Translations under genes and position numbers: made by a program
Shown: one piece after another, positions 1 through 64,000 of the stretch
Layout: each line of letters begins with the position of its first letter
Position numbering within the stretch: position 1 is the stretch's first letter
NCBI RefSeq assembly: GCF_018882335.1
Contig: NZ_JACVOS010000007.1
Span: forward strand, 62,001 to 126,000
Direction of reading: 5' to 3'
Source of the DNA: Polynucleobacter sp. AM-25C3
Lineage (GTDB): Bacteria > Pseudomonadota > Gammaproteobacteria > Burkholderiales > Burkholderiaceae
DNA: 64,000 nt
Notes under the pieces: model-generated
Told to the model about the DNA's origin: nothing
The model's input: only the letters and a program-made list of their open reading frames with translations
Databases searched by the model: none

Positions 1-326
1 AAGAGGGGTTCGGCACCTTGAACCAAAATGTCATTCACGCTCATAGCCACCAAATCTTGGCCGATCGTATCGTGACGATTCCACTCAAAGGCCAGTCTCA
101 GCTTCGTGCCAACACCGTCAGTACCAGATACCAAAACTGGCTCTTTATAGCGCTTAGGCACTTCAAAGAGAGCGCCAAAGCCGCCAATCCCAGCTAGCAC
201 ACCTTCACGCATGGTTTTCTTAGCCAAAGGCTTAATGCGATCTACCAAATCATCCCCAGCGTCAATATCGACGCCAGCGTCACGGTAGGAAAGGCCTTTT
301 GAGGAAGAATTAGTAGATGAGGTCAT
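1..326 (-). CDS. purM: Phosphoribosylformylglycinamidine cyclo-ligase, N-terminal part (cut by window edge)
   Basis: Translating the minus strand from the ATG at 326 gives an open frame to the left edge (108 codons). It contains [36 protein letters not shown] and [10 protein letters not shown], the typical N-terminal features of PurM (AIR synthetase), which closes the imidazole ring in cytosolic purine synthesis. The [10 protein letters not shown] stretch belongs to the ATP/substrate-binding region of this family. The C-terminal two thirds lie outside the window. It is divergent from the membrane protein gene at 400, with 73 nt between them. The Ser/Thr-rich first ten residues are not conserved, so a start a few codons further in is possible. 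Confidence 0.93.
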
Positions 327-399
327 GGCAGAGATAGAAGATTAGTAAAAAACACTACTTGGTCGGTAGAATCATTGAATTCTAGAGGATTCGAGCACG

Positions 400-1389
400 A
401 TGGCTGAAATTTTTACCCCTTTTCTGACTGCATTTATTCTGGCTTACGCCTTGCGCCCAGTTTGCTTGTGGCTTGAGAGGCATCGCCTACCCCGCGCAGC
501 TGCAGCTGCAACTGCCATGATTATTGGCCTGGGAGTGTGTTTTTTGATTTTGAGCCTGTTTATTACCCTCCTCAAAACCGAAATTCCCCTCATCAAGGCT
601 CAATTTCCAGAATGGATCCAAAATACCCAATCTTGGCTTGGGCCCAAGTTAAGTGAATTTCAAATTGATGTGGATTGGAGCACCCTCAAGTCGAGCGCCA
701 CTCAAAAGATTACTGAACACCTAAATGACAATTCCGATGCGTTGATGACATCCACACTAGAAACAGTGTTGATGTCGGGCAGCTCAGTTATTACCGGATT
801 CGTTAATGCAGTACTGACGCTATTTGTGATGTTTTATCTATTGATCGACTGGGACCATTTTTTCAAACTAGTCAAATCGATTGTTCCAGTACGCGCGCAA
901 GAAACCATTCACCATCTCGCCATGCATGCCGATGGTTTGCTCTCCCAATATCTCAGGGGCATGTTGATTGTTATTTCCATCATGTCTATTTTCTACAGTG
1001 CTGGATTAAGTATCATTGGAATTAAAGGCGCTGTGGCATTAGGTGTATTCACTGCGCTCATGATTGTGATTCCCTACATTGGGATCACCTTAGGCTTCAC
1101 CTTGGCGATCTTGGCAGCCCTTCTGCAATTTGGGCCTGGTGGTGCAATCATTGGTGTCCTGGTGCTGTATGGTCTCGGCCAATTCATCGAAGGCTTCTTT
1201 CTAACACCACGCCTAGTGGGCGAGCGGATTGGACTGCATCCCGTTGCCGTGCTGTTTGCCTTGTTGTTATTTGGAAAATTATTTGGCTTCTTTGGAGTGC
1301 TCCTAGCATTGCCAACCAGTGCAGTAGGTTTGGTTCTACTTCAGTATGGCTGGTCACGGTATACCCAAAGCCCGTGGTACCAAAAGTAA
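400..1389 (+). CDS. AI-2E family (PerM/YdiK-like) membrane transporter
   Basis: A 329-residue hydrophobic protein with about seven or eight predicted membrane segments: roughly residues 2-20, 33-58, 125-150, 188-235, 238-262 and a long hydrophobic C-terminal block. It has the typical family pattern of two N-terminal helices, a soluble middle region (about 60-120) and a C-terminal helix bundle ending in GVLLALPTSAVG. The family includes exporters of autoinducer-2 and Na+/H+ antiporter-like members; the substrate cannot be told here. Most members have a further hydrophobic stretch before FLTAFILAYALRP. Here in-frame stops at 367 and 376 block an upstream ATG, so the N-terminus looks short. It lies 12 nt before hda, probably co-transcribed. 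Confidence 0.85.
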   Translation: MAEIFTPFLTAFILAYALRPVCLWLERHRLPRAAAAATAMIIGLGVCFLILSLFITLLKTEIPLIKAQFPEWIQNTQSWLGPKLSEFQIDVDWSTLKSSATQKITEHLNDNSDALMTSTLETVLMSGSSVITGFVNAVLTLFVMFYLLIDWDHFFKLVKSIVPVRAQETIHHLAMHADGLLSQYLRGMLIVISIMSIFYSAGLSIIGIKGAVALGVFTALMIVIPYIGITLGFTLAILAALLQFGPGGAIIGVLVLYGLGQFIEGFFLTPRLVGERIGLHPVAVLFALLLFGKLFGFFGVLLALPTSAVGLVLLQYGWSRYTQSPWYQK

Positions 1390-1401
1390 ATTTCTGCAGC
1401 A

Positions 1402-2160
1402 ATGAATAACACTCCACTGCCACGGCAATTTGCTCTCGATATCAGCCATATCCCCACACCCAGCTTAAATAATTTTTTAGCTGGGGAAAATCTAGCGCTG
1501 CACTCTGCTTTGTTGGATTTAGCTAAATCCTGGCAAGTGAACACCCCAAGATTAGTAAGTGAGAACCCCTTAAATCAACGCTGGATGTATTGGTGGGGCC
1601 CTGAGGGCTCTGGTCGCACCCATTTACTCAGCGCAATTGGTAACGCCGCTCAGCAACTAGGGCTGGAGCACTTTCCTCTTACCCCCAATGAACCGATTTC
1701 TTGGGTGCGCCTAGAAGAAAACCTATCCACTCTCTGTGCAAGCGATAAACCCTCTGTAATCACTGTGGATGACGTGGATCGACTTGATGAACGCTTAGTG
1801 GCATCTTTATTTCGTATTCTGAACGCCATTCAAGGCAGCAAAGGGGTTCATATTTTCATGGCAGGCAACGCTGCCCCTGGCGCTTTAAGGCTCAGAGAAG
1901 ACCTGCGTACCCGCCTGGGATGGGGTTTAATCTTTCAAACCCATCTTTTGGGCGATGATGAGAAAATACAAGCATTACAACAAGCAGCGCAAGCGCGTGG
2001 CTTGGTTTTATCACCAGATGTACTGCCTTGGCTACTCAATCGCTTTTATCGGGATATGCCGAACCTGATGGCCTTGATGGATGCTTTGGATGCTTACTCA
2101 CTAGAAACAAAACGTGCTGTCACCTTGCCTCTTGTACGAGAGCTCTTGCAGCCCAAATAA
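1402..2160 (+). CDS. hda: DnaA regulatory inactivator Hda
   Basis: A 252-residue AAA+ protein related to DnaA domain III but lacking the DnaA DNA-binding domain. The Walker A-like motif GPEGSGRTHL (residues 66-75) has Arg where DnaA has Lys, as E. coli Hda does. TVDDVDRLD (121-129) is the Walker B region. The N-terminal QFALDI (about 9-14) resembles a sliding-clamp-binding motif, which Hda needs to stimulate DnaA-ATP hydrolysis after replication initiation (RIDA). It is somewhat longer than E. coli Hda and has divergent flanks. It sits 12 nt after the transporter gene and 6 nt before the HAD gene. Confidence 0.9.
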   Translation: MNNTPLPRQFALDISHIPTPSLNNFLAGENLALHSALLDLAKSWQVNTPRLVSENPLNQRWMYWWGPEGSGRTHLLSAIGNAAQQLGLEHFPLTPNEPISWVRLEENLSTLCASDKPSVITVDDVDRLDERLVASLFRILNAIQGSKGVHIFMAGNAAPGALRLREDLRTRLGWGLIFQTHLLGDDEKIQALQQAAQARGLVLSPDVLPWLLNRFYRDMPNLMALMDALDAYSLETKRAVTLPLVRELLQPK

Positions 2161-2166
2161 ATATTA

Positions 2167-2847
2167 ATGACTCAATTAGCACTCTTCGATTTAGATCACA
2201 CCCTCCTTCCCTGCGACAGCGATTACGAATGGGGTCAGTTCTTGGCGCGCATTGGTGTGGTGGATAGCAAATTCTATGCGCAGCAAAATGAGCGCTTCTA
2301 TCAGGACTACAAAGATGGCAAGCTCGATATCCAGCAATTTCTTCGCTTTGCTTTAAAGCCACTCTCAGAACATTCCCGAGCCCAACTGAAAGAATGGCAT
2401 GACGCCTTCATGGAAGAAGTCATTACCGGCCAGTTGCGTCAACAAGCAGTTGATCTAGTGAAGCGCCACCAAGATGCTGGCGATCTTTGCTGCGTTGTCA
2501 CCGCCACCAATAGCTTTGTCACAAGGCCTATCGTGGAAAGTTTTGGTATTGAGCATCTTGTTGCTACCGAACCCGCTACCGTGGGCGATAACCCACTTGC
2601 CAATTTCACTGGCGAAGTAAAAGGGATTCCGAACTTTCGGGAAGGAAAAATTCAACGAGTGCACGATTGGCTTGCCAGTCAAGATTTAGCATTAGATCAC
2701 TTGCCACATAGCTATTTTTATTCAGACTCCATGAATGATTTACCCCTCCTGGAAAAAGTAAGCAATCCTGTTGCTACTAATCCGGATACTCGCCTGCGTG
2801 ACGAAGCCACAAAACGCAATTGGCCCATACTTGAACTGTTTGCATGA
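2167..2847 (+). CDS. HAD-IB family phosphatase (SerB-like)
   Basis: A 226-residue protein with the full set of HAD motifs: DLDHT (8-12, nucleophile D8 and acid D10), T112 in VVTATNS, K161 in the loop before motif IV, and SDSMNDLPLL (186-195) supplying the Mg2+-binding acidic residues. The alpha-helical cap between residues about 15 and 85 places it in subclass IB, close to phosphoserine phosphatase. The substrate is not readable from sequence; a small phosphomonoester is most likely. It overlaps pcnB by 4 nt (ATGA), implying translational coupling. Confidence 0.88.
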   Translation: MTQLALFDLDHTLLPCDSDYEWGQFLARIGVVDSKFYAQQNERFYQDYKDGKLDIQQFLRFALKPLSEHSRAQLKEWHDAFMEEVITGQLRQQAVDLVKRHQDAGDLCCVVTATNSFVTRPIVESFGIEHLVATEPATVGDNPLANFTGEVKGIPNFREGKIQRVHDWLASQDLALDHLPHSYFYSDSMNDLPLLEKVSNPVATNPDTRLRDEATKRNWPILELFA

Positions 2848-4244
2848 TTACCAAATTTATTAAACGTATTTTGCGTCGCGACCCCATGGTCCGACATACC
2901 GCCGCTCACACCTCTGGTGCCCCAAAACGGGTTCCTAAAAAATCCCATCGCATTGATCCGCACTTGCTTTCTAAAAACGCAGTAAAGGTAACACACACTC
3001 TGCAACAAGCCGGCTACGACGCTTTTATTGTGGGGGGCGCTGTACGGGATTTGGCTTTAGGCATTGGCCCCAAAGATTTTGATGTGGCAACCAACGCAAC
3101 ACCAGAACAAGTACAAAAACTTTTCCGTAAGGCGCGCCTCATTGGTCGTCGCTTTCAGATTGTGCACGTCACTTTTTTTGGCAAAGGCCAGCCGGAAATC
3201 ATTGAGGTATCCACCTTTAGAGCCTTACTGGAGAACGCTGGAGAGCATGTCGCTGAAAATGGCCGCATCTTGCGAGATAACGTTTGGGGTAGTCAGCATG
3301 AAGACGCTGCGCGCCGAGATTTCAGTATCAATGCGATGTATTACGACCCTGCCACTGAAACCGTGCTCGACTATCACGGCGGTATGGCAGACATGCAGAA
3401 GAAAACCTTGCGCATGATTGGTGATCCCGCTAAGCGCTATCGCGAAGATCCGATTCGGATGTTGCGTGCAATTCGCTTTGCCGCTAAAACGGGCTTCACA
3501 CTGGATGCAGCAACACGCGCACCGATCGCCAAATTAGGCAAACTGATTCATGATGTTCCTTCAGCGCGACTGTTTGATGAAATTCTCAAGCTCCTCATGT
3601 CAGGTTACTCATGGGCTGCTATTCAGGGATTAAAAGAAGCTGGACTACACCATGGCCTCCTTCCCTTGCTTGACCATATTCTGGACAGCAAAGCAGACTC
3701 TAAAGAGGCGAATGATTTTGTTCGCATTGCTTTAGCTAATACCGACGAACGCATTCAATCTGGTAAGAGTGTGTCAGCCGGATTCTTGTTTGCTACCTTG
3801 TTGTGGCCAGATCTCCTGAGTAACTGGAAAAAAAATATCGCCAAAGGGGTTTCCAATATCCCAGCACTGCATGATGCGATGGATGAAACCATTGCCAGCC
3901 AAAGCAGTGGCATGGTCATCCAGCGTCGCTTTGAAAGTGATATGCGAGAAATCTGGTCTATGCAACCCCGCTTTGAAAAGCGTGTTGGCCGCTACCCTTA
4001 TCGCCTGGTTGAGTCCCCACGTTTTAGAGCGGGTTATGACTTTATGCTGCTCCGTTGCGCTACTGGTGAGAAAAATCCAGCCTTAGGTGAGTGGTGGACT
4101 AGCTTTATTGCTGCAGATCCTACGGGCCAAGAAGCCTTAATGGCTAGCGTCAAGAACGAGAGTGGCAATAGCGCATCACCTACCAAGCGACGCCGTCGCA
4201 GAAAAGCCAAAGTTGCCGCGCCCACCGAAGGTGCAGCAGACTAA
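2844..4244 (+). CDS. pcnB: Poly(A) polymerase I
   Basis: A 466-residue class II nucleotidyltransferase. GGAVRD at residues 64-69 and DFD at 78-80 are the catalytic motif of the tRNA-nucleotidyltransferase/poly(A) polymerase superfamily. The RRDFSINAMYYDP and ERD-like YREDPIRMLRAIRFAAKTGF segments are typical. A basic head (RILRRDP, KRVPKKSHRID) and a strongly basic tail (KRRRRRKAK) favour poly(A) polymerase over CCA-adding enzyme. It adds 3' A-tails that promote RNA decay. The start at 2844 is supported by the 4-nt overlap with the HAD gene; an internal Met at residue 15 is an alternative. Confidence 0.92.
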   Translation: MITKFIKRILRRDPMVRHTAAHTSGAPKRVPKKSHRIDPHLLSKNAVKVTHTLQQAGYDAFIVGGAVRDLALGIGPKDFDVATNATPEQVQKLFRKARLIGRRFQIVHVTFFGKGQPEIIEVSTFRALLENAGEHVAENGRILRDNVWGSQHEDAARRDFSINAMYYDPATETVLDYHGGMADMQKKTLRMIGDPAKRYREDPIRMLRAIRFAAKTGFTLDAATRAPIAKLGKLIHDVPSARLFDEILKLLMSGYSWAAIQGLKEAGLHHGLLPLLDHILDSKADSKEANDFVRIALANTDERIQSGKSVSAGFLFATLLWPDLLSNWKKNIAKGVSNIPALHDAMDETIASQSSGMVIQRRFESDMREIWSMQPRFEKRVGRYPYRLVESPRFRAGYDFMLLRCATGEKNPALGEWWTSFIAADPTGQEALMASVKNESGNSASPTKRRRRRKAKVAAPTEGAAD

Positions 4245-4310
4245 GCAGGCCTGAGAAAAATTCAGTAAAGTAGTTTCCGTAGTTTCGTATCGCTTTATTT
4301 CTCGTTTGGG

Positions 4311-4844
4311 ATGCGCATGGCTCGAGCTTTTATCGGATTTGGTGGCAATATCGGTGACACGCGTCAGCTCATTACTGACGCGATTGTTTGCCTTGCGCAG
4401 CGTTGTGAACTCCAGATCATTGCCAAAAGCTGTTTCTATCAAAGCGCACCCTTTCAGGCTGCTGGTGGCGACTATATCAACGCGGTGATTGAGATTGAGA
4501 CCCAACTAAGCCCTTATGGCCTATTGCATGTCTGCCAAGCCGTTGAACAAGAATTTGGTCGTGAGCGCCCCTATACCAATGCACCGCGCACCTTAGACTT
4601 AGACATTCTGTCCTTTGAGGGCGTCTCTCAGGGAGATTCTGAGTTAACCCTCCCTCATCCCAAAATCATTGAGCGCTCATTTGTCTTGCTGCCACTCCTA
4701 GAAATTGCTCCCGACTTCTTTTTGCCGAACTGGGGTGAACTCAAGGCCTATTTGCCTCAAGTTGCCGACCAGCGTATTGAAAAACTCCCTTGCCGCAACT
4801 GTAATTGCGGTGAAAAAGACGTTTATAGCCAATCTACGCATTAA
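4311..4844 (+). CDS. folK: 2-amino-4-hydroxy-6-hydroxymethyldihydropteridine pyrophosphokinase (HPPK)
   Basis: A 177-residue protein beginning with FIGFGGNIGD and carrying the family signature YTNAPRTLDLDIL, whose two Asp residues bind the Mg2+ ions of ATP. The LPHPKIIERSFVLLPLLEIAP block is also typical. It transfers pyrophosphate to 6-hydroxymethyldihydropterin in folate synthesis. Two close Met codons (residues 1 and 3) leave the exact start uncertain. It follows pcnB after 66 nt and precedes panB by 17 nt, so these two vitamin-pathway genes are probably co-transcribed. The last 20 or so residues are Cys-rich and not conserved. Confidence 0.93.
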   Translation: MRMARAFIGFGGNIGDTRQLITDAIVCLAQRCELQIIAKSCFYQSAPFQAAGGDYINAVIEIETQLSPYGLLHVCQAVEQEFGRERPYTNAPRTLDLDILSFEGVSQGDSELTLPHPKIIERSFVLLPLLEIAPDFFLPNWGELKAYLPQVADQRIEKLPCRNCNCGEKDVYSQSTH

Positions 4845-4861
4845 TTCATTAAACTCACGCC

Positions 4862-5677
4862 ATGGGTTACTTGCAAGGCGAAAAGCCAATTACGATTTCT
4901 AAACTCCTCTCGATGCGTGCCGAGGGTGAAAAAATAACGATGCTGACGGCATACGATTCAACGATGTCCGCGTTGTTGAACCGCTGTGGAGTGGAGACCA
5001 TTCTGATTGGCGACTCCTTGGGCAATGTAATTCAGGGACACTCAAGCACTACGCCGGTAACTGTAGAGCAGGTGGCGTATCACACGGAATGTGTGGCTCG
5101 GGCAAATTCACATGCTTTTGTAATCGCCGATCTTCCCTTCGCTAGCTATGGAGATCCCGCTCAAGCCTTAGATTCAGCAGCAGAACTCATGCGTGCTGGT
5201 GCCGATATGGTGAAGCTCGAAGGTGGCGATTGGCAAATCGACATCATTCAATATTTAGTGAAGCGTAGCGTGCCCGTTTGCGCTCACCTTGGTTTGCTAC
5301 CTCAGTCCGTTCACATCCTGGGTGGCTACAAAGTTCAAGGCAAGTCTAAAGATGCAGCCAGTCTAATGCTGGAACAAGCTATTGCTTGCGAACAAGCTGG
5401 CGCCCAGATGATTGTGCTCGAGGCTATTCCAGCCTCCCTTGGAAGACACATTACGGAGTCCCTCTCTATCCCCACCATTGGAATTGGGGCAGGCGCAGAT
5501 TGCTCAGGGCAAGTATTGGTACTGCAAGATATGCTGGGCATTAGCCCCGGTAAGCCGCCGAAGTTTGTTAAAAACTTTCTGGAAGGTCATGCCTCTATTG
5601 AGGCAGCAGTCAAAGCCTATGTTCGAGAAGTGAAATCCGGAAAATTTCCCGGACCCGAACACGGCTTTGCTGGATAA
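4862..5677 (+). CDS. panB: 3-methyl-2-oxobutanoate hydroxymethyltransferase
   Basis: A 271-residue protein of normal PanB length. [13 protein letters not shown] and [14 protein letters not shown] near the N-terminus, DMVKLEGG in the middle and [21 protein letters not shown] near residues 200-220 are hallmark segments. The acidic residues bind Mg2+ and ketopantoate. It makes ketopantoate from alpha-ketoisovalerate and methylene-THF, the first committed step to pantothenate and CoA. Using a folate cofactor suits its position after folK. It is convergent with dnaJ, with 14 nt between the stop codons. Confidence 0.95.
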
Positions 5678-5691
5678 GCTTGAACTACTAG

Positions 5692-6825
5692 TTAACTAAA
5701 AAAACTTTTTACCCCATCAAACCATCCCTTTTGATGGGGATTGTGTTTATCCCCGCCCGATTTAAGGCTGTCATCAAATTTCTGCAGTAATTTTTTCTGC
5801 TCATCAGTCAACTTGACTGGTGTTTCTACCGCTACGTGAACAAACAAATCACCAACCAAGGTGGAGCGCAAACCTTTAATACCTTTATTGCGCAAACGGA
5901 ATGTTTTACCAGTCTGCGTACCTTCAGGAATCGGGAACTCTACGCGCCCCGAAAGGGTTGGCACTTCAATATCCCCGCCAATCGTTGCGGCTGTAAAGGA
6001 AATGGGCATTTGTACATGCAAATCACTACCATCACGCTCAAATACCTTATGGGGTTTAACTCTGACTTCTACATAGAGATCGCCGGATGGTCCGCCATTC
6101 ACCCCTGGTTCACCGTTACCGACTGAGCGGACACGCATGCCATCATCAATACCCGCAGGAATTTTGATTTCCAGTGTTTTTTGTTCTTTATGTTTACCAC
6201 TGCCATGGCAAGTTTTGCATGGCTTAGGAATGTACTCGCCCGTGCCGCGACACTTAGGGCAAGTTTGCTGCATCGAGAAGAATCCTTGCTGTACCCGGAC
6301 TTGGCCGTGGCCATCGCAAGTCGTACATCTCTCAGCCTTGCTACCAGGCTCTGCGCCAGTGCCATGACATGGTTTGCAATTACTCCAGCTTGGCACCCGA
6401 ATTTGAGTGGTGTAACCCTCGGCCGCTTGCTCGAGAGTGATCTCCATGTTGTAACGTAAATCAGCGCCTTTATAGACTTGCGGCCCTGACTGTCGTCCGC
6501 CGCCTTGACCGAAGATATCGCCGAAGATATCACCGAATGCGTCCGCAAAACCACCGCTGCCACCGAAACCGCCGCCGCCAAAACCACTAGACTGATCAAC
6601 GCCCGCATGACCATATTGATCATAAGCAGCGCGTTTATTGGGATCGGTTAATGTTTCGTAAGCTTCTTTAACTTCTTTAAATTGGGCTTCTGCTGTTTTG
6701 CTATCGGGGTTGCGATCGGGGTGATGCTTCATGGCCATCTTCCGATAAGCTTTTTTTAGCTCTTCATCGCTGGCACCTTTCGCAACACCAAGCACTTCGT
6801 AATAATCGCGTTTACTTTTAGGCAC
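5692..6825 (-). CDS. dnaJ: Chaperone DnaJ (GTG start)
   Basis: Hsp40 co-chaperone that delivers substrates to DnaK and stimulates its ATPase. From the GTG at 6825 it is 377 residues, matching the E. coli length of 376. J domain at 1-70 with HPD (35-37), a Gly/Phe-rich linker (about 72-115), four CxxCxGxG zinc-finger repeats ([32 protein letters not shown]) and the C-terminal substrate-binding domains. The frame is open for 13 more codons to an ATG at 6864. I prefer the GTG because the protein there aligns with family starts ([12 protein letters not shown]) and a GAGAGGA ribosome site ends 5 nt before it. It follows dnaK in the same direction. Confidence 0.96.
5698..5739 (-). terminator. Probable dnaJ terminator, with its stem inside the last dnaJ codons
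   Basis: A perfect 10-bp inverted repeat, CCCCATCAAA (5712-5721) and TTTGATGGGG (5730-5739), with an 8-nt loop. On the minus strand it is followed after 7 nt by seven T residues (5704-5698). The stem encodes the final DnaJ residues around HQKGWFDG. The spacer before the T-run makes it weaker than a textbook intrinsic terminator. Confidence 0.5.
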
Positions 6826-6852
6826 AAAATTCCTCTCAACAACCTGAATGAC

Positions 6853-6877
6853 ACAAGTCGGCACGAGGCCGACTTGT
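6853..6877 (-). other. Perfect hairpin in the dnaK-dnaJ intergenic region
   Basis: ACAAGTCGGC (6853-6862) and GCCGACTTGT (6868-6877) form a perfect 10-bp stem with a 5-nt loop, between the dnaK stop (6925) and the dnaJ start (6825). No T-run follows on the minus strand, so it is not a standard terminator. An attenuating or mRNA-processing structure that lowers dnaJ expression relative to dnaK is the likely role, but that is inference. Confidence 0.55.
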
Positions 6878-6924
6878 TATTTAAGTACTTCTAAACTACG
6901 TTAAATGGCTTTCAATATCCGGGA

Positions 6925-8862
6925 TTACTTCTTGTCATCCACTTCTTTGAAATCAGCATCCACTACGTCAGCATCCGGCGCAGCAGCTTGTGCTCCACCA
7001 GGAGCTGCGCCAGGAGCAGCACCGCCACCAGCCTTAGCCTGTTCAGCGGCCATGGCTTTTTCGCCTAACTTCTGACTTGCTTTACCCAAAGCTTCGGTCT
7101 TTGCTTCAATGGCAGCTTTATCGCTACCTTTGATTGCTTCATCCAGTCCTTTTAAGGCAGCTTCAATCGCTTCCTTCTCGGATGCTTCTAAAGAAGCGCC
7201 ATGCTCTTCTAAGGCTTTCTTGGTTGAGTGAGCTAAAGCATCAGCAGTATTGCGTGCGGTTACCAATTCCAATGCTTTTTTATCTTCATCGGCATTCGCT
7301 TCAGCATCTTTCACCATGCGCAGAATTTCTTCTTCGGTCAGACCAGAGTTTGCCTTGATGGTGATTTTGTTCTCTTTGCCAGTGGTTTTGTCTTTTGCAG
7401 TCACGTGCAAAATACCGTTGGCATCAATATCAAAGGTCACTTCAATTTGCGGCATACCGCGCTGTGCTGGAGCAATACCTTCCAAATTAAACTCGCCGAG
7501 CAATTTGTTAGCAACCGCCATTTCACGCTCACCCTGGAAACACTTAATCGTCACCGCAGGCTGGTTGTCTTCCGCTGTGGAATACACCTGTGAATGCTTA
7601 GTAGGAATAGTCGTATTCTTTGGAATCATCTTGGTCATCACGCCGCCCAAGGTTTCGATACCCAATGACAATGGAGTTACGTCCAAGAGCAATACGTCTT
7701 TACGATCACCTGACAAGACAGAACCCTGAATCGCAGCACCAACAGCAACGGCTTCGTCTGGGTTTACGTCTTTGCGTGGCTCTTTACCGAAAATCTCTTT
7801 TACCTTGTCCTGAACAGCAGGCATACGGGTTTGGCCACCAACTAAGATCACATCATCGATTTCAGCAGGATTCACACCAGCATCTTTAATTGCAGTTAAG
7901 CAAGGACCAGCCGTACGGTTGATCAATTCCTCTACCAAAGACTCTAACTTAGCGCGAGTGAGCTTCAAGTTCAAATGCTTAGGACCGCTTGCATCAGCAG
8001 TCACGTATGGCAAATTGATTTCAGTTTGTTGCGCAGATGACAATTCGATCTTGGCTTTTTCAGCAGCGTCTTTCAAACGCTGCAAGGCCAATACGTCTTT
8101 ACTCAAATCAACGCCTTGCTCTTTCTTGAACTCAGCGATGATCCAATCAATGATGCGTTGGTCAAAGTCTTCACCACCTAAGAATGTATCGCCGTTAGTG
8201 GAAAGCACTTCAAACTGCTTCTCACCATCCACGTTAGCAATCTCAATAATGGATACGTCAAATGTACCGCCGCCTAAGTCATACACAGCAATCTTGCGAT
8301 CCACTTTGTCTTGTTTGTCGAGGCCAAATGCCAATGCTGCTGCAGTTGGCTCATTGATGATGCGCTTCACGTCCAAACCAGCGATACGACCTGCATCTTT
8401 AGTTGCTTGGCGTTGGCTATCGTTAAAGTAAGCAGGAACAGTAATCACTGCCTCAGTCACTTCTTCGCCGAGGTAATCTTCGGCTGTCTTTTTCATTTTG
8501 CGCAGGATTTCTGCAGAGACTTGTTGTGGCGCCATTTTTTTATCGCGCGCTTCAACCCATGCATCACCGTTGTCCGCTTGAACAATTTTGTAAGGCATCA
8601 AACCAATGTCTTTTTGCACTTCAGCATCAGTAAATTTACGACCCATTAAACGCTTTACCGCGTAGATCGTGTTTTTAGGGTTAGTAACGGATTGGCGTTT
8701 TGCAGGCGCGCCAACCAATACTTCGCCATCTTCTACGTAAGCAATGATGGATGGAGTTGTACGGCCGCCTTCGGCGTTCTCGACAACTTTAGGTGCATTG
8801 TTTTCAACAACGGAAACGCACGAGTTCGTGGTTCCTAAGTCAATTCCGATAATCTTTCCCAT
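6925..8862 (-). CDS. dnaK: Chaperone DnaK (Hsp70)
   Basis: A 645-residue Hsp70. The ATPase domain (about 1-385) opens with [10 protein letters not shown] and contains [29 protein letters not shown] and [11 protein letters not shown]. The substrate-binding domain begins after the [11 protein letters not shown] linker, then comes the helical lid and a Gly/Ala-rich tail ending in [11 protein letters not shown]. It folds and protects proteins together with DnaJ and GrpE. It has its own sigma-32 promoter about 70 nt upstream and is isolated from grpE by a terminator. Confidence 0.98.
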
Positions 8863-8925
8863 AATGGCTCCAAAAAATTAAGTTATGTGTAATTTCGTAA
8901 AACTGCGAATAAATCGATATTCAAT

Positions 8926-8953
8926 AAATGGGGTCAAAAAGAGGGAATTCAAG
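8926..8953 (-). promoter_or_regulatory. Sigma-32 (RpoH) promoter of dnaK
   Basis: On the minus strand, -35 CTTGAAT (8953-8947) and -10 CCCCATTT (8933-8926) are separated by 13 nt. This agrees with the consensus CTTGAAA, then 11-16 nt, then CCCCATNT, except for one base. It lies 64-91 nt upstream of the dnaK ATG and downstream of the terminator at 8966-8991, so heat-shock sigma factor can start dnaKJ transcription independently of grpE. No CIRCE repeat is present. Confidence 0.9.
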
Positions 8954-8965
8954 GGCTAAAAGAGC

Positions 8966-8991
8966 AAAAAAGGCAGAAATCTGCCTTTTTT
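8966..8991. terminator. Intrinsic terminator between grpE and dnaK
   Basis: AAAAAAGGCAGA (8966-8977) is the exact reverse complement of TCTGCCTTTTTT (8980-8991). It has a GC core of GGCAG/CTGCC and A/T runs on both sides, so it can work in either direction. It lies 46 nt after the grpE stop, ending the hemH/grpE transcript before the dnaK promoter. Confidence 0.85.
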
Positions 8992-9037
8992 ATCTCACTT
9001 CTTTGCCAAAAACCCCTAATTTGGGGCCTGAAATAGC

Positions 9038-9598
9038 TTATTTGGGTGCACTTACGGTTACCAAGGCTGGACGCAGAATGCGATCAGCAATCGAATATCC
9101 CCTCTGGAGCACTGAAACTACGGTATTTGCCTCTTGGTCTGATGGCACTGAAGCAATTGCTTGATGGTGGTGAGGGTCGAACTTTTCACCTACAGCAGGA
9201 TTAATCTCAGTTATGCGGCCTTTTTCGAAAGCTGAGAGTAGCTGTTTGAGGGTGATTTCTAGACCTTCTTTGAAGGCTTTAGCATCCACCGCTTCTGCGT
9301 TCAGGGCTGCGTACAAGCTATCTGTTACTGGCACCAGATGCTCGGCAAAACTCTCAATCGCAAACTTATGTGCCTTAGAAACATCTTCGGCAGCACGGCG
9401 ACGAATATTCTCACCTTCAGCCTTCGCGCGAAGGTAGCTGTCTTGCATCTCTGTTAGCTTTTGATTTAACTCAGTAATTTCTTGCTCGGGAGTCTTGACT
9501 TCGGCAGCAGCAGGGGCTGCATCAGCGCCACCTTCGGGCTGAATATCTGCAACTGGAATTTCTTGCTCAGGAGACGGGTTTTGATTTTCTTGGGTCAT
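9038..9598 (-). CDS. grpE: Nucleotide exchange factor GrpE
   Basis: A 186-residue protein: an acidic low-complexity N-terminus (about 1-35), a long coiled-coil region (38-90, with [25 protein letters not shown]) and the compact beta domain. [12 protein letters not shown] and the end of the [20 protein letters not shown] segment match the GrpE signature. It releases ADP from DnaK. A consensus sigma-32 promoter lies 44 nt upstream and a strong terminator follows it. It is downstream of hrcA and hemH on the same strand. Confidence 0.96.
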
Positions 9599-9641
9599 GG
9601 GTGCAAATTCACTTTTCTTTAAGAATCACTAGTTCTGAACA

Positions 9642-9669
9642 ATATGGGGTCAATCAAGGCAATTTCAAG
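9642..9669 (-). promoter_or_regulatory. Sigma-32 (RpoH) promoter of grpE
   Basis: On the minus strand, -35 CTTGAAA (9669-9663) and -10 CCCCATAT (9649-9642) with a 13-nt spacer, an exact match to the RpoH consensus. It sits between the hemH stop (9681) and the grpE start (9598). The 13-nt spacing is the same as in the dnaK promoter. Confidence 0.92.
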
Positions 9670-9680
9670 TGCGATTGAGT

Positions 9681-10775
9681 TTAAGCAATATTGGCCTTGG
9701 CTAACTCGGCCAAGCGGTTGCGCTCAACCAATTGAGCATCAGACTCCACACCCAAACTCCAACCAGACAAATGCTCTTGGGCAATGTCATACATCGCCTC
9801 AATCCATTTTGGATTGCTATTAAGACAAGGAATATAGCGGTAATCTTTTCCACCATGCTCCAGGAAAATCTCACGCGCTTCCATAGCAATCTCCTCTAGG
9901 GTCTCTAAGCAATCCGCCGGAAAGCCAGGGCAAAAAATATCCACTCGCTGACACCCTTCTTTGCCTAGCTTTTCAATTGTTGGTGCAGTGTAGGGTTTGA
10001 GCCATTCCGCTTTTCCAAAGCGAGATTGGAAGGTCACTAAGTATTGCCCAGGCTCTAGACCCAAAGACTCGCCAAGCAAGCGGCCTGTTTTTAAGCACTC
10101 ACAATGGTAGGGGTCACCCTTCATTAAATTACGCTTTGGTAAGCCGTGAAATGACATCACCAGGCGATCGCCACTGGCAAAATTAGGGCGTCCGTCTTTA
10201 TCCCATGCGCTAAGCACTTGATCACGCAACGCGGAAATATACGCAGGGTTGTCGTGATAGTGCTTTACCAAACGCAGCTCAGGTTGGTTGCGCCACGTTC
10301 CGAGAACACGAAACACCTCATCAAAGCTGGAAGCGGTAGTTGTCGCTGAGTACTGTGGATACAGTGGCAATAATAAGAGACGCTCCATGCCTTCCGCCTG
10401 AAGGGCTTCAAGGGCTTGCTGGGTGGAAGGTTGGCCATAGCGCATTGCCAAATCTACCAGTACCACTTGACCGTGATGAGCAAATTTCTCACCTAGTTCT
10501 TTTGCTTGCAGGCGTGAGTAATGCATCAGAGGGGAGCCCAATTTTGGCAGCCAAATCGAAGCGTATTTTTTTGCAGAGGCGCTACTGCGGATCGGCAAAA
10601 TGATCCCGTTCAAGATGCACCACCAAATAATCCGTGGGATCTCAACTACGCGAGGATCAGATAAGAATTCTTTTAAGTACACCCTCACCGCTTTTGCTGT
10701 TGGTGCAGAAGGTGTACCTAAGTTCAGCAATAAAACTGCTGTCTTAGAAGGGCGTAAGTGGGGGTTTTGATTCAA
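9681..10775 (-). CDS. hemH: Ferrochelatase
   Basis: A 364-residue protein with LLLNLGTPSAP at the N-terminus, LPLYPQYSATTTASSFDEV, the metal-site SFHGLPKRN with its His, and TFQSRFGKAEWLKPYT. These identify HemH, which inserts Fe2+ into protoporphyrin IX to make protoheme. It follows hrcA after 45 nt and precedes the grpE promoter, so it sits inside the heat-shock cluster and may be read from the hrcA promoter. Heme made here would serve cytochromes, including the NarI b-hemes encoded at 57 kb. Confidence 0.95.
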   Translation of the reverse strand: MNQNPHLRPSKTAVLLLNLGTPSAPTAKAVRVYLKEFLSDPRVVEIPRIIWWCILNGIILPIRSSASAKKYASIWLPKLGSPLMHYSRLQAKELGEKFAHHGQVVLVDLAMRYGQPSTQQALEALQAEGMERLLLLPLYPQYSATTTASSFDEVFRVLGTWRNQPELRLVKHYHDNPAYISALRDQVLSAWDKDGRPNFASGDRLVMSFHGLPKRNLMKGDPYHCECLKTGRLLGESLGLEPGQYLVTFQSRFGKAEWLKPYTAPTIEKLGKEGCQRVDIFCPGFPADCLETLEEIAMEAREIFLEHGGKDYRYIPCLNSNPKWIEAMYDIAQEHLSGWSLGVESDAQLVERNRLAELAKANIA

Positions 10776-10820
10776 GGGGGATCCGTCTGAATTAAAGAGA
10801 GCTAAAAAATATTATTGTTA

Positions 10821-11843
10821 TTAGAAGCTGATTGGAGAACTCAATGCGCCCGATAACAACTTCGAAGTAATGTCGACAATCGGGATGACGCGATCATATG
10901 CCATGCGGGTTGGCCCAATCACACCCAGAGTTCCCACGATTTGGCCATCAACACTGTAAGGCGCACTAATCACCGCCAAATCTTCATATGGCAGCAAATC
11001 ACTTTCCCCACCAATAAAAATCTGAATGCCATCAGCATGGCTTGAGACATCTAACAATTGCATCAAGACTGATTTCTGCTCAAGCATGTCGAACATCTTA
11101 CGCAACTTATCTAGATTGGTGCTGAGGTCACCGACATTCAATAAACGTCGCTCACCTGATAAGAGTACATCTCCTTGACCCATGCCGTAATCACTTACGC
11201 CACTGTGCAACGCTAAGGCCATTAAACCAGAGATGTCAGTGCGCAAATTATCCAAATCGGAAGCGAGATGCGCCCGCACCTCAGCAAAACTCTTGCCGGC
11301 AAACTGCATATTGATGTAATTGCCTGCCTCGACTAACTGGCTTGGCGTGTAATCCTGCGTGGTTGGCAGGATGCGGTTTTGAACGTCCCCTTCAGGGGTC
11401 ACCATGATGAGCAAGATCTTGCCCTCTCCAAGTCGCATAAATTCAATATGCTTAAACACTTGAGCCCGCTTTGGCGTCATCACGACCCCAGCAAAATGGG
11501 TCAAATTAGACAGAATTTGCGCAGCGGAGTTCAGCACCCTTTGCGGAGAATCTGGCAAAAGCCCTTTTTCCATCTCGCGGGCAGCTATTTCTTCTAGAGG
11601 GCGAACGGTCACCATCGTATCTACGAACAAGCGATAGCCCCTAGGGGTTGGGATACGACCGGCCGAAGTGTGGGGGCTAGTCACCAGGCCCATTTCCTCT
11701 AAATCCGCCATGACATTGCGAATCGTGGCCGCAGAAAGATCCAATCCCGAGAATCTAGATAGGGTGCGTGAGCCAATAGGCTGCCCCTCCTCGATATAGC
11801 GCTCGATGAGGGTTTTCAGTAAGGCGCGGGAACGATCATCCAT
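10821..11843 (-). CDS. hrcA: Heat-inducible transcription repressor HrcA
   Basis: A 340-residue repressor. The N-terminal winged helix (about 1-75) has [15 protein letters not shown] and [14 protein letters not shown], and the [17 protein letters not shown] motif is characteristic. The middle GAF-like domain and the [24 protein letters not shown] segment complete the family signature. HrcA binds CIRCE operators and is kept active by GroEL. The only CIRCE site I found is upstream of groES at 50355-50381, so groESL is the probable target. It is divergent from nadK with 37 nt between starts. Confidence 0.95.
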
Positions 11844-11880
11844 AGTGGAAGGGATTTTATGCGTATGGTTTAATCGTTAT

Positions 11881-12786
11881 ATGTTAAGCCCATCCCCAAA
11901 TTCCAGCAAAAAGGCATTTAGCCGGGTTGCGCTTGTCGGCAAATATCAAGCTGATGGCATGCAAGAGCGCATCAGCGAGCTAGCGCTACTCCTAGCCCAG
12001 CTAGGCTGTGAAGTCTTTGTCGAGAGCGCCACTGCGACCCACCTAGGCCTAACAGCCTATCCCATCAAAAAAGTGGAAGAATTTGCAGGGGCCATTGATT
12101 TAGCAGTAGTTTTGGGCGGTGACGGGACGATGCTTGGAATTGGGCGTCAACTGGCTGGCAGTCATGTGCCTCTCGTCGGCATCAATATGGGTCGCCTAGG
12201 CTATATGACCGATATTCCCATTCAGAGCGTCCAAACAGTCTTACCGCAAATTATTGCCGGTGACTATGAAGCGGATACGCGAACCTTGCTTGACGCTGTT
12301 GTACTTCGCAATGGTAAAGAGATTAATCAAGCCCTAGCTTTAAATGATGTCGTAGTGAATCGCTCCGGAATTTCTGGAATGGTTGAACTCGCAGTTCGAG
12401 TTAACGGTTCATTTATGTACAACCAGCGATCCGATGGATTGATTGTGTCAACTCCTACCGGCTCTACTGCTTACGCCCTTGCAGCTGGCGGACCCATTCT
12501 GCATCCGCGAGTAGCTGGAATTTTGTTGGCACCGATTGCACCGCATTCTTTATCTAACCGCCCGATCGTATTGCCCCAAGATATTGTGGTGAGCATTGAG
12601 GTAGTTGATGGCAGAGAAGTGATTGTGAACTTTGACATGCAATCACAAACTAATTTGCAATCAGGCGACACTATTGAAGTCAGTCAATCTAAAAAAACAA
12701 TCACCCTACTTCACCCTCGCAGCCACAGTGACTACAAAGCCTTGCGAGAGAAGTTACATTGGAATGAGTATCCATCGACATTCTAA
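11881..12786 (+). CDS. nadK: NAD kinase
   Basis: A 301-residue protein from the ATG at 11881. Characteristic motifs are [14 protein letters not shown] (GGDGT nucleotide-binding loop), [17 protein letters not shown] and [21 protein letters not shown]. It phosphorylates NAD to NADP. The frame is open 25 codons further upstream, but those residues are unlike the family and would overlap the divergent hrcA start, so I place the start at 11881. No clear ribosome-binding site is visible there, so translation could be leaderless. recN follows after 26 nt. Confidence 0.94.
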
Positions 12787-12812
12787 TGTTGAATTATTCG
12801 GTACGCTAAGGC

Positions 12813-14483
12813 ATGCTTCAAACCCTATCGCTTCGCGACTTTGTCATTGTTGATCAACTAGAGCTAGACTTTTCTTCTGGCTTTACCGTGCTCACTGGCG
12901 AAACGGGCGCCGGTAAATCTATTCTCTTAGACGCCCTCAGTCTGGTTTTAGGTGAACGCGCAGATAGCAGTCAAATTCGTGAAGGCTGTAATCGCGCTGA
13001 AATTAGCGCCCTCTTTCGCATTGATCCCCAGCAAATTGCGCACTTCAATCTTTGGCTGGATGAACAAGGTTTCCCGACGGAAGATGAAGGCCAAAACCTG
13101 CTCCTAAAAAGAATGGTAGAAGCCAATGGCCGCAGCCGCGCATTTATCAATGGCAGCGTGGCAACCTTGGCACAACTGCGAGAAGCTGGCGATCAGCTGG
13201 TAGATATTCATGGGCAACACGCCCATCAACTATTGCTTAAAGGTGGTGCGCAACGCGAGCTGCTAGATCGCCATGCCAATCACATGGACTTAGTTGTTGA
13301 AGTTACACAACTATTCAAAGCGCTCAATGATTCTCGCCGTCGCTTAGAGCAAGCAGAAAACGCTGGGCAAGACATCGAACGTGAGCGTGAACGTCTGGAA
13401 TGGCAGCTAGAGGAGCTCACTGAGCTCTCACCGCAAGAGGGTGAATGGACCGCCATCCAGAGCGAACATGCTCGTTTGGCCAATGGCGCAAAAATTATTA
13501 GCGGTTGCCAAGAGGCAATCGATGCACTTAGTGATGCAGACAACTCCGTTGAATCAACCTTGTCTAAAGCCAGCACCAATATGAGCGCATTAGCAGAGCA
13601 CGACTCCGCACTCAGCGATATCAGTCAGGCCTTAGAGTCAGCCCAGATTCAGATTGATGAGGCGGTGCATAGCCTGAATCGCTATCTACAAAAACTTGAT
13701 TTAGATCCTGGGCGTCTTAGTGAAGTTGAGGAGCGCATGCAAGCACTGCATGGCGCCGCCAGAAAATACCGCACTGAAGCAGATGACTTACCAAAATTAC
13801 TTCACGACACTACCGAACGTTTAGAGGCGTTGACGGCCTCTCAAAATATGGAAGCCTTGCGCGAAAAAGTCAAACAAGAAGAGCTGGCTTATCTCAAGCA
13901 AGCAAAGCATCTCTCACAAAAACGCAGTAAAGCAGCGCTAGATTTAGGAAAGCAAGTCACCACCGCAATGCAAGACTTATCTATGGCCGGTGGTCAACTA
14001 GAGATCGCCTTACTCCCTTTGACCGAGAGTGGCGCTCATGGGCTTGAGCAAATTGAGTTTTTGGTTGCTGGACATGCCGGCAGTACCCCGCGTTCATTGG
14101 CCAAAGTAGCATCAGGTGGCGAACTCGCTCGCATCAGCTTAGCTATTAGCGTAATCACCAGCAAAGCCTCATTTACGCCAACACTGATATTTGATGAAGT
14201 CGATGCCGGTATCGGTGGCGCTGTTGCAGAGACTGTCGGCAAATTATTGCGTCAACTTGGTGAGTCACATCAAATTCTTTGCGTGACCCATTTGCCACAA
14301 GTGGCTGCACAAGGCAATCACCACTTTAAGGTCAGCAAATCTCAAGCGGGCGATAAAACATTCTCGCAAGTTGCGCAACTAGGTAGATCCGAAAGAGTGG
14401 AGGAGGTAGCGCGCATGCTTGGTGGAGCTACGATTACCGATACTACACGTCGTCATGCGCGAGAATTGCTGGAGCAGAGTTAA
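12813..14483 (+). CDS. recN: DNA repair protein RecN
   Basis: A 556-residue SMC-like ATPase. GETGAGKSILLDAL (Walker A) lies near residue 30 and VDIHGQHAHQLLLK follows. A coiled-coil region spans about 165-370. The C-terminal ABC half has KVASGGELARISLAI (signature) and LIFDEVDAGIGGAVAE (Walker B), then HLPQVAAQGNHHF. It acts in recombinational repair of double-strand breaks. It is convergent with glnE, 6 nt apart, with no obvious terminator between them. Confidence 0.96.
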   Translation: MLQTLSLRDFVIVDQLELDFSSGFTVLTGETGAGKSILLDALSLVLGERADSSQIREGCNRAEISALFRIDPQQIAHFNLWLDEQGFPTEDEGQNLLLKRMVEANGRSRAFINGSVATLAQLREAGDQLVDIHGQHAHQLLLKGGAQRELLDRHANHMDLVVEVTQLFKALNDSRRRLEQAENAGQDIERERERLEWQLEELTELSPQEGEWTAIQSEHARLANGAKIISGCQEAIDALSDADNSVESTLSKASTNMSALAEHDSALSDISQALESAQIQIDEAVHSLNRYLQKLDLDPGRLSEVEERMQALHGAARKYRTEADDLPKLLHDTTERLEALTASQNMEALREKVKQEELAYLKQAKHLSQKRSKAALDLGKQVTTAMQDLSMAGGQLEIALLPLTESGAHGLEQIEFLVAGHAGSTPRSLAKVASGGELARISLAISVITSKASFTPTLIFDEVDAGIGGAVAETVGKLLRQLGESHQILCVTHLPQVAAQGNHHFKVSKSQAGDKTFSQVAQLGRSERVEEVARMLGGATITDTTRRHARELLEQS

Positions 14484-14489
14484 GTTTTT

Positions 14490-17306
14490 TCAAACATCAG
14501 AAGGGGCATGAAATATTTCTTGCCACAAACCCAGCACAACTTCTCTTGCTTGAACTAGTTGAGGCTCAAGCTCCAAATCTACCCGCGTCTTTTCTGCGCC
14601 ATCCAAACGCAAGCGATGTTGACGCGCTCGGAGCAGACGATAGGCATCGCCCACCTCTTGAGCCATTGAGGCCTGAATTAAGCCCGCCTCCCCCGCAATA
14701 CGCAGTAAGGCAATATTGCCTAGATTTCCAATGAGTTGCGAATAGGTATTTGAAAACGCCAAGACTAAAAATTGGACGATAAATTCAATATCGACCATGC
14801 CACCGGCATCGTGCTTTAAATCAAAATCAGCACTAGGGTTTGGATGTCCAGCATGCACTTTGCGACGCATTTCTAAAATCTCAAGACGTAGCTGATCAAT
14901 ATCACGCTTTTGACTCAAGACCTCAAAACGCACATCATCGAAAAATGTGCCAACCGCTTTGGAGCCCGCAGAGAATCTTGCTCGCGTCAAAGCCTGATGC
15001 TCCCAAACCCATGCGGCGTTATCGCCCTCACGTAACTGATACTTTTTAAATGCGTCGGCATTCGTCACTAAGAATCCAGCCGAGCCATTCGGGCGAAGGC
15101 GTGTGTCGATTTCAAATAAACTTCCCGCCGAAGTGTAAGTAGTCAACCAATTGATCATGCGCTTTGCCAGAAGGGCGTAAATTTCTTGGGCTGCAAAATC
15201 AGTTTCTTCAGCTTGATATAAAAACACCAAATCCAAGTCTGAGGCGTATCCCAACTCCTTGCCGCCCAACTTGCCATAAGAGATCACCGCAAACGGTGCA
15301 CTCGCATCTGCGGGTAATCCAAACTTCTTGACAACGCTAGGCCACACACGCTCGAAGGTAGCCTGCAATATTAAGTCTGCCAAAGCGGATAAATGATCGC
15401 TCACCTTCTCCACGGAAAGTTCATGATCAACCCCAATTCCTAAATCTGCCAATAAAGTAATAAAGGTTTCGGTGTGATGGGTAACACGCAAAATATCCAT
15501 TGCTTGTTCTGAACCATCCCCATCTGCCATGACATCATCCAGACGCATCTCCAGGGTGTTCTTAACCTCTTTCCAATATTCTTCAGGATGCTCAATCAGC
15601 GCTTTCTCGATGCGTGAGTTGAGTAAGTAATCCAGCAAATGGGGATGTCGGGTTAAATATTCCGCGCCCCATTGCGATGCCTTAAGCAAAGCCAACACAT
15701 TCGATAGCGCCTGAGGGTATTCAGACAGAATAGATAGATAGGCGCTACGCCGCGCAACCGCCTCCAGCAAATCAAAGAAGCGAAGTAAAGTCAGATCCGC
15801 GCTAATTAAAATGAGTTGATCTGCTTGCAAGCTATCTGCAGCCTTGCGAATGAGGTTATTAAAAATTAATCTACTTTTCTCGGGCAACTGCCTTTGCTTG
15901 GAACTATCAGCCCAAGCCAGCCAACGAGCCGCAGACTCTGGAAATAGTGCGCCATCAGGCTCCCAACCTGCCGGCAATGAAGCGCTGTCCAGACGCGAAG
16001 CATCATCGAGCACAAATGCCTTTTCAAAGTATTGGGCAACTGCCGTTTGATGCTTGTCGAGTTCACTCAAGAAAATGGCTTGCTCTTGAATCTGGTCAGG
16101 GCCAACCATGCTGGATGCCAAGCGGCTGCGGGCTCCTTCATCCTCAGGTAGATAGTGCGTCTGCTGATCCTCCCATACCTGAATACGATGCTCTAAGCGC
16201 CTCAAGTAAACATAAGCTGCTTTTAAGGCATCCACTTCTTCGGCAGGCAAGATGCCTTGTTGTTTTACCAACTCCAATACTTCCAAGGTTGGGCGAATCC
16301 GAAAACGAGGATCTGTACCACCACGCATTAATTGAAACATTTGAGCTAAGAACTCAATCTCACGGATGCCGCCACGACCCAACTTAATATCTTTTGATCG
16401 GCCATGGTGATTTGACGAACGCTTCTCTGCTTCGTGCTGAATTTGCGCGTGCAGCTCTCGAATCGAGGCAATGACCCCGTAATCCAAATGACGTCGATAC
16501 ACAAAGGGGCGAATGAGCTGATCTAACTCACGCTCGCAATAGGCAAAATCAGGAGAGTGAGGTAACGGAGAAATTAACCTACCCTTAATCCAGGCATAGC
16601 GCTCCCATTCCCTACCCTGGACCAACAGGTACTCTTCGAGCATATCGAGACTACAGACCAATGGGCCAGAATCCCCATTAGGTCTTAAGCGCATATCCAC
16701 CCGAAATACAAAGCCATTTGCATCATGCTCTGCCAATAACTTGATCAGGCGCTTACCCATACGAGTAAACCACTCATGAAAAGACAAGCTCTTGGGCGCA
16801 CCTTGGGTCTCCCCTTCGTGCTCGTATAAAAAAATGAGGTCAATATCGGAAGACAGGTTGAGCTCCAGACCCCCCAATTTACCCATGCCAACCACCATCA
16901 ATGGCATCTCCGAATCAGTAACCCTGCTCCAAGGAAGTCCAAACCGCTGCCCAAGGTCTTCACGAATGTAGGCAATTGATAAGGCAACTACCTCCTCAGC
17001 AAAATGACTGAGGGCATGCGTGACCTCTTTTAAATCAGCTATGCCATTCAGATCTCGGAATGCAATCCAGAGCATGAGGCGCTGCCTAGCCAGCCTCAGA
17101 TCCGCCATAAATTGAGCCTCATCCTGCTCCGGGACAGCCAGAGCGGCCTGGCAGGCGCTCAATAAACCCCTAATCCCGTCAACATCGACTTTTTGAGAGC
17201 TCTGAGACTGGAGCCAATCCGCCCATTCTGGACGAGAATTCAGCCAGCGTTGCGCATAGCTAGAATGCTGCTTTAGAAATTCAATTTGGGCGGGAAAATT
17301 GGTCAT
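14490..17306 (-). CDS. glnE: Glutamine synthetase adenylyltransferase / adenylyl-removing enzyme
   Basis: A 938-residue bifunctional enzyme, close to the 946 of E. coli. Two nucleotidyltransferase domains are visible. The N-terminal one has GKLGGLELNLSSDIDLIFLY and the C-terminal one GKLGGKELGYASDLDLVFLY; each has the paired Asp of the catalytic motif. In this family the N-terminal half removes, and the C-terminal half adds, AMP on glutamine synthetase in response to PII and glutamine. The LGRGGIREIEFLAQMFQL segment is also typical. It stands alone, divergent from yhdP. Confidence 0.96.
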   Translation of the reverse strand: MTNFPAQIEFLKQHSSYAQRWLNSRPEWADWLQSQSSQKVDVDGIRGLLSACQAALAVPEQDEAQFMADLRLARQRLMLWIAFRDLNGIADLKEVTHALSHFAEEVVALSIAYIREDLGQRFGLPWSRVTDSEMPLMVVGMGKLGGLELNLSSDIDLIFLYEHEGETQGAPKSLSFHEWFTRMGKRLIKLLAEHDANGFVFRVDMRLRPNGDSGPLVCSLDMLEEYLLVQGREWERYAWIKGRLISPLPHSPDFAYCERELDQLIRPFVYRRHLDYGVIASIRELHAQIQHEAEKRSSNHHGRSKDIKLGRGGIREIEFLAQMFQLMRGGTDPRFRIRPTLEVLELVKQQGILPAEEVDALKAAYVYLRRLEHRIQVWEDQQTHYLPEDEGARSRLASSMVGPDQIQEQAIFLSELDKHQTAVAQYFEKAFVLDDASRLDSASLPAGWEPDGALFPESAARWLAWADSSKQRQLPEKSRLIFNNLIRKAADSLQADQLILISADLTLLRFFDLLEAVARRSAYLSILSEYPQALSNVLALLKASQWGAEYLTRHPHLLDYLLNSRIEKALIEHPEEYWKEVKNTLEMRLDDVMADGDGSEQAMDILRVTHHTETFITLLADLGIGVDHELSVEKVSDHLSALADLILQATFERVWPSVVKKFGLPADASAPFAVISYGKLGGKELGYASDLDLVFLYQAEETDFAAQEIYALLAKRMINWLTTYTSAGSLFEIDTRLRPNGSAGFLVTNADAFKKYQLREGDNAAWVWEHQALTRARFSAGSKAVGTFFDDVRFEVLSQKRDIDQLRLEILEMRRKVHAGHPNPSADFDLKHDAGGMVDIEFIVQFLVLAFSNTYSQLIGNLGNIALLRIAGEAGLIQASMAQEVGDAYRLLRARQHRLRLDGAEKTRVDLELEPQLVQAREVVLGLWQEIFHAPSDV

Positions 17307-17385
17307 TTCTCCATCTTAATCCGACTCCAGACTGAAACGCGCAGAAGCTTGGAGATCGCCCAATGGCTGACGGATAATAGAGGCC

Positions 17386-20300
17386 ATGCTTCGAAACATC
17401 ATCCGGACTCGCCTGCAGAGCGTGCTTCAAAAACGTCCTCCAGGCCCTGGTGGTATTTGGCGTAAGCGTGCCCTCATTCTTGCTGGCGTCACTGTGGCTT
17501 TTTTTGTAATAGGCCATCTTGGGGTGCGGTTTGTTTTATGGCCTCAGATCGAAAAATCAAAGCCCGCCTTAGAACGCTTAATGAGCGCTCGCTTAGGCAC
17601 TAATGTCACGATGGATGATGTCCAAGTATCCTGGACTGGAATTCGTCCGAGCTTTATGATTGAGGGCTTGCGATTTAATGGCGCAACTGCATCTACACCA
17701 CCCTTATTCATTCAAAATATCAGCGGGCAACTCAGCTGGCTTTCTTTCTATCACTTATCACCATATTTTCACGAGATCACTTTTAATCAGGTTCAGTTAT
17801 ATGCGCAACGTGATGCAAAAGGCGCAGTCTCCATTGCGGGAGTTCCGATTAAAAGCCGGTCTAATGACTTTGCAACCGAGAGCTGGCTGCTCGCTCAAAA
17901 TGACATTCAAATTAACAACGCCAAAATCTTCTGGGAAGATCAACAGGGTCGCAAGCTAAAGACTTCTATAGAAATAAAAGATTTTCACTTTACGAATGGC
18001 ATTCGTAGGCATCAAGGCGGACTAAATGCAATAACGCCATGGAGCCCAAATCCCATTTCAGTGCAGGCAAATTTCGTACATCACCTTGGCGGGCAAGCGG
18101 GTGATTGGCGTGATTGGGTCGGCACTTTTTCTTGGGATCTTGCTGATTTCAACCTCAGCCAAATCTCCAAAGATATTTCACTTCCACTGCATGACTTGGG
18201 TGGAAAGCTCAGCTCTAAAGGTAGTCTGAAACTTGATGGCGGTAAGGCTGATGGCGGGCAAATGTCTTTAACAGCTGATCGCCTCAAGGTGCAACTTAAT
18301 AAGGATGAAGATCCCATTGAGTTTGGCAGACTTGAAACTGATCTATTGCAGGATACGGATAGCGGCCTCAACTCCATCACTACGAAAACCTTGGCATGGC
18401 GAAACATCGACAGCCCTAGTACCGCCCCGCTTGAAAAATTAAGTCCCATTACTTTCCGCTGGCGCCCACCAAAAGATGGCGCCGAGATTAAAGAGTTTGG
18501 TTTCTCATCGCCAAAAATACAGGTGGAAGATATTGCTCTGTTTGCACTTAACCTCCCTCTGCCGAAAAAAATTCATCAGTGGATCAAGATTTCCGAGGCT
18601 GATGGAGAATTGCAGAATTTAGATATCAATTGGTCCGAAAGCCAATCCGCTTTATCGGCCTTACCAATTCCGGGAAATTGGTTTTCCGCCAATAGCCTCG
18701 ATTTCACTATCAGCGCAAAACTGAATGGCATTAGCTTCATTAGGATAAATAAATCGATGCCCTCAGCCTCGAATTTATCTGGGAACTTGGTAAGCAATCA
18801 GAGGCAAGGGAGCCTCACAATCGATTCCAACAATCTTGAGTTGGAGATGAGTGATTTCTTATCCTCCCCTGAAATTCAATTAGACCGTGCAAAAGGTGAA
18901 ATTAGTTGGTCCAAGCAAAAAGGTGGATGGCTAATCAACGCCAAGAAACTACAACTAAGTAACTCTGAAATTACCACTAATCTAGATCTGAGCTATTTAC
19001 TTAGCGGACCTAAGCAACCCGATCAAATGGTGCTAGATATGGAATTCGTCAAAGCCAAATTGGCGACAGCGCATCGCTATCTGCCGGTTGGAATGGATAA
19101 GGATAGTCGCCTGTATTTGAGCAAGGCCTTTGAGTCTGGAGATATTCAAAATGGGTCTTTGCACATTAAGGGCGATCCAAATCAAGTCCCCTACCCAGCT
19201 GGAACCGTTGGGGAGCTAAGCCTGCATCTGCCTTTTGCTAAGGCAAGCTTTAAACCAGCCCCTTTATTACCAAAAAACCAGGGGATATGGCAGACATTCA
19301 GCAATGTCAGCGGCAATATTGATATGAAGCAATCAACCTTAAATGTTGCCATCGATAAAGCAAATTTTAAAAAGGTACTGCTAACCAATATCAATTCACA
19401 AATTCCCAATCTCAGCGCAAAGCAACTGACCTTGCTCATCAATGGCGCAGTTGAGGGGGATGGATCAGAGATTCTGGAATACCTCTTTGCGTCACCCGTG
19501 GGTATTCAGCAAGCAAATCTAGCCAAGAATCTCACCCTAAAGGGTCCAGTAAATCTAGACATTGGCTTAAAAATCCCACTGTCCGGAAGTGACGATGTCA
19601 ACTTTGATGCAAAAATTACTCTTCCAGGCAATCAGGCTCAATGGGGGAATGCTCCTCCATTAGAAAATCTGAAGGGCAAAGTCCGCATTACTGAAACTAA
19701 TCCCGAGTTCGAAGATGTGACTGCAAATTTTTTGGGTGGCGCTTTCAAGATTTCGAGCGCACCATCTTCATCCGGAAACTCCAGCTTTAGTATCGGTGGC
19801 GATATTAATGCCAGCTTCATCAAAGATTACATTTCGGGAAATTTACAATCTCGAACTCATCCCGCACTACTTTCTGCGATGAGTGGGTCAGCCAAATACG
19901 AAGGCATGATCAACTTTAATAAAGCAGGAAGTCAAGCTAACTTGAAGTTTGATCTACGCAATTGGGCTAGCTCCGCTCCTGCGCCCGCAAAGAAATTAAT
20001 GGGAACGCCAATGCTCGGAGAGTTGAGTTTAAAAACTTACACCACCAGCAAATCAAATCCAGTGCGCGCAGATTGGTCCGGAAAATTGGGGGATCAATAC
20101 TTCATTCAAGGCAACCTCAATTTCGCCAATGAGATAAAAAATGCATTAGGCATTGGAGCTGTAGCCCCCTTACCTCAACAAGGTCTTGGAATGCACTTAG
20201 CCAGCAACGAACTCAACCTCGATCAATGGATAGAGTTTTTGGGTGCAGGAAAGCCAATGGGTAAAGCGAGTGAAGCGAATAAGTCAGATATTCCAAATGA

Positions 20301-21555
20301 AGATATACAAATCTCCGCCCAAGTTAAAAAATTGATTGCCCTGGATCGCGAATGGGCCGATGTCAGTATTCTTTCTCACGAAAAAAATAAGGCATGGCAA
20401 ATACGTTTGAATTCACCCCAAATTGTTGGCAATGTGCAATGGCACCCTAGTAATAGCGATCATCCTAGTGGATTTATTTCCGGAAGACTTGCGCGCCTGA
20501 AACTGCCAGATCAACGCACACCTACAGACTTGCCTTCTAAAGAGAATGCTCCACTAAAATCGGTGAGCCTTAAGACCCCTGTCAGTCCAAATACTATCCC
20601 CAGCCTGGATTTAATGATCGATGATTTGAGTTGGACCAAAGCAAAGCTAGGCACCGTAAAGATTAAATCTAAAACTAGTCAGGACCTCATGCAGGTCGAG
20701 TCTATTCAAATCAATAATCCACAAGGCAACTCGATAATCAAAGGCCAATGGAATGCTCGCACTCCAAGCACCCCAGATCAGAGCTCTATCGTTGTGGATA
20801 TGAATATCAAAGACGCAGGCCAAATTATTGCCCATTGGAGCAACTCTAAATCTGTAGAGGGTGGAGAAGGAAAACTCAATGCCTCGCTTTCCTGGGCTGG
20901 CCCACTCTTTGCCCCAGCTTATGACTCACTTGCTGGTGAGGTCAGCCTTGATCTCGTCAAAGGCCGCCTACTGGAAGTCAATACAGATGGAGCCAAGTTA
21001 CTCGATGTTCTTAGTCTGCAAAGTCTCTTTAGATTTGCAACCTTTGACTTAAAGGGTAGTTTAGGAAACTTAGCGACTAAAGGTACGCCTTTTAATTCTA
21101 TTAATAGTAATTTTGAGATTGCACAAGGAATAGCCCAAACTAAGCAATTCACAATGATTTTGGATCAAGCTCGTGTAGCCATGACAGGACAAATAAATAT
21201 CCCCAAAGAAACTCAGGATCTTCGTATCACCATATTCCCTACGATTGATGCCACGGCAGGTTCACTAGCTGCGTTTGTTATCAACCCCATCATTGGCTTG
21301 GGGGCAGTGTTAGGTCAATACCTCATTACAAATCAAATTAATCGCACTATGCAAACGGATTATTTAGTGCAAGGTTCTTGGGAGAGTCCTGAAGTCATTC
21401 CACTCGATCAAAAAGGTCAACCGCTCGATGCTAAAACGCTAGAGACCATTCGAACAAAGAATCTTTTAAAAGAGCAAAGTAAGCCGAGTTCGCCGAACAC
21501 TGCTCCTACTAACCCGCCAGTAAATCAGAATAACTCCACCCAAATCCCAGCTTAG
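17386..21555 (+). CDS. yhdP: YhdP family AsmA-like protein (large envelope protein)
   Basis: A 1389-residue protein with a short basic cytoplasmic N-terminus, one membrane anchor at about residues 28-50 and a very long periplasmic part rich in beta-strand patterns. It has the DUF3971 and AsmA-like C-terminal character of the YhdP group. SARLGTNVTMDDVQVSWTG near residue 65 and GLGAVLGQYLITNQINRTM near 1310 resemble family landmarks. Homologues bridge the inner and outer membranes and are implicated in phospholipid transport. It is longer than E. coli YhdP (about 1266), and the tail after 1345 is a Pro/Asn-rich extension. The nitrilase gene follows after 6 nt. Confidence 0.88.
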   Translation: MLRNIIRTRLQSVLQKRPPGPGGIWRKRALILAGVTVAFFVIGHLGVRFVLWPQIEKSKPALERLMSARLGTNVTMDDVQVSWTGIRPSFMIEGLRFNGATASTPPLFIQNISGQLSWLSFYHLSPYFHEITFNQVQLYAQRDAKGAVSIAGVPIKSRSNDFATESWLLAQNDIQINNAKIFWEDQQGRKLKTSIEIKDFHFTNGIRRHQGGLNAITPWSPNPISVQANFVHHLGGQAGDWRDWVGTFSWDLADFNLSQISKDISLPLHDLGGKLSSKGSLKLDGGKADGGQMSLTADRLKVQLNKDEDPIEFGRLETDLLQDTDSGLNSITTKTLAWRNIDSPSTAPLEKLSPITFRWRPPKDGAEIKEFGFSSPKIQVEDIALFALNLPLPKKIHQWIKISEADGELQNLDINWSESQSALSALPIPGNWFSANSLDFTISAKLNGISFIRINKSMPSASNLSGNLVSNQRQGSLTIDSNNLELEMSDFLSSPEIQLDRAKGEISWSKQKGGWLINAKKLQLSNSEITTNLDLSYLLSGPKQPDQMVLDMEFVKAKLATAHRYLPVGMDKDSRLYLSKAFESGDIQNGSLHIKGDPNQVPYPAGTVGELSLHLPFAKASFKPAPLLPKNQGIWQTFSNVSGNIDMKQSTLNVAIDKANFKKVLLTNINSQIPNLSAKQLTLLINGAVEGDGSEILEYLFASPVGIQQANLAKNLTLKGPVNLDIGLKIPLSGSDDVNFDAKITLPGNQAQWGNAPPLENLKGKVRITETNPEFEDVTANFLGGAFKISSAPSSSGNSSFSIGGDINASFIKDYISGNLQSRTHPALLSAMSGSAKYEGMINFNKAGSQANLKFDLRNWASSAPAPAKKLMGTPMLGELSLKTYTTSKSNPVRADWSGKLGDQYFIQGNLNFANEIKNALGIGAVAPLPQQGLGMHLASNELNLDQWIEFLGAGKPMGKASEANKSDIPNEDIQISAQVKKLIALDREWADVSILSHEKNKAWQIRLNSPQIVGNVQWHPSNSDHPSGFISGRLARLKLPDQRTPTDLPSKENAPLKSVSLKTPVSPNTIPSLDLMIDDLSWTKAKLGTVKIKSKTSQDLMQVESIQINNPQGNSIIKGQWNARTPSTPDQSSIVVDMNIKDAGQIIAHWSNSKSVEGGEGKLNASLSWAGPLFAPAYDSLAGEVSLDLVKGRLLEVNTDGAKLLDVLSLQSLFRFATFDLKGSLGNLATKGTPFNSINSNFEIAQGIAQTKQFTMILDQARVAMTGQINIPKETQDLRITIFPTIDATAGSLAAFVINPIIGLGAVLGQYLITNQINRTMQTDYLVQGSWESPEVIPLDQKGQPLDAKTLETIRTKNLLKEQSKPSSPNTAPTNPPVNQNNSTQIPA

Positions 21556-21561
21556 GCCGCC

Positions 21562-22395
21562 ATGAACCCCCTTGCAAATGCTTCGGAACTCAAAATTGCA
21601 TCGATACAAATGGTATCAACACCTCAGCTCAATGAGAATCTTGAGGTGGCTGCGCGCTTGACTAAATCCGCCTCGGATTGTGGATCTCAGCTTGTAGTGC
21701 TGCCAGAATATTTTTGCTTAATGGGAATGAAAGACGCCGATAAAGTAAATGTGCGGGAGGCTGCTGGGTCTGGCCCAATTCAAGAGCGGCTCGCTGCAAT
21801 TGCGCAAGAAAATAATATTTATCTAGTCGCTGGCTCCATTCCCCTGGAAGCCAAAGAATCCAACAAAGTTCTCAATAGCTCTCTCGTATTTAATCCACAG
21901 GGAAAGCAAATTGCTCGATACGACAAAATTCATTTGTTTGGCTTTCAAACTGAGACGGAGCGCTACGAAGAATCCGAAACCATTGCACCAGGCAGCCAGC
22001 CAGGCCAATTCGAAATTCAAGTTAATTCGATGGATTGGCGCTTTGGTTTAAGCATTTGCTATGACTTGCGTTTTCCAGAACTGTATCGGGCGCTTGGCCA
22101 AGTCGATTGCCATATTATTCCCGCTGCATTTACCTATACTACCGGCAAAGATCATTGGGAAATTCTTCTGCGCGCCCGTGCCATAGAAAATCAATGCTAC
22201 GTACTATCCTCAGCACAAGGTGGCATTCACCTTAATCAACGGCGTACATGGGGTGAGAGCATGCTGATTGATCCTTGGGGGGAAATATTAAGCAATCTTG
22301 CCGAAGGTGAGGGATTTATTACTGGCACGCTAAGCAAAGATAAATTAAAAGAGGTACGCTCTAAGTTACCCGCACTAAAACACCGCAAGCTTTAA
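21562..22395 (+). CDS. Carbon-nitrogen hydrolase (nitrilase superfamily, Nit-type amidase)
   Basis: A 277-residue protein with the complete nitrilase triad: Glu in VVLPEYFCLMG, Lys in YDKIHLFGF and Cys in SICYDLRFPELYR. The context resembles the Nit1/Nit2 branch, whose bacterial members act as deaminated-glutathione amidases, a metabolite-repair role; other omega-amidase activities cannot be excluded. It lies between yhdP and tldD, overlapping tldD by one base (TAATG), so the three are probably one operon. Confidence 0.88.
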   Translation: MNPLANASELKIASIQMVSTPQLNENLEVAARLTKSASDCGSQLVVLPEYFCLMGMKDADKVNVREAAGSGPIQERLAAIAQENNIYLVAGSIPLEAKESNKVLNSSLVFNPQGKQIARYDKIHLFGFQTETERYEESETIAPGSQPGQFEIQVNSMDWRFGLSICYDLRFPELYRALGQVDCHIIPAAFTYTTGKDHWEILLRARAIENQCYVLSSAQGGIHLNQRRTWGESMLIDPWGEILSNLAEGEGFITGTLSKDKLKEVRSKLPALKHRKL

Positions 22396-23909
22396 TGAAG
22401 AAAGTTCAGCAGAACAAGATGAAAGCACCAGAAGCATTATTTCCAAGTGATTGGACTAAGCCCAAAAAACAGGCTGACCTTCTCAAGCTAGCAAAATCTA
22501 TTCTCCTTGAGCCAACAGGCCTCTCCGAGCAGGATTTGCATCGCACCTTTGGCAATATGTTTACACATCAACTTGATGATGCTGACCTCTACTTTCAGCA
22601 CACTCGAAGTGAGAGTTGGAGTCTTGAGGAAGGTATTGTTAAGTCTGGAAGCTTTAGCATCGACCAAGGCGTTGGTGTGCGTGCAATTTATGGCGATAAA
22701 ACTGCTTTTGCTTACTCCGATGAAATCAATTTAGAGGCTTTAAATAAGGCTGCAAAATCCACTCGAGTAATTGGCCCTCAAGGCGGTAAACGCGCCATAG
22801 CAAGCAAAATCTTTACTCCCGTTTCTAATGGCCTGTACTCAGACTTAAATCCTTTAGATTCACTTGCCCCACAAGAAAAAATTGCCTTACTTGAAGGTAT
22901 TGAGCGTCGCGCCAAAGCACGTGATCCACGCATCATTCAGGTGATGGCCAGCCTAGCCGGTGAGTTTGATGTTGTTCTGGTGGTTCGAGCTGATGGCTTA
23001 TTGGCTGCTGATGTGCGCCCACTAGTGCGAGTCTCAGTTCATGTAATTGCCGAGCAAAATGGTCGCCGTGAGTCCGGATCTTCAGGTGGTGGCGCCCGCC
23101 ATGATTACCACTATTTCAATACTGAATTGATTAATCAATATGTTGATGAAGCTGTCGATGGGGCACTAATTAATTTGGACTCTCGCCCGGCTCCAGCAGG
23201 TCCGATGACTGTAGTGATGGGTCCAGGTTGGCCTGGCGTATTACTTCATGAAGCAGTTGGTCATGGTCTCGAAGGAGACTTTAATCGCAAGGGCTCTTCC
23301 GCATTTGCTGGTTGCATTGGACAACGTGTAGCTGCTAAAGGCGTCACCGTGGTGGATGATGGAACGCTATCTGGTCGTCGCGGCTCACTCAACATCGATG
23401 ACGAAGGCACCCCCACCCAGTGCACCACTCTCATTGAGGATGGTATTTTGAAGGGCTACATCCAAGATAGCCTCAATGCCCGCCTCATGAATATGCCCCT
23501 AACAGGGAATGGTCGGCGAGAGAGTTTTGCCTCCCTGCCAATGCCTCGCATGACCAATACCTATATGTTGGCCGGTAAAGATGATCCCCAAGAGATCGTG
23601 GCTAGCATCAAACGCGGCCTTTATGCGGTCAACTTTGGCGGTGGCCAAGTCGACATTACCAGCGGCAAGTTTGTGTTCTCAGCCTCTGAAGCCTATTGGG
23701 TAGAGAACGGCAAAATTCAATATCCCGTCAAAGGCGCCACCATTATTGGTAGTGGCCCTGAATCCCTAAAACAGGTCTCTATGATCGGAAATGACCTCAA
23801 ATTAGACGGTGGCATCGGGGTTTGCGGCAAAGAAGGTCAAAGCGTCCCCGTGGGCGTTGGACAGCCCACTTTACGTATTGATAGCCTGACTGTCGGGGGA
23901 ACCGCTTAA
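22395..23909 (+). CDS. tldD: Metalloprotease TldD
   Basis: A 504-residue protein of the TldD/PmbA family. The metal-binding HEAVGHGLEGD (HExxxH) lies near residues 290-300, followed by FNRKGSSAFAG and the conserved GNGRRESFASLPMPRMTNTYM block. With its partner TldE/PmbA, not in this window, it forms a heterodimeric peptidase that degrades unfolded peptides and matures some modified peptides. The start overlaps the nitrilase stop by one base; a second Met nine codons in is an alternative. Confidence 0.94.
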   Translation: MKKVQQNKMKAPEALFPSDWTKPKKQADLLKLAKSILLEPTGLSEQDLHRTFGNMFTHQLDDADLYFQHTRSESWSLEEGIVKSGSFSIDQGVGVRAIYGDKTAFAYSDEINLEALNKAAKSTRVIGPQGGKRAIASKIFTPVSNGLYSDLNPLDSLAPQEKIALLEGIERRAKARDPRIIQVMASLAGEFDVVLVVRADGLLAADVRPLVRVSVHVIAEQNGRRESGSSGGGARHDYHYFNTELINQYVDEAVDGALINLDSRPAPAGPMTVVMGPGWPGVLLHEAVGHGLEGDFNRKGSSAFAGCIGQRVAAKGVTVVDDGTLSGRRGSLNIDDEGTPTQCTTLIEDGILKGYIQDSLNARLMNMPLTGNGRRESFASLPMPRMTNTYMLAGKDDPQEIVASIKRGLYAVNFGGGQVDITSGKFVFSASEAYWVENGKIQYPVKGATIIGSGPESLKQVSMIGNDLKLDGGIGVCGKEGQSVPVGVGQPTLRIDSLTVGGTA

Positions 23910-23928
23910 TACGGCTTAAAATAGTTGA

Positions 23929-25053
23929 ATGAGCCAACAAAACACGAATCCCGCTAACTGGTATGCCGCCGTCGACAAAACGTCGGATACAGATGATCAA
24001 CGCATTCATAACATTACTGTTCTGCCACCGCCAGAGCATTTAATTCGCTTCTTTCCGATTTCGGGAACTCCTACTGAAGCCTTAATCAGTAAAACACGCA
24101 GCAAAATTCGGAACATTATTCATGGCAAAGATGATCGCCTCTTGGTCATCATCGGACCCTGTTCCATTCATGATCCCCGTGCAGCCTTAGAGTACTGCCA
24201 ACGATTGTTAGCAGAGCGTGATCGCTTTGCCGGTGAACTTGAAATTGTGATGCGCGTCTATTTCGAAAAGCCACGCACGACTGTTGGTTGGAAGGGTTTA
24301 ATTAACGACCCCTACTTGGATGAGAGCTACCGCATTGAAGAAGGTCTGCGCATTGCACGTCAAGTGCTGATGGAAATTAATCGTCTTGGCATGCCTGCTG
24401 GCAGCGAGTTCCTAGATGTGATTTCTCCGCAATACATTGCTGACTTGATTTCTTGGGGCGCTATCGGAGCACGTACCACCGAGAGCCAGGTTCACCGTGA
24501 ACTCGCTTCAGGCCTCTCTGCACCCATCGGATTCAAGAACGGCACAGACGGCAATATCAAGATCGCAACGGATGCTATTCAAGCAGCTAGCCGCCCACAC
24601 CATTTCTTGTCAGTACACAAAAATGGTCAAGTCTCCATTGTGGAAACTAAGGGTAATAAAGATTGCCACGTCATTTTGCGTGGTGGTAAAGAGCCAAACT
24701 ATGAAGCACAGTACGTTCAAGCAGCTTGCGCTGAGCTAGAAGCAGCAAAGCTTCCAGGCAGTTTGATGGTTGACTTATCGCATGCGAACTCCAGCAAAAA
24801 GCATGAGCGTCAAATTGTGGTTGCAGAAAATATTGCTGAGCAAATTGAATCTGGCTCACGCCAAATTTTTGGCGTGATGATTGAAAGCCATCTCAATGAT
24901 GGCGCACAAAAATTCTCGCCAGGAAAAGATGATCCGAATAAGCTGGAGTATGGCAAAAGCATTACAGATGCCTGCATTAACTGGGAGGATTCAGTTAATG
25001 TATTGCAACGCCTCGCATTGGCAGTGAAGAATCGCAGAAAAGCAAAGAAATAA
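23929..25053 (+). CDS. 3-deoxy-7-phosphoheptulonate synthase (class I DAHP synthase)
   Basis: A 374-residue AroF/G/H-type enzyme. LLVIIGPCSIHDP holds the metal-ligand Cys; KPRTTVGWKGLINDPYLD, GARTTESQVHRELASGLS, GFKNGTDGN and MVDLSHANSSKKH are family landmarks. It joins PEP and erythrose 4-phosphate, the first step of the shikimate pathway. Which amino acid feeds back on it cannot be decided from what I can see, so I give no isozyme letter. The N-terminus extends some 15 residues beyond E. coli AroG. A strong terminator follows at 25093. Confidence 0.94.
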   Translation: MSQQNTNPANWYAAVDKTSDTDDQRIHNITVLPPPEHLIRFFPISGTPTEALISKTRSKIRNIIHGKDDRLLVIIGPCSIHDPRAALEYCQRLLAERDRFAGELEIVMRVYFEKPRTTVGWKGLINDPYLDESYRIEEGLRIARQVLMEINRLGMPAGSEFLDVISPQYIADLISWGAIGARTTESQVHRELASGLSAPIGFKNGTDGNIKIATDAIQAASRPHHFLSVHKNGQVSIVETKGNKDCHVILRGGKEPNYEAQYVQAACAELEAAKLPGSLMVDLSHANSSKKHERQIVVAENIAEQIESGSRQIFGVMIESHLNDGAQKFSPGKDDPNKLEYGKSITDACINWEDSVNVLQRLALAVKNRRKAKK

Positions 25054-25092
25054 AGAAATCAGCAGATAAAGCGAGACTGCTTTGTTGACCTC

Positions 25093-25125
25093 AAAAGAGA
25101 CTAATTTACTTAGTCTCTTTTTTTT
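25093..25125. terminator. Terminator of the DAHP synthase gene, overlapping the end of the adenosyltransferase gene
   Basis: AAAAGAGACTAA (25093-25104) pairs perfectly with TTAGTCTCTTTT (25110-25121) around a 5-nt loop, with four more T residues after it on the plus strand. The right arm and T-run code for the last residues of the convergent adenosyltransferase (stop at 25106-25108). The A-run on the left makes it potentially bidirectional. Confidence 0.85.
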
Positions 25126-25675
25126 CATGCTTCCATAGAATGTCTTGACCACCAGCCGCGCGATTGAGTACGCGCGCTAATACAAACAAGAGATCAGACA
25201 GGCGATTGACGTACTGACGTGGAGCGTCATATAAAGGCTCTTCCCAACCCAAGCGCACAATCGATCGTTCGGCGCGTCTACAAACTGTGCGGCATACGTG
25301 AGCTTGGGCAGCGGCACGAGTACCGCCGGGGAGAATAAATTCCGTTAATGGGGGCAAGGTTGCATTGTATTTTTCTAGCCAAATATCCAGTTGGGCTACG
25401 TGCTCTGGCTTAAGCAAGGTGTAATTCGGGATGCAAAGTTCGCCACCCAAATCAAACAAGTCATGCTGCACTTGCAAAAATAACTCTTTGAACTCTCCAG
25501 CAATGCTTTCGGGGATTGATTCAGTCATTAAAACCCCGATTTCTGAGTTCAACTCATCCACGTCACCCATGGCGCAGATGCGTAAATGATCCTTCTCGAC
25601 TCGGCTGCCATCACCCAGTCCGGTCATACCGGCATCACCGGTTCTAGTGGCTATTTTTGAAAGTCGATTTCCCAT
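25106..25675 (-). CDS. PduO-type ATP:cob(I)alamin adenosyltransferase
   Basis: A 189-residue protein from the ATG at 25675. KIATRTGDAGMTGLGDGSRV is the N-terminal ATP-binding segment of PduO-type transferases, and GDVDELNSEIG, ILPGGTRAAAQAHVCRTVCRRAER and PRQYVNRLSDLLFVLARVLN follow in family order. It makes adenosylcobalamin from cob(I)alamin and ATP. The frame runs 81 codons further upstream into the divergent glcD, but that part has no family resemblance, so I reject the longer form. No B12-dependent enzyme is encoded nearby. Confidence 0.92.
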   Translation of the reverse strand: MGNRLSKIATRTGDAGMTGLGDGSRVEKDHLRICAMGDVDELNSEIGVLMTESIPESIAGEFKELFLQVQHDLFDLGGELCIPNYTLLKPEHVAQLDIWLEKYNATLPPLTEFILPGGTRAAAQAHVCRTVCRRAERSIVRLGWEEPLYDAPRQYVNRLSDLLFVLARVLNRAAGGQDILWKHEKKETK

Positions 25676-25693
25676 GCAACTAATTATAGGTAA

Positions 25694-27208
25694 ATGGCTA
25701 AAATGATTCTTATGAATATGGTGACCCCACCCCCAGATATCGCGGCAATCGCTGCCCTTCAATCCAAATTGGTATCGGCCTTGCGCCCTATCCTCCCCGA
25801 ATACGCCTTGCTGTGGGAGCCTGAGGACACAATTCCCTACGAATGTGATGGTCTGGCTGCCTATCGACGCATGCCATTGGCGGTTGCCCTGCCAGAAACT
25901 GAAGATCAGGTCGCCCAAATACTGAAGATTTGCTTTGAGATGCAGGTCCCAATCGTCCCACGTGGATCGGGAACAGGCTTATCAGGTGGTGCCATGCCAA
26001 TTTCCCAAGGATTAGTGCTTTCGCTAGCCAAGCTCAAGAAAATCGTCAGTATTGACCCTTTTACACGCACTGCAGTAGTTCAGCCAGGCGTACGAAATTT
26101 AGCTATCTCTGAAGCGGTTGCTCATCTGGGTCTGTATTACGCCCCAGACCCCTCTTCACAAATTGCCTGTTCTATTGGTGGCAATGTAAATGAGAACTCC
26201 GGTGGCGTGCACTGCCTTAAATATGGCCTTACTCTTCACAATGTATTGAAAGTCCGCGGCATTTTGATGAATGGCGAGATTGTGGAGTTCGGCAGTCTTG
26301 CGCCCGATGCCCCTGGTCTAGATTTACTCGCTATCGTAATGGGTAGTGAAGGCATGCTTGCCGTAGTGACTGAAGTCACTGTCAAGCTCATTGCTAAACC
26401 AAAGTTAGCACGCGTCATTATGGCTAGCTTTGACGATATTGAAAAAGGTGCCAATGCGGTTGCCGCCATTATTGCTGCTGGCATTATTCCTGCTGGCCTC
26501 GAGATGATGGATAAAGCAACTACCCGCGCAGTTGAAGAGTTTGTGCATGCGGGCTATGACCTTGAGGCCGAGACCATCCTACTTTGTGAGTCCGACGGCA
26601 CACCAGAAGAAGTTGCTGAAGAAATCGAGCGCATGACTAAAGTACTCGAACTAGCAGGTGCTAGCGGTATTCAGATTTCTCAGAATGAAGCTGAGCGACT
26701 CAAGTTTTGGAGCGGTCGCAAGAACGCCTTCCCAGCAGCTGGACGCTTAGCGCCTGATTACTACTGCATGGATGGCACTATCCCTCGCAGAAATATTGGC
26801 ACCTTACTGAGACGCATTCAGGGCATGGAAAAGAAATATGGCCTGGCCTGCTTGAACGTATTTCATGCGGGCGACGGTAATATGCATCCCCTCATTTTGT
26901 TTAACGGCGCCGATCAAGAAGAGTGGCATCGTGCTGAAGAATTCGGCACTGAAATTCTAGAAGCCTGCGTTGAGCTTGATGGCACGATCACGGGTGAGCA
27001 CGGTGTTGGTATTGAAAAGATTAATTCCATGTGCGTTCAGTTTGGCGAGGGTGAACGAGAAATGTTCTGGGGCGTTAAAGCCGCATTTGATCCCGAGAAA
27101 CTCCTCAACCCTGATAAAGCGATCCCCACCTTAAATCGCTGCGCCGAGTATGGTCGCATGCGCATTAGTGGGGGCAATTTACCGCACCCAGAGTTGGAGC
27201 GCTTCTAA
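25694..27208 (+). CDS. glcD: Glycolate oxidase FAD subunit GlcD
   Basis: A 504-residue FAD-binding PCMH-type oxidoreductase. VPRGSGTGLSGGAMP is the FAD phosphate-binding loop, PDPSSQIACSIGGNVNENSGG is the second FAD contact, and the C-terminal cap has NVFHAGDGNMHPL and GEHGVGIEK. With GlcE and GlcF it oxidises glycolate to glyoxylate, passing electrons to the respiratory chain. Met codons at residues 1, 4, 7 and 9 leave the start open; only 18 nt separates the first from the divergent adenosyltransferase, so a later one is plausible. The stop overlaps glcE by one base. Confidence 0.94.
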   Translation: MAKMILMNMVTPPPDIAAIAALQSKLVSALRPILPEYALLWEPEDTIPYECDGLAAYRRMPLAVALPETEDQVAQILKICFEMQVPIVPRGSGTGLSGGAMPISQGLVLSLAKLKKIVSIDPFTRTAVVQPGVRNLAISEAVAHLGLYYAPDPSSQIACSIGGNVNENSGGVHCLKYGLTLHNVLKVRGILMNGEIVEFGSLAPDAPGLDLLAIVMGSEGMLAVVTEVTVKLIAKPKLARVIMASFDDIEKGANAVAAIIAAGIIPAGLEMMDKATTRAVEEFVHAGYDLEAETILLCESDGTPEEVAEEIERMTKVLELAGASGIQISQNEAERLKFWSGRKNAFPAAGRLAPDYYCMDGTIPRRNIGTLLRRIQGMEKKYGLACLNVFHAGDGNMHPLILFNGADQEEWHRAEEFGTEILEACVELDGTITGEHGVGIEKINSMCVQFGEGEREMFWGVKAAFDPEKLLNPDKAIPTLNRCAEYGRMRISGGNLPHPELERF

Positions 27209-28356
27209 TGTCCAAATCCAACACGAACATGAATATTGATTTATTTCGAGAGCAAATTCTCGCGGCAGCCAAAAACAAGGCGCCTTTATCGATTGAAGGT
27301 GGTGGCACGAAGTCTTGGTATGGCAATGCTAATTCCCACACCAAGTTAGATACCCGCTCCTACCCTGGCATCCTAGAGTATCAACCTGAAGAACTTGTGA
27401 TTACAGCTTGTGCAGGCACGCCACTGAAAGAGATTGAAGCGGCTCTGGCAGAAAAAAACCAGGTGCTACCTTTTGAACCACCGCACTTTGGCGAGAATGC
27501 GACTTTTGGTGGTGCAATTGCCGCAGGCTTAGCTGGTCCAGGCCGTATTAGCGTTGGCAACTTACGCGACTTTGTTCTAGGTGCGCGCATCATGGATGGC
27601 CAAGGCCAAGACTTGTCTTTTGGTGGCAAGGTCATGAAGAACGTTGCTGGGTATGACGTTTCCCGCTTGCTACCAGGATCCATGGGAACCTTGTCGCTGT
27701 TGCTTGAGGCTTCTGTAAAGGTATTGCCCAAACCAGCAGCGACTGCAACGTTACGCTGTCAGATCTCTCAAGAAAAAGCCTTACGGGTTTTAAATGAATG
27801 GGCTGGTCAACCACTACCGCTATCAGCAAGTTGCTGGATTGGTGGGCCAAGACAAGATGGTGAGCTGACCATTCGTTTAGCCGGTGCGCTTGCAGCAGTT
27901 AAAGCTGCTATTCCTCTGATGAATGCCGCTATTGATGCCGCTGAAGTGGATTCGACAATTGCACAAGCATTTTGGAATGATTTACGTGAACAGCGCTTGG
28001 CCGTTTTCACAAGCCTACACAGTAATGACACACTCTATCGTTTAGCTCTACCAGCTATCTGCGGACCACTGGCTCTTGAAAATATAAGCGGTGACATTGC
28101 ATTGGAATGGCATGGTCAGCAACGTTGGATAAAGGCGCTTGGGGATGATGCTACTTTCGCATCCATCAAAGCATTAGCCAATTCTCATGGTGGGCATGCA
28201 ACACGTTTTAGACAAGGTGCTGATGTTAATCCAGCCAATCAACGTTTTACCCTTCTGAGTGAACAAGCACACTCAGCCGCTTTAGAGGCAGTACAAGCAC
28301 GCCTAAGAGCCGCCTTTGATCCAGCAGGCGTATTTGCTACTTCACGCCTTCCTTAA
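27208..28356 (+). CDS. glcE: Glycolate oxidase FAD-binding subunit GlcE
   Basis: A 382-residue second FAD/PCMH subunit. IEGGGTKSWYG, FEPPHFGENATFGGAIAAGLAGP and KVMKNVAGYDVSRLLPGSMGTLSLLLEASVKV match GlcE. It is shorter than GlcD and lacks its C-terminal metal-site motif, as expected. It begins with a TAATG overlap of the glcD stop, so the two are coupled. Residues 1-8 (with a second Met at 8) may not be part of the protein. Confidence 0.93.
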   Translation: MSKSNTNMNIDLFREQILAAAKNKAPLSIEGGGTKSWYGNANSHTKLDTRSYPGILEYQPEELVITACAGTPLKEIEAALAEKNQVLPFEPPHFGENATFGGAIAAGLAGPGRISVGNLRDFVLGARIMDGQGQDLSFGGKVMKNVAGYDVSRLLPGSMGTLSLLLEASVKVLPKPAATATLRCQISQEKALRVLNEWAGQPLPLSASCWIGGPRQDGELTIRLAGALAAVKAAIPLMNAAIDAAEVDSTIAQAFWNDLREQRLAVFTSLHSNDTLYRLALPAICGPLALENISGDIALEWHGQQRWIKALGDDATFASIKALANSHGGHATRFRQGADVNPANQRFTLLSEQAHSAALEAVQARLRAAFDPAGVFATSRLP

Positions 28357-28376
28357 GTATTTCTTTTAGTCTTCCT

Positions 28377-29657
28377 ATGCAAACTCAACTCGCCCCCCAA
28401 TTTATCAATACCCCTGAAGGTATTGAGGCCGCCAGAATTCTTGGTAAATGCGTGCACTGCGGTTTTTGCACTGCAACCTGCCCAACCTATCAAATCCTCG
28501 GTGATGAACTCGATGGCCCCCGCGGTCGCATCTATCTCATTAAACAAATGGCTGAAGGCCAAACACCTACTGAAAAAACACGTTTGCATTTAGATCGTTG
28601 CCTTACTTGTCGCAATTGCGAAAGCACCTGCCCAAGCGGTGTGCAATACGGCAACCTGGTGGACATTGGTCGTAAATGGGCAGAAGAAAATACTCCCGAG
28701 CGCCCCATCTCTCAACGCCTTACCCGTTGGGCGCTCAAAGAAGGCTTAACCAGTCCCAAGCTATTTAATTCCGCAATGGCAATTGGACGCCTGGTTCGCC
28801 CATTGATGCCAAGCGGTATCAAGCGCAAGATCCCTGAGGCAAAGAATAAAGCCCTCAATTCAAATACAAATCCTTATGCAAGGCCTCAAGCGAATCACTC
28901 ACGCAAGATGCTATTGCTGGAAGGGTGCGTACAGCCTGGCATGCTCCCCAATATCAATTCAGCTACAGCGCGTGTTTTAGATGCCCTCAAAATTCAATTG
29001 ATTAGCGCACCCAATGCGACTTGCTGTGGTGCATTGCGCTACCACCTAAACGATCAAGCTGGCGGACTAGATAATGCGAAGCAGAATATTGATGCCTGGT
29101 GGCCGCTGGTTGAACAAGGTGCAGAAGGAATAGTGATGACAGCCTCTGGCTGTGGCGTCATGGTCAAAGACTATGGACATCTTTTTGCAAATGATCCGCA
29201 ATATGCCACTAAGGCAAAAAAGATCTCTGATCTCACAAAAGACATTTCTGAAATCTTGCCAGCACTCCAAGAAGAACTTATTACTCTAGTGGGGGCGGAT
29301 CCAAAATCGGGTGTGGTCTATCACCCACCCTGCACCTTGCAACATGGTCAACAAATTAGAGGCAAGGTGGAAGGCCTTTTAGCTGGGATTGGTATTGGTG
29401 TGCGCCTCTGTGCTGATAGCCACCTGTGCTGTGGCTCAGCGGGAACCTACTCCGTTACCCAACCAGAGCTATCAGAGCAATTACGCAAGAACAAGCTCAC
29501 CCATCTAAATGCTGCTTGCGAAGAATCAGGTGCCCAAGTAATTGTTTCTGGGAACATTGGCTGTATTACACACCTTCAGCAAGAAGACACACCGGTACTC
29601 CATTGGATTGAGATCGTTGATCAACTGATTGCTCAAAAAAGCCTGACAAAACAATGA
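28377..29657 (+). CDS. glcF: Glycolate oxidase iron-sulfur subunit GlcF
   Basis: A 426-residue protein with two 4Fe-4S clusters, CVHCGFCTATCPTY (about residues 25-38) and CLTCRNCESTCPSG (about 75-90). Two cysteine-rich CCG domains follow (CCGALRYH near 218 and CCGSAGTYS near 353). It carries electrons from GlcDE to the quinone pool. It completes glcDEF and overlaps yggS by 4 nt. Glycolate is a common algal exudate, so this cluster fits a freshwater heterotroph; that ecological reading is inference. Confidence 0.95.
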   Translation: MQTQLAPQFINTPEGIEAARILGKCVHCGFCTATCPTYQILGDELDGPRGRIYLIKQMAEGQTPTEKTRLHLDRCLTCRNCESTCPSGVQYGNLVDIGRKWAEENTPERPISQRLTRWALKEGLTSPKLFNSAMAIGRLVRPLMPSGIKRKIPEAKNKALNSNTNPYARPQANHSRKMLLLEGCVQPGMLPNINSATARVLDALKIQLISAPNATCCGALRYHLNDQAGGLDNAKQNIDAWWPLVEQGAEGIVMTASGCGVMVKDYGHLFANDPQYATKAKKISDLTKDISEILPALQEELITLVGADPKSGVVYHPPCTLQHGQQIRGKVEGLLAGIGIGVRLCADSHLCCGSAGTYSVTQPELSEQLRKNKLTHLNAACEESGAQVIVSGNIGCITHLQQEDTPVLHWIEIVDQLIAQKSLTKQ

Positions 29658-30379
29658 GCCAAGTTACCGCCAACCTCATGTTGGTAAAGCAGCGGCTTGA
29701 GTTAGCAGCCTTAGCTGCGAAGCGTGAGCCTGAGGATATTCAACTGCTCGCAGTCAGCAAGACCTTTCCAGCAAGGATCATTGAAGAGGCAATGCACGCC
29801 GGACAAACTGCTTTTGGTGAGAACTATGTCCAAGAGGGTGTTGAAAAAATCCAGCACCTTGCCAAATTACGCCCTTGGCTCGAGTGGCATTTTATCGGGC
29901 CACTCCAAAGCAATAAGACTCGGGAAGTAGCGGAGCATTTTGATTGGGTACACAGTATTGATCGGCTCAAAATTGCAGAACGCCTCTCCAGTCAGCGCGG
30001 TGAATTTCCAGAATTAGCAGAGTTACAAGTTTGCGTCCAAATCAATGTCAGCGAAGAAGAGTCAAAAAGCGGCATAGCGCTTGAGGAAGTGGAGGCACTT
30101 TGTAGCGCAATCGCTAAATTACCCAATATTGTGCTGCGGGGCTTAATGGCCATTCCCGCGCCCAGCCACGATGTCGCCCAGCAACGACAGGCCTTTGCAG
30201 CCGTTCGGGAGTGCTTTGCTGGGATTAAGGCAAAACACGCAAATGATGTCGGGTATGATTTTTTTGACACCCTTTCCATGGGAATGTCCGATGACATGGA
30301 GGCCGCAATTGCTGAGGGCAGCACCATGGTACGTATAGGCAGCGCTATTTTTGGGAAGCGCGATAAGATGAAAGCATGA
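29654..30379 (+). CDS. yggS: PLP homeostasis protein (YggS/PROSC family)
   Basis: A 241-residue fold-type III PLP-binding protein. The PLP lysine is in LLAVSKTFP, and FGENYVQEGVEKI, WHFIGPLQSNKT, GLMAIPAPSHD and LSMGMSDDMEAAIAEGSTMVRIGSAIFG are invariant family segments. It has no known catalytic reaction and buffers pyridoxal phosphate in the cell. It overlaps glcF and proC by 4 nt each; the yggS-proC pairing is common across bacteria. Confidence 0.94.
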   Translation: MSQVTANLMLVKQRLELAALAAKREPEDIQLLAVSKTFPARIIEEAMHAGQTAFGENYVQEGVEKIQHLAKLRPWLEWHFIGPLQSNKTREVAEHFDWVHSIDRLKIAERLSSQRGEFPELAELQVCVQINVSEEESKSGIALEEVEALCSAIAKLPNIVLRGLMAIPAPSHDVAQQRQAFAAVRECFAGIKAKHANDVGYDFFDTLSMGMSDDMEAAIAEGSTMVRIGSAIFGKRDKMKA

Positions 30380-31236
30380 GCACACAACAAATCAACCAAA
30401 ATGCCCATATCACCTTTATTGGTGGTGGCAATATGGGTCGCGCTTTAATTAGCGGATTACTAGCCAATGGCTTTGAAGCCAATCAACTTTCTGTAGTTGA
30501 GGCAAACGCCAGCACCGGCTTGCAATTACATCAAGATTTTGGTGTGCAAATTATTGGTGCGTTGGAGCAAATCGCATTTAACTTCACGAAGAATAATGTC
30601 GTGGTGATGGCCATCAAACCCCAAGACTTTAATGTCGTTGCTAAATCCCTGAATGCCAAACTTAAACACGCAACAGCGCCTGGTCCATTGATCCTCAGTA
30701 TTGCCGCTGGCATCCGCCTTAAAGATATGAGTCGTTGGCTTGATCATGAGCGCTGTGTTCGTGCCATGCCCAATACCCCCGCCCTTATTGGCAAAGGTAT
30801 TACTGGGCTATTTGCAGATGCAGCAGTTAATGCATCTGACCGCGCCCTAGCGGAAACGATTTGCACTGCAGTAGGTCAGACGGTTTGGGTAAACGAAGAA
30901 AAACTCATGGATGCGGTTACAGCAGTGTCTGGTAGCGGACCCGCCTATGTCTTTGCTTTCCTGGAAGCTATGCAGTCCAGTGGCGAGAAGCTCGGTCTTG
31001 ATGCGGCTACTGCTCGCAAATTAGCTTATGCAACTCTAGAGGGTGCTACTCAACTAGCTCATAACTCAGAAGAGCACGCAGGCGTATTGAGAGAGAGAGT
31101 AACTTCAAAGGGTGGCACGACTGCTGCCGCACTAGATACACTTAAACAGCTTGATTGGCACGGCGCACTGGAAAAAGCAATTGATGCTGCCAGTCAACGT
31201 GGCAAAGCCATGGGCGATGAACTAGGTAAGAACTAA
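30376..31236 (+). CDS. proC: Pyrroline-5-carboxylate reductase
   Basis: A 286-residue NAD(P)H-dependent enzyme. The Rossmann motif FIGGGNMGRALISGLL starts near residue 13, VRAMPNTPALIGKG is in the middle, and the C-terminal dimer domain has the ProC signature TAVSGSGPAYVFAFLEAM and TSKGGTTAAAL. It makes the last step of proline synthesis. It overlaps yggS by 4 nt and is convergent with ubiA, 7 nt apart. Confidence 0.95.
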   Translation: MSTQQINQNAHITFIGGGNMGRALISGLLANGFEANQLSVVEANASTGLQLHQDFGVQIIGALEQIAFNFTKNNVVVMAIKPQDFNVVAKSLNAKLKHATAPGPLILSIAAGIRLKDMSRWLDHERCVRAMPNTPALIGKGITGLFADAAVNASDRALAETICTAVGQTVWVNEEKLMDAVTAVSGSGPAYVFAFLEAMQSSGEKLGLDAATARKLAYATLEGATQLAHNSEEHAGVLRERVTSKGGTTAAALDTLKQLDWHGALEKAIDAASQRGKAMGDELGKN

Positions 31237-31243
31237 AGGCGAA

Positions 31244-32101
31244 CTAAAAGCGAGCTAGGCCCAATAGGATTCCTAGGAATAAGAATCCGCCTAGCCAGTT
31301 GTTATGTCGGAAAGCTTTAAAACAATCCTCGCGCTTTCGAGTGGATACCAATTTCAGGTGATACAAAGCGCAAACTAAAGCCAAGCACCAGCCCACCCAA
31401 AAGTAATTGCTGAGGTTTGCCAGTTGGGAAACCCAAATTTGACTCATGAACAAAATTGTGTAACTCACCGCAATAGCAATCACATCAAAGCGGCCAAAGG
31501 TAATGGCAGAAGTGCGCAAACCTAAACGTAAATCATCGTCGCGATCGACCATGGCATAAGCCGTATCGTAAGCAATCGCCCAAAAGATATTCCCAACAAA
31601 TAAAATCCAAGCTTCTAGGGGGATAAAACCGAGAACCGCCGCATAGGCCATCGGAATGCCAAAGCCAAAAGCAATTCCCAATACCGCTTGTGGAATAGCA
31701 AAGAAGCGCTTGGTGAAGGGGTAAATAATCGCAACCGCCAAGGCAAAGAAAGAAAGCTCTTTGGTTAAAGCATTCAGAGGCTGAATGAGCAGGAAGGCGA
31801 TCAGCGCGAGCGTGGCAGCCACTGCTAAAGCTTCTTTCCCAGAAATTTTGCCACTCGTAATGGGCCGGTCTTTAGTCCTCAATACATGACGATCAAAATC
31901 TTGATCTGCATAGTCATTAACGGCGCACCCCGCACTGCGCATTAAAAATGTTCCCAGGGTGAAAATAATCAGAAGATACCACTCAGGAAAGCCCCCACTT
32001 GCCAACCACAGTGCCCATAAGGTTGGCCATATTAATAAGAGAGTCCCAATCGGCTTATCGAGACGAATCAAATAGGCGTAAGCAATAAAGCGGTCGCGCA
32101 T
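31244..32101 (-). CDS. ubiA: 4-hydroxybenzoate octaprenyltransferase
   Basis: A 285-residue integral membrane protein with about eight or nine helices. Two Asp-rich prenyl-diphosphate motifs are visible: NDYADQDFD (near residue 62) and [13 protein letters not shown] (near 180). The N-terminal [19 protein letters not shown] is typical UbiA. It attaches the polyprenyl chain to 4-hydroxybenzoate in ubiquinone synthesis, the quinone used by the respiratory enzymes of this window. It lies downstream of recG on the same strand. Confidence 0.94.
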
Positions 32102-32149
32102 TAGATGGGTATTCTTTCCTTATTGACAATCGTGGTCATGGCGTAATTA

Positions 32150-34237
32150 TCAAGCCTTTAGAAACTCAGTGCGAGATCCTAGCCAGCGCTCTAGGTGTCT
32201 TTCAACTAGATCACCATGTTCGGCTAGCAAACGCTCTGCTGCTAGTTGAGCTAACTCAATCAACCAGGCATCTCGCTGAAGATCCACAAAACGCAACATG
32301 GCATCACCAGATTGCTTTGCCCCCAACAGCTCACCTGGGCCACGGAGTGATAAATCACGCTCCGCAATCACAAAACCATCCGAAGTCTCTCGTAAGGTTT
32401 GTAACCTCTCCTTGGCAGCTAAAGATAAGGGCTCTGCATACATCAAGATACAGACCGAATCAGCTGAACCGCGCCCAACGCGCCCTCTCAACTGATGAAT
32501 CTGTGCATAACCAAAACGCTCTGCATGTTCAATCACCATCAGTGCTGCATTAGGGACGTCCACACCCACCTCAATCACCGTCGTCGCAACTAGCAGCTGA
32601 ATCTCATTGGCTTTAAACGCCGCCATGACGGCAGCTTTTTCTTCGCCCTTTAGGCGCCCATGCACCAAACCAACTTTGAAATCAGGTAAAGCTTGGGTGA
32701 GTTGTTCAAAACTTTCAACAGCTGTTTGCAATTGCAATACTTCAGACTCTTCAATTAAAGGGCAAACCCAATAGGCCTGCAGTCCCTTGGTCAACCAATC
32801 ATGCAAGCCGCCAATCACCTCATCCCTGCGGGCAGCCTTCACTACTTTGGTGGCAATCGGTTTACGACCTGGTGGCAGCTCATCAATAACAGAGACATCC
32901 AAGTCAGCGTAGTAGGTCATCGCCAATGTTCGAGGAATAGGGGTAGCCGTCATCATCAGTTGATGGCAATAAAACAATTCAGAGCCAACGCGTTGCTGAA
33001 TCTCTAAACGCTGTCTCACGCCAAAACGATGTTGCTCATCAATGACCGCCAAACCCAGCTTTGCAAAACTCACCTTATCCTGAATGAGCGCATGCGTACC
33101 GATGATGAGTTGTGCATCACCACTCTCAATCATCTCTTGTGCCAGTCTCTTTTCTTTGGCCTTCAAGCTTCCAGAGAGCCAAACAATCTTGACACCTAGT
33201 GGCTCGAACCACTCTTTCATCTTGAGATAGTGCTGCTCAGCCAGTATTTCTGTAGGCGCCATGATGGCCGCTTGATACCCATGATCCATGGCGCGTGCTG
33301 CGGCTAAGGCAGCAATGACTGTCTTCCCGCTACCAACATCACCCTGCAGTAAGCGATTCATCGGAAAGGTATTAGATAGGTCGAGCCCAATCTCAGACCA
33401 GACTCGCGCTTGAGCACCAGTCAGCTTGAAGGGCAAAACCTTAAATAAGCCATCCTCAACACTAGTATTTGTTGTGCTTACTTTGCTTATTTGTTGATCC
33501 CTCTTGAAGCTTGGGGCGCGTCTCTCTCTGCGAATCGCATGCGCTCGCTTTAAAGAAATTTGCTGTGCAAGCAATTCTTCAAACTGCACCCGGCGCCAAG
33601 CAGGATGAGTCCGCTCAAGTAGTGATTGAGTATTGGCATCCGCAGGGGGCTGGTGCAAATACGCAATTGCATCTTGTAGTGGAGGCCAATCATTACTTGG
33701 AAAAATTTCTGCCATTAGTTTAGATGGAAGAAATTCTGCCAAACTTTCTTTAAGGCTAGCGTCCCGCAAAGCTTGCAAGACTGCTTTACGAATAATGGTT
33801 TGAGAGGTTCCGGCGCTAGCTGGATATACCGGGGTCAAACTCGCTGGCAATGGCGCATCTGAAGTGACAGCCCGGACTGTAGGGTGAACCATCTCAGCAC
33901 CCTGATAACCTTCTCGCACCTCGCCTCGCACCCGCACATGACTACCGACTGCCATTTGCTTTTGCTGACTAGGATAGAAATTCAGGAAACGAAGTTGCAG
34001 CGAGCCAGTGTCGTCCTCAATCGTGACTAGCAGTTGTCTTCTGGGGCGGAACATGACCTGATTGCGAATAACAACACCTTGAGTCTGGATAGAATGGAAC
34101 CTTCCTAGGCCCAAGGCCTCATCGATGGTGAAGAGCTCAGTCTCATCCTCATAACGGGATGGCAGATGCAAAGCAAGGGCCATAGGGCTGTTTAAACCCA
34201 TCTTTTCGAGTGCAGTTGGCGGTCGCTTAGTCGTCAT
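32150..34237 (-). CDS. recG: ATP-dependent DNA helicase RecG
   Basis: A 695-residue protein from the ATG at 34237. An N-terminal OB-type wedge domain includes VRVRGEVREGYQGAEMVHP. Helicase motifs are Walker A LLQGDVGSGKTVIA, DEQH in LAVIDEQHRFGVRQR, ATPIPRTLAMT and VIEVGVDVPNA; the C-terminus has the HQLRGRVGRG block. It remodels stalled forks and branched DNA. A longer form from 34306 adds 23 residues and would overlap the divergent queA start, so I chose the MTTKRPPTALEKMGL start. Confidence 0.95.
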   Translation of the reverse strand: MTTKRPPTALEKMGLNSPMALALHLPSRYEDETELFTIDEALGLGRFHSIQTQGVVIRNQVMFRPRRQLLVTIEDDTGSLQLRFLNFYPSQQKQMAVGSHVRVRGEVREGYQGAEMVHPTVRAVTSDAPLPASLTPVYPASAGTSQTIIRKAVLQALRDASLKESLAEFLPSKLMAEIFPSNDWPPLQDAIAYLHQPPADANTQSLLERTHPAWRRVQFEELLAQQISLKRAHAIRRERRAPSFKRDQQISKVSTTNTSVEDGLFKVLPFKLTGAQARVWSEIGLDLSNTFPMNRLLQGDVGSGKTVIAALAAARAMDHGYQAAIMAPTEILAEQHYLKMKEWFEPLGVKIVWLSGSLKAKEKRLAQEMIESGDAQLIIGTHALIQDKVSFAKLGLAVIDEQHRFGVRQRLEIQQRVGSELFYCHQLMMTATPIPRTLAMTYYADLDVSVIDELPPGRKPIATKVVKAARRDEVIGGLHDWLTKGLQAYWVCPLIEESEVLQLQTAVESFEQLTQALPDFKVGLVHGRLKGEEKAAVMAAFKANEIQLLVATTVIEVGVDVPNAALMVIEHAERFGYAQIHQLRGRVGRGSADSVCILMYAEPLSLAAKERLQTLRETSDGFVIAERDLSLRGPGELLGAKQSGDAMLRFVDLQRDAWLIELAQLAAERLLAEHGDLVERHLERWLGSRTEFLKA

Positions 34238-34267
34238 CGTTAAAATCCAATACCTGATGGTAATGCT

Positions 34268-36468
<2,201 letters not shown>

Positions 36469-36590
36469 TAGCCCTAGGGCAGTAAATCAGCCCTCAAAGC
36501 CCCATACAGTTTAGAATTGCGGGTTTACGGCTTCGCTTTAAAAGCCTAAAACTGAAGCAGTTTCCAATTGGTAATTAACGGAGGTTTTGT

Positions 36591-36917
36591 ATGTGGATTA
36601 GTAACGCTTTTGCCCAGGCTCCGGCTGCGGGTGCAGATTCTGGTGGCTTGATGAGCTTCCTTCCCTTGGTTTTGATGTTTGCAGTGCTGTACTTCATCAT
36701 GATTCGCCCACAAATGAAGCGTCAAAAAGAAACTAAAGCAATGTTGAGTTCTTTGGCGGTTGGCGACGAAGTAGTGACTGTTGGCGGCATCATCGGCAAA
36801 GTAACTGCATTGAAAGATCAAGTTGTTACAGTTGAAATTGCTGCTGGCACTGAAGTGCAAATGCAAAAAGGCGCCATCACAACAGTATTGCCAAAAGGCT
36901 CACTGAAGTCTGCTTAA
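36591..36917 (+). CDS. yajC: Preprotein translocase subunit YajC
   Basis: A 108-residue protein with one membrane helix (about residues 19-40), then a basic segment (RPQMKRQKETKAM) and the VGDEVVTVGGIIGKV core of the YajC family. It associates with SecDF at the inner membrane. A strong GGAGG ribosome site lies 8 nt before the ATG. The 122-nt gap after tgt holds short inverted repeats (GCCCTAGGGC near 36470, and AAACTG/CAGTTT at 36549-36563) and may contain its own promoter, which I could not define. Confidence 0.95.
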   Translation: MWISNAFAQAPAAGADSGGLMSFLPLVLMFAVLYFIMIRPQMKRQKETKAMLSSLAVGDEVVTVGGIIGKVTALKDQVVTVEIAAGTEVQMQKGAITTVLPKGSLKSA

Positions 36918-36942
36918 TACGTTTGTTTAAAAGTATCTCAAT

Positions 36943-38802
36943 ATGAATCGCTACCCTCTCTGGAAATACATAGTCATCCTCTTTGCTTTATTGATCGGGG
37001 GACTATATTCATTACCCAATTTCTACGGAGAGGCTCCAGCGGTTCAAGTCTCGTCCGCCAAACCAACCATCAAGGTTGATTTGGCGACACAGTCTCGAGT
37101 CGAAAAGATTCTGACTGATGACAACATTAGCAACACCGGTATCTTCTTTGAATCTGCAGGCAATGTAGGTTCCATCAAAATTCGTTTTAACAATACCGAT
37201 ATTCAACTGCGCGCTCGCGATCTATTGCAGCAGAAGTTGAACGTCGATCAAAACGAACCCAATTTCACAGTCGCATTAAACCTGCTCTCCAATACACCGG
37301 GCTGGTTAAATGCACTCAATGCATTACCAATGCCACTCGGTCTTGACTTGCGTGGCGGCGTGTACTTCTTATTGCAAGTAGATATGAAGGGTGCTGTTCA
37401 GAAGAAGGTGACTTCTTTAGCAACGGATATTCGCAGTCAATTACGCGACAAATCCATTCGTCAACAAGGCATTGAACGTGGCCAAGACACCATCACCCTG
37501 ACTTTCGGTAGCACCGAAGATGCTGAAAAAGCACGCGCTGTGCTGATGACCAGTCAACCTGAGCTGACTTGGCAAATTAAACCCACCGGCCTGTCTCCAA
37601 AACTCGTTGGAGAATTTAAGCCTACTGCCTTGAAAGAAATTCAAGATAACGCAGTAAAACAAAACATCGTCACGCTCAATAAGCGCGTGAATGAATTGGC
37701 CGTTAAAGAACCAGTGATTCAACAACAAGGTGCAGAGCGCATTGTTGTGCAACTACCAGGCGTACAAGACACTGCTCGCGCCAAAGACATTATTGGTCGT
37801 ACGGCAACTTTGGAATCCAGATTGGCCGATCCAATTGTGTCAACGATTGCGATTGGTGAGGCACCACCCCCAGGAATGGATGTTTTCCGCTTTGGCGAAA
37901 ATCGTCAAGGCGTATTTAAGAAATCTGTGATTTTTAGTGGTGATCGCATTACCGATGCGAGCGCCGGCTTCGATCAAAACCAACGCCCTGCGGTCAACAT
38001 CTCTTTAGATGCTGCTGGTGGTCGCGTGATGCAAGAAGTAACTCGTGAAAACATTGGCAAACCAATGGGCATGATCTTGTTTGAAAAAGGTAAGGGCGAG
38101 GTTCTCACGATTGCCACAATTCAAGGCGAGTTCGGCTCTAAGTTCCAGATCACTGGTCAGCCAACTACCGAGAGCGCAAACGACTTAGCCCTCTTGCTGC
38201 GTGCGGGTTCTTTAGCGGCACCAATGGAGATCATTGAAGAGCGCACGATCGGACCAAGCCTTGGCGCAGAAAATATTGAAAAGGGCTTTAAGTCCCTCAT
38301 CATTGGTTTCGCTGCAATCTCTGTCTTCATGATTGCCTACTACCTCTTATTTGGCACATTCTCTGTAGTTGCTTTGGCAGTGAACTTGCTACTTTTGATT
38401 TCTGTATTGTCGATGTTGCAAGCCACCTTAACTCTGCCAGGTATCGCTGCGATGGCCTTGGCACTGGGTATGGCAATTGACTCCAACGTCTTGATTAACG
38501 AACGTATTCGTGAGGAGTTGCGCAACGGCGCCGCCCCACAAACTGCAATCGCCGTTGGCTTTGATAAAGCCTGGGCAACAATTTTGGATTCCAACGTCAC
38601 CACCTTAATTGCTGGTCTTGCATTGCTCGCATTTGGCTCCGGTCCGATTAAAGGCTTCGCGGTAGTGCATTGCCTTGGTATTTTGACTTCCATGTTTTCA
38701 GCTGTCTTTTTCTCACGTGGCCTGGTTAACCTCTGGTACGGCAGAGGTAAAAAAGTTCAAAAACTCGCTATCGGCCAAGTTTGGCGTCCACAGGAGAAAT
38801 AA
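36943..38802 (+). CDS. secD: Protein translocase subunit SecD
   Basis: A 619-residue RND-type membrane protein. One N-terminal helix (about 8-25) is followed by a large periplasmic domain with LPMPLGLDLRGGVYFLLQVD and VVQLPGVQD, and by five C-terminal helices. The GMAIDSNVLINERIREELRNG motif belongs to the proton-relay region. With SecF it uses proton-motive force to pull proteins across the membrane. It is 25 nt after yajC and 3 nt before secF. Confidence 0.97.
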   Translation: MNRYPLWKYIVILFALLIGGLYSLPNFYGEAPAVQVSSAKPTIKVDLATQSRVEKILTDDNISNTGIFFESAGNVGSIKIRFNNTDIQLRARDLLQQKLNVDQNEPNFTVALNLLSNTPGWLNALNALPMPLGLDLRGGVYFLLQVDMKGAVQKKVTSLATDIRSQLRDKSIRQQGIERGQDTITLTFGSTEDAEKARAVLMTSQPELTWQIKPTGLSPKLVGEFKPTALKEIQDNAVKQNIVTLNKRVNELAVKEPVIQQQGAERIVVQLPGVQDTARAKDIIGRTATLESRLADPIVSTIAIGEAPPPGMDVFRFGENRQGVFKKSVIFSGDRITDASAGFDQNQRPAVNISLDAAGGRVMQEVTRENIGKPMGMILFEKGKGEVLTIATIQGEFGSKFQITGQPTTESANDLALLLRAGSLAAPMEIIEERTIGPSLGAENIEKGFKSLIIGFAAISVFMIAYYLLFGTFSVVALAVNLLLLISVLSMLQATLTLPGIAAMALALGMAIDSNVLINERIREELRNGAAPQTAIAVGFDKAWATILDSNVTTLIAGLALLAFGSGPIKGFAVVHCLGILTSMFSAVFFSRGLVNLWYGRGKKVQKLAIGQVWRPQEK

Positions 38803-38805
38803 GTC

Positions 38806-39780
38806 ATGGAATTTTTCCGGATCAAAAAAGATATTCCCTTTATGCGCCATGCATTGGCGCTCAATGCAATCTCTTTAATTACCTTTTTAGCTGCCGTTTT
38901 CTTCCTCTGGCATAACGGCCTTCATCTATCGATTGAATTCACCGGCGGTACGGTGATGGAAGTGACTTACCCACAGACCGCTCCCTTGGATTCGATTAGA
39001 GCAAATGTAGAAAAGTTAGGCTACGCCGATACCCAAATCCAGAACTTTGGCAGCTCACGCGACGTGATGATTCGCCTGCCGCTGCAAAAAGATGCTGAAG
39101 GAAAAATGATTTCCTCTGCAGATCAAAGTGCGGCGGTGATGACAGCACTTGAACCAGCTACCTCTGGCGTCAAGTTGCAACGTGTTGAGTTTGTTGGCCC
39201 TCAGGTAGGTCGCGAACTCGCAATGGATGGATTGATGGCACTGCTATTTGTCATCATCGGTATCGTGGTTTACCTTTCCTTCCGCTTTGAGTGGAAATTT
39301 GCTGTCGCCGGCATCATCGCGAACTTGCATGACATCGTGATCATTCTGGGCTTCTTTGCCTTCTTTCAGTGGGAGTTCTCCCTCTCCGTATTAGCAGCAG
39401 TACTTGCTGTTCTGGGCTACTCAGTCAATGAGTCTGTTGTGATCTTTGACCGTATTCGCGAGAACTTCCGCAAATACCGCAAGATGAACACTCGCGAGAT
39501 TATTGATAATGCAATCACCAGTACGATTAGCCGCACTGTAATTACTCACGGCAGTACTGAGATGATGGTGTTGGCCATGTTGATCTTTGGTGGCCCAACC
39601 CTCTTCTATTTTGCGTTAGCACTCACCATCGGTATTTTGTTTGGTATCTACTCTTCAGTATTCGTAGCAGCAGCCTTAGCTATGTGGCTTGGCGTAACAC
39701 GCGAAGATCTAGTTAAGGGCGAACGTAAGCCGGATGATGTTACCCGCAACGATGACCCCAACTTCGGGGCGCAGGTCTAA
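38806..39780 (+). CDS. secF: Protein translocase subunit SecF
   Basis: A 324-residue partner of SecD with six predicted helices. IEFTGGTVMEV, VEFVGPQVGRELAMDG and GYSVNESVVIFDRIRENFRKYRK are the family motifs. It lies 3 nt after secD, so expression is surely coupled. It ends the queA-secF run and is convergent with waaA, 14 nt away. Confidence 0.97.
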   Translation: MEFFRIKKDIPFMRHALALNAISLITFLAAVFFLWHNGLHLSIEFTGGTVMEVTYPQTAPLDSIRANVEKLGYADTQIQNFGSSRDVMIRLPLQKDAEGKMISSADQSAAVMTALEPATSGVKLQRVEFVGPQVGRELAMDGLMALLFVIIGIVVYLSFRFEWKFAVAGIIANLHDIVIILGFFAFFQWEFSLSVLAAVLAVLGYSVNESVVIFDRIRENFRKYRKMNTREIIDNAITSTISRTVITHGSTEMMVLAMLIFGGPTLFYFALALTIGILFGIYSSVFVAAALAMWLGVTREDLVKGERKPDDVTRNDDPNFGAQV

Positions 39781-39794
39781 GCTTTAACTGGGTT

Positions 39795-43257
<3,463 letters not shown>

Positions 43258-43261
<4 letters not shown>

Positions 43262-44373
43262 GCAGAAATAATTCCACCGCCCAGGCAAATATCACCATCG
43301 TATAAAACGGCAGATTGGCCTGGAGTCACTGCCCACTGAGCTTGCGGAAAAGCCAATTCAAAACTCAAGGGTCCTTCCGCTCCGGCGGTAAGTGAGCACG
43401 CAGAGTCTGCCTGACGGTAACGGGTTTTTGCTGAATACTGTCCTGGCGCAGGAGCCGCGCCATCAACCCAACTAGCATCGATTGCAGAAAGCTGATTCGC
43501 CAGCAGCCATGGGTGCTCGTGCCCTTGAGCAACATACAAGGTGTTGTTCGCAATGTCTTTACGGGCAACATACCAAGCATCCCCATTGCCATCCTGACTA
43601 CCACCTAAACCAATACCTTTGCGCTGCCCTAAAGTGAAGAAGGCAAGCCCCATATGCTCTCCCACCGTTTTACCTTCCGGCGTTTTAATCGGGCCTGGGG
43701 TGCGTGGCAAGTAGCGGTTTAAGAATTCCCGGAAAGGGCGCTCACCAATAAAGCAAATTCCAGTAGAGTCTTTTTTACGGGCATTGTGCAAACCAATTTG
43801 CTCGGCAATCTTGCGAACCTCGGTTTTTGGAATTTCCCCCAAGGGAAAAAGGACATTAGCCAATTGGCTTTGAGTTAAGCGATGCAAGAAGTAACTTTGA
43901 TCTTTGCTTGCATCTACTGCTTTTAATAATTGCACTCGGCCGCCATCATGGCGAACCCGAGCATAGTGTCCAGTAGCAATTGCATCTGCACCCAAACTCA
44001 TAGCGTGATCTAAGAAGGCTTTAAACTTAATTTCTGCATTGCACAAAACATCTGGGTTAGGAGTTCTGCCGGCAGCATATTCCCGGAGAAATTCTGCAAA
44101 AACACGCTCGCGGTACTCAGCAGCGAAATTGACTGCTTCAACGTCAATCCCGATTAAATCCGCTACCGACACCACATCTAGCCAATCTTGGCGAGCAGAG
44201 CAATACTCGTCGCTATCGTCGTCTTCCCAGTTTTTCATGAAAAGGCCAATCACTTCATAGCCTTGCTGCTTCAGCATCCAGGCTGCAACAGACGAATCTA
44301 CCCCTCCAGACATCCCAACAACGACTTTGGATGGTTTTGAGGCAGGTATTGCTGAAGAATTGAGTGGGATCAT
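43258..44373 (-). CDS. mnmA: tRNA-specific 2-thiouridylase MnmA
   Basis: A 371-residue enzyme from the ATG at 44373. The PP-loop is [18 protein letters not shown] (about residues 18-35). The catalytic Cys pair lies in [12 protein letters not shown] and [13 protein letters not shown]. It makes s2U34 in tRNAs for Lys, Glu and Gln using sulfur relayed by the Tus or IscS system. A 13-residue longer form from 44412 is possible but looks unlike the family. The stop overlaps the convergent GST gene by 4 nt. Confidence 0.94.
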
Positions 44374-44471
44374 CAAAAAATGCGAGAATTCAATATAAGC
44401 TGAAAACCCCATTGTAAAAGCCTTAACTCAAGTTAGCTAAAGAACTTCACTTAAGCGCCATAAAACATAAG

Positions 44472-44507
44472 GGTATGCATATATATGTGTATTTACGTAT
44501 ACATACC
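44472..44507. promoter_or_regulatory. Imperfect palindrome upstream of pntAA, possible operator
   Basis: GGTATGCATA (44472-44481) and TATACATACC (44498-44507) are inverted copies matching at nine of ten positions, with a 16-nt AT-rich centre. A -10-like TAAAAT follows at 44508-44513, 36 nt before the pntAA ATG. The position suits a repressor or activator site for the transhydrogenase operon; no regulator can be named. Confidence 0.4.
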
Positions 44508-44548
44508 TAAAATAGATTTTTTGAATAATTAGCATTTGGAGACATGCC

Positions 44549-45679
44549 ATGCGCATAGGAGTACCGCTGGAAATCAGGCTCGGGGAAACTCGTGTTGCCG
44601 CCACACCGGAAACCGTTAAGAAGCTGATTGGCCAAGGCCATACGGTTGTTATTCAAAAAGATGCGGGTGTAACAGCCAGCCAGCCAGATTCTGCCTATGA
44701 AGCTGTTGGCGCAACGATTGGTAGCGCAGCAGATGCCTTTGGCGCGGAGATCGTACTCAAAGTACGTGCACCCGAAGCTGCGGAGCTCAAGCAAATAAAA
44801 TCCGGCAGCGTGCTACTGGGCATGCTCGATCCATTTGATGACGACAACATTGCCGCCATGGCTGCGCAAGGTGTAACTGCATTCTCATTAGAGGCCGCCC
44901 CACGCACGACCCGCGCGCAAAGCATGGACGTCTTGTCATCACAAGCCAACATCGCAGGTTACAAAGCGGTCATGGTTGCTGCCAATGAGTATCAGCGCTT
45001 TATGCCCATGCTCATGACTGCTGCCGGTACTGTTAAAGCTGCCCGCGTCCTCATTCTCGGTGTTGGTGTTGCTGGATTACAAGCAATTGCAACAGCTAAA
45101 CGTCTGGGTGCCGTCATTGAAGCTTCGGATGTCCGTCCCGCTGTAAAAGAACAAATCGAATCACTAGGCGGCAAGTTTGTAGATGTCCCATTTGAATCTG
45201 ATGAAGAACGCGAAATTGCTCAAGGCGTTGGTGGTTATGCCCGCCCAATGCCAGAAGCTTGGATGAAGCGTCAAGCAGCTCTCGTTGCCGAACGCGCTCT
45301 ACAAGCTGACATCGTGATTACTACTGCCTTGATTCCAGGTCGTAAGCCACCAGTCCTATTGCATAGCGATACCGTTGCCAATATGAAACCAGGCTCTATC
45401 GTGATCGACTTAGCGGCTGGCCGTGGCGATAACGGGTCTGGCAACTGCCCGCTGACTCAAGCAGACAAAATCGTTGAGGTGAATGGTGTGAAGATTATTG
45501 GTTACACCAACCTGGCCAGCATGGTTGCTGCAGACGCCTCTGCCTTGTATTCACGTAACTTGCTCGATTTCATGAAACTCATCGTCGATTCAGAAGCAAA
45601 GCTAGTGATCCCAATGGATGATGACATCGTTACTGCCTGCCTCATGTGTCGTGATGGCCAAGCCATCCGTAAAAACTAA
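44549..45679 (+). CDS. pntAA: NAD(P) transhydrogenase subunit alpha, part 1 (PntAA)
   Basis: A 376-residue soluble NAD(H)-binding domain I. MRIGVPLEIRLGETRVAATPETV opens the alanine dehydrogenase/PNT N-terminal domain. The Rossmann segment ILGVGVAGLQAIATAKRLGA lies near residue 170 and GVKIIGYTNLASMVAADASALYSRNL near 310. It takes hydride from NADH. The alpha chain is split, as in many alpha- and betaproteobacteria, unlike the fused E. coli PntA. A GGAG ribosome site lies upstream, and a palindrome sits before the promoter region. Confidence 0.95.
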   Translation: MRIGVPLEIRLGETRVAATPETVKKLIGQGHTVVIQKDAGVTASQPDSAYEAVGATIGSAADAFGAEIVLKVRAPEAAELKQIKSGSVLLGMLDPFDDDNIAAMAAQGVTAFSLEAAPRTTRAQSMDVLSSQANIAGYKAVMVAANEYQRFMPMLMTAAGTVKAARVLILGVGVAGLQAIATAKRLGAVIEASDVRPAVKEQIESLGGKFVDVPFESDEEREIAQGVGGYARPMPEAWMKRQAALVAERALQADIVITTALIPGRKPPVLLHSDTVANMKPGSIVIDLAAGRGDNGSGNCPLTQADKIVEVNGVKIIGYTNLASMVAADASALYSRNLLDFMKLIVDSEAKLVIPMDDDIVTACLMCRDGQAIRKN

Positions 45680-45703
45680 TAAAGAACATTCGAAGGAAAT
45701 ATC

Positions 45704-46042
45704 ATGGATCTCGCTGCTTTTCAAAGCATCCTCACAGTCCAAAACATCACCGTGTTTGTCTTGGCTATTTTTGTTGGCTATCACGTGGTTTGGAACGTCA
45801 CTCCTGCACTTCATACTCCACTCATGGCAGTTACTAATGCTATTTCTGGGATTATTATTGTTGGCGCCCTACTTCAGACTGAAGTCATTGGTGGCGATGA
45901 GATCACCCTCACCAGCGTCATTGGTGCAGTGGCAGTCTTCTTGGCCTCAATCAATATTTTTGGTGGCTTTATGGTTACCCGTCGCATGCTTGAAATGTTC
46001 AAGAAAAAAGCCCCTAAGGCTGATGCGGCTGGAACTAAATAA
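45704..46042 (+). CDS. pntAB: NAD(P) transhydrogenase subunit alpha, part 2 (PntAB)
   Basis: A 112-residue membrane protein with three predicted helices (about 13-30, 39-58 and 65-90). [24 protein letters not shown] is the conserved membrane segment. It corresponds to the C-terminal membrane part of fused PntA and forms part of the proton channel with PntB. It lies 24 nt after pntAA and 33 nt before pntB. Confidence 0.94.
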
Positions 46043-46075
46043 AACTAGAACAAGATCTATATAGAGACCACAATA

Positions 46076-47443
46076 ATGTTAAACATAACCGCGATTTCCT
46101 ATCTCATTTCTTCGGTGCTGTTCATCCTCGCCCTGCGTGGACTGTCTTCGCCAACGACTTCACGCCAAGGCAATACCTTCGGCATGATCGGCATGTTGCT
46201 TGCCGTGATTACCACCTTCATGATTCCTGACTTTAAGCCAGTCTTCTCGTTGATCATTGGCGCAATTGTTGGCGGCGCCATCATTGGAACACTTGCAGCT
46301 AAGCGTGTGCAGATGACGAAGATGCCTGAGCTCGTAGCACTCATGCACTCCTTTGTTGGTTTATCAGCAGTATTGATTGCGATTGCAGCGGTATATAACC
46401 CTGCCCATGACCATACTGGCGCGCAAAAGATTGAACTCTTTATCGGCGCATTTATTGGTGCAATTACCTTTACTGCTTCTGTCATTGCTTTTGGAAAATT
46501 ATCTGGCAAGGTCAGCGGTAAACCAGTGACTTTTGCTGGTCAACATTTACTCAACCTGATCCTTGCTATTGGCATGGTTTCTGGTGGCGTGATGTACTTC
46601 ATGACTGGTAGCCACGAAGCCTTCTTGGTGATGTGCGCGATTGCCTTGGTTTTGGGTGTGACCTTGATCATCCCAATCGGTGGTGCAGATATGCCGGTCG
46701 TGGTCTCCATGCTCAACAGCTACTCCGGTTGGGCAGCAGCAGGTATTGGTTTCACATTAAATAACCCAGTATTGATTATTGCCGGCGCTTGCGTAGGCTC
46801 TTCTGGCGCGATTCTGTCTTACATTATGTGTAAGGCAATGAACCGCTCGATCTTGGCAGTGTTGCTTGGTGGCTTTGGTGCTGAAGCGGCGGCTGGTGGT
46901 GACGATGACGGCGGCCCTAAGAACTACAAAACGGGCTCACCAGAAGATGCGGCCTTCCTCATGGAAAATGCGGACACGGTCATCATCGTTCCTGGCTATG
47001 GTTTAGCCGTTGCCCGCGCTCAACATGCTCTAAAAGAATTAACAGAGAAATTAACTCATCATGGTGTAACCGTGAAGTACGCGATTCACCCGGTTGCCGG
47101 TCGTATGCCCGGTCACATGAACGTGCTCCTAGCTGAAGCTGAAGTGCCATACGATCAAGTATTCGAGATGGAAGATATCAATAGCGACTTCGGTCAAGCT
47201 GATGTGGTGTTAATCCTTGGTGCAAACGACGTGGTCAATCCTGCCGCCCGTACCCCAGGTAGCCCAATCTTTGGCATGCCGATTTTGGAAGCATTTAAAG
47301 CCAAAACCATCATCGTGAACAAGCGTTCAATGGCTGCAGGTTATGCCGGCCTAGATAATGAACTCTTCTATATGGATAAAACCATGATGGTCTTCGGTGA
47401 TGCGAAGAAGGTTGTGGAAGATATGGTCAAGTCGGTAAGTTAA
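46076..47443 (+). CDS. pntB: NAD(P) transhydrogenase subunit beta
   Basis: A 455-residue protein: membrane domain of about eight or nine helices (1-260) with LVALMHSFVGLSAV and MPVVVSMLNSYSGWAAAGIGF, then the NADP(H)-binding domain III with VPGYGLAVARAQHAL, HPVAGRMPGHMNVLLAEA and GANDVVNPAAR. The complex drives NADP reduction by NADH with proton entry. A strong terminator with a TTCG loop follows at 47468. Confidence 0.96.
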   Translation: MLNITAISYLISSVLFILALRGLSSPTTSRQGNTFGMIGMLLAVITTFMIPDFKPVFSLIIGAIVGGAIIGTLAAKRVQMTKMPELVALMHSFVGLSAVLIAIAAVYNPAHDHTGAQKIELFIGAFIGAITFTASVIAFGKLSGKVSGKPVTFAGQHLLNLILAIGMVSGGVMYFMTGSHEAFLVMCAIALVLGVTLIIPIGGADMPVVVSMLNSYSGWAAAGIGFTLNNPVLIIAGACVGSSGAILSYIMCKAMNRSILAVLLGGFGAEAAAGGDDDGGPKNYKTGSPEDAAFLMENADTVIIVPGYGLAVARAQHALKELTEKLTHHGVTVKYAIHPVAGRMPGHMNVLLAEAEVPYDQVFEMEDINSDFGQADVVLILGANDVVNPAARTPGSPIFGMPILEAFKAKTIIVNKRSMAAGYAGLDNELFYMDKTMMVFGDAKKVVEDMVKSVS

Positions 47444-47467
47444 GCAATAGCTAAGCATTCACCCCAA

Positions 47468-47494
47468 TAAAAAGCCGCCTTCGGGCGGTTTTTT
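47468..47494. terminator. Bidirectional terminator after pntB
   Basis: CCGCC (47475-47479), a TTCG loop and GGCGG (47484-47488), with A residues on the left and six T residues on the right (47489-47494). The TTCG tetraloop is a strong stabiliser. It lies between the convergent pntB and the minus-strand secreted protein gene and can serve both. Confidence 0.9.
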
Positions 47495-47495
47495 A

Positions 47496-48191
47496 TTAAC
47501 GTCTCTGATAGCTATTAGAGAGATTGTCTTGGAGAACGTAGGCCACCCCATTGGCAACTAAAGATAAATTCTGATCTAAGACCCTGCTTCGATAGACCCA
47601 TCCCTTGGGGAGTTTTAGCTGCTTATTTAAATCTGGCAGATCATTCATTGTCAATGCAGGATTTTCTATTTGTGAGTATGACTGCATGACGTAGACCTCA
47701 CCCGCAGGGGAAGTAAGTTCATATATAAGGCTTCCTGCCTTATAGATAAAATTAGTGGTGCGGGTAATTTGATTTGGCGTAAAGCGCTTGTCCCCAAGAA
47801 TTTGTTTTAAGAGCCCTATATCAACCGTTGCCCTTAAGTTCATTTCAACGCCACCAAAAGATTGTTTGACATTATTAACGGTTGCGCCCGCCGCCTGAAT
47901 CTCATCCATCATCCAATACCGGGGGCCATTTAACACTACAAAGGAAGCATCAAATTGCTTCACAATAGCCGCTTTAGATAATGCCCGCCACTTATCCTCG
48001 GGACAGAAATTCAGACCCTGCGTATTGAATACCTTAACTTCCAGATTCAGAAAATGGCGTTTGCCATAGAGAACTTCACAGTAACGTTGATTCCGCAGAT
48101 TTGAAACGCCTTTTTCAAAGCTAGGTTGTGCACTAGCCATTTCAGCACTAAGGCAGAAAACAATTAAAAGTAATTGATATAGTTTCTTCAT
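47496..48191 (-). CDS. Secreted protein of unknown function
   Basis: 231 residues that I do not recognise. A clear Sec signal peptide (KKLYQLLLIVFCLSAEMASAQ, cleavage near residue 21) suggests a periplasmic or secreted product. The mature part (about 23 kDa) holds two Cys (near 38 and 63) that could form a disulfide, and is otherwise soluble, with LPKGWVYRSRVLDQNLSLVANG near the C-terminus. It lies alone between two terminators, so it is a single-gene unit. The frame, signal peptide and isolated unit make it a real gene; the function is unknown. Confidence 0.8.
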   Translation of the reverse strand: MKKLYQLLLIVFCLSAEMASAQPSFEKGVSNLRNQRYCEVLYGKRHFLNLEVKVFNTQGLNFCPEDKWRALSKAAIVKQFDASFVVLNGPRYWMMDEIQAAGATVNNVKQSFGGVEMNLRATVDIGLLKQILGDKRFTPNQITRTTNFIYKAGSLIYELTSPAGEVYVMQSYSQIENPALTMNDLPDLNKQLKLPKGWVYRSRVLDQNLSLVANGVAYVLQDNLSNSYQRR

Positions 48192-48205
48192 TAGCCCACT
48201 GTACC

Positions 48206-48236
48206 AAAAAAAACGCCTGGTCTTTTGAACCAGGCG
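48206..48236 (-). terminator. groESL terminator
   Basis: On the minus strand an 8-bp stem (arms 48214-48221 and 48229-48236, sequence CGCCTGGT) with a 7-nt loop is followed at once by eight T residues (48213-48206). It lies 43 nt after the groEL stop. Confidence 0.92.
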
Positions 48237-48278
48237 CTTTAGTTTCTACAGCTTGATAGCTGAGGAAATTTACGGCAA

Positions 48279-49943
<1,665 letters not shown>

Positions 49944-49954
49944 TTAGGTACCGA

Positions 49955-50245
49955 TTACTTCTGTACAACAGCCATGATGTCTTCTTCGCGCATTACGAGA
50001 AGCTCGTCGCTGCCGACCTTAACTGTTTGACCTGCATATTTGCCAAATAACACGCGATCGCCAACTTTGACGTCTGGTGCATTCAACTTACCGCTGTCAT
50101 CACGTTTGCCTGGGCCAACTGCCAATACTTCACCTTGGTCTGGCTTTTCAGCAGCAGCCTCTGGGATGATGATTCCAGATGCAGTTTTTGATTCTTGATC
50201 TAAACGTTTAATGATTACGCGATCATGTAAAGGACGCAGATTCAT
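49955..50245 (-). CDS. groES: Co-chaperonin GroES
   Basis: A 96-residue protein starting [17 protein letters not shown]. The mobile loop (about 17-32) contains [12 protein letters not shown], and [17 protein letters not shown] follows. It caps the GroEL ring. An AGGAGAAGGA ribosome site precedes the ATG at 50245. The CIRCE operator and promoter lie 110-166 nt upstream. Confidence 0.98.
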
Positions 50246-50354
50246 TCCTTCTCCTATGTTAGTAAGTGTTAACTAATTAAAAAACCAATATAAATCAATG
50301 TGTTGCAATCTCTTAACACGAAGGTAACAAGCTTTTAAGCTTAATAAGCCTGTT

Positions 50355-50381
50355 TTAGCACTCGCGTGTAGGGAGTGCTGA
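50355..50381 (-). promoter_or_regulatory. CIRCE operator (HrcA binding site) of groESL
   Basis: TTAGCACTC (50355-50363), a 9-nt spacer and GAGTGCTGA (50373-50381). The consensus is TTAGCACTC, N9, GAGTGCTAA, so only one base of 18 differs. It directly abuts the -10 element of the groESL promoter, so bound HrcA would block RNA polymerase. The gene for HrcA is at 10821-11843. Confidence 0.95.
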
Positions 50382-50411
50382 TTATATAGGTCTGATTCCA
50401 GGGATTTCAAG
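50381..50411 (-). promoter_or_regulatory. groESL promoter (sigma-70, with overlapping sigma-32-like elements)
   Basis: On the minus strand, -35 TTGAAA (50410-50405) and -10 TATAAT (50386-50381) have an 18-nt spacer, a good vegetative promoter. The same -35 reads CTTGAAA, and CCTATATA (50390-50383) lies 14 nt on, a degenerate RpoH -10. Both overlap the start of the CIRCE element. Confidence 0.75.
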
Positions 50412-50649
50412 GGCAAAATTGCCTTAAATTTCTGATGTAGGAGATCACTTATTTTTAAAATTTGCTCACTGATTCTTAAATCTCATCAAAGATTAAAGCC
50501 TTAAGAGTGGCCCATTAACATCAGCGATCAGTCTTGAAGCTAGTGCGGACGTTCGGAGTTCAATAGATTAGATTTCCAAATGTCCCAAATCGACCCATAA
50601 GAGACCGTCGCAGATAACAAAATCAGTCGAAGAGGGTTTAAGCGCTTCT

Positions 50650-50696
50650 TAGTGGGCCCATCAGGACTTGAACCTGGGACCAAAGGATTATGAGAG
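50650..50696 (-). pseudogene. Remnant 3' half of a CAU-anticodon tRNA (Met or Ile2)
   Basis: The minus strand reads CTCATAATCC (anticodon CAT at 50692-50690), then TTTGGTC, the T-arm CCAGG TTCAAGT CCTGA, the acceptor strand TGGGCCC, A and CTA. This is the anticodon-to-3'-end part of a tRNA. No D-arm or 5' acceptor strand lies upstream, the T-stem has a G-to-A mismatch and the CCA is CTA. It is therefore not functional. Half-tRNA copies of this kind are typical attachment-site scars of tRNA-targeting integrases. Confidence 0.75.
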
Positions 50697-50975
50697 CAGA
50701 AATCCAAAGAAAACTACTGGGATTTCAAGAGCTTACGTCTCCTAAATATTGGTATGTAAGCGTATGTGTGACTAATTTTAAGGGATAGCAAGAAACGTTT
50801 GCTTACTCTTTAGTTTTAAAAACCAAAGAATTTTTAAAGCAACCATCTAACAGCTTGTTGCTCCAAAGGGTTCTTTTATTAGCATTGCGAGCGTTAATTT
50901 AAGTAACGCTTGTTTGGAAAACTGCCAATGAGTAACCAAGCTGAATTTTTTGACTCGGAAATTAATCATGAATTC

Positions 50976-51668
50976 CTATCTAGATTGCTCAATAGTTTGC
51001 CCATCTCTAATAGCGTAAATTCGCTTAAATAGAGGGATAATTTTTTCATCATGGGTAACCACAATAATTGCAGTCTGATATTGGCTGGCCATTTGATTTA
51101 AGATCCCCATCACTCCTAAGGCTCTTTCGCTATCTAAAGGAGCTGTCGGTTCGTCGGCTAAAATCACTGGGGGTCTATTTGCCAAAGCCCTTGCAATGGA
51201 AACTCGTTGTTGCTCACCCCCAGATAATTCTGATGGGTTAGCATTCGCCCGATGCGCAACATCTAAAGCTTCTAGTAACTCCTTAGCCCTCGCTCTAGCA
51301 ATATTGTTTGGCACCCCCGCAAGCATAGGTAAAAGCGCCACGTTATCCGTCACGTTCAGAAAGGGAATTAAGTAAGGCGCTTGAAAAATAAAGCCAATTT
51401 TGTCTCTTCTCAGAGCCCTTAAGTCCTTAATCTTCCAACCATTCTCGTAGATCACTTCACCACCCAAAGTCATGCGACCTGCTGTGGGCTCAATGACTGC
51501 TCCTAGACATTTCAGTAGCGTACTTTTTCCAGACCCAGATGGGCCTATAAGCCCAACCACTTCACCAGGAGCAATTTGCATGTTGACATTTTTTAGGGCA
51601 TCTACAGCAGCATCACCATGTCCGTAAGTTTTTCGAAGTCCCTCTAATTGAATACTGTATGTACTCAT
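50976..51668 (-). CDS. ABC transporter ATP-binding protein (DevA/MacB-like)
   Basis: A 230-residue ATPase. Walker A GLIGPSGSGKSTLLKCLG near residue 40, Q-loop FIFQAPYLIPFLNV, signature ELSGGEQQRVSIARALANRP, Walker B VILADEPTAPLDSE and the switch His in VVTHDEK. The short form with HlyD-like and FtsX-type partners places it in the DevA/LolD/MacB group of exporter ATPases. It starts one base after the permease stop. Energy source for the exporter encoded by 51670-54014; the cargo is unknown. Confidence 0.92.
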   Translation of the reverse strand: MSTYSIQLEGLRKTYGHGDAAVDALKNVNMQIAPGEVVGLIGPSGSGKSTLLKCLGAVIEPTAGRMTLGGEVIYENGWKIKDLRALRRDKIGFIFQAPYLIPFLNVTDNVALLPMLAGVPNNIARARAKELLEALDVAHRANANPSELSGGEQQRVSIARALANRPPVILADEPTAPLDSERALGVMGILNQMASQYQTAIIVVTHDEKIIPLFKRIYAIRDGQTIEQSR

Positions 51669-51669
51669 A

Positions 51670-52860
51670 TCAGCCCCCTATCGCTTGGGCAGGATCTACT
51701 AGCAATGCAGTCCTGATCGCCAAGGTACTAGCTAAAGCGCATATGACCATCACTAAAATGAATCCGATGACTGCATCTATCGGCTCCAATAAAACATATT
51801 TTGGAAACAGCGGCGCCCAAAAAGTAGCTGAAGTTTTTCCCACAATAAACCCGATTAAACCCAATCCAAGGGCTTGTTGCAAGATCATGCTAGCAATAGT
51901 GCTATTTTGAGTGCCAATCAATTTCAACACGGCAATCTCCCTAATCTTTCCTAGGGTCATGGTGTAGATAATGAAAGCCACAATGGCAGCGCTTACTACC
52001 GCCAAGATCACTAGAAACATACCAATCTGTTTTGCGGAATTTGCGATCAACTTAGCAACAAGGATTTCTTCCATCTGCGCCCTTGTATACACCTCAAGAT
52101 GTTTCCAGCGACGGATTGGTTTAGCCACCTCCTCCGGAGTTCTTCCCCCTTGGATTTGAACAAGGATGGCATTCACGCTGTGATTGGTAGATTGCGATGC
52201 TGTAATGGCATCCAATAAGCCAGGAATGGGGCGATTCAAACTCGGATTAGCTATATTTCTGGCGCGATCATTCAGAATCGCATCGTTGTCCTTTAGAAAT
52301 TGCGCCTCTTGTGCGTCTTTAATTGGAATGAATACCATTGGATCGCCACCCGATGAGACCATACGGCGAGTTAAACCCACTACCCGATACTGATGGCGCT
52401 TAATTTGAATGAGGTCGTTTAGCTCAAACCCCGTTTTAACATCCGCCAATGCTTCATAGTGTGACTGAACAATATGTCGACCGGAAATCAAATAAGCCGG
52501 CTCACCAAGCTGCCCACTTTCTACCCCAACCACCATGACTCTAGTATCACTCTGCCCTTTACGAACCTGCATTGTGAGATAGGTGATGTTAGCTGCGCGT
52601 GCAACGCCCGGCATCCCCAACACGCCTCTTACATAGTCATCTCGAATGCTGGATGCTTCAGCATAAGGGCCTTGGGTATCTTTTTGTACCACCCAAAGAT
52701 CTGCACCGCTATTGTTTAGTAGGGCCATGGCATCATCCACCATGCCTCGATATACCCCTGCCATTGTTAGAGTGACACCGATTAGCAGTCCGAGGCCCAA
52801 TCCCGTTAGAGCAAACTTACCCCAAGAATGCGCAATGTCACGACCCGCTAGGCTAATCAC
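51670..52860 (-). CDS. ABC transporter permease (DevC/FtsX-like, GTG start)
   Basis: A 396-residue permease with an N-terminal helix (about 14-32), a large periplasmic domain (about 40-270) and three C-terminal helices (about 275-300, 325-345 and 360-385), the MacB/FtsX topology. GKIREIAVLKLIGTQNSTIASMIL is the coupling segment typical of DevC. It starts with a GTG whose GTGA overlaps the TGA of the adaptor gene. In cyanobacteria, DevBCA exports glycolipids; the substrate here is not known. Confidence 0.9.
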   Translation of the reverse strand: MISLAGRDIAHSWGKFALTGLGLGLLIGVTLTMAGVYRGMVDDAMALLNNSGADLWVVQKDTQGPYAEASSIRDDYVRGVLGMPGVARAANITYLTMQVRKGQSDTRVMVVGVESGQLGEPAYLISGRHIVQSHYEALADVKTGFELNDLIQIKRHQYRVVGLTRRMVSSGGDPMVFIPIKDAQEAQFLKDNDAILNDRARNIANPSLNRPIPGLLDAITASQSTNHSVNAILVQIQGGRTPEEVAKPIRRWKHLEVYTRAQMEEILVAKLIANSAKQIGMFLVILAVVSAAIVAFIIYTMTLGKIREIAVLKLIGTQNSTIASMILQQALGLGLIGFIVGKTSATFWAPLFPKYVLLEPIDAVIGFILVMVICALASTLAIRTALLVDPAQAIGG

Positions 52861-54014
52861 GGCGTTTTCTTCAATAAAGAATCAACTACCTTAATACGCT
52901 GCCCTTCTTTAATTTCAGCATCGCTATAGAGAACAACTTCATCACCACTCTTAAGTCCACTCAGAATAACCACTTGACCATTTAAGCCGTTTTGTCCAAC
53001 TTGTACTCGAGCAAAGTAGGGCTTGCCATCTTTGAGCACCCATACCCCAGTTTCATCACCCCTCTTTTTAATGCTTGCATTGGGCAAGCTAAGGCCATAT
53101 TCACTGGGGGCTAATTGCAATGTCACTTCTGCCATCTCCCCAACTGAAACAGTCTTGGGCATATCTATCATTTCAATTTGGGCAATGCGTTCTTCCGCAA
53201 CACTATCACTGAGCATCTCAACGCGAACTACCTTGCCCGAGATTGGGTGATGTGGATTAGAGCGCAATATCACATTTGCATCTAAGCCAACGGCTAATCC
53301 CATTGACTTACCTTGGTCAAAACGCGTCTTAATCCATAGGCTCGTTGGGTCGATTAATTTTAAAACCGCCTGACCAGCAATAACAGTTGAGCCTGGCTCG
53401 GCATCTCTAGATGTAATGATCCCATCTACTGGAGCCCTTAATTTAATATTAAGCTCTTGTTGTTTAAGCCCAGCCAAATCAGCAGTTGTTTTTTGAACAA
53501 TCGCTTTTGCTGAATTGAGTTCCTGTGACTTGCCTTCAACAACAATTGGGCTAATAAAATTTTTCTTTCCCAACTCCACATATCGCTTGTACGTTTCAGA
53601 AGCCAGCAGTAAGCGTGCCTTTGCATCAGTCACTTGTGCCTGAGCAGCAATCATTCTCTGATTCAGATCAATAGAATCCATCTCGGCAAGTAGTTGACCC
53701 TCTTTAACCAAATTGCCTACATCTACATATACGTTTGAAACGCGTCCAGCAACTACTGGTCCCATCAAATATGACCGCCTCGCTTCAATTGTTCCCACTC
53801 CAAATAGTGTGGGTGCAAGCGATTGATCGCTAACTTTAATAGTCGTCACTTTTGTGGACGCTAAAGGCCCAGAATTTAGAACAACAAATCCAAATACGAC
53901 TAATAAAAATGTAAGCGTGAGACCCATCAGTAATTGACGGCGGGTAATGTTCAATTCACGCATTCGGAGTAGAAGCGAACTTAAGAGTTCTTTTAATTTA
54001 ATTGTGGTATTCAT
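52857..54014 (-). CDS. HlyD-family periplasmic adaptor of the ABC exporter (DevB-like)
   Basis: A 385-residue membrane fusion protein. A single membrane helix lies at about 27-48. LMGPVVAGRVSNVYVDVGNLVKEGQLLAEMD is the lipoyl half-motif, an alpha-helical hairpin follows (about 115-180), then the second lipoyl half (LRAPVDGIITSRDAEPGSTV) and beta-barrel segments. With the permease and ATPase it forms a tripartite exporter that would recruit an outer-membrane channel encoded elsewhere. It is the first gene of the set; a perfect TTGACA at 54102-54097 upstream may be its -35, but the -10 is poor. Confidence 0.9.
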   Translation of the reverse strand: MNTTIKLKELLSSLLLRMRELNITRRQLLMGLTLTFLLVVFGFVVLNSGPLASTKVTTIKVSDQSLAPTLFGVGTIEARRSYLMGPVVAGRVSNVYVDVGNLVKEGQLLAEMDSIDLNQRMIAAQAQVTDAKARLLLASETYKRYVELGKKNFISPIVVEGKSQELNSAKAIVQKTTADLAGLKQQELNIKLRAPVDGIITSRDAEPGSTVIAGQAVLKLIDPTSLWIKTRFDQGKSMGLAVGLDANVILRSNPHHPISGKVVRVEMLSDSVAEERIAQIEMIDMPKTVSVGEMAEVTLQLAPSEYGLSLPNASIKKRGDETGVWVLKDGKPYFARVQVGQNGLNGQVVILSGLKSGDEVVLYSDAEIKEGQRIKVVDSLLKKTP

Positions 54015-54522
54015 ATTTGAATCTAGGTTTATATTTTGCGAACCATCAATAAACTTAAGTGAACGAGATGTGTCCCTTAATGATGCTCCTTTTGGTTGTC
54101 AAATAGCGATTTAATTACCCATCTCACAGGAGATCAACTCAATCAAAGTTAACTCTCGCTTTTTGTCTACTTTGCTTTTTCTTGGATCATTATTCATTAT
54201 ATTTTAAGATATAATGAATAATGATCTTCAGGCAGCAAAAAAATTAAATAAACTAAAAATGCATTATTTGTACCCGAAGATAAATCCAAAAAACACAACA
54301 TTGATAATAAGAATTCAATGGCCAATATGTGATCGCTTAATCTAGCAATAGCTGTCCTTCTATTGTAGATTTGGGTATTTGCGAAGTCTTTTGAAGCTTA
54401 AACCTTAGTCAAAGCAACGCCTAGATAAATAACCCAACTAAATTTAAAGGTTCTCGTAGTTTAATTTCAGATTGGAGATTTTGCATTTTCAAGTGTATCG
54501 ATTAATGCCTCCAAAAAAGAAA
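54015..54522. other. AT-rich intergenic region (508 nt) upstream of the ABC exporter
   Basis: No protein gene seen. It contains the possible exporter promoter (TTGACA at 54102-54097, minus strand), tandem TTGAT units near 54132-54147, and the perfect 18-bp inverted repeat at 54185-54226. 54227-54522 is strongly AT-rich, with only short frames. The low GC compared with the flanking genes suggests acquired or decayed DNA. Confidence 0.55.
54185..54226. repeat. Perfect 18-bp inverted repeat with 6-nt loop
   Basis: Arms 54185-54202 (GATCATTATTCATTATAT) and 54209-54226 are exact reverse complements around TTTAAG. There is no GC clamp and no T-run after it in either direction, so it is unlike an intrinsic terminator. 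It lies 170 nt upstream of the exporter adaptor gene. A regulator-binding palindrome, or a structure tied to an old mobile element, are the main options. Confidence 0.8.
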
Positions 54523-54738
54523 TTAATCCTCAAAAATATTAGGAATTCCATTTAATAAAATTTTTTTTGAACTTGATACTGACTCATCCAGATCAGACTC
54601 TATAATTTTCCTAAAATTAGTGCAATTATCTCTATGCACACACTCAGACAGAGTTTGATGCTTTTTACGATCGTTATATGCCGTGCAATGATCGCGAGTC
54701 CAGCTTCCGTCCAACGGGCAAGAATCTTTCTTTCCCAT
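54523..54738 (-). CDS. Small Cys-rich protein, unknown function
   Basis: 71 residues from the ATG at 54738, with four Cys (7, 18, 33, 39) and three His (17, 27, 35) in the first 40 residues and an acidic tail. The Cys/His spacing suggests metal binding or disulfides, but no family is recognised. The start at residue 5 of the longer GTG-started frame is preferred because it is an ATG with GGGGGTG about 5 nt ahead. It has no signal peptide or membrane segment. It lies between the HPP gene and the AT-rich gap on the same strand as the nar genes. It is short, so coding status is uncertain. Confidence 0.45.
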   Translation of the reverse strand: MGKKDSCPLDGSWTRDHCTAYNDRKKHQTLSECVHRDNCTNFRKIIESDLDESVSSSKKILLNGIPNIFED

Positions 54739-54833
54739 ACACACCCCCACTTAGTCAAAAATACTGCATTGAGGTAATTTAAAGCGCATCCCAAGACTAG
54801 GACTTAATCTAAATTACATATGTTGCGTTGCTT

Positions 54834-55382
54834 TTAACCCTGTTTGCTAAGTTCCTTAATCGGGTAGGGTTTCTTGGTTAATTTTCCGTACAGATATGCA
54901 GCGGCAACCAGGACTAACGAGTCCGCAAAAATAGGATAGATCGCAAAGTAATAGCTACTAATATTTCCAGCGGCGATAAACATTGCCAGTAATAAAGCTG
55001 TTGGGCTAAAGCACTTTAAACTATACATAGCTAAAGCTGAAGCGACAACCGCTGCTGGCATTCCCACAAATGGCGAAGGGAAGATAGAGACGCTGGCTGC
55101 AGCCAATAATGCAGAAACCACGTTGCCTTCGATAATTGCCTTAGGATGAAACATCGGGCTAGATGGCATTAGAAAAATCATCAGCGCCATCACCAAAAAA
55201 GCAGCATTGATAGGCACCGCTTGCTCAGTTGTGCCAACTAGCTCATTAAACATGATGACAGCAATAATCAGTACATCTACCCCAAAGCAAATCCTAAGGA
55301 TTTCTAGCCAAGAAAATCCATAAGGATCGGGCGGAATATACTTTTTAAGTCTAGATAGATAGTTTTCCCAACGATTACTCAT
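54834..55382 (-). CDS. HPP-family membrane protein, possible nitrite transporter
   Basis: A 182-residue protein with about five membrane segments (about 30-48, 56-72, 85-105, 108-135 and 140-165). FLMPSSPMFHPKAIIEGNVVSALL is the core of the HPP family, named after the HPP residues seen here in modified form. An HPP protein of plant chloroplasts transports nitrite, so with the nar genes upstream a role in nitrite movement is plausible, but that is inference. It is the last strongly supported gene of the probable nar transcript. Confidence 0.75.
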   Translation of the reverse strand: MSNRWENYLSRLKKYIPPDPYGFSWLEILRICFGVDVLIIAVIMFNELVGTTEQAVPINAAFLVMALMIFLMPSSPMFHPKAIIEGNVVSALLAAASVSIFPSPFVGMPAAVVASALAMYSLKCFSPTALLLAMFIAAGNISSYYFAIYPIFADSLVLVAAAYLYGKLTKKPYPIKELSKQG

Positions 55383-55450
55383 ATCTTATAGAATTTAGCA
55401 GAAATCAATATTCAATCCATGTTTCTTTAGGCTATTAATTAATTAGGCGC

Positions 55451-56041
55451 TTAGAATTCCAATGTAGACACAAATTCAGAAGGGATCATACGTGGCTTTG
55501 GAGGGGTGGATCTATCTGGCGTACCTATATTAATAAAACATAATGGATCCTCGTAATCTTGAAGGCCAAATAGCTCCCTTACCGGCTTCATATACATTGA
55601 TTTACCACTTGTTGGGCTTGCACCAAACCCCATAGCATGGGAAATTAAAAAGATGTTCTGTATGGCACATCCAGCGGAAATGATTCGTTCGCTAGGTGGA
55701 ACTTCTGAATCCGTACCTCTAGCATTCACAATTGCTAGCATTACCAAAGGTGCTCTATGGGCTTTCACCATGGCGTCCTGAACTTGTTGCTCAGTTGCAC
55801 CCGGGTCCCGCTCAAGCAATGATTTTGCAAAGGCGTCCGCTAATAATCCCCTGCACTCAAGAGGGCAGATAACAAAACGCCACGGACGAGTCAAATTATG
55901 ATCAGGCGCCGTCGCAGCCATCGAAAAAATACTTTCCAATTGCTCTGGGGTAGGCCCAGGCTGAAATAGCCTTTTAGGCAAAAATGATTGTCTTGAGCTA
56001 ATTAATGCTGCCGCCATTTCTGCAGTCTGGTTATTCGACAT
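55451..56041 (-). CDS. Nitroreductase-family flavoprotein
   Basis: A 196-residue protein from the ATG at 56041. It has SSRQSFLPKRLFQP (an R-R-S-like FMN phosphate contact), APDHNLTRPWRFVI, SAGCAIQNIFLISHAMGFGASPTSGKSM and GTPDRSTPPKPR. The family reduces nitro compounds, quinones or flavins with NAD(P)H; the substrate is not readable. The frame extends 20 codons upstream into the carbonic anhydrase gene. GGAG lies 9 nt before 56041, so I chose that start; it overlaps the carbonic anhydrase by 11 nt. Confidence 0.85.
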   Translation of the reverse strand: MSNNQTAEMAAALISSRQSFLPKRLFQPGPTPEQLESIFSMAATAPDHNLTRPWRFVICPLECRGLLADAFAKSLLERDPGATEQQVQDAMVKAHRAPLVMLAIVNARGTDSEVPPSERIISAGCAIQNIFLISHAMGFGASPTSGKSMYMKPVRELFGLQDYEDPLCFINIGTPDRSTPPKPRMIPSEFVSTLEF

Positions 56042-56711
56042 GTTTTGGATCTCCATCAAAATGATCATCAGCGTAAGGCCCGGTTCCGCAGCTATCTGCA
56101 TGGTGCGCCGGGATAAACTTTCCTTCAGTTACATCAAATACCTGCACTTCACCCTCTTCAATTACGTAATACCAACCGTGAAGGGTTAACTCCTTGTTTT
56201 CAACTTGTGAGCGAACCATTGGGTATTCCATTAAACGTTCTAGCTGCAAGATGACTGAGCGTTGCTCCACCCTTCGGAGTGCCTCAGGGGTTTGGCAGAC
56301 CGGCAAAAGTGCCTCATCAATTAATTCAAGCCAAGCACTTAAATTAATCGCCTCTTCTGGCACCCCTTCATAAGCTGACCTGACTGCCCCACAATGACTA
56401 TGTCCACATACAACAATTCGACTAACATTAAGTTGCATTACTGCAAATTCAATTCCTGCAGCCGTCCCATGAATACCATAGGAACCATCGTAAGGTGGAA
56501 CAATGGCGCCTACATTGCGCAAAATAAACAAGTCTCCAGGCCCCGTTCCGGTAAGTAAATATGGAACAATTCTGGAATCAGAACAACCTAAAAATAAGGT
56601 TTTAGGTGTCTGCCCATTTTGAATAAGGCTTGTAAATTCTTGGCGATGCGCCGGGAAATATTCTGTCCGAAATTTGCGCAGTCGATCTAATAACTCATCT
56701 GGCATCGTCAA
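56031..56711 (-). CDS. Beta-class carbonic anhydrase
   Basis: A 226-residue protein with the zinc/dyad motif CSDSR (near residues 43-47) and HSHCGAV (near 103-109), giving the Cys, Asp/Arg, His and Cys of a beta-carbonic anhydrase. GDLFILRNVGAIVPP and TAAGIEFAVMQL are typical. It interconverts CO2 and bicarbonate in the cytosol. It lies 13 nt after narI, so it is probably translated from the nar message, an uncommon neighbour for nitrate reductase. Confidence 0.93.
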   Translation of the reverse strand: MTMPDELLDRLRKFRTEYFPAHRQEFTSLIQNGQTPKTLFLGCSDSRIVPYLLTGTGPGDLFILRNVGAIVPPYDGSYGIHGTAAGIEFAVMQLNVSRIVVCGHSHCGAVRSAYEGVPEEAINLSAWLELIDEALLPVCQTPEALRRVEQRSVILQLERLMEYPMVRSQVENKELTLHGWYYVIEEGEVQVFDVTEGKFIPAHHADSCGTGPYADDHFDGDPKHVE

Positions 56712-56724
56712 TTGCTCTCATCGT

Positions 56725-57426
56725 TTACTTACGACCCATACCGAATTTTCTACTACGTACAATTTGATATGGTCTTACCAGATAGGTGATGGATGCAAAC
56801 CCACTCCAAATATGAACAAGTCGGGTAAATGGAAAGATTAAGAAAATTGTCATTCCTAAGAACATGTGCAATTTAAATACCCAATCTACCCCACTTAATA
56901 ACTCAACAGCTCCACCACGTAAGGTGACTATATGTTGAGCCCAGCCTGCCAGCTTCATCATGACCGAACCATCTAAATGTTGGCCAGATAGAGGAATGGT
57001 TGCTAAACCGAGCAATAACTGCAACCAGAGCACTACAACAATCAAAATATCACTTGGCTTTGAAGTAATACGGATTCGATCGTCGGTCAAACGTCTATGT
57101 AAAAGAATGGTTAATCCAATAAATCCAAATACGCCAGCGATGCCACCACTTGCCATTGCCATAACCTGCTTTTGACCGGCCGTAATAAATGGCTCATACA
57201 AGAAATGTGGTGTCAGCATGCCAAAGAAGTGGCCAAAGAATAAAAAGAGCACGCCAATATGAAAGAAGATGCTGCCTATGCGCAATTGTTTCTTACGTAA
57301 TAATTGGCTTGAGTCGCTTTTCCAGGTGTACTGATCCCTATCAAACCGAATAAGACTTCCTACAAAAAATACCGCAAGGCAAATATAAGGATAAATTCCA
57401 AAAATAAATGTATCTAGATAGCTCAT
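56725..57426 (-). CDS. narI: Respiratory nitrate reductase gamma subunit (cytochrome b)
   Basis: A 233-residue integral membrane protein with five helices. The heme-ligand histidines are visible in FFHIGVLFLFFGHFFGML (helix 2) and FKLHMFLGMTIFLIFPFTRLVHIWSG (helix 5). It takes electrons from quinol and passes them through two b-hemes to NarH. Length is near the E. coli 225. It overlaps narJ by 4 nt. Confidence 0.96.
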   Translation of the reverse strand: MSYLDTFIFGIYPYICLAVFFVGSLIRFDRDQYTWKSDSSQLLRKKQLRIGSIFFHIGVLFLFFGHFFGMLTPHFLYEPFITAGQKQVMAMASGGIAGVFGFIGLTILLHRRLTDDRIRITSKPSDILIVVVLWLQLLLGLATIPLSGQHLDGSVMMKLAGWAQHIVTLRGGAVELLSGVDWVFKLHMFLGMTIFLIFPFTRLVHIWSGFASITYLVRPYQIVRSRKFGMGRK

Positions 57427-58103
57427 GGCTGAACTCCTTTGAACTCTTTCGCACGTTTGACAAATTGAAGCGGTTGCTCTTCACCGGGTTTGGATTGGCC
57501 ACGGGTTGAGCATCCGCCAAATGCTGGAGGCTCTGCCCACTCTTCATCCATAGACTCTTCCTCAATCTTCAATTCAACAATTTTGAATTTTTCACCGGAG
57601 AACTCTATAGCTGCAGCTATCAACCATGCGTAACGGTTGTTACGAGCAACTAAAGTGGAGTAGACGGCATTCAAGATATGGGCCATTTCCCCAATAAATT
57701 GCCTGGACTGATCTAAGGGTAGTGTTGAGGCAAACTCGAGAATTACCGACAAGTGATCGGGAAGCTCATTAGCGCTTAACTCTAAACCACCATCTTTATA
57801 AGTTTGAAGTAAGTCAACCATAGCTTGACCGCGCTCACGAGAGTCTCCATGAACATGCTCAAACAAGTGCAGGGATGTCGCCCTACCTCGATCAAAGCAC
57901 TCTACATATTCTTCCTGCAGGTCATACAAATCTGCAGATTCCAGGTGGTTAACAAAATCAACTAGACCGGCATAAACCTTTTTAGTGAGCTTTGGCATTG
58001 CCAATAGCGCACTAGTCACTTCGGCTGAATGCTGAATAATCTCTGCATCTGGATACTGAAGAAATCTAGAAAGCGCTCGTAATGGTAGTGAATGTTTCAT
58101 CAT
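57423..58103 (-). CDS. narJ: Nitrate reductase assembly chaperone NarJ
   Basis: A 226-residue, mostly helical TorD/NarJ-type protein. LRALSRFLQYPDAEI, LQEEYVECFDRGRATSLHLFEHVHGDSRERGQAM and LPDHLSVILEFAS are the conserved landmarks. It binds apo-NarG and guides molybdenum cofactor insertion; it is not part of the mature enzyme. The C-terminal 40 residues are acidic and variable. Overlaps narI by 4 nt and lies 5 nt after narH. Confidence 0.95.
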   Translation of the reverse strand: MMKHSLPLRALSRFLQYPDAEIIQHSAEVTSALLAMPKLTKKVYAGLVDFVNHLESADLYDLQEEYVECFDRGRATSLHLFEHVHGDSRERGQAMVDLLQTYKDGGLELSANELPDHLSVILEFASTLPLDQSRQFIGEMAHILNAVYSTLVARNNRYAWLIAAAIEFSGEKFKIVELKIEEESMDEEWAEPPAFGGCSTRGQSKPGEEQPLQFVKRAKEFKGVQP

Positions 58104-58108
58104 TTCTC

Positions 58109-59632
58109 CTAAACAGCCGGCTTAATTGGAATGGTGCGACGCTTAGTACCGCCGAAGAGACTTGCTTCAGAGTCGCCATCAGAGCATCCGTTTCCAAAAG
58201 TAAAGCCGCAACTTCCCTTCATATCGAATGTATTTTCTGCATACTCACGATGCGATGTTGGAATGACAAAACGATCTTCATAGTTAGCAATCGCCATGGT
58301 CTGATACATATCTTCCACCTGATCTTCGGAGATGCCAGCCTGTTTCAATGCCTCTAGATTGCGTGTGCCATCCACATGCTTATCTCGCTGCCATGCCCTC
58401 ATTGCCAACATTTTTTCTAAGGCGGATATCACCGGAGCCTCATCTCCAGCAGTTAACATATTGGCTAAATATTGCACCGGAATACGTAACTGCTTCACAT
58501 CTGGAATATGGCCATTTACTCCGACATAACCAGCCTCCACTGCCCCAGTAACCGGGGAAAGTGGTGGAACATACCAAACCATTGGAAGCGTTCTATATTC
58601 TGGATGAAGTGGTAATGCAATTTTCCAATCCATCGCCATTTTGTATACAGGGCTCTTTTTGGCAGACTCCACCCAAGATGGAGGCACGCCGTCAGCTAAA
58701 GCTTGTTTCTGTACTTCTGGATCATTTGGATCCAAAAATACCTTCAACTGTGCTTTATATAAATCTTTTTCGCTCTCAACGCTGGCAGCGCTTTCAATTT
58801 GGTCGGCATCGTAAAGCATGACACCTAAATAACGGATACGGCCAACACAGGTTTCCGAACAGACTGTTGGTTGACCCGCCTCAATACGTGGATAGCAGAA
58901 AATGCATTTCTCTGCTTTACCGCTTTTCCAGTTGTAATAAATCTTTTTGTACGGACATGCAGAGACGCACATACGCCATCCACGGCATTTATCCTGGTCA
59001 ATTAAAACAATCCCATCCTCTTCACGCTTGTAAATAGAACCTGATGGACAAGATGCAACGCAAGCAGGGTTCAAACAATGCTCACACAGACGTGGCATAT
59101 ACATCATGAATGTATTTTCGAACTGTCCCCATACGTCTTTTTGCATTTGATCAAAGTTGGAGTCTTTACTACGTTTTGCGAACTCACCACCAAGAATTTC
59201 TTCCCAGTTTGGGCCCCACTCTATCTTCTCCATGCGCTTGCCAGTGATTAAGCTTCTTGGGCGAGCAGTCGGAGTGGCCTTAGATTCGGGAGCGCTTTGT
59301 AAATGCTCATAGTCAAATGTAAATGGTTCGTAGTAATCGTCTATTTCTGGCAAATTAGGGTTGCCAAATAAGTTCATCCAAATCTTGGACCTACCACCTT
59401 GTTTAGGCTCAATCTTGCCATTGCTTTTACGCTTCCAGCCACCCTTCCACTTCTCTTGATCTTCCCAATTTTTTGGGTAACCGATTCCTGGTTTTGTTTC
59501 AACGTTATTAAACCAGGCGTACTCCATCCCTGGACGATTCGTCCAAACCTGCTTGCAAGTAACGGAGCATGTGTGACAGCCGATACATTTATCCAGATTT
59601 AAGACCATGCCAATTTGTGCGCGAATTTTCAT
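58109..59632 (-). CDS. narH: Respiratory nitrate reductase beta subunit
   Basis: A 507-residue electron-transfer subunit with four cysteine groups: CIGCHTCSVTCKQVW near residue 16, CEHCLNPACVASCPSG, CRGWRMCVSACPYKK and CIFCYPRIEAGQPTVCSETC. The Trp in CRGWRMC replaces a Cys and marks the 3Fe-4S cluster, as in E. coli NarH; the other three are 4Fe-4S. It carries electrons from NarI to NarG. Length matches E. coli (512). It lies 12 nt after narG. Confidence 0.97.
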   Translation of the reverse strand: MKIRAQIGMVLNLDKCIGCHTCSVTCKQVWTNRPGMEYAWFNNVETKPGIGYPKNWEDQEKWKGGWKRKSNGKIEPKQGGRSKIWMNLFGNPNLPEIDDYYEPFTFDYEHLQSAPESKATPTARPRSLITGKRMEKIEWGPNWEEILGGEFAKRSKDSNFDQMQKDVWGQFENTFMMYMPRLCEHCLNPACVASCPSGSIYKREEDGIVLIDQDKCRGWRMCVSACPYKKIYYNWKSGKAEKCIFCYPRIEAGQPTVCSETCVGRIRYLGVMLYDADQIESAASVESEKDLYKAQLKVFLDPNDPEVQKQALADGVPPSWVESAKKSPVYKMAMDWKIALPLHPEYRTLPMVWYVPPLSPVTGAVEAGYVGVNGHIPDVKQLRIPVQYLANMLTAGDEAPVISALEKMLAMRAWQRDKHVDGTRNLEALKQAGISEDQVEDMYQTMAIANYEDRFVIPTSHREYAENTFDMKGSCGFTFGNGCSDGDSEASLFGGTKRRTIPIKPAV

Positions 59633-59644
59633 CTATTTTCTCCG

Positions 59645-62600
59645 TTACGCTTGAACTGTGTTGGCATTTTCACTATCAAGCCAATCAATATTTCGCATCT
59701 TCCGAACTGTCACAAACTCATCTCGGTTAGTTCCAATCGTTCCGTAGTAATTAAATCCATAACTAAGTTGCGCATAACCACCAATCATGTGTGTGGGCTT
59801 AAGAACAATCCGCGTTACCGAGTTATGAATACCACCGCGCATACCAGTAATCTCAGATCCTGGCGTATTGATGATCTTCTCTTGAGCGTGATACATCATG
59901 ACCATTCCTGGATTTACCCTTTGGCTCACGACAGCTCTCGCTGCTATTGCTCCATTGGCGTTATATAGCTCAACCCAATCGTTATCCACAATACCAGCTT
60001 TAACCGCATCATCTTCACTCAACCAAACGACTGGTCCACCACGATTCAGAGTCAGCATCATCAAGTTATCGCTATAGGTGGAATGAATGCCCCACTTTTG
60101 ATGCGGCGTAATGAAGTTCAAAACAATTTCTTTATTTCCATTAGGCTTAATGCCCTTGACCTCAATAATGGTCTTTAAATCTACCGGCGGTCTATAAGAA
60201 ACAAATCCTTCGCCAAATGCCCGCATCCATTTGTGATCCTGATAGAACTGTTGACGGCCAGTCAATGTTCTCCAAGGAATGTACTCATGAACGTTTGTAT
60301 AACAAGCGTTATAAGAAACTTTTTCACTCTCCAGTCCAGACCAAGTTGGCGAACTGATGATCTTTCTTGGCTGCGCCTGAATATCACGGAAACGAATCTT
60401 CTCATCCTCGCGATGCAAAGCTAAATGCGCATGCTCAAGGCCCGTGATTTTGGATAATGCATCCCAAGCCTTGACTGCTACATGACCATTTGTCTCAGGA
60501 GCAAGCATTAATACAACCTCAGCAGCATCAATATCCGTTGAGATTTTTGCCATCCCCTTCATCTCGCCATGCTCAACACGACCATTGAGCTCCCGCAACT
60601 GCTCCACTTCAACCTTGGTATCCCAAGCAATACCCTTCCCGCCGTTTCCAACCTTGTCCATGAGCGGACCTAAGGCCGTAAAGCGGTTATAAGTATTTGG
60701 ATAGTCACGCTCTACTACGGCAATTTGAGGCGCAGTTTTTCCGGGTATGAGATCGCACTCACCTTTCTTCCATTCCTGCACATCAAATGCCTGAGCTAAT
60801 TCAGCGGGCGTGTCGTGCATTAAGGGAGTCATCACAATCTCTTTTTCAACACCCAGATGACCTACGCACACCTCTGAAAACTTTTTCGCAAATCCTTTAT
60901 AGATATCCCAATCACTACGAGCCTCCCAAGCGGGGTCAACGGCTGTAGATAACGGATGGATAAATGGATGCATGTCGCTAGTATTAAGGTCATTCTTCTC
61001 ATACCAAGTAGCAGTAGGTAGAACAATGTCGGAATACAAACAGGTAGTACTCATCCGAAAATCTAAGGTCACTAATAAATCAAGCTTGCCTTCAGGCGCC
61101 TTATCATGCCACTCGACTTCAGAAGGTCTTGCCTCATCAGCTCCAAGATCCTTGCCCTGAACACCGTGACTTGTTCCCAGTAGGTGTTTTAAAAAATACT
61201 CGTGCCCTTTTCCTGAGGATCCTAAAATATTAGATCTCCATACGAACATATTTCGCGGCCAATTGCTTGGATGATCTGGGTCCTCGCAACTCATTTGTAA
61301 TGTTCCAGACTTCAAGCCATCAACAACATATTTCTTAGGATCTTTACCTGCAGCAAGAGCCTCTTTTACAACCTCAAGGGGATTTGTCTTTAACTGGGGA
61401 GCTGATGGCAACCAACCCATCCGCTCTGCACGGACGTTAAAGTCAATCATGCTGCCCGTGTACTCCTCTTTATTTGCTAGGGGCGATAACACCTCCTCCA
61501 TACCAAGTTTTTCATAGCGCCATTGATCGGTATGCGCATAAAAGAAACTGGTAGAGTTTTGCTGACGCGGTGGACGAATCCAATCCAGTGCAAAAGCCAG
61601 GGGGGTCCAACCAGTTTGTGGGCGCAATTTTTCTTGACCTACATAGTGAGCCCAGCCACCACCGCTCTGGCCGATACAGCCACACATCATTAACATATTG
61701 ATGATGCCGCGGTAATTCATATCACAGTGATACCAATGATTCATCGCAGCGCCAATAATGACCATTGACTTGCCTTTAGTCTTTTCTGCATTTTCTGCAA
61801 ATTGACGAGCCACTGTGATTACTTGCTCACGCTTTACTCCGGTAATGGATTCTTGCCATGCTGGAGTATAAGGACCATTGTCATCATAAGATTTGGCGCA
61901 CTCACCACCTAATCCACGGTCAATTCCATAATTACCTGCCAATAAGTCAAAAACTGTTGCTACAAATACTTCTTTTTCAACGCCATTCTCAGTAAGAATA
62001 ATTTTCTTAGCAGGTATATTCTGAACAAGAACATCACTTTGCTTATTTGCATCAAAATATGGTGTATCAATACCACCAAAGTATGGGAATCCAACGGGGA
62101 CAACATCATGTATTGACTGATCCTCCATTAGTGATAACTTCAATTTCACATCATTACCGTAATTAGCTTCTTTTGATTCTAGATTCCATTTACCCTGGTC
62201 TTTACGTCCCTCCGGACCCCATCTAAATCCAATGGACCCATTCGGTACTACCGGCTTGCCAGCCGTATCGAATGCAACCGTTTTCCAGTCGGCGCCATTA
62301 GTCTGGCCAAGCTTGCCATCAAAATCGCTTGAACGCGCATAGCGTCCAGGAACCAATACTTTTCTGCCGTCATCCAATACTTTTTCTTCCAGCATCACCA
62401 GATTTGGCATATCTGTATAGCGACGTACGTAATCATCAAAATACTCAGTGCGCTTATTGAAATAAAACTCTTTCAGAATGACATGCCCCATGGCCATCGC
62501 AATCGCAGCATCTGTACCCTGCTTAGGGTGCATCCAAATGTCTGCTAATTTAGAAATTTCGGCATAGTCCGGAGTGATTGCCACCGTTTTAGCACCCTTA

Positions 62601-63418
62601 TATCTCACCTCGGTAAAAAAGTGCGCATCGGGAGTACGTGTTTGAGGGACGTTAGAGCCCCATGCAATGATGAAAGTAGAGTTATACCAATCAGCGGATT
62701 CCGGCACATCGGTTTGCTCACCCCATACCTGGGGGCTAGCTGGCGGCAAATCACAATACCAATCGTAAAAGCTCATGCATACGCCACCGATTAGACTTAA
62801 GTAACGCGATCCAGCTGCATAACTCACCATTGACATTGCTGGGATCGGAGAGAAGCCAATAATCCGATCGGGTCCATGCTTTTTAATCGTATAGACATTC
62901 GCTGCGGCAATGATTTCATTTACCTCATCCCACGAACTGCGAACGAAACCACCCTTACCCCGTAACTCCATCCACTCTTTGCGCTTAGCAGTGTTTTCAA
63001 CTAAATTTGCCCAAGCATCTACCGGAGATTTGGCGACCGACTTTGCTTCACGCCACTGCTTTAGCAGTCGGCCGCGGATCATTGGATACTTCACGCGATT
63101 GGCACTGTACATGTACCAGCTGTAGCTCGCGCCGCGTGCACAACCCCGAGGCTCGTGATTAGGCAGGTCAGGTCTAGTGCGCGGGTAATCAGTTTGCTGA
63201 GTTTCCCAAGTAACAATGCCGCCTTTGACATAAATTTTCCAAGAACATGATCCCGTGCAATTGGTACCATGCGTTGAACGTACGATCTTATCGTGCTGCC
63301 AGCGCGAACGATAAGCGTCTTCCCACGTGCGGTCTTCTCCGACCGTCACACCATGGCCATCTGAAAACTCTTCTTTATCTGCAGATAAAAACTTGAGGCG
63401 ATCTAAAAAGTGACTCAT
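59645..63418 (-). CDS. narG: Respiratory nitrate reductase alpha subunit (Mo-bisMGD)
   Basis: A 1257-residue catalytic subunit, close to the E. coli 1247. The FS0 4Fe-4S cluster ligands H50, C54, C58 and C93 lie in HGTNCTGSCSW and RGCARGAS. SFYDWYCDLPPASPQ carries the molybdenum-ligand Asp region, followed by AWGSNVPQTRTPDAHF. No twin-Arg export signal is visible, agreeing with the cytoplasm-facing Nar type rather than periplasmic Nap. It reduces nitrate to nitrite with quinol electrons. It is intact, with no frameshift, and 20 nt after narK. Confidence 0.98.
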   Translation of the reverse strand: MSHFLDRLKFLSADKEEFSDGHGVTVGEDRTWEDAYRSRWQHDKIVRSTHGTNCTGSCSWKIYVKGGIVTWETQQTDYPRTRPDLPNHEPRGCARGASYSWYMYSANRVKYPMIRGRLLKQWREAKSVAKSPVDAWANLVENTAKRKEWMELRGKGGFVRSSWDEVNEIIAAANVYTIKKHGPDRIIGFSPIPAMSMVSYAAGSRYLSLIGGVCMSFYDWYCDLPPASPQVWGEQTDVPESADWYNSTFIIAWGSNVPQTRTPDAHFFTEVRYKGAKTVAITPDYAEISKLADIWMHPKQGTDAAIAMAMGHVILKEFYFNKRTEYFDDYVRRYTDMPNLVMLEEKVLDDGRKVLVPGRYARSSDFDGKLGQTNGADWKTVAFDTAGKPVVPNGSIGFRWGPEGRKDQGKWNLESKEANYGNDVKLKLSLMEDQSIHDVVPVGFPYFGGIDTPYFDANKQSDVLVQNIPAKKIILTENGVEKEVFVATVFDLLAGNYGIDRGLGGECAKSYDDNGPYTPAWQESITGVKREQVITVARQFAENAEKTKGKSMVIIGAAMNHWYHCDMNYRGIINMLMMCGCIGQSGGGWAHYVGQEKLRPQTGWTPLAFALDWIRPPRQQNSTSFFYAHTDQWRYEKLGMEEVLSPLANKEEYTGSMIDFNVRAERMGWLPSAPQLKTNPLEVVKEALAAGKDPKKYVVDGLKSGTLQMSCEDPDHPSNWPRNMFVWRSNILGSSGKGHEYFLKHLLGTSHGVQGKDLGADEARPSEVEWHDKAPEGKLDLLVTLDFRMSTTCLYSDIVLPTATWYEKNDLNTSDMHPFIHPLSTAVDPAWEARSDWDIYKGFAKKFSEVCVGHLGVEKEIVMTPLMHDTPAELAQAFDVQEWKKGECDLIPGKTAPQIAVVERDYPNTYNRFTALGPLMDKVGNGGKGIAWDTKVEVEQLRELNGRVEHGEMKGMAKISTDIDAAEVVLMLAPETNGHVAVKAWDALSKITGLEHAHLALHREDEKIRFRDIQAQPRKIISSPTWSGLESEKVSYNACYTNVHEYIPWRTLTGRQQFYQDHKWMRAFGEGFVSYRPPVDLKTIIEVKGIKPNGNKEIVLNFITPHQKWGIHSTYSDNLMMLTLNRGGPVVWLSEDDAVKAGIVDNDWVELYNANGAIAARAVVSQRVNPGMVMMYHAQEKIINTPGSEITGMRGGIHNSVTRIVLKPTHMIGGYAQLSYGFNYYGTIGTNRDEFVTVRKMRNIDWLDSENANTVQA

Positions 63419-63438
63419 ATCAATCCTTTAATATTTTC

Positions 63439-64000
63439 TTAGCAAGGCATTGGTGCGTTCTTACGGCTGTAATACCACCAGGTAATGAACGTACAGGTAA
63501 CGTAAAAAACAATGAACGAGTACAGGGCAGCTTCAGGACCGCCTGTAGCAGCAATAGAACTTCCATAACTCTTGGGAATGAAGAATCCTCCGTAAGCACC
63601 TACTGCAGAACTAAAACCGAGCACTGCTGCAGCTTCTTTATTGGCATCACGAATTGCTTGGTCCTTGTCAGCCTGAGTATTGCCAGCGGCACGTTGACGC
63701 TCTGTCAAAAAAATGACCGGGATCATGCGGAAAGTTGATCCATTGCCAACACCAGATGTGGCGAAAAGTAACATAAAGGCAAACAAGAATCCATAGAACT
63801 CGCCTCCAACACCTCTCATTGGCAAGAAATGGAGGACTGCAAATACACCAGCACCCATTGCAATGAAGTTCCAGAAGGTAACTCTGGCGCCACCTAGCTT
63901 ATCGGCTAGCCATCCACCTATAGGCCTTGCTAATGCACCAACCAATGGTCCAAGCCATGCATAACTAAGCGCATTAACGCCAGGAAATTGGCTCTTAATC
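63439..64000 (-). CDS. narK: Nitrate/nitrite MFS transporter NarK, C-terminal part (cut by window edge)
   Basis: 187 residues reaching the right edge. The frame is open back to 64000 and reads LSYAWLGPLVGALARPIGGWLADKLGGARVTFWNF, which contains the MFS loop motif (RPIGGWLADKLGG) characteristic of NarK. GNGSTFRMIPVIF and GFSSAVGAYGGFFIPKSYG are the second nitrate-signature region. It moves nitrate in and nitrite out across the inner membrane. The N-terminal part, the promoter and any FNR/NarL sites are outside the window. Confidence 0.93.
   Translation of the reverse strand, partial: IKSQFPGVNALSYAWLGPLVGALARPIGGWLADKLGGARVTFWNFIAMGAGVFAVLHFLPMRGVGGEFYGFLFAFMLLFATSGVGNGSTFRMIPVIFLTERQRAAGNTQADKDQAIRDANKEAAAVLGFSSAVGAYGGFFIPKSYGSSIAATGGPEAALYSFIVFYVTCTFITWWYYSRKNAPMPC

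Follow-up and report, generated by a model that had tools for sequence, protein, structure and literature searches.

The window that we analyzed is a 64,000-nucleotide stretch of the Polynucleobacter sp. AM-25C3 genome (contig NZ_JACVOS010000007.1, positions 62,001 to 126,000). On its minus strand it carries narGHJI followed by genes for a beta-carbonic anhydrase (CA), a YdjA-type nitroreductase (NTR) and a TM_HPP membrane protein (HPP). This gene order had been claimed by an earlier sequence-only reading, and it was borne out: the open reading frames (ORFs) lie at the given places on the minus strand and pass the family cut-offs. The positions within the window are as follows:

63439..63999, minus strand: narK2, 3′ part, cut by the window end (TIGR00886, 344.7 bits versus a cut-off of 311.7)
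59645..63418, minus strand: narG, nitrate reductase alpha subunit, 1257 aa (TIGR01580)
58109..59632, minus strand: narH, beta subunit, 507 aa (TIGR01660)
57423..58103, minus strand: narJ, assembly chaperone, 226 aa (TIGR00684)
56725..57426, minus strand: narI, gamma subunit, 233 aa (TIGR00351)
56031..56705, minus strand: beta-carbonic anhydrase, 224 aa, with CSDSR and HSHC motifs (Pro_CA); gap to narI 19 nt
55451..56041, minus strand: YdjA-type nitroreductase, 196 aa, 11-nt overlap with CA (Pfam Nitroreductase)
54834..55382, minus strand: membrane protein with a TM_HPP domain, 182 aa, HPP motif lost; gap to NTR 68 nt
54523..54738, minus strand: small protein with four cysteines (small Cys4 protein), 71 aa; gap to HPP 95 nt

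NarG, NarH, NarJ and NarI are encoded one after the other and all exceed their NCBIfam cut-offs, which identifies a membrane-bound respiratory nitrate reductase operon (narGHJI), and the Pro_CA, Nitroreductase and TM_HPP domains all score over their Pfam cut-offs. Upstream of narG and in the same direction lie narK1 and narK2, with gaps of 20 and 24 nt; the whole narK2 gene (L037:9440-10822) encodes 460 aa, and NarK2 scores over the TIGR00886 cut-off while NarK1 scores under it. The narK genes and the 71-aa Cys4 ORF had been overlooked in the first reading. NarX/NarQ-like and NarL-like regulator genes are also found 5′ of the operon in the same direction. Genes for NrdJ, a nitronate-monooxygenase-family protein and NnrS are on the 5′ side as well, and beyond the nar island there is a Tn7-like gene set.

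The intergenic distances were revised in part. The proposed 13-nt gap between narI and CA holds with a TTG start (56711); however, the ATG at 56705 gives 19 nt, and its counterpart in the 17 CA-bearing Polynucleobacter nar loci stands 13 to 19 nt behind narI. Similarly, the overlap between CA and NTR is present, but the NTR start that relatives use is 56041, corresponding to an 11-nt overlap, and 56101 marks only the longest ORF. The 68-nt gap between NTR and HPP was correct.

We compared 20 Polynucleobacter nar loci, 19 of which were readable for NTR, HPP and the small gene. CA was found in 17 of the 20 and is absent from three, NTR is present in 19/19, HPP in 11/19 (absent from eight), and the small Cys4 gene adjoins the nar tail in 14/19. 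All 16 loci holding both CA and NTR complete show the overlap (11 nt in 12 loci, 7 nt in three and a few nt in one), and its retention in 16/16 loci exceeds chance. Wherever HPP occurs it sits between NTR and the small gene (11/11 loci), and in three loci HPP is absent yet the small gene is kept. Among the tail-gene pairs that were scored, dN/dS was well below 1, except where a pair differed by only one to three changes in total. The idea that the tail contains promoters or terminators of its own found no support, as the site counts did not rise above those of shuffled sequences (five promoter-like sites versus a shuffle mean of 10.1, two terminator-like sites versus 3.2). Since relatives share the gene order and the overlaps, and such sites are no commoner than in shuffles, CA, NTR and HPP are very probably transcribed as part of the nar unit, as had been supposed. 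The sequence-only reading had named separate promoters and a lack of conserved linkage as evidence against itself; there is no promoter excess, and the linkage is kept in Polynucleobacter. The CA-NTR-HPP order thus recurs in nar loci of the genus, but it was unseen in the other nar regions read.

The extension had been described as foreign to the classic narGHJI unit. This is true of the E. coli unit, which is not known to include them, but a CA behind narI is already present in other Burkholderiales, usually after a peptidyl-prolyl isomerase gene (PPIase), and is not new. Annotated plasmids of Variovorax boronicumulans, Aquabacterium olei and Ideonella dechloratans carry narGHJI-PPIase-CA, their CA being 65 to 70% identical to that of Polynucleobacter, and the Variovorax plasmid has NrdJ, NnrS and an NTR further down, whereas NrdJ and NnrS lie upstream in Polynucleobacter. 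A close CA (E ≤ 1e-50) was found in 14 non-Polynucleobacter genomes, 11 of which have narI-PPIase-CA; of the rest, one carries narK next to CA on a short contig and another shows a weak NnrS match adjacent to CA, so that this subfamily is nar-linked in most genomes having it. In the window, a CA of the nar-linked subfamily likewise stands behind narI as in the Burkholderiales tail; however, the 19-nt gap leaves no PPIase between them, and the Polynucleobacter loci gave no PPIase match. The two arrangements also differ in that CA and NTR overlap in Polynucleobacter and that neither HPP nor the small Cys4 gene was found in the plasmid operons. Among the 71 non-Polynucleobacter nar regions read, HPP occurred in none and NTR in two. 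In the 60 nar regions drawn from the narI list, tblastn found CA in only seven, six of these just 35 to 41% identical, and NTR in none; tblastn counts are used here, ORF-profile counts hiding genes behind overlapping frames. It was only in Polynucleobacter that CA and NTR were seen directly coupled and that HPP and the small gene turned up. Comparison shows the Polynucleobacter CA and NTR to be relatives of genes in the narI-PPIase-CA...NrdJ-NnrS-NTR tail of other Burkholderiales, and HPP and the small gene appear to have been gained within Polynucleobacter; the direction of change between the two arrangements is one that we infer. Searches of the open-licence literature found no paper joining narGHJI, carbonic anhydrase and nitroreductase, and, judged by title, none on such a tail when narI, carbonic anhydrase, nitrate reductase and peptidyl were combined.

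The motifs C-x-D-x-R and H-x-x-C are hallmarks of beta-carbonic anhydrases, and CA has both (CSDSR and HSHC) together with the Pro_CA domain. Buffering or bicarbonate supply, as proposed in the sequence-only reading, is a candidate role for it. For NTR, YdjA is the nearest solved chain, which along with the Nitroreductase domain places it as YdjA-type, although the NCBIfam YdjA-type model scores 81.9, below its cut-off of 183. Relatives of NTR neighbor aio, nap/ccm or NnrS genes. A passage in PMC3834237 reports that nitR disruption in Acidovorax NO1 delayed As(III) oxidation, and nitR/aoxC of arsenite oxidase islands, as described in parts of PMC3834237 and PMC2848651, resemble NTR as nitroreductase-family genes beside a respiratory molybdoenzyme, which is aio in their case and nar in Polynucleobacter. 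The aio-linked proteins of a Hydrogenophaga plasmid and of Pseudosulfitobacter are 46% and only 32% identical to NTR, respectively; these plasmid genes may correspond to the nitR of the papers. The suggestion that NTR deals with nitrosative by-products is weakened by this report and by the relatives beside arsenite oxidase, which makes no nitrogen oxides.

HPP scores 60 bits for the TM_HPP domain (cut-off of 27.2), a likeness it shares with the cyanobacterial and chloroplast nitrite transporters of Maeda et al. 2014. Passages in PMC7438415 and PMC4137279 citing that work (Maeda 2014) report that HPP proteins elsewhere carry nitrite, which agrees with the earlier suggestion of a nitrite transporter. 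Against it, the nar-linked proteins form one group on a long branch and differ from these transporters in lacking the HPP motif, which is absent from 9/9 distinct nar-linked sequences and present in 30/31 others. Both signature stretches are changed, AQPW to FHPK and LHPPAAA to F[SQ]PTAL (FSPTALL or FQPTALM). Moreover, HPP is missing altogether from seven of 19 further Polynucleobacter genomes with nar, two of these seven being 99% complete, and Nar hence does not need it. A role as putative anion exporter is plausible. No credible solved relative was found by sequence, and a fold model made without an alignment (pLDDT 50.8) was too poor for a fold search.

The small protein has no Pfam match at E up to 10 and no PHROGs or NCBIfam match at E up to 1. 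Among 300 genomes of the order, its own included, the sole other match of the ORF (G251, E of 3.9e-4) contains one internal stop, and we read this stretch and took it for chance. The gene occurs in 17 of 20 genomes with narI and in 6 of the 166 without it (Fisher p = 2e-16, kinship ignored). As 14 of the 17 copies adjoin nar, one lies at a contig end (G701) and only two lie elsewhere (G600 and G684), the co-occurrence is mostly linkage; with six genomes carrying the gene without narI, the counts do not show an association beyond linkage. Ten chosen members were aligned, leaving out the more diverged G603 and G705 members and the G707 member; as the latter lacks the first cysteine, not every member keeps all four cysteines. 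A fold model without an alignment (pLDDT 54.2) was again too poor for a fold search.

The fate of nitrite was followed in the organism's own genome. The best NirB match reaches 168.4 bits (cut-off of 578.35) and the best NirK match 56.1 (cut-off of 296.3), the latter candidate being a multicopper oxidase; NrfA gave no match. A cytochrome d1 match of 47.9, over the cut-off, was dismissed since the same protein has a much higher score as a YncE-like propeller. A predicted siroheme nitrite/sulfite-type reductase of 568 aa, whose best models are NirA and ferredoxin-nitrite reductase, both below cut-off, may use nitrite inside the cell.

NarGHI enzymes reduce nitrate at the cytoplasmic face. We consider it rather probable that narK1-narK2-narG-narH-narJ-narI-CA-NTR-HPP and the small Cys4 gene form one nitrate-respiration operon whose nitrite largely leaves the cell. 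With at most a siroheme reductase available to use it, most nitrite would have to exit, and NarK2 would exchange it for nitrate. HPP would most likely offer nitrite or another small anion a second exit or a balancing pore. CA may speed the exchange of CO2, bicarbonate and protons in the cytoplasm, the side on which Nar consumes protons, and NTR, judging from its neighbors and the passage on nitR, may be a flavin accessory oxidoreductase of respiratory molybdoenzymes. A more specific version, in which a repurposed, motif-changed HPP would specialize in exporting Nar-made nitrite and an undescribed Cys4 family, found to date in Polynucleobacter alone, would act as a metal or Fe-S helper or sensor for nitrate respiration, appears doubtful.

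Alternatively, the tail could consist of low-oxygen genes gathered by island building that are regulated in common with Nar and take no direct part in nitrate reduction. The varying membership of the tail (CA, HPP and the small gene each missing from some loci), NTR relatives beside different respiratory enzymes, the nearby NrdJ, NnrS and nitronate-monooxygenase-family genes and the Tn7-like set would all suit such a history; the invariably kept CA-NTR overlap and the nar linkage of the close CA subfamily speak against it, and we regard it as possible but unlikely. Still less probable, indeed improbable, is that HPP and the small gene are a separate transcription unit inserted behind CA-NTR and unrelated to nitrate. 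The larger gap before HPP (68 nt in the window, about 40 nt in a sister group), its faster divergence between groups (64 to 68% identity versus 86 to 96% for CA and NTR) and its loss from three loci that keep the small gene point that way, but the interval between NTR and HPP holds no minus-strand promoter-like site, and the order of NTR, HPP and the small gene never varies where HPP occurs.

A passage in a 2012 genome study of one Polynucleobacter strain (PMC3308952) calls nitrate respiration "unsupported by the annotation". In our results, Nar of Burkholderiales is accompanied by carbonic anhydrase and, less often, by a nitroreductase, and the roles of both become testable. The results also point to two genus-level additions in Polynucleobacter, a common genus of fresh waters: an orphan Cys4 protein and a clade of HPP proteins that lack the HPP motif. 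If HPP exports nitrite, this would bear on the passing of nitrite to neighboring cells in low-oxygen water.

The genome that holds the window comprises 2.1 Mb in 56 contigs and has a completeness rating of 100%. Its narGHJI genes are followed by genes for a beta-carbonic anhydrase (CA), a YdjA-type nitroreductase (NTR), a TM_HPP membrane protein (HPP) and a small four-cysteine protein, arranged as follows:

59645-63418, minus strand: narG, followed by narH, narJ and narI
56031-56705, minus strand: CA, 3′ of narI
55451-56041, minus strand: NTR, 3′ of CA
54834-55382, minus strand: HPP, 3′ of NTR
54738-54523, minus strand: small gene (71 aa), starting 95 nt past the HPP stop

Measured with the start codons that relatives use, the narI-CA gap is 19 nt, CA and NTR overlap by 11 nt, and 68 nt separate NTR from HPP. 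The narGHJI-CA-NTR-HPP order claimed in the sequence-only reading was borne out in the window and is conserved in the genus; its list of tail genes was nevertheless incomplete, as the 71-aa open reading frame had been overlooked. Upstream, in the same direction as nar, lie NarX/NarQ-like and NarL-like regulator genes, both scoring below their NCBIfam cut-offs, and then narK1 and narK2. Approximately 0.5 kb past the tail, the same strand carries HlyD-type, FtsX/MacB-type and ABC ATPase genes (50976-54014), which are retained in close relatives and not in more distant Polynucleobacter nar loci. An AT-rich inverted repeat (54185-54226; two 21-nt arms, 95% complementary, no spacer) occupies part of the interval separating the small gene from the HlyD-type gene and recurs with changes in all seven near relatives examined.

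narI was detected in 20 of 186 Polynucleobacter genomes, and all 20 loci were inspected, the contig of one (G701) stopping within CA. CA was present in 17 of the 20 loci, once as a partial gene, and was absent from the nar loci of G600, G746 and G684, where NTR begins 32 to 35 nt past narI. NTR occurred in 19/19 loci, the small gene adjoined nar in 14/19 and HPP was found in 11/19. Excluding the window's own genome, 7 of 19 nar genomes had no HPP match anywhere, namely G600 and G684 (99% complete) and G632, G701, G704, G717 and G746 (77 to 94% complete); in G700 the sole match was weak and broken, and the only copy in G587 was unlinked. The loci of five named Polynucleobacter contigs share the gene order, with HPP 97 to 100% identical, and on this basis the window's organism was assigned to Polynucleobacter.

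Within the order, 131 of 399 genomes, our own included, encode narI (E ≤ 1e-20). We inspected 71 of the other 130, 11 reached via CA and 60 from the remaining 119 (the 40 with the highest narI scores plus 20 distributed over the rest of the list); the 71 are not randomly sampled, and 9 of these regions extended less than 6 kb after narI. By tblastn, the 60 regions contained a peptidyl-prolyl isomerase (PPIase) gene in 42 cases, CA in 7 and NTR and HPP in none, and six of these CAs, only 35 to 41% identical to the queries, may belong to another subfamily. The 11 regions found via CA all carried PPIase and CA, two carried NTR, and HPP was absent by tblastn from all 71 non-Polynucleobacter regions. 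Close CAs (E ≤ 1e-50) were found in 14 genomes outside Polynucleobacter, 11 of which showed narI-PPIase-CA; in one of the other three CA adjoined narK on a short contig, in another it adjoined a weak NnrS match, and the third showed none of these. The same narGHJI-PPIase-CA order is annotated on plasmids of Aquabacterium olei, Ideonella dechloratans (narJ missing from the gene table) and Variovorax boronicumulans, the last with NrdJ, NnrS and NTR further down. A CA 3′ of narI is a known type of arrangement in the order, albeit a minority one. Three features are new: NTR coupled directly to CA, an HPP with altered motifs, and the small Cys4 gene; our searches of one open-licence literature library turned up no published description of this nar tail arrangement.

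In our genome, the regulator genes have on their 5′ side NnrS, NrdJ and a gene of the nitronate-monooxygenase family. The simplest reading, with the direction of change inferred, is that a Burkholderiales nar island would have lost PPIase and acquired a CA directly joined to NTR, with NrdJ and NnrS placed at the opposite flank. A Tn7-like set (TnsA-like, Mu-type transposase, TniB-like; L214:5389-9099, own genome past the window) lies beyond the NnrS end and nar-flanking genes vary among relatives, both of which fit mobility. In another Polynucleobacter genome, a phage-integrase-family gene (L096:17447-18655) lies downstream of the nar tail. A SLAC1/TehA-type anion channel gene (L037:14806-15771, own genome past the window), flanked by the NarX-like and NrdJ genes and encoded on the opposite strand, is a candidate anion route other than HPP.

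The small gene, preceded by a G-rich stretch, is present in 23 of 186 Polynucleobacter genomes and matched no family in Pfam, PHROGs or NCBIfam. Its relatives adjoin nar in other Polynucleobacter loci, including three without HPP, where it lies 182 to 195 nt past NTR. The ten aligned members share all four cysteines without exception (three others were left out, one of which lacks the first Cys), and dN/dS was 0.06 to 0.21 in the six computable pairs, two further pairs having saturated dS and two no change. Small Cys4 copies away from nar, some diverged, occur in other Polynucleobacter genomes (L194, L195, L197, L198, L199, L200-L202).

The nearest solved relative of NTR is YdjA. Of 67 plasmid records with NTR matches we inspected six, one of them unannotated; these relatives, 32 to 46% identical to the window protein, adjoin arsenite oxidase genes (Hydrogenophaga, Pseudosulfitobacter) or NnrS (Variovorax), or lie behind cytochrome c maturation genes, as in Sphaerotilus and in Vitreoscilla, where nap genes are close by. 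A passage of PMC3834237 reports delayed As(III) oxidation after nitR disruption in Acidovorax NO1. These neighbours and that report suggest that NTR serves respiratory molybdoenzymes as an accessory rather than acting against nitrosative stress, and weaken the earlier proposal that NTR deals with nitrosative by-products.

CA retains the zinc and catalytic motifs (nearest solved relative, 5swc), and its putative role beside Nar, as an ordinary guess, is proton or bicarbonate supply. A 40-sequence tree placed the nine distinct nar-linked HPPs in one group on a long branch (support 96/98), although the bootstrap was unsettled and several other rows had very long branches. In all nine, the LHPPAAA stretch reads FSPTALL or FQPTALM and AQPW reads FHPK, while the other 31 sequences keep the HPP motif in 30 cases and AQPW in 29; HPP dN/dS was 0.06 to 0.30. 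Nitrite transport has been reported for the HPP family (Maeda 2014, as cited in passages of PMC7438415 and PMC4137279), but those proteins belong to branches other than the nar-linked group. Nitrite export, a plausible predicted role for the nar-linked HPP, is favoured by the nitrite reductase complement of our genome: the NirB and NirK matches do not reach their cut-offs, there is no NrfA, and the d1-type candidate proved to be a propeller. However, a siroheme nitrite/sulfite-type reductase (best models NirA and ferredoxin-nitrite reductase, below cut-offs) is present and counts against export.
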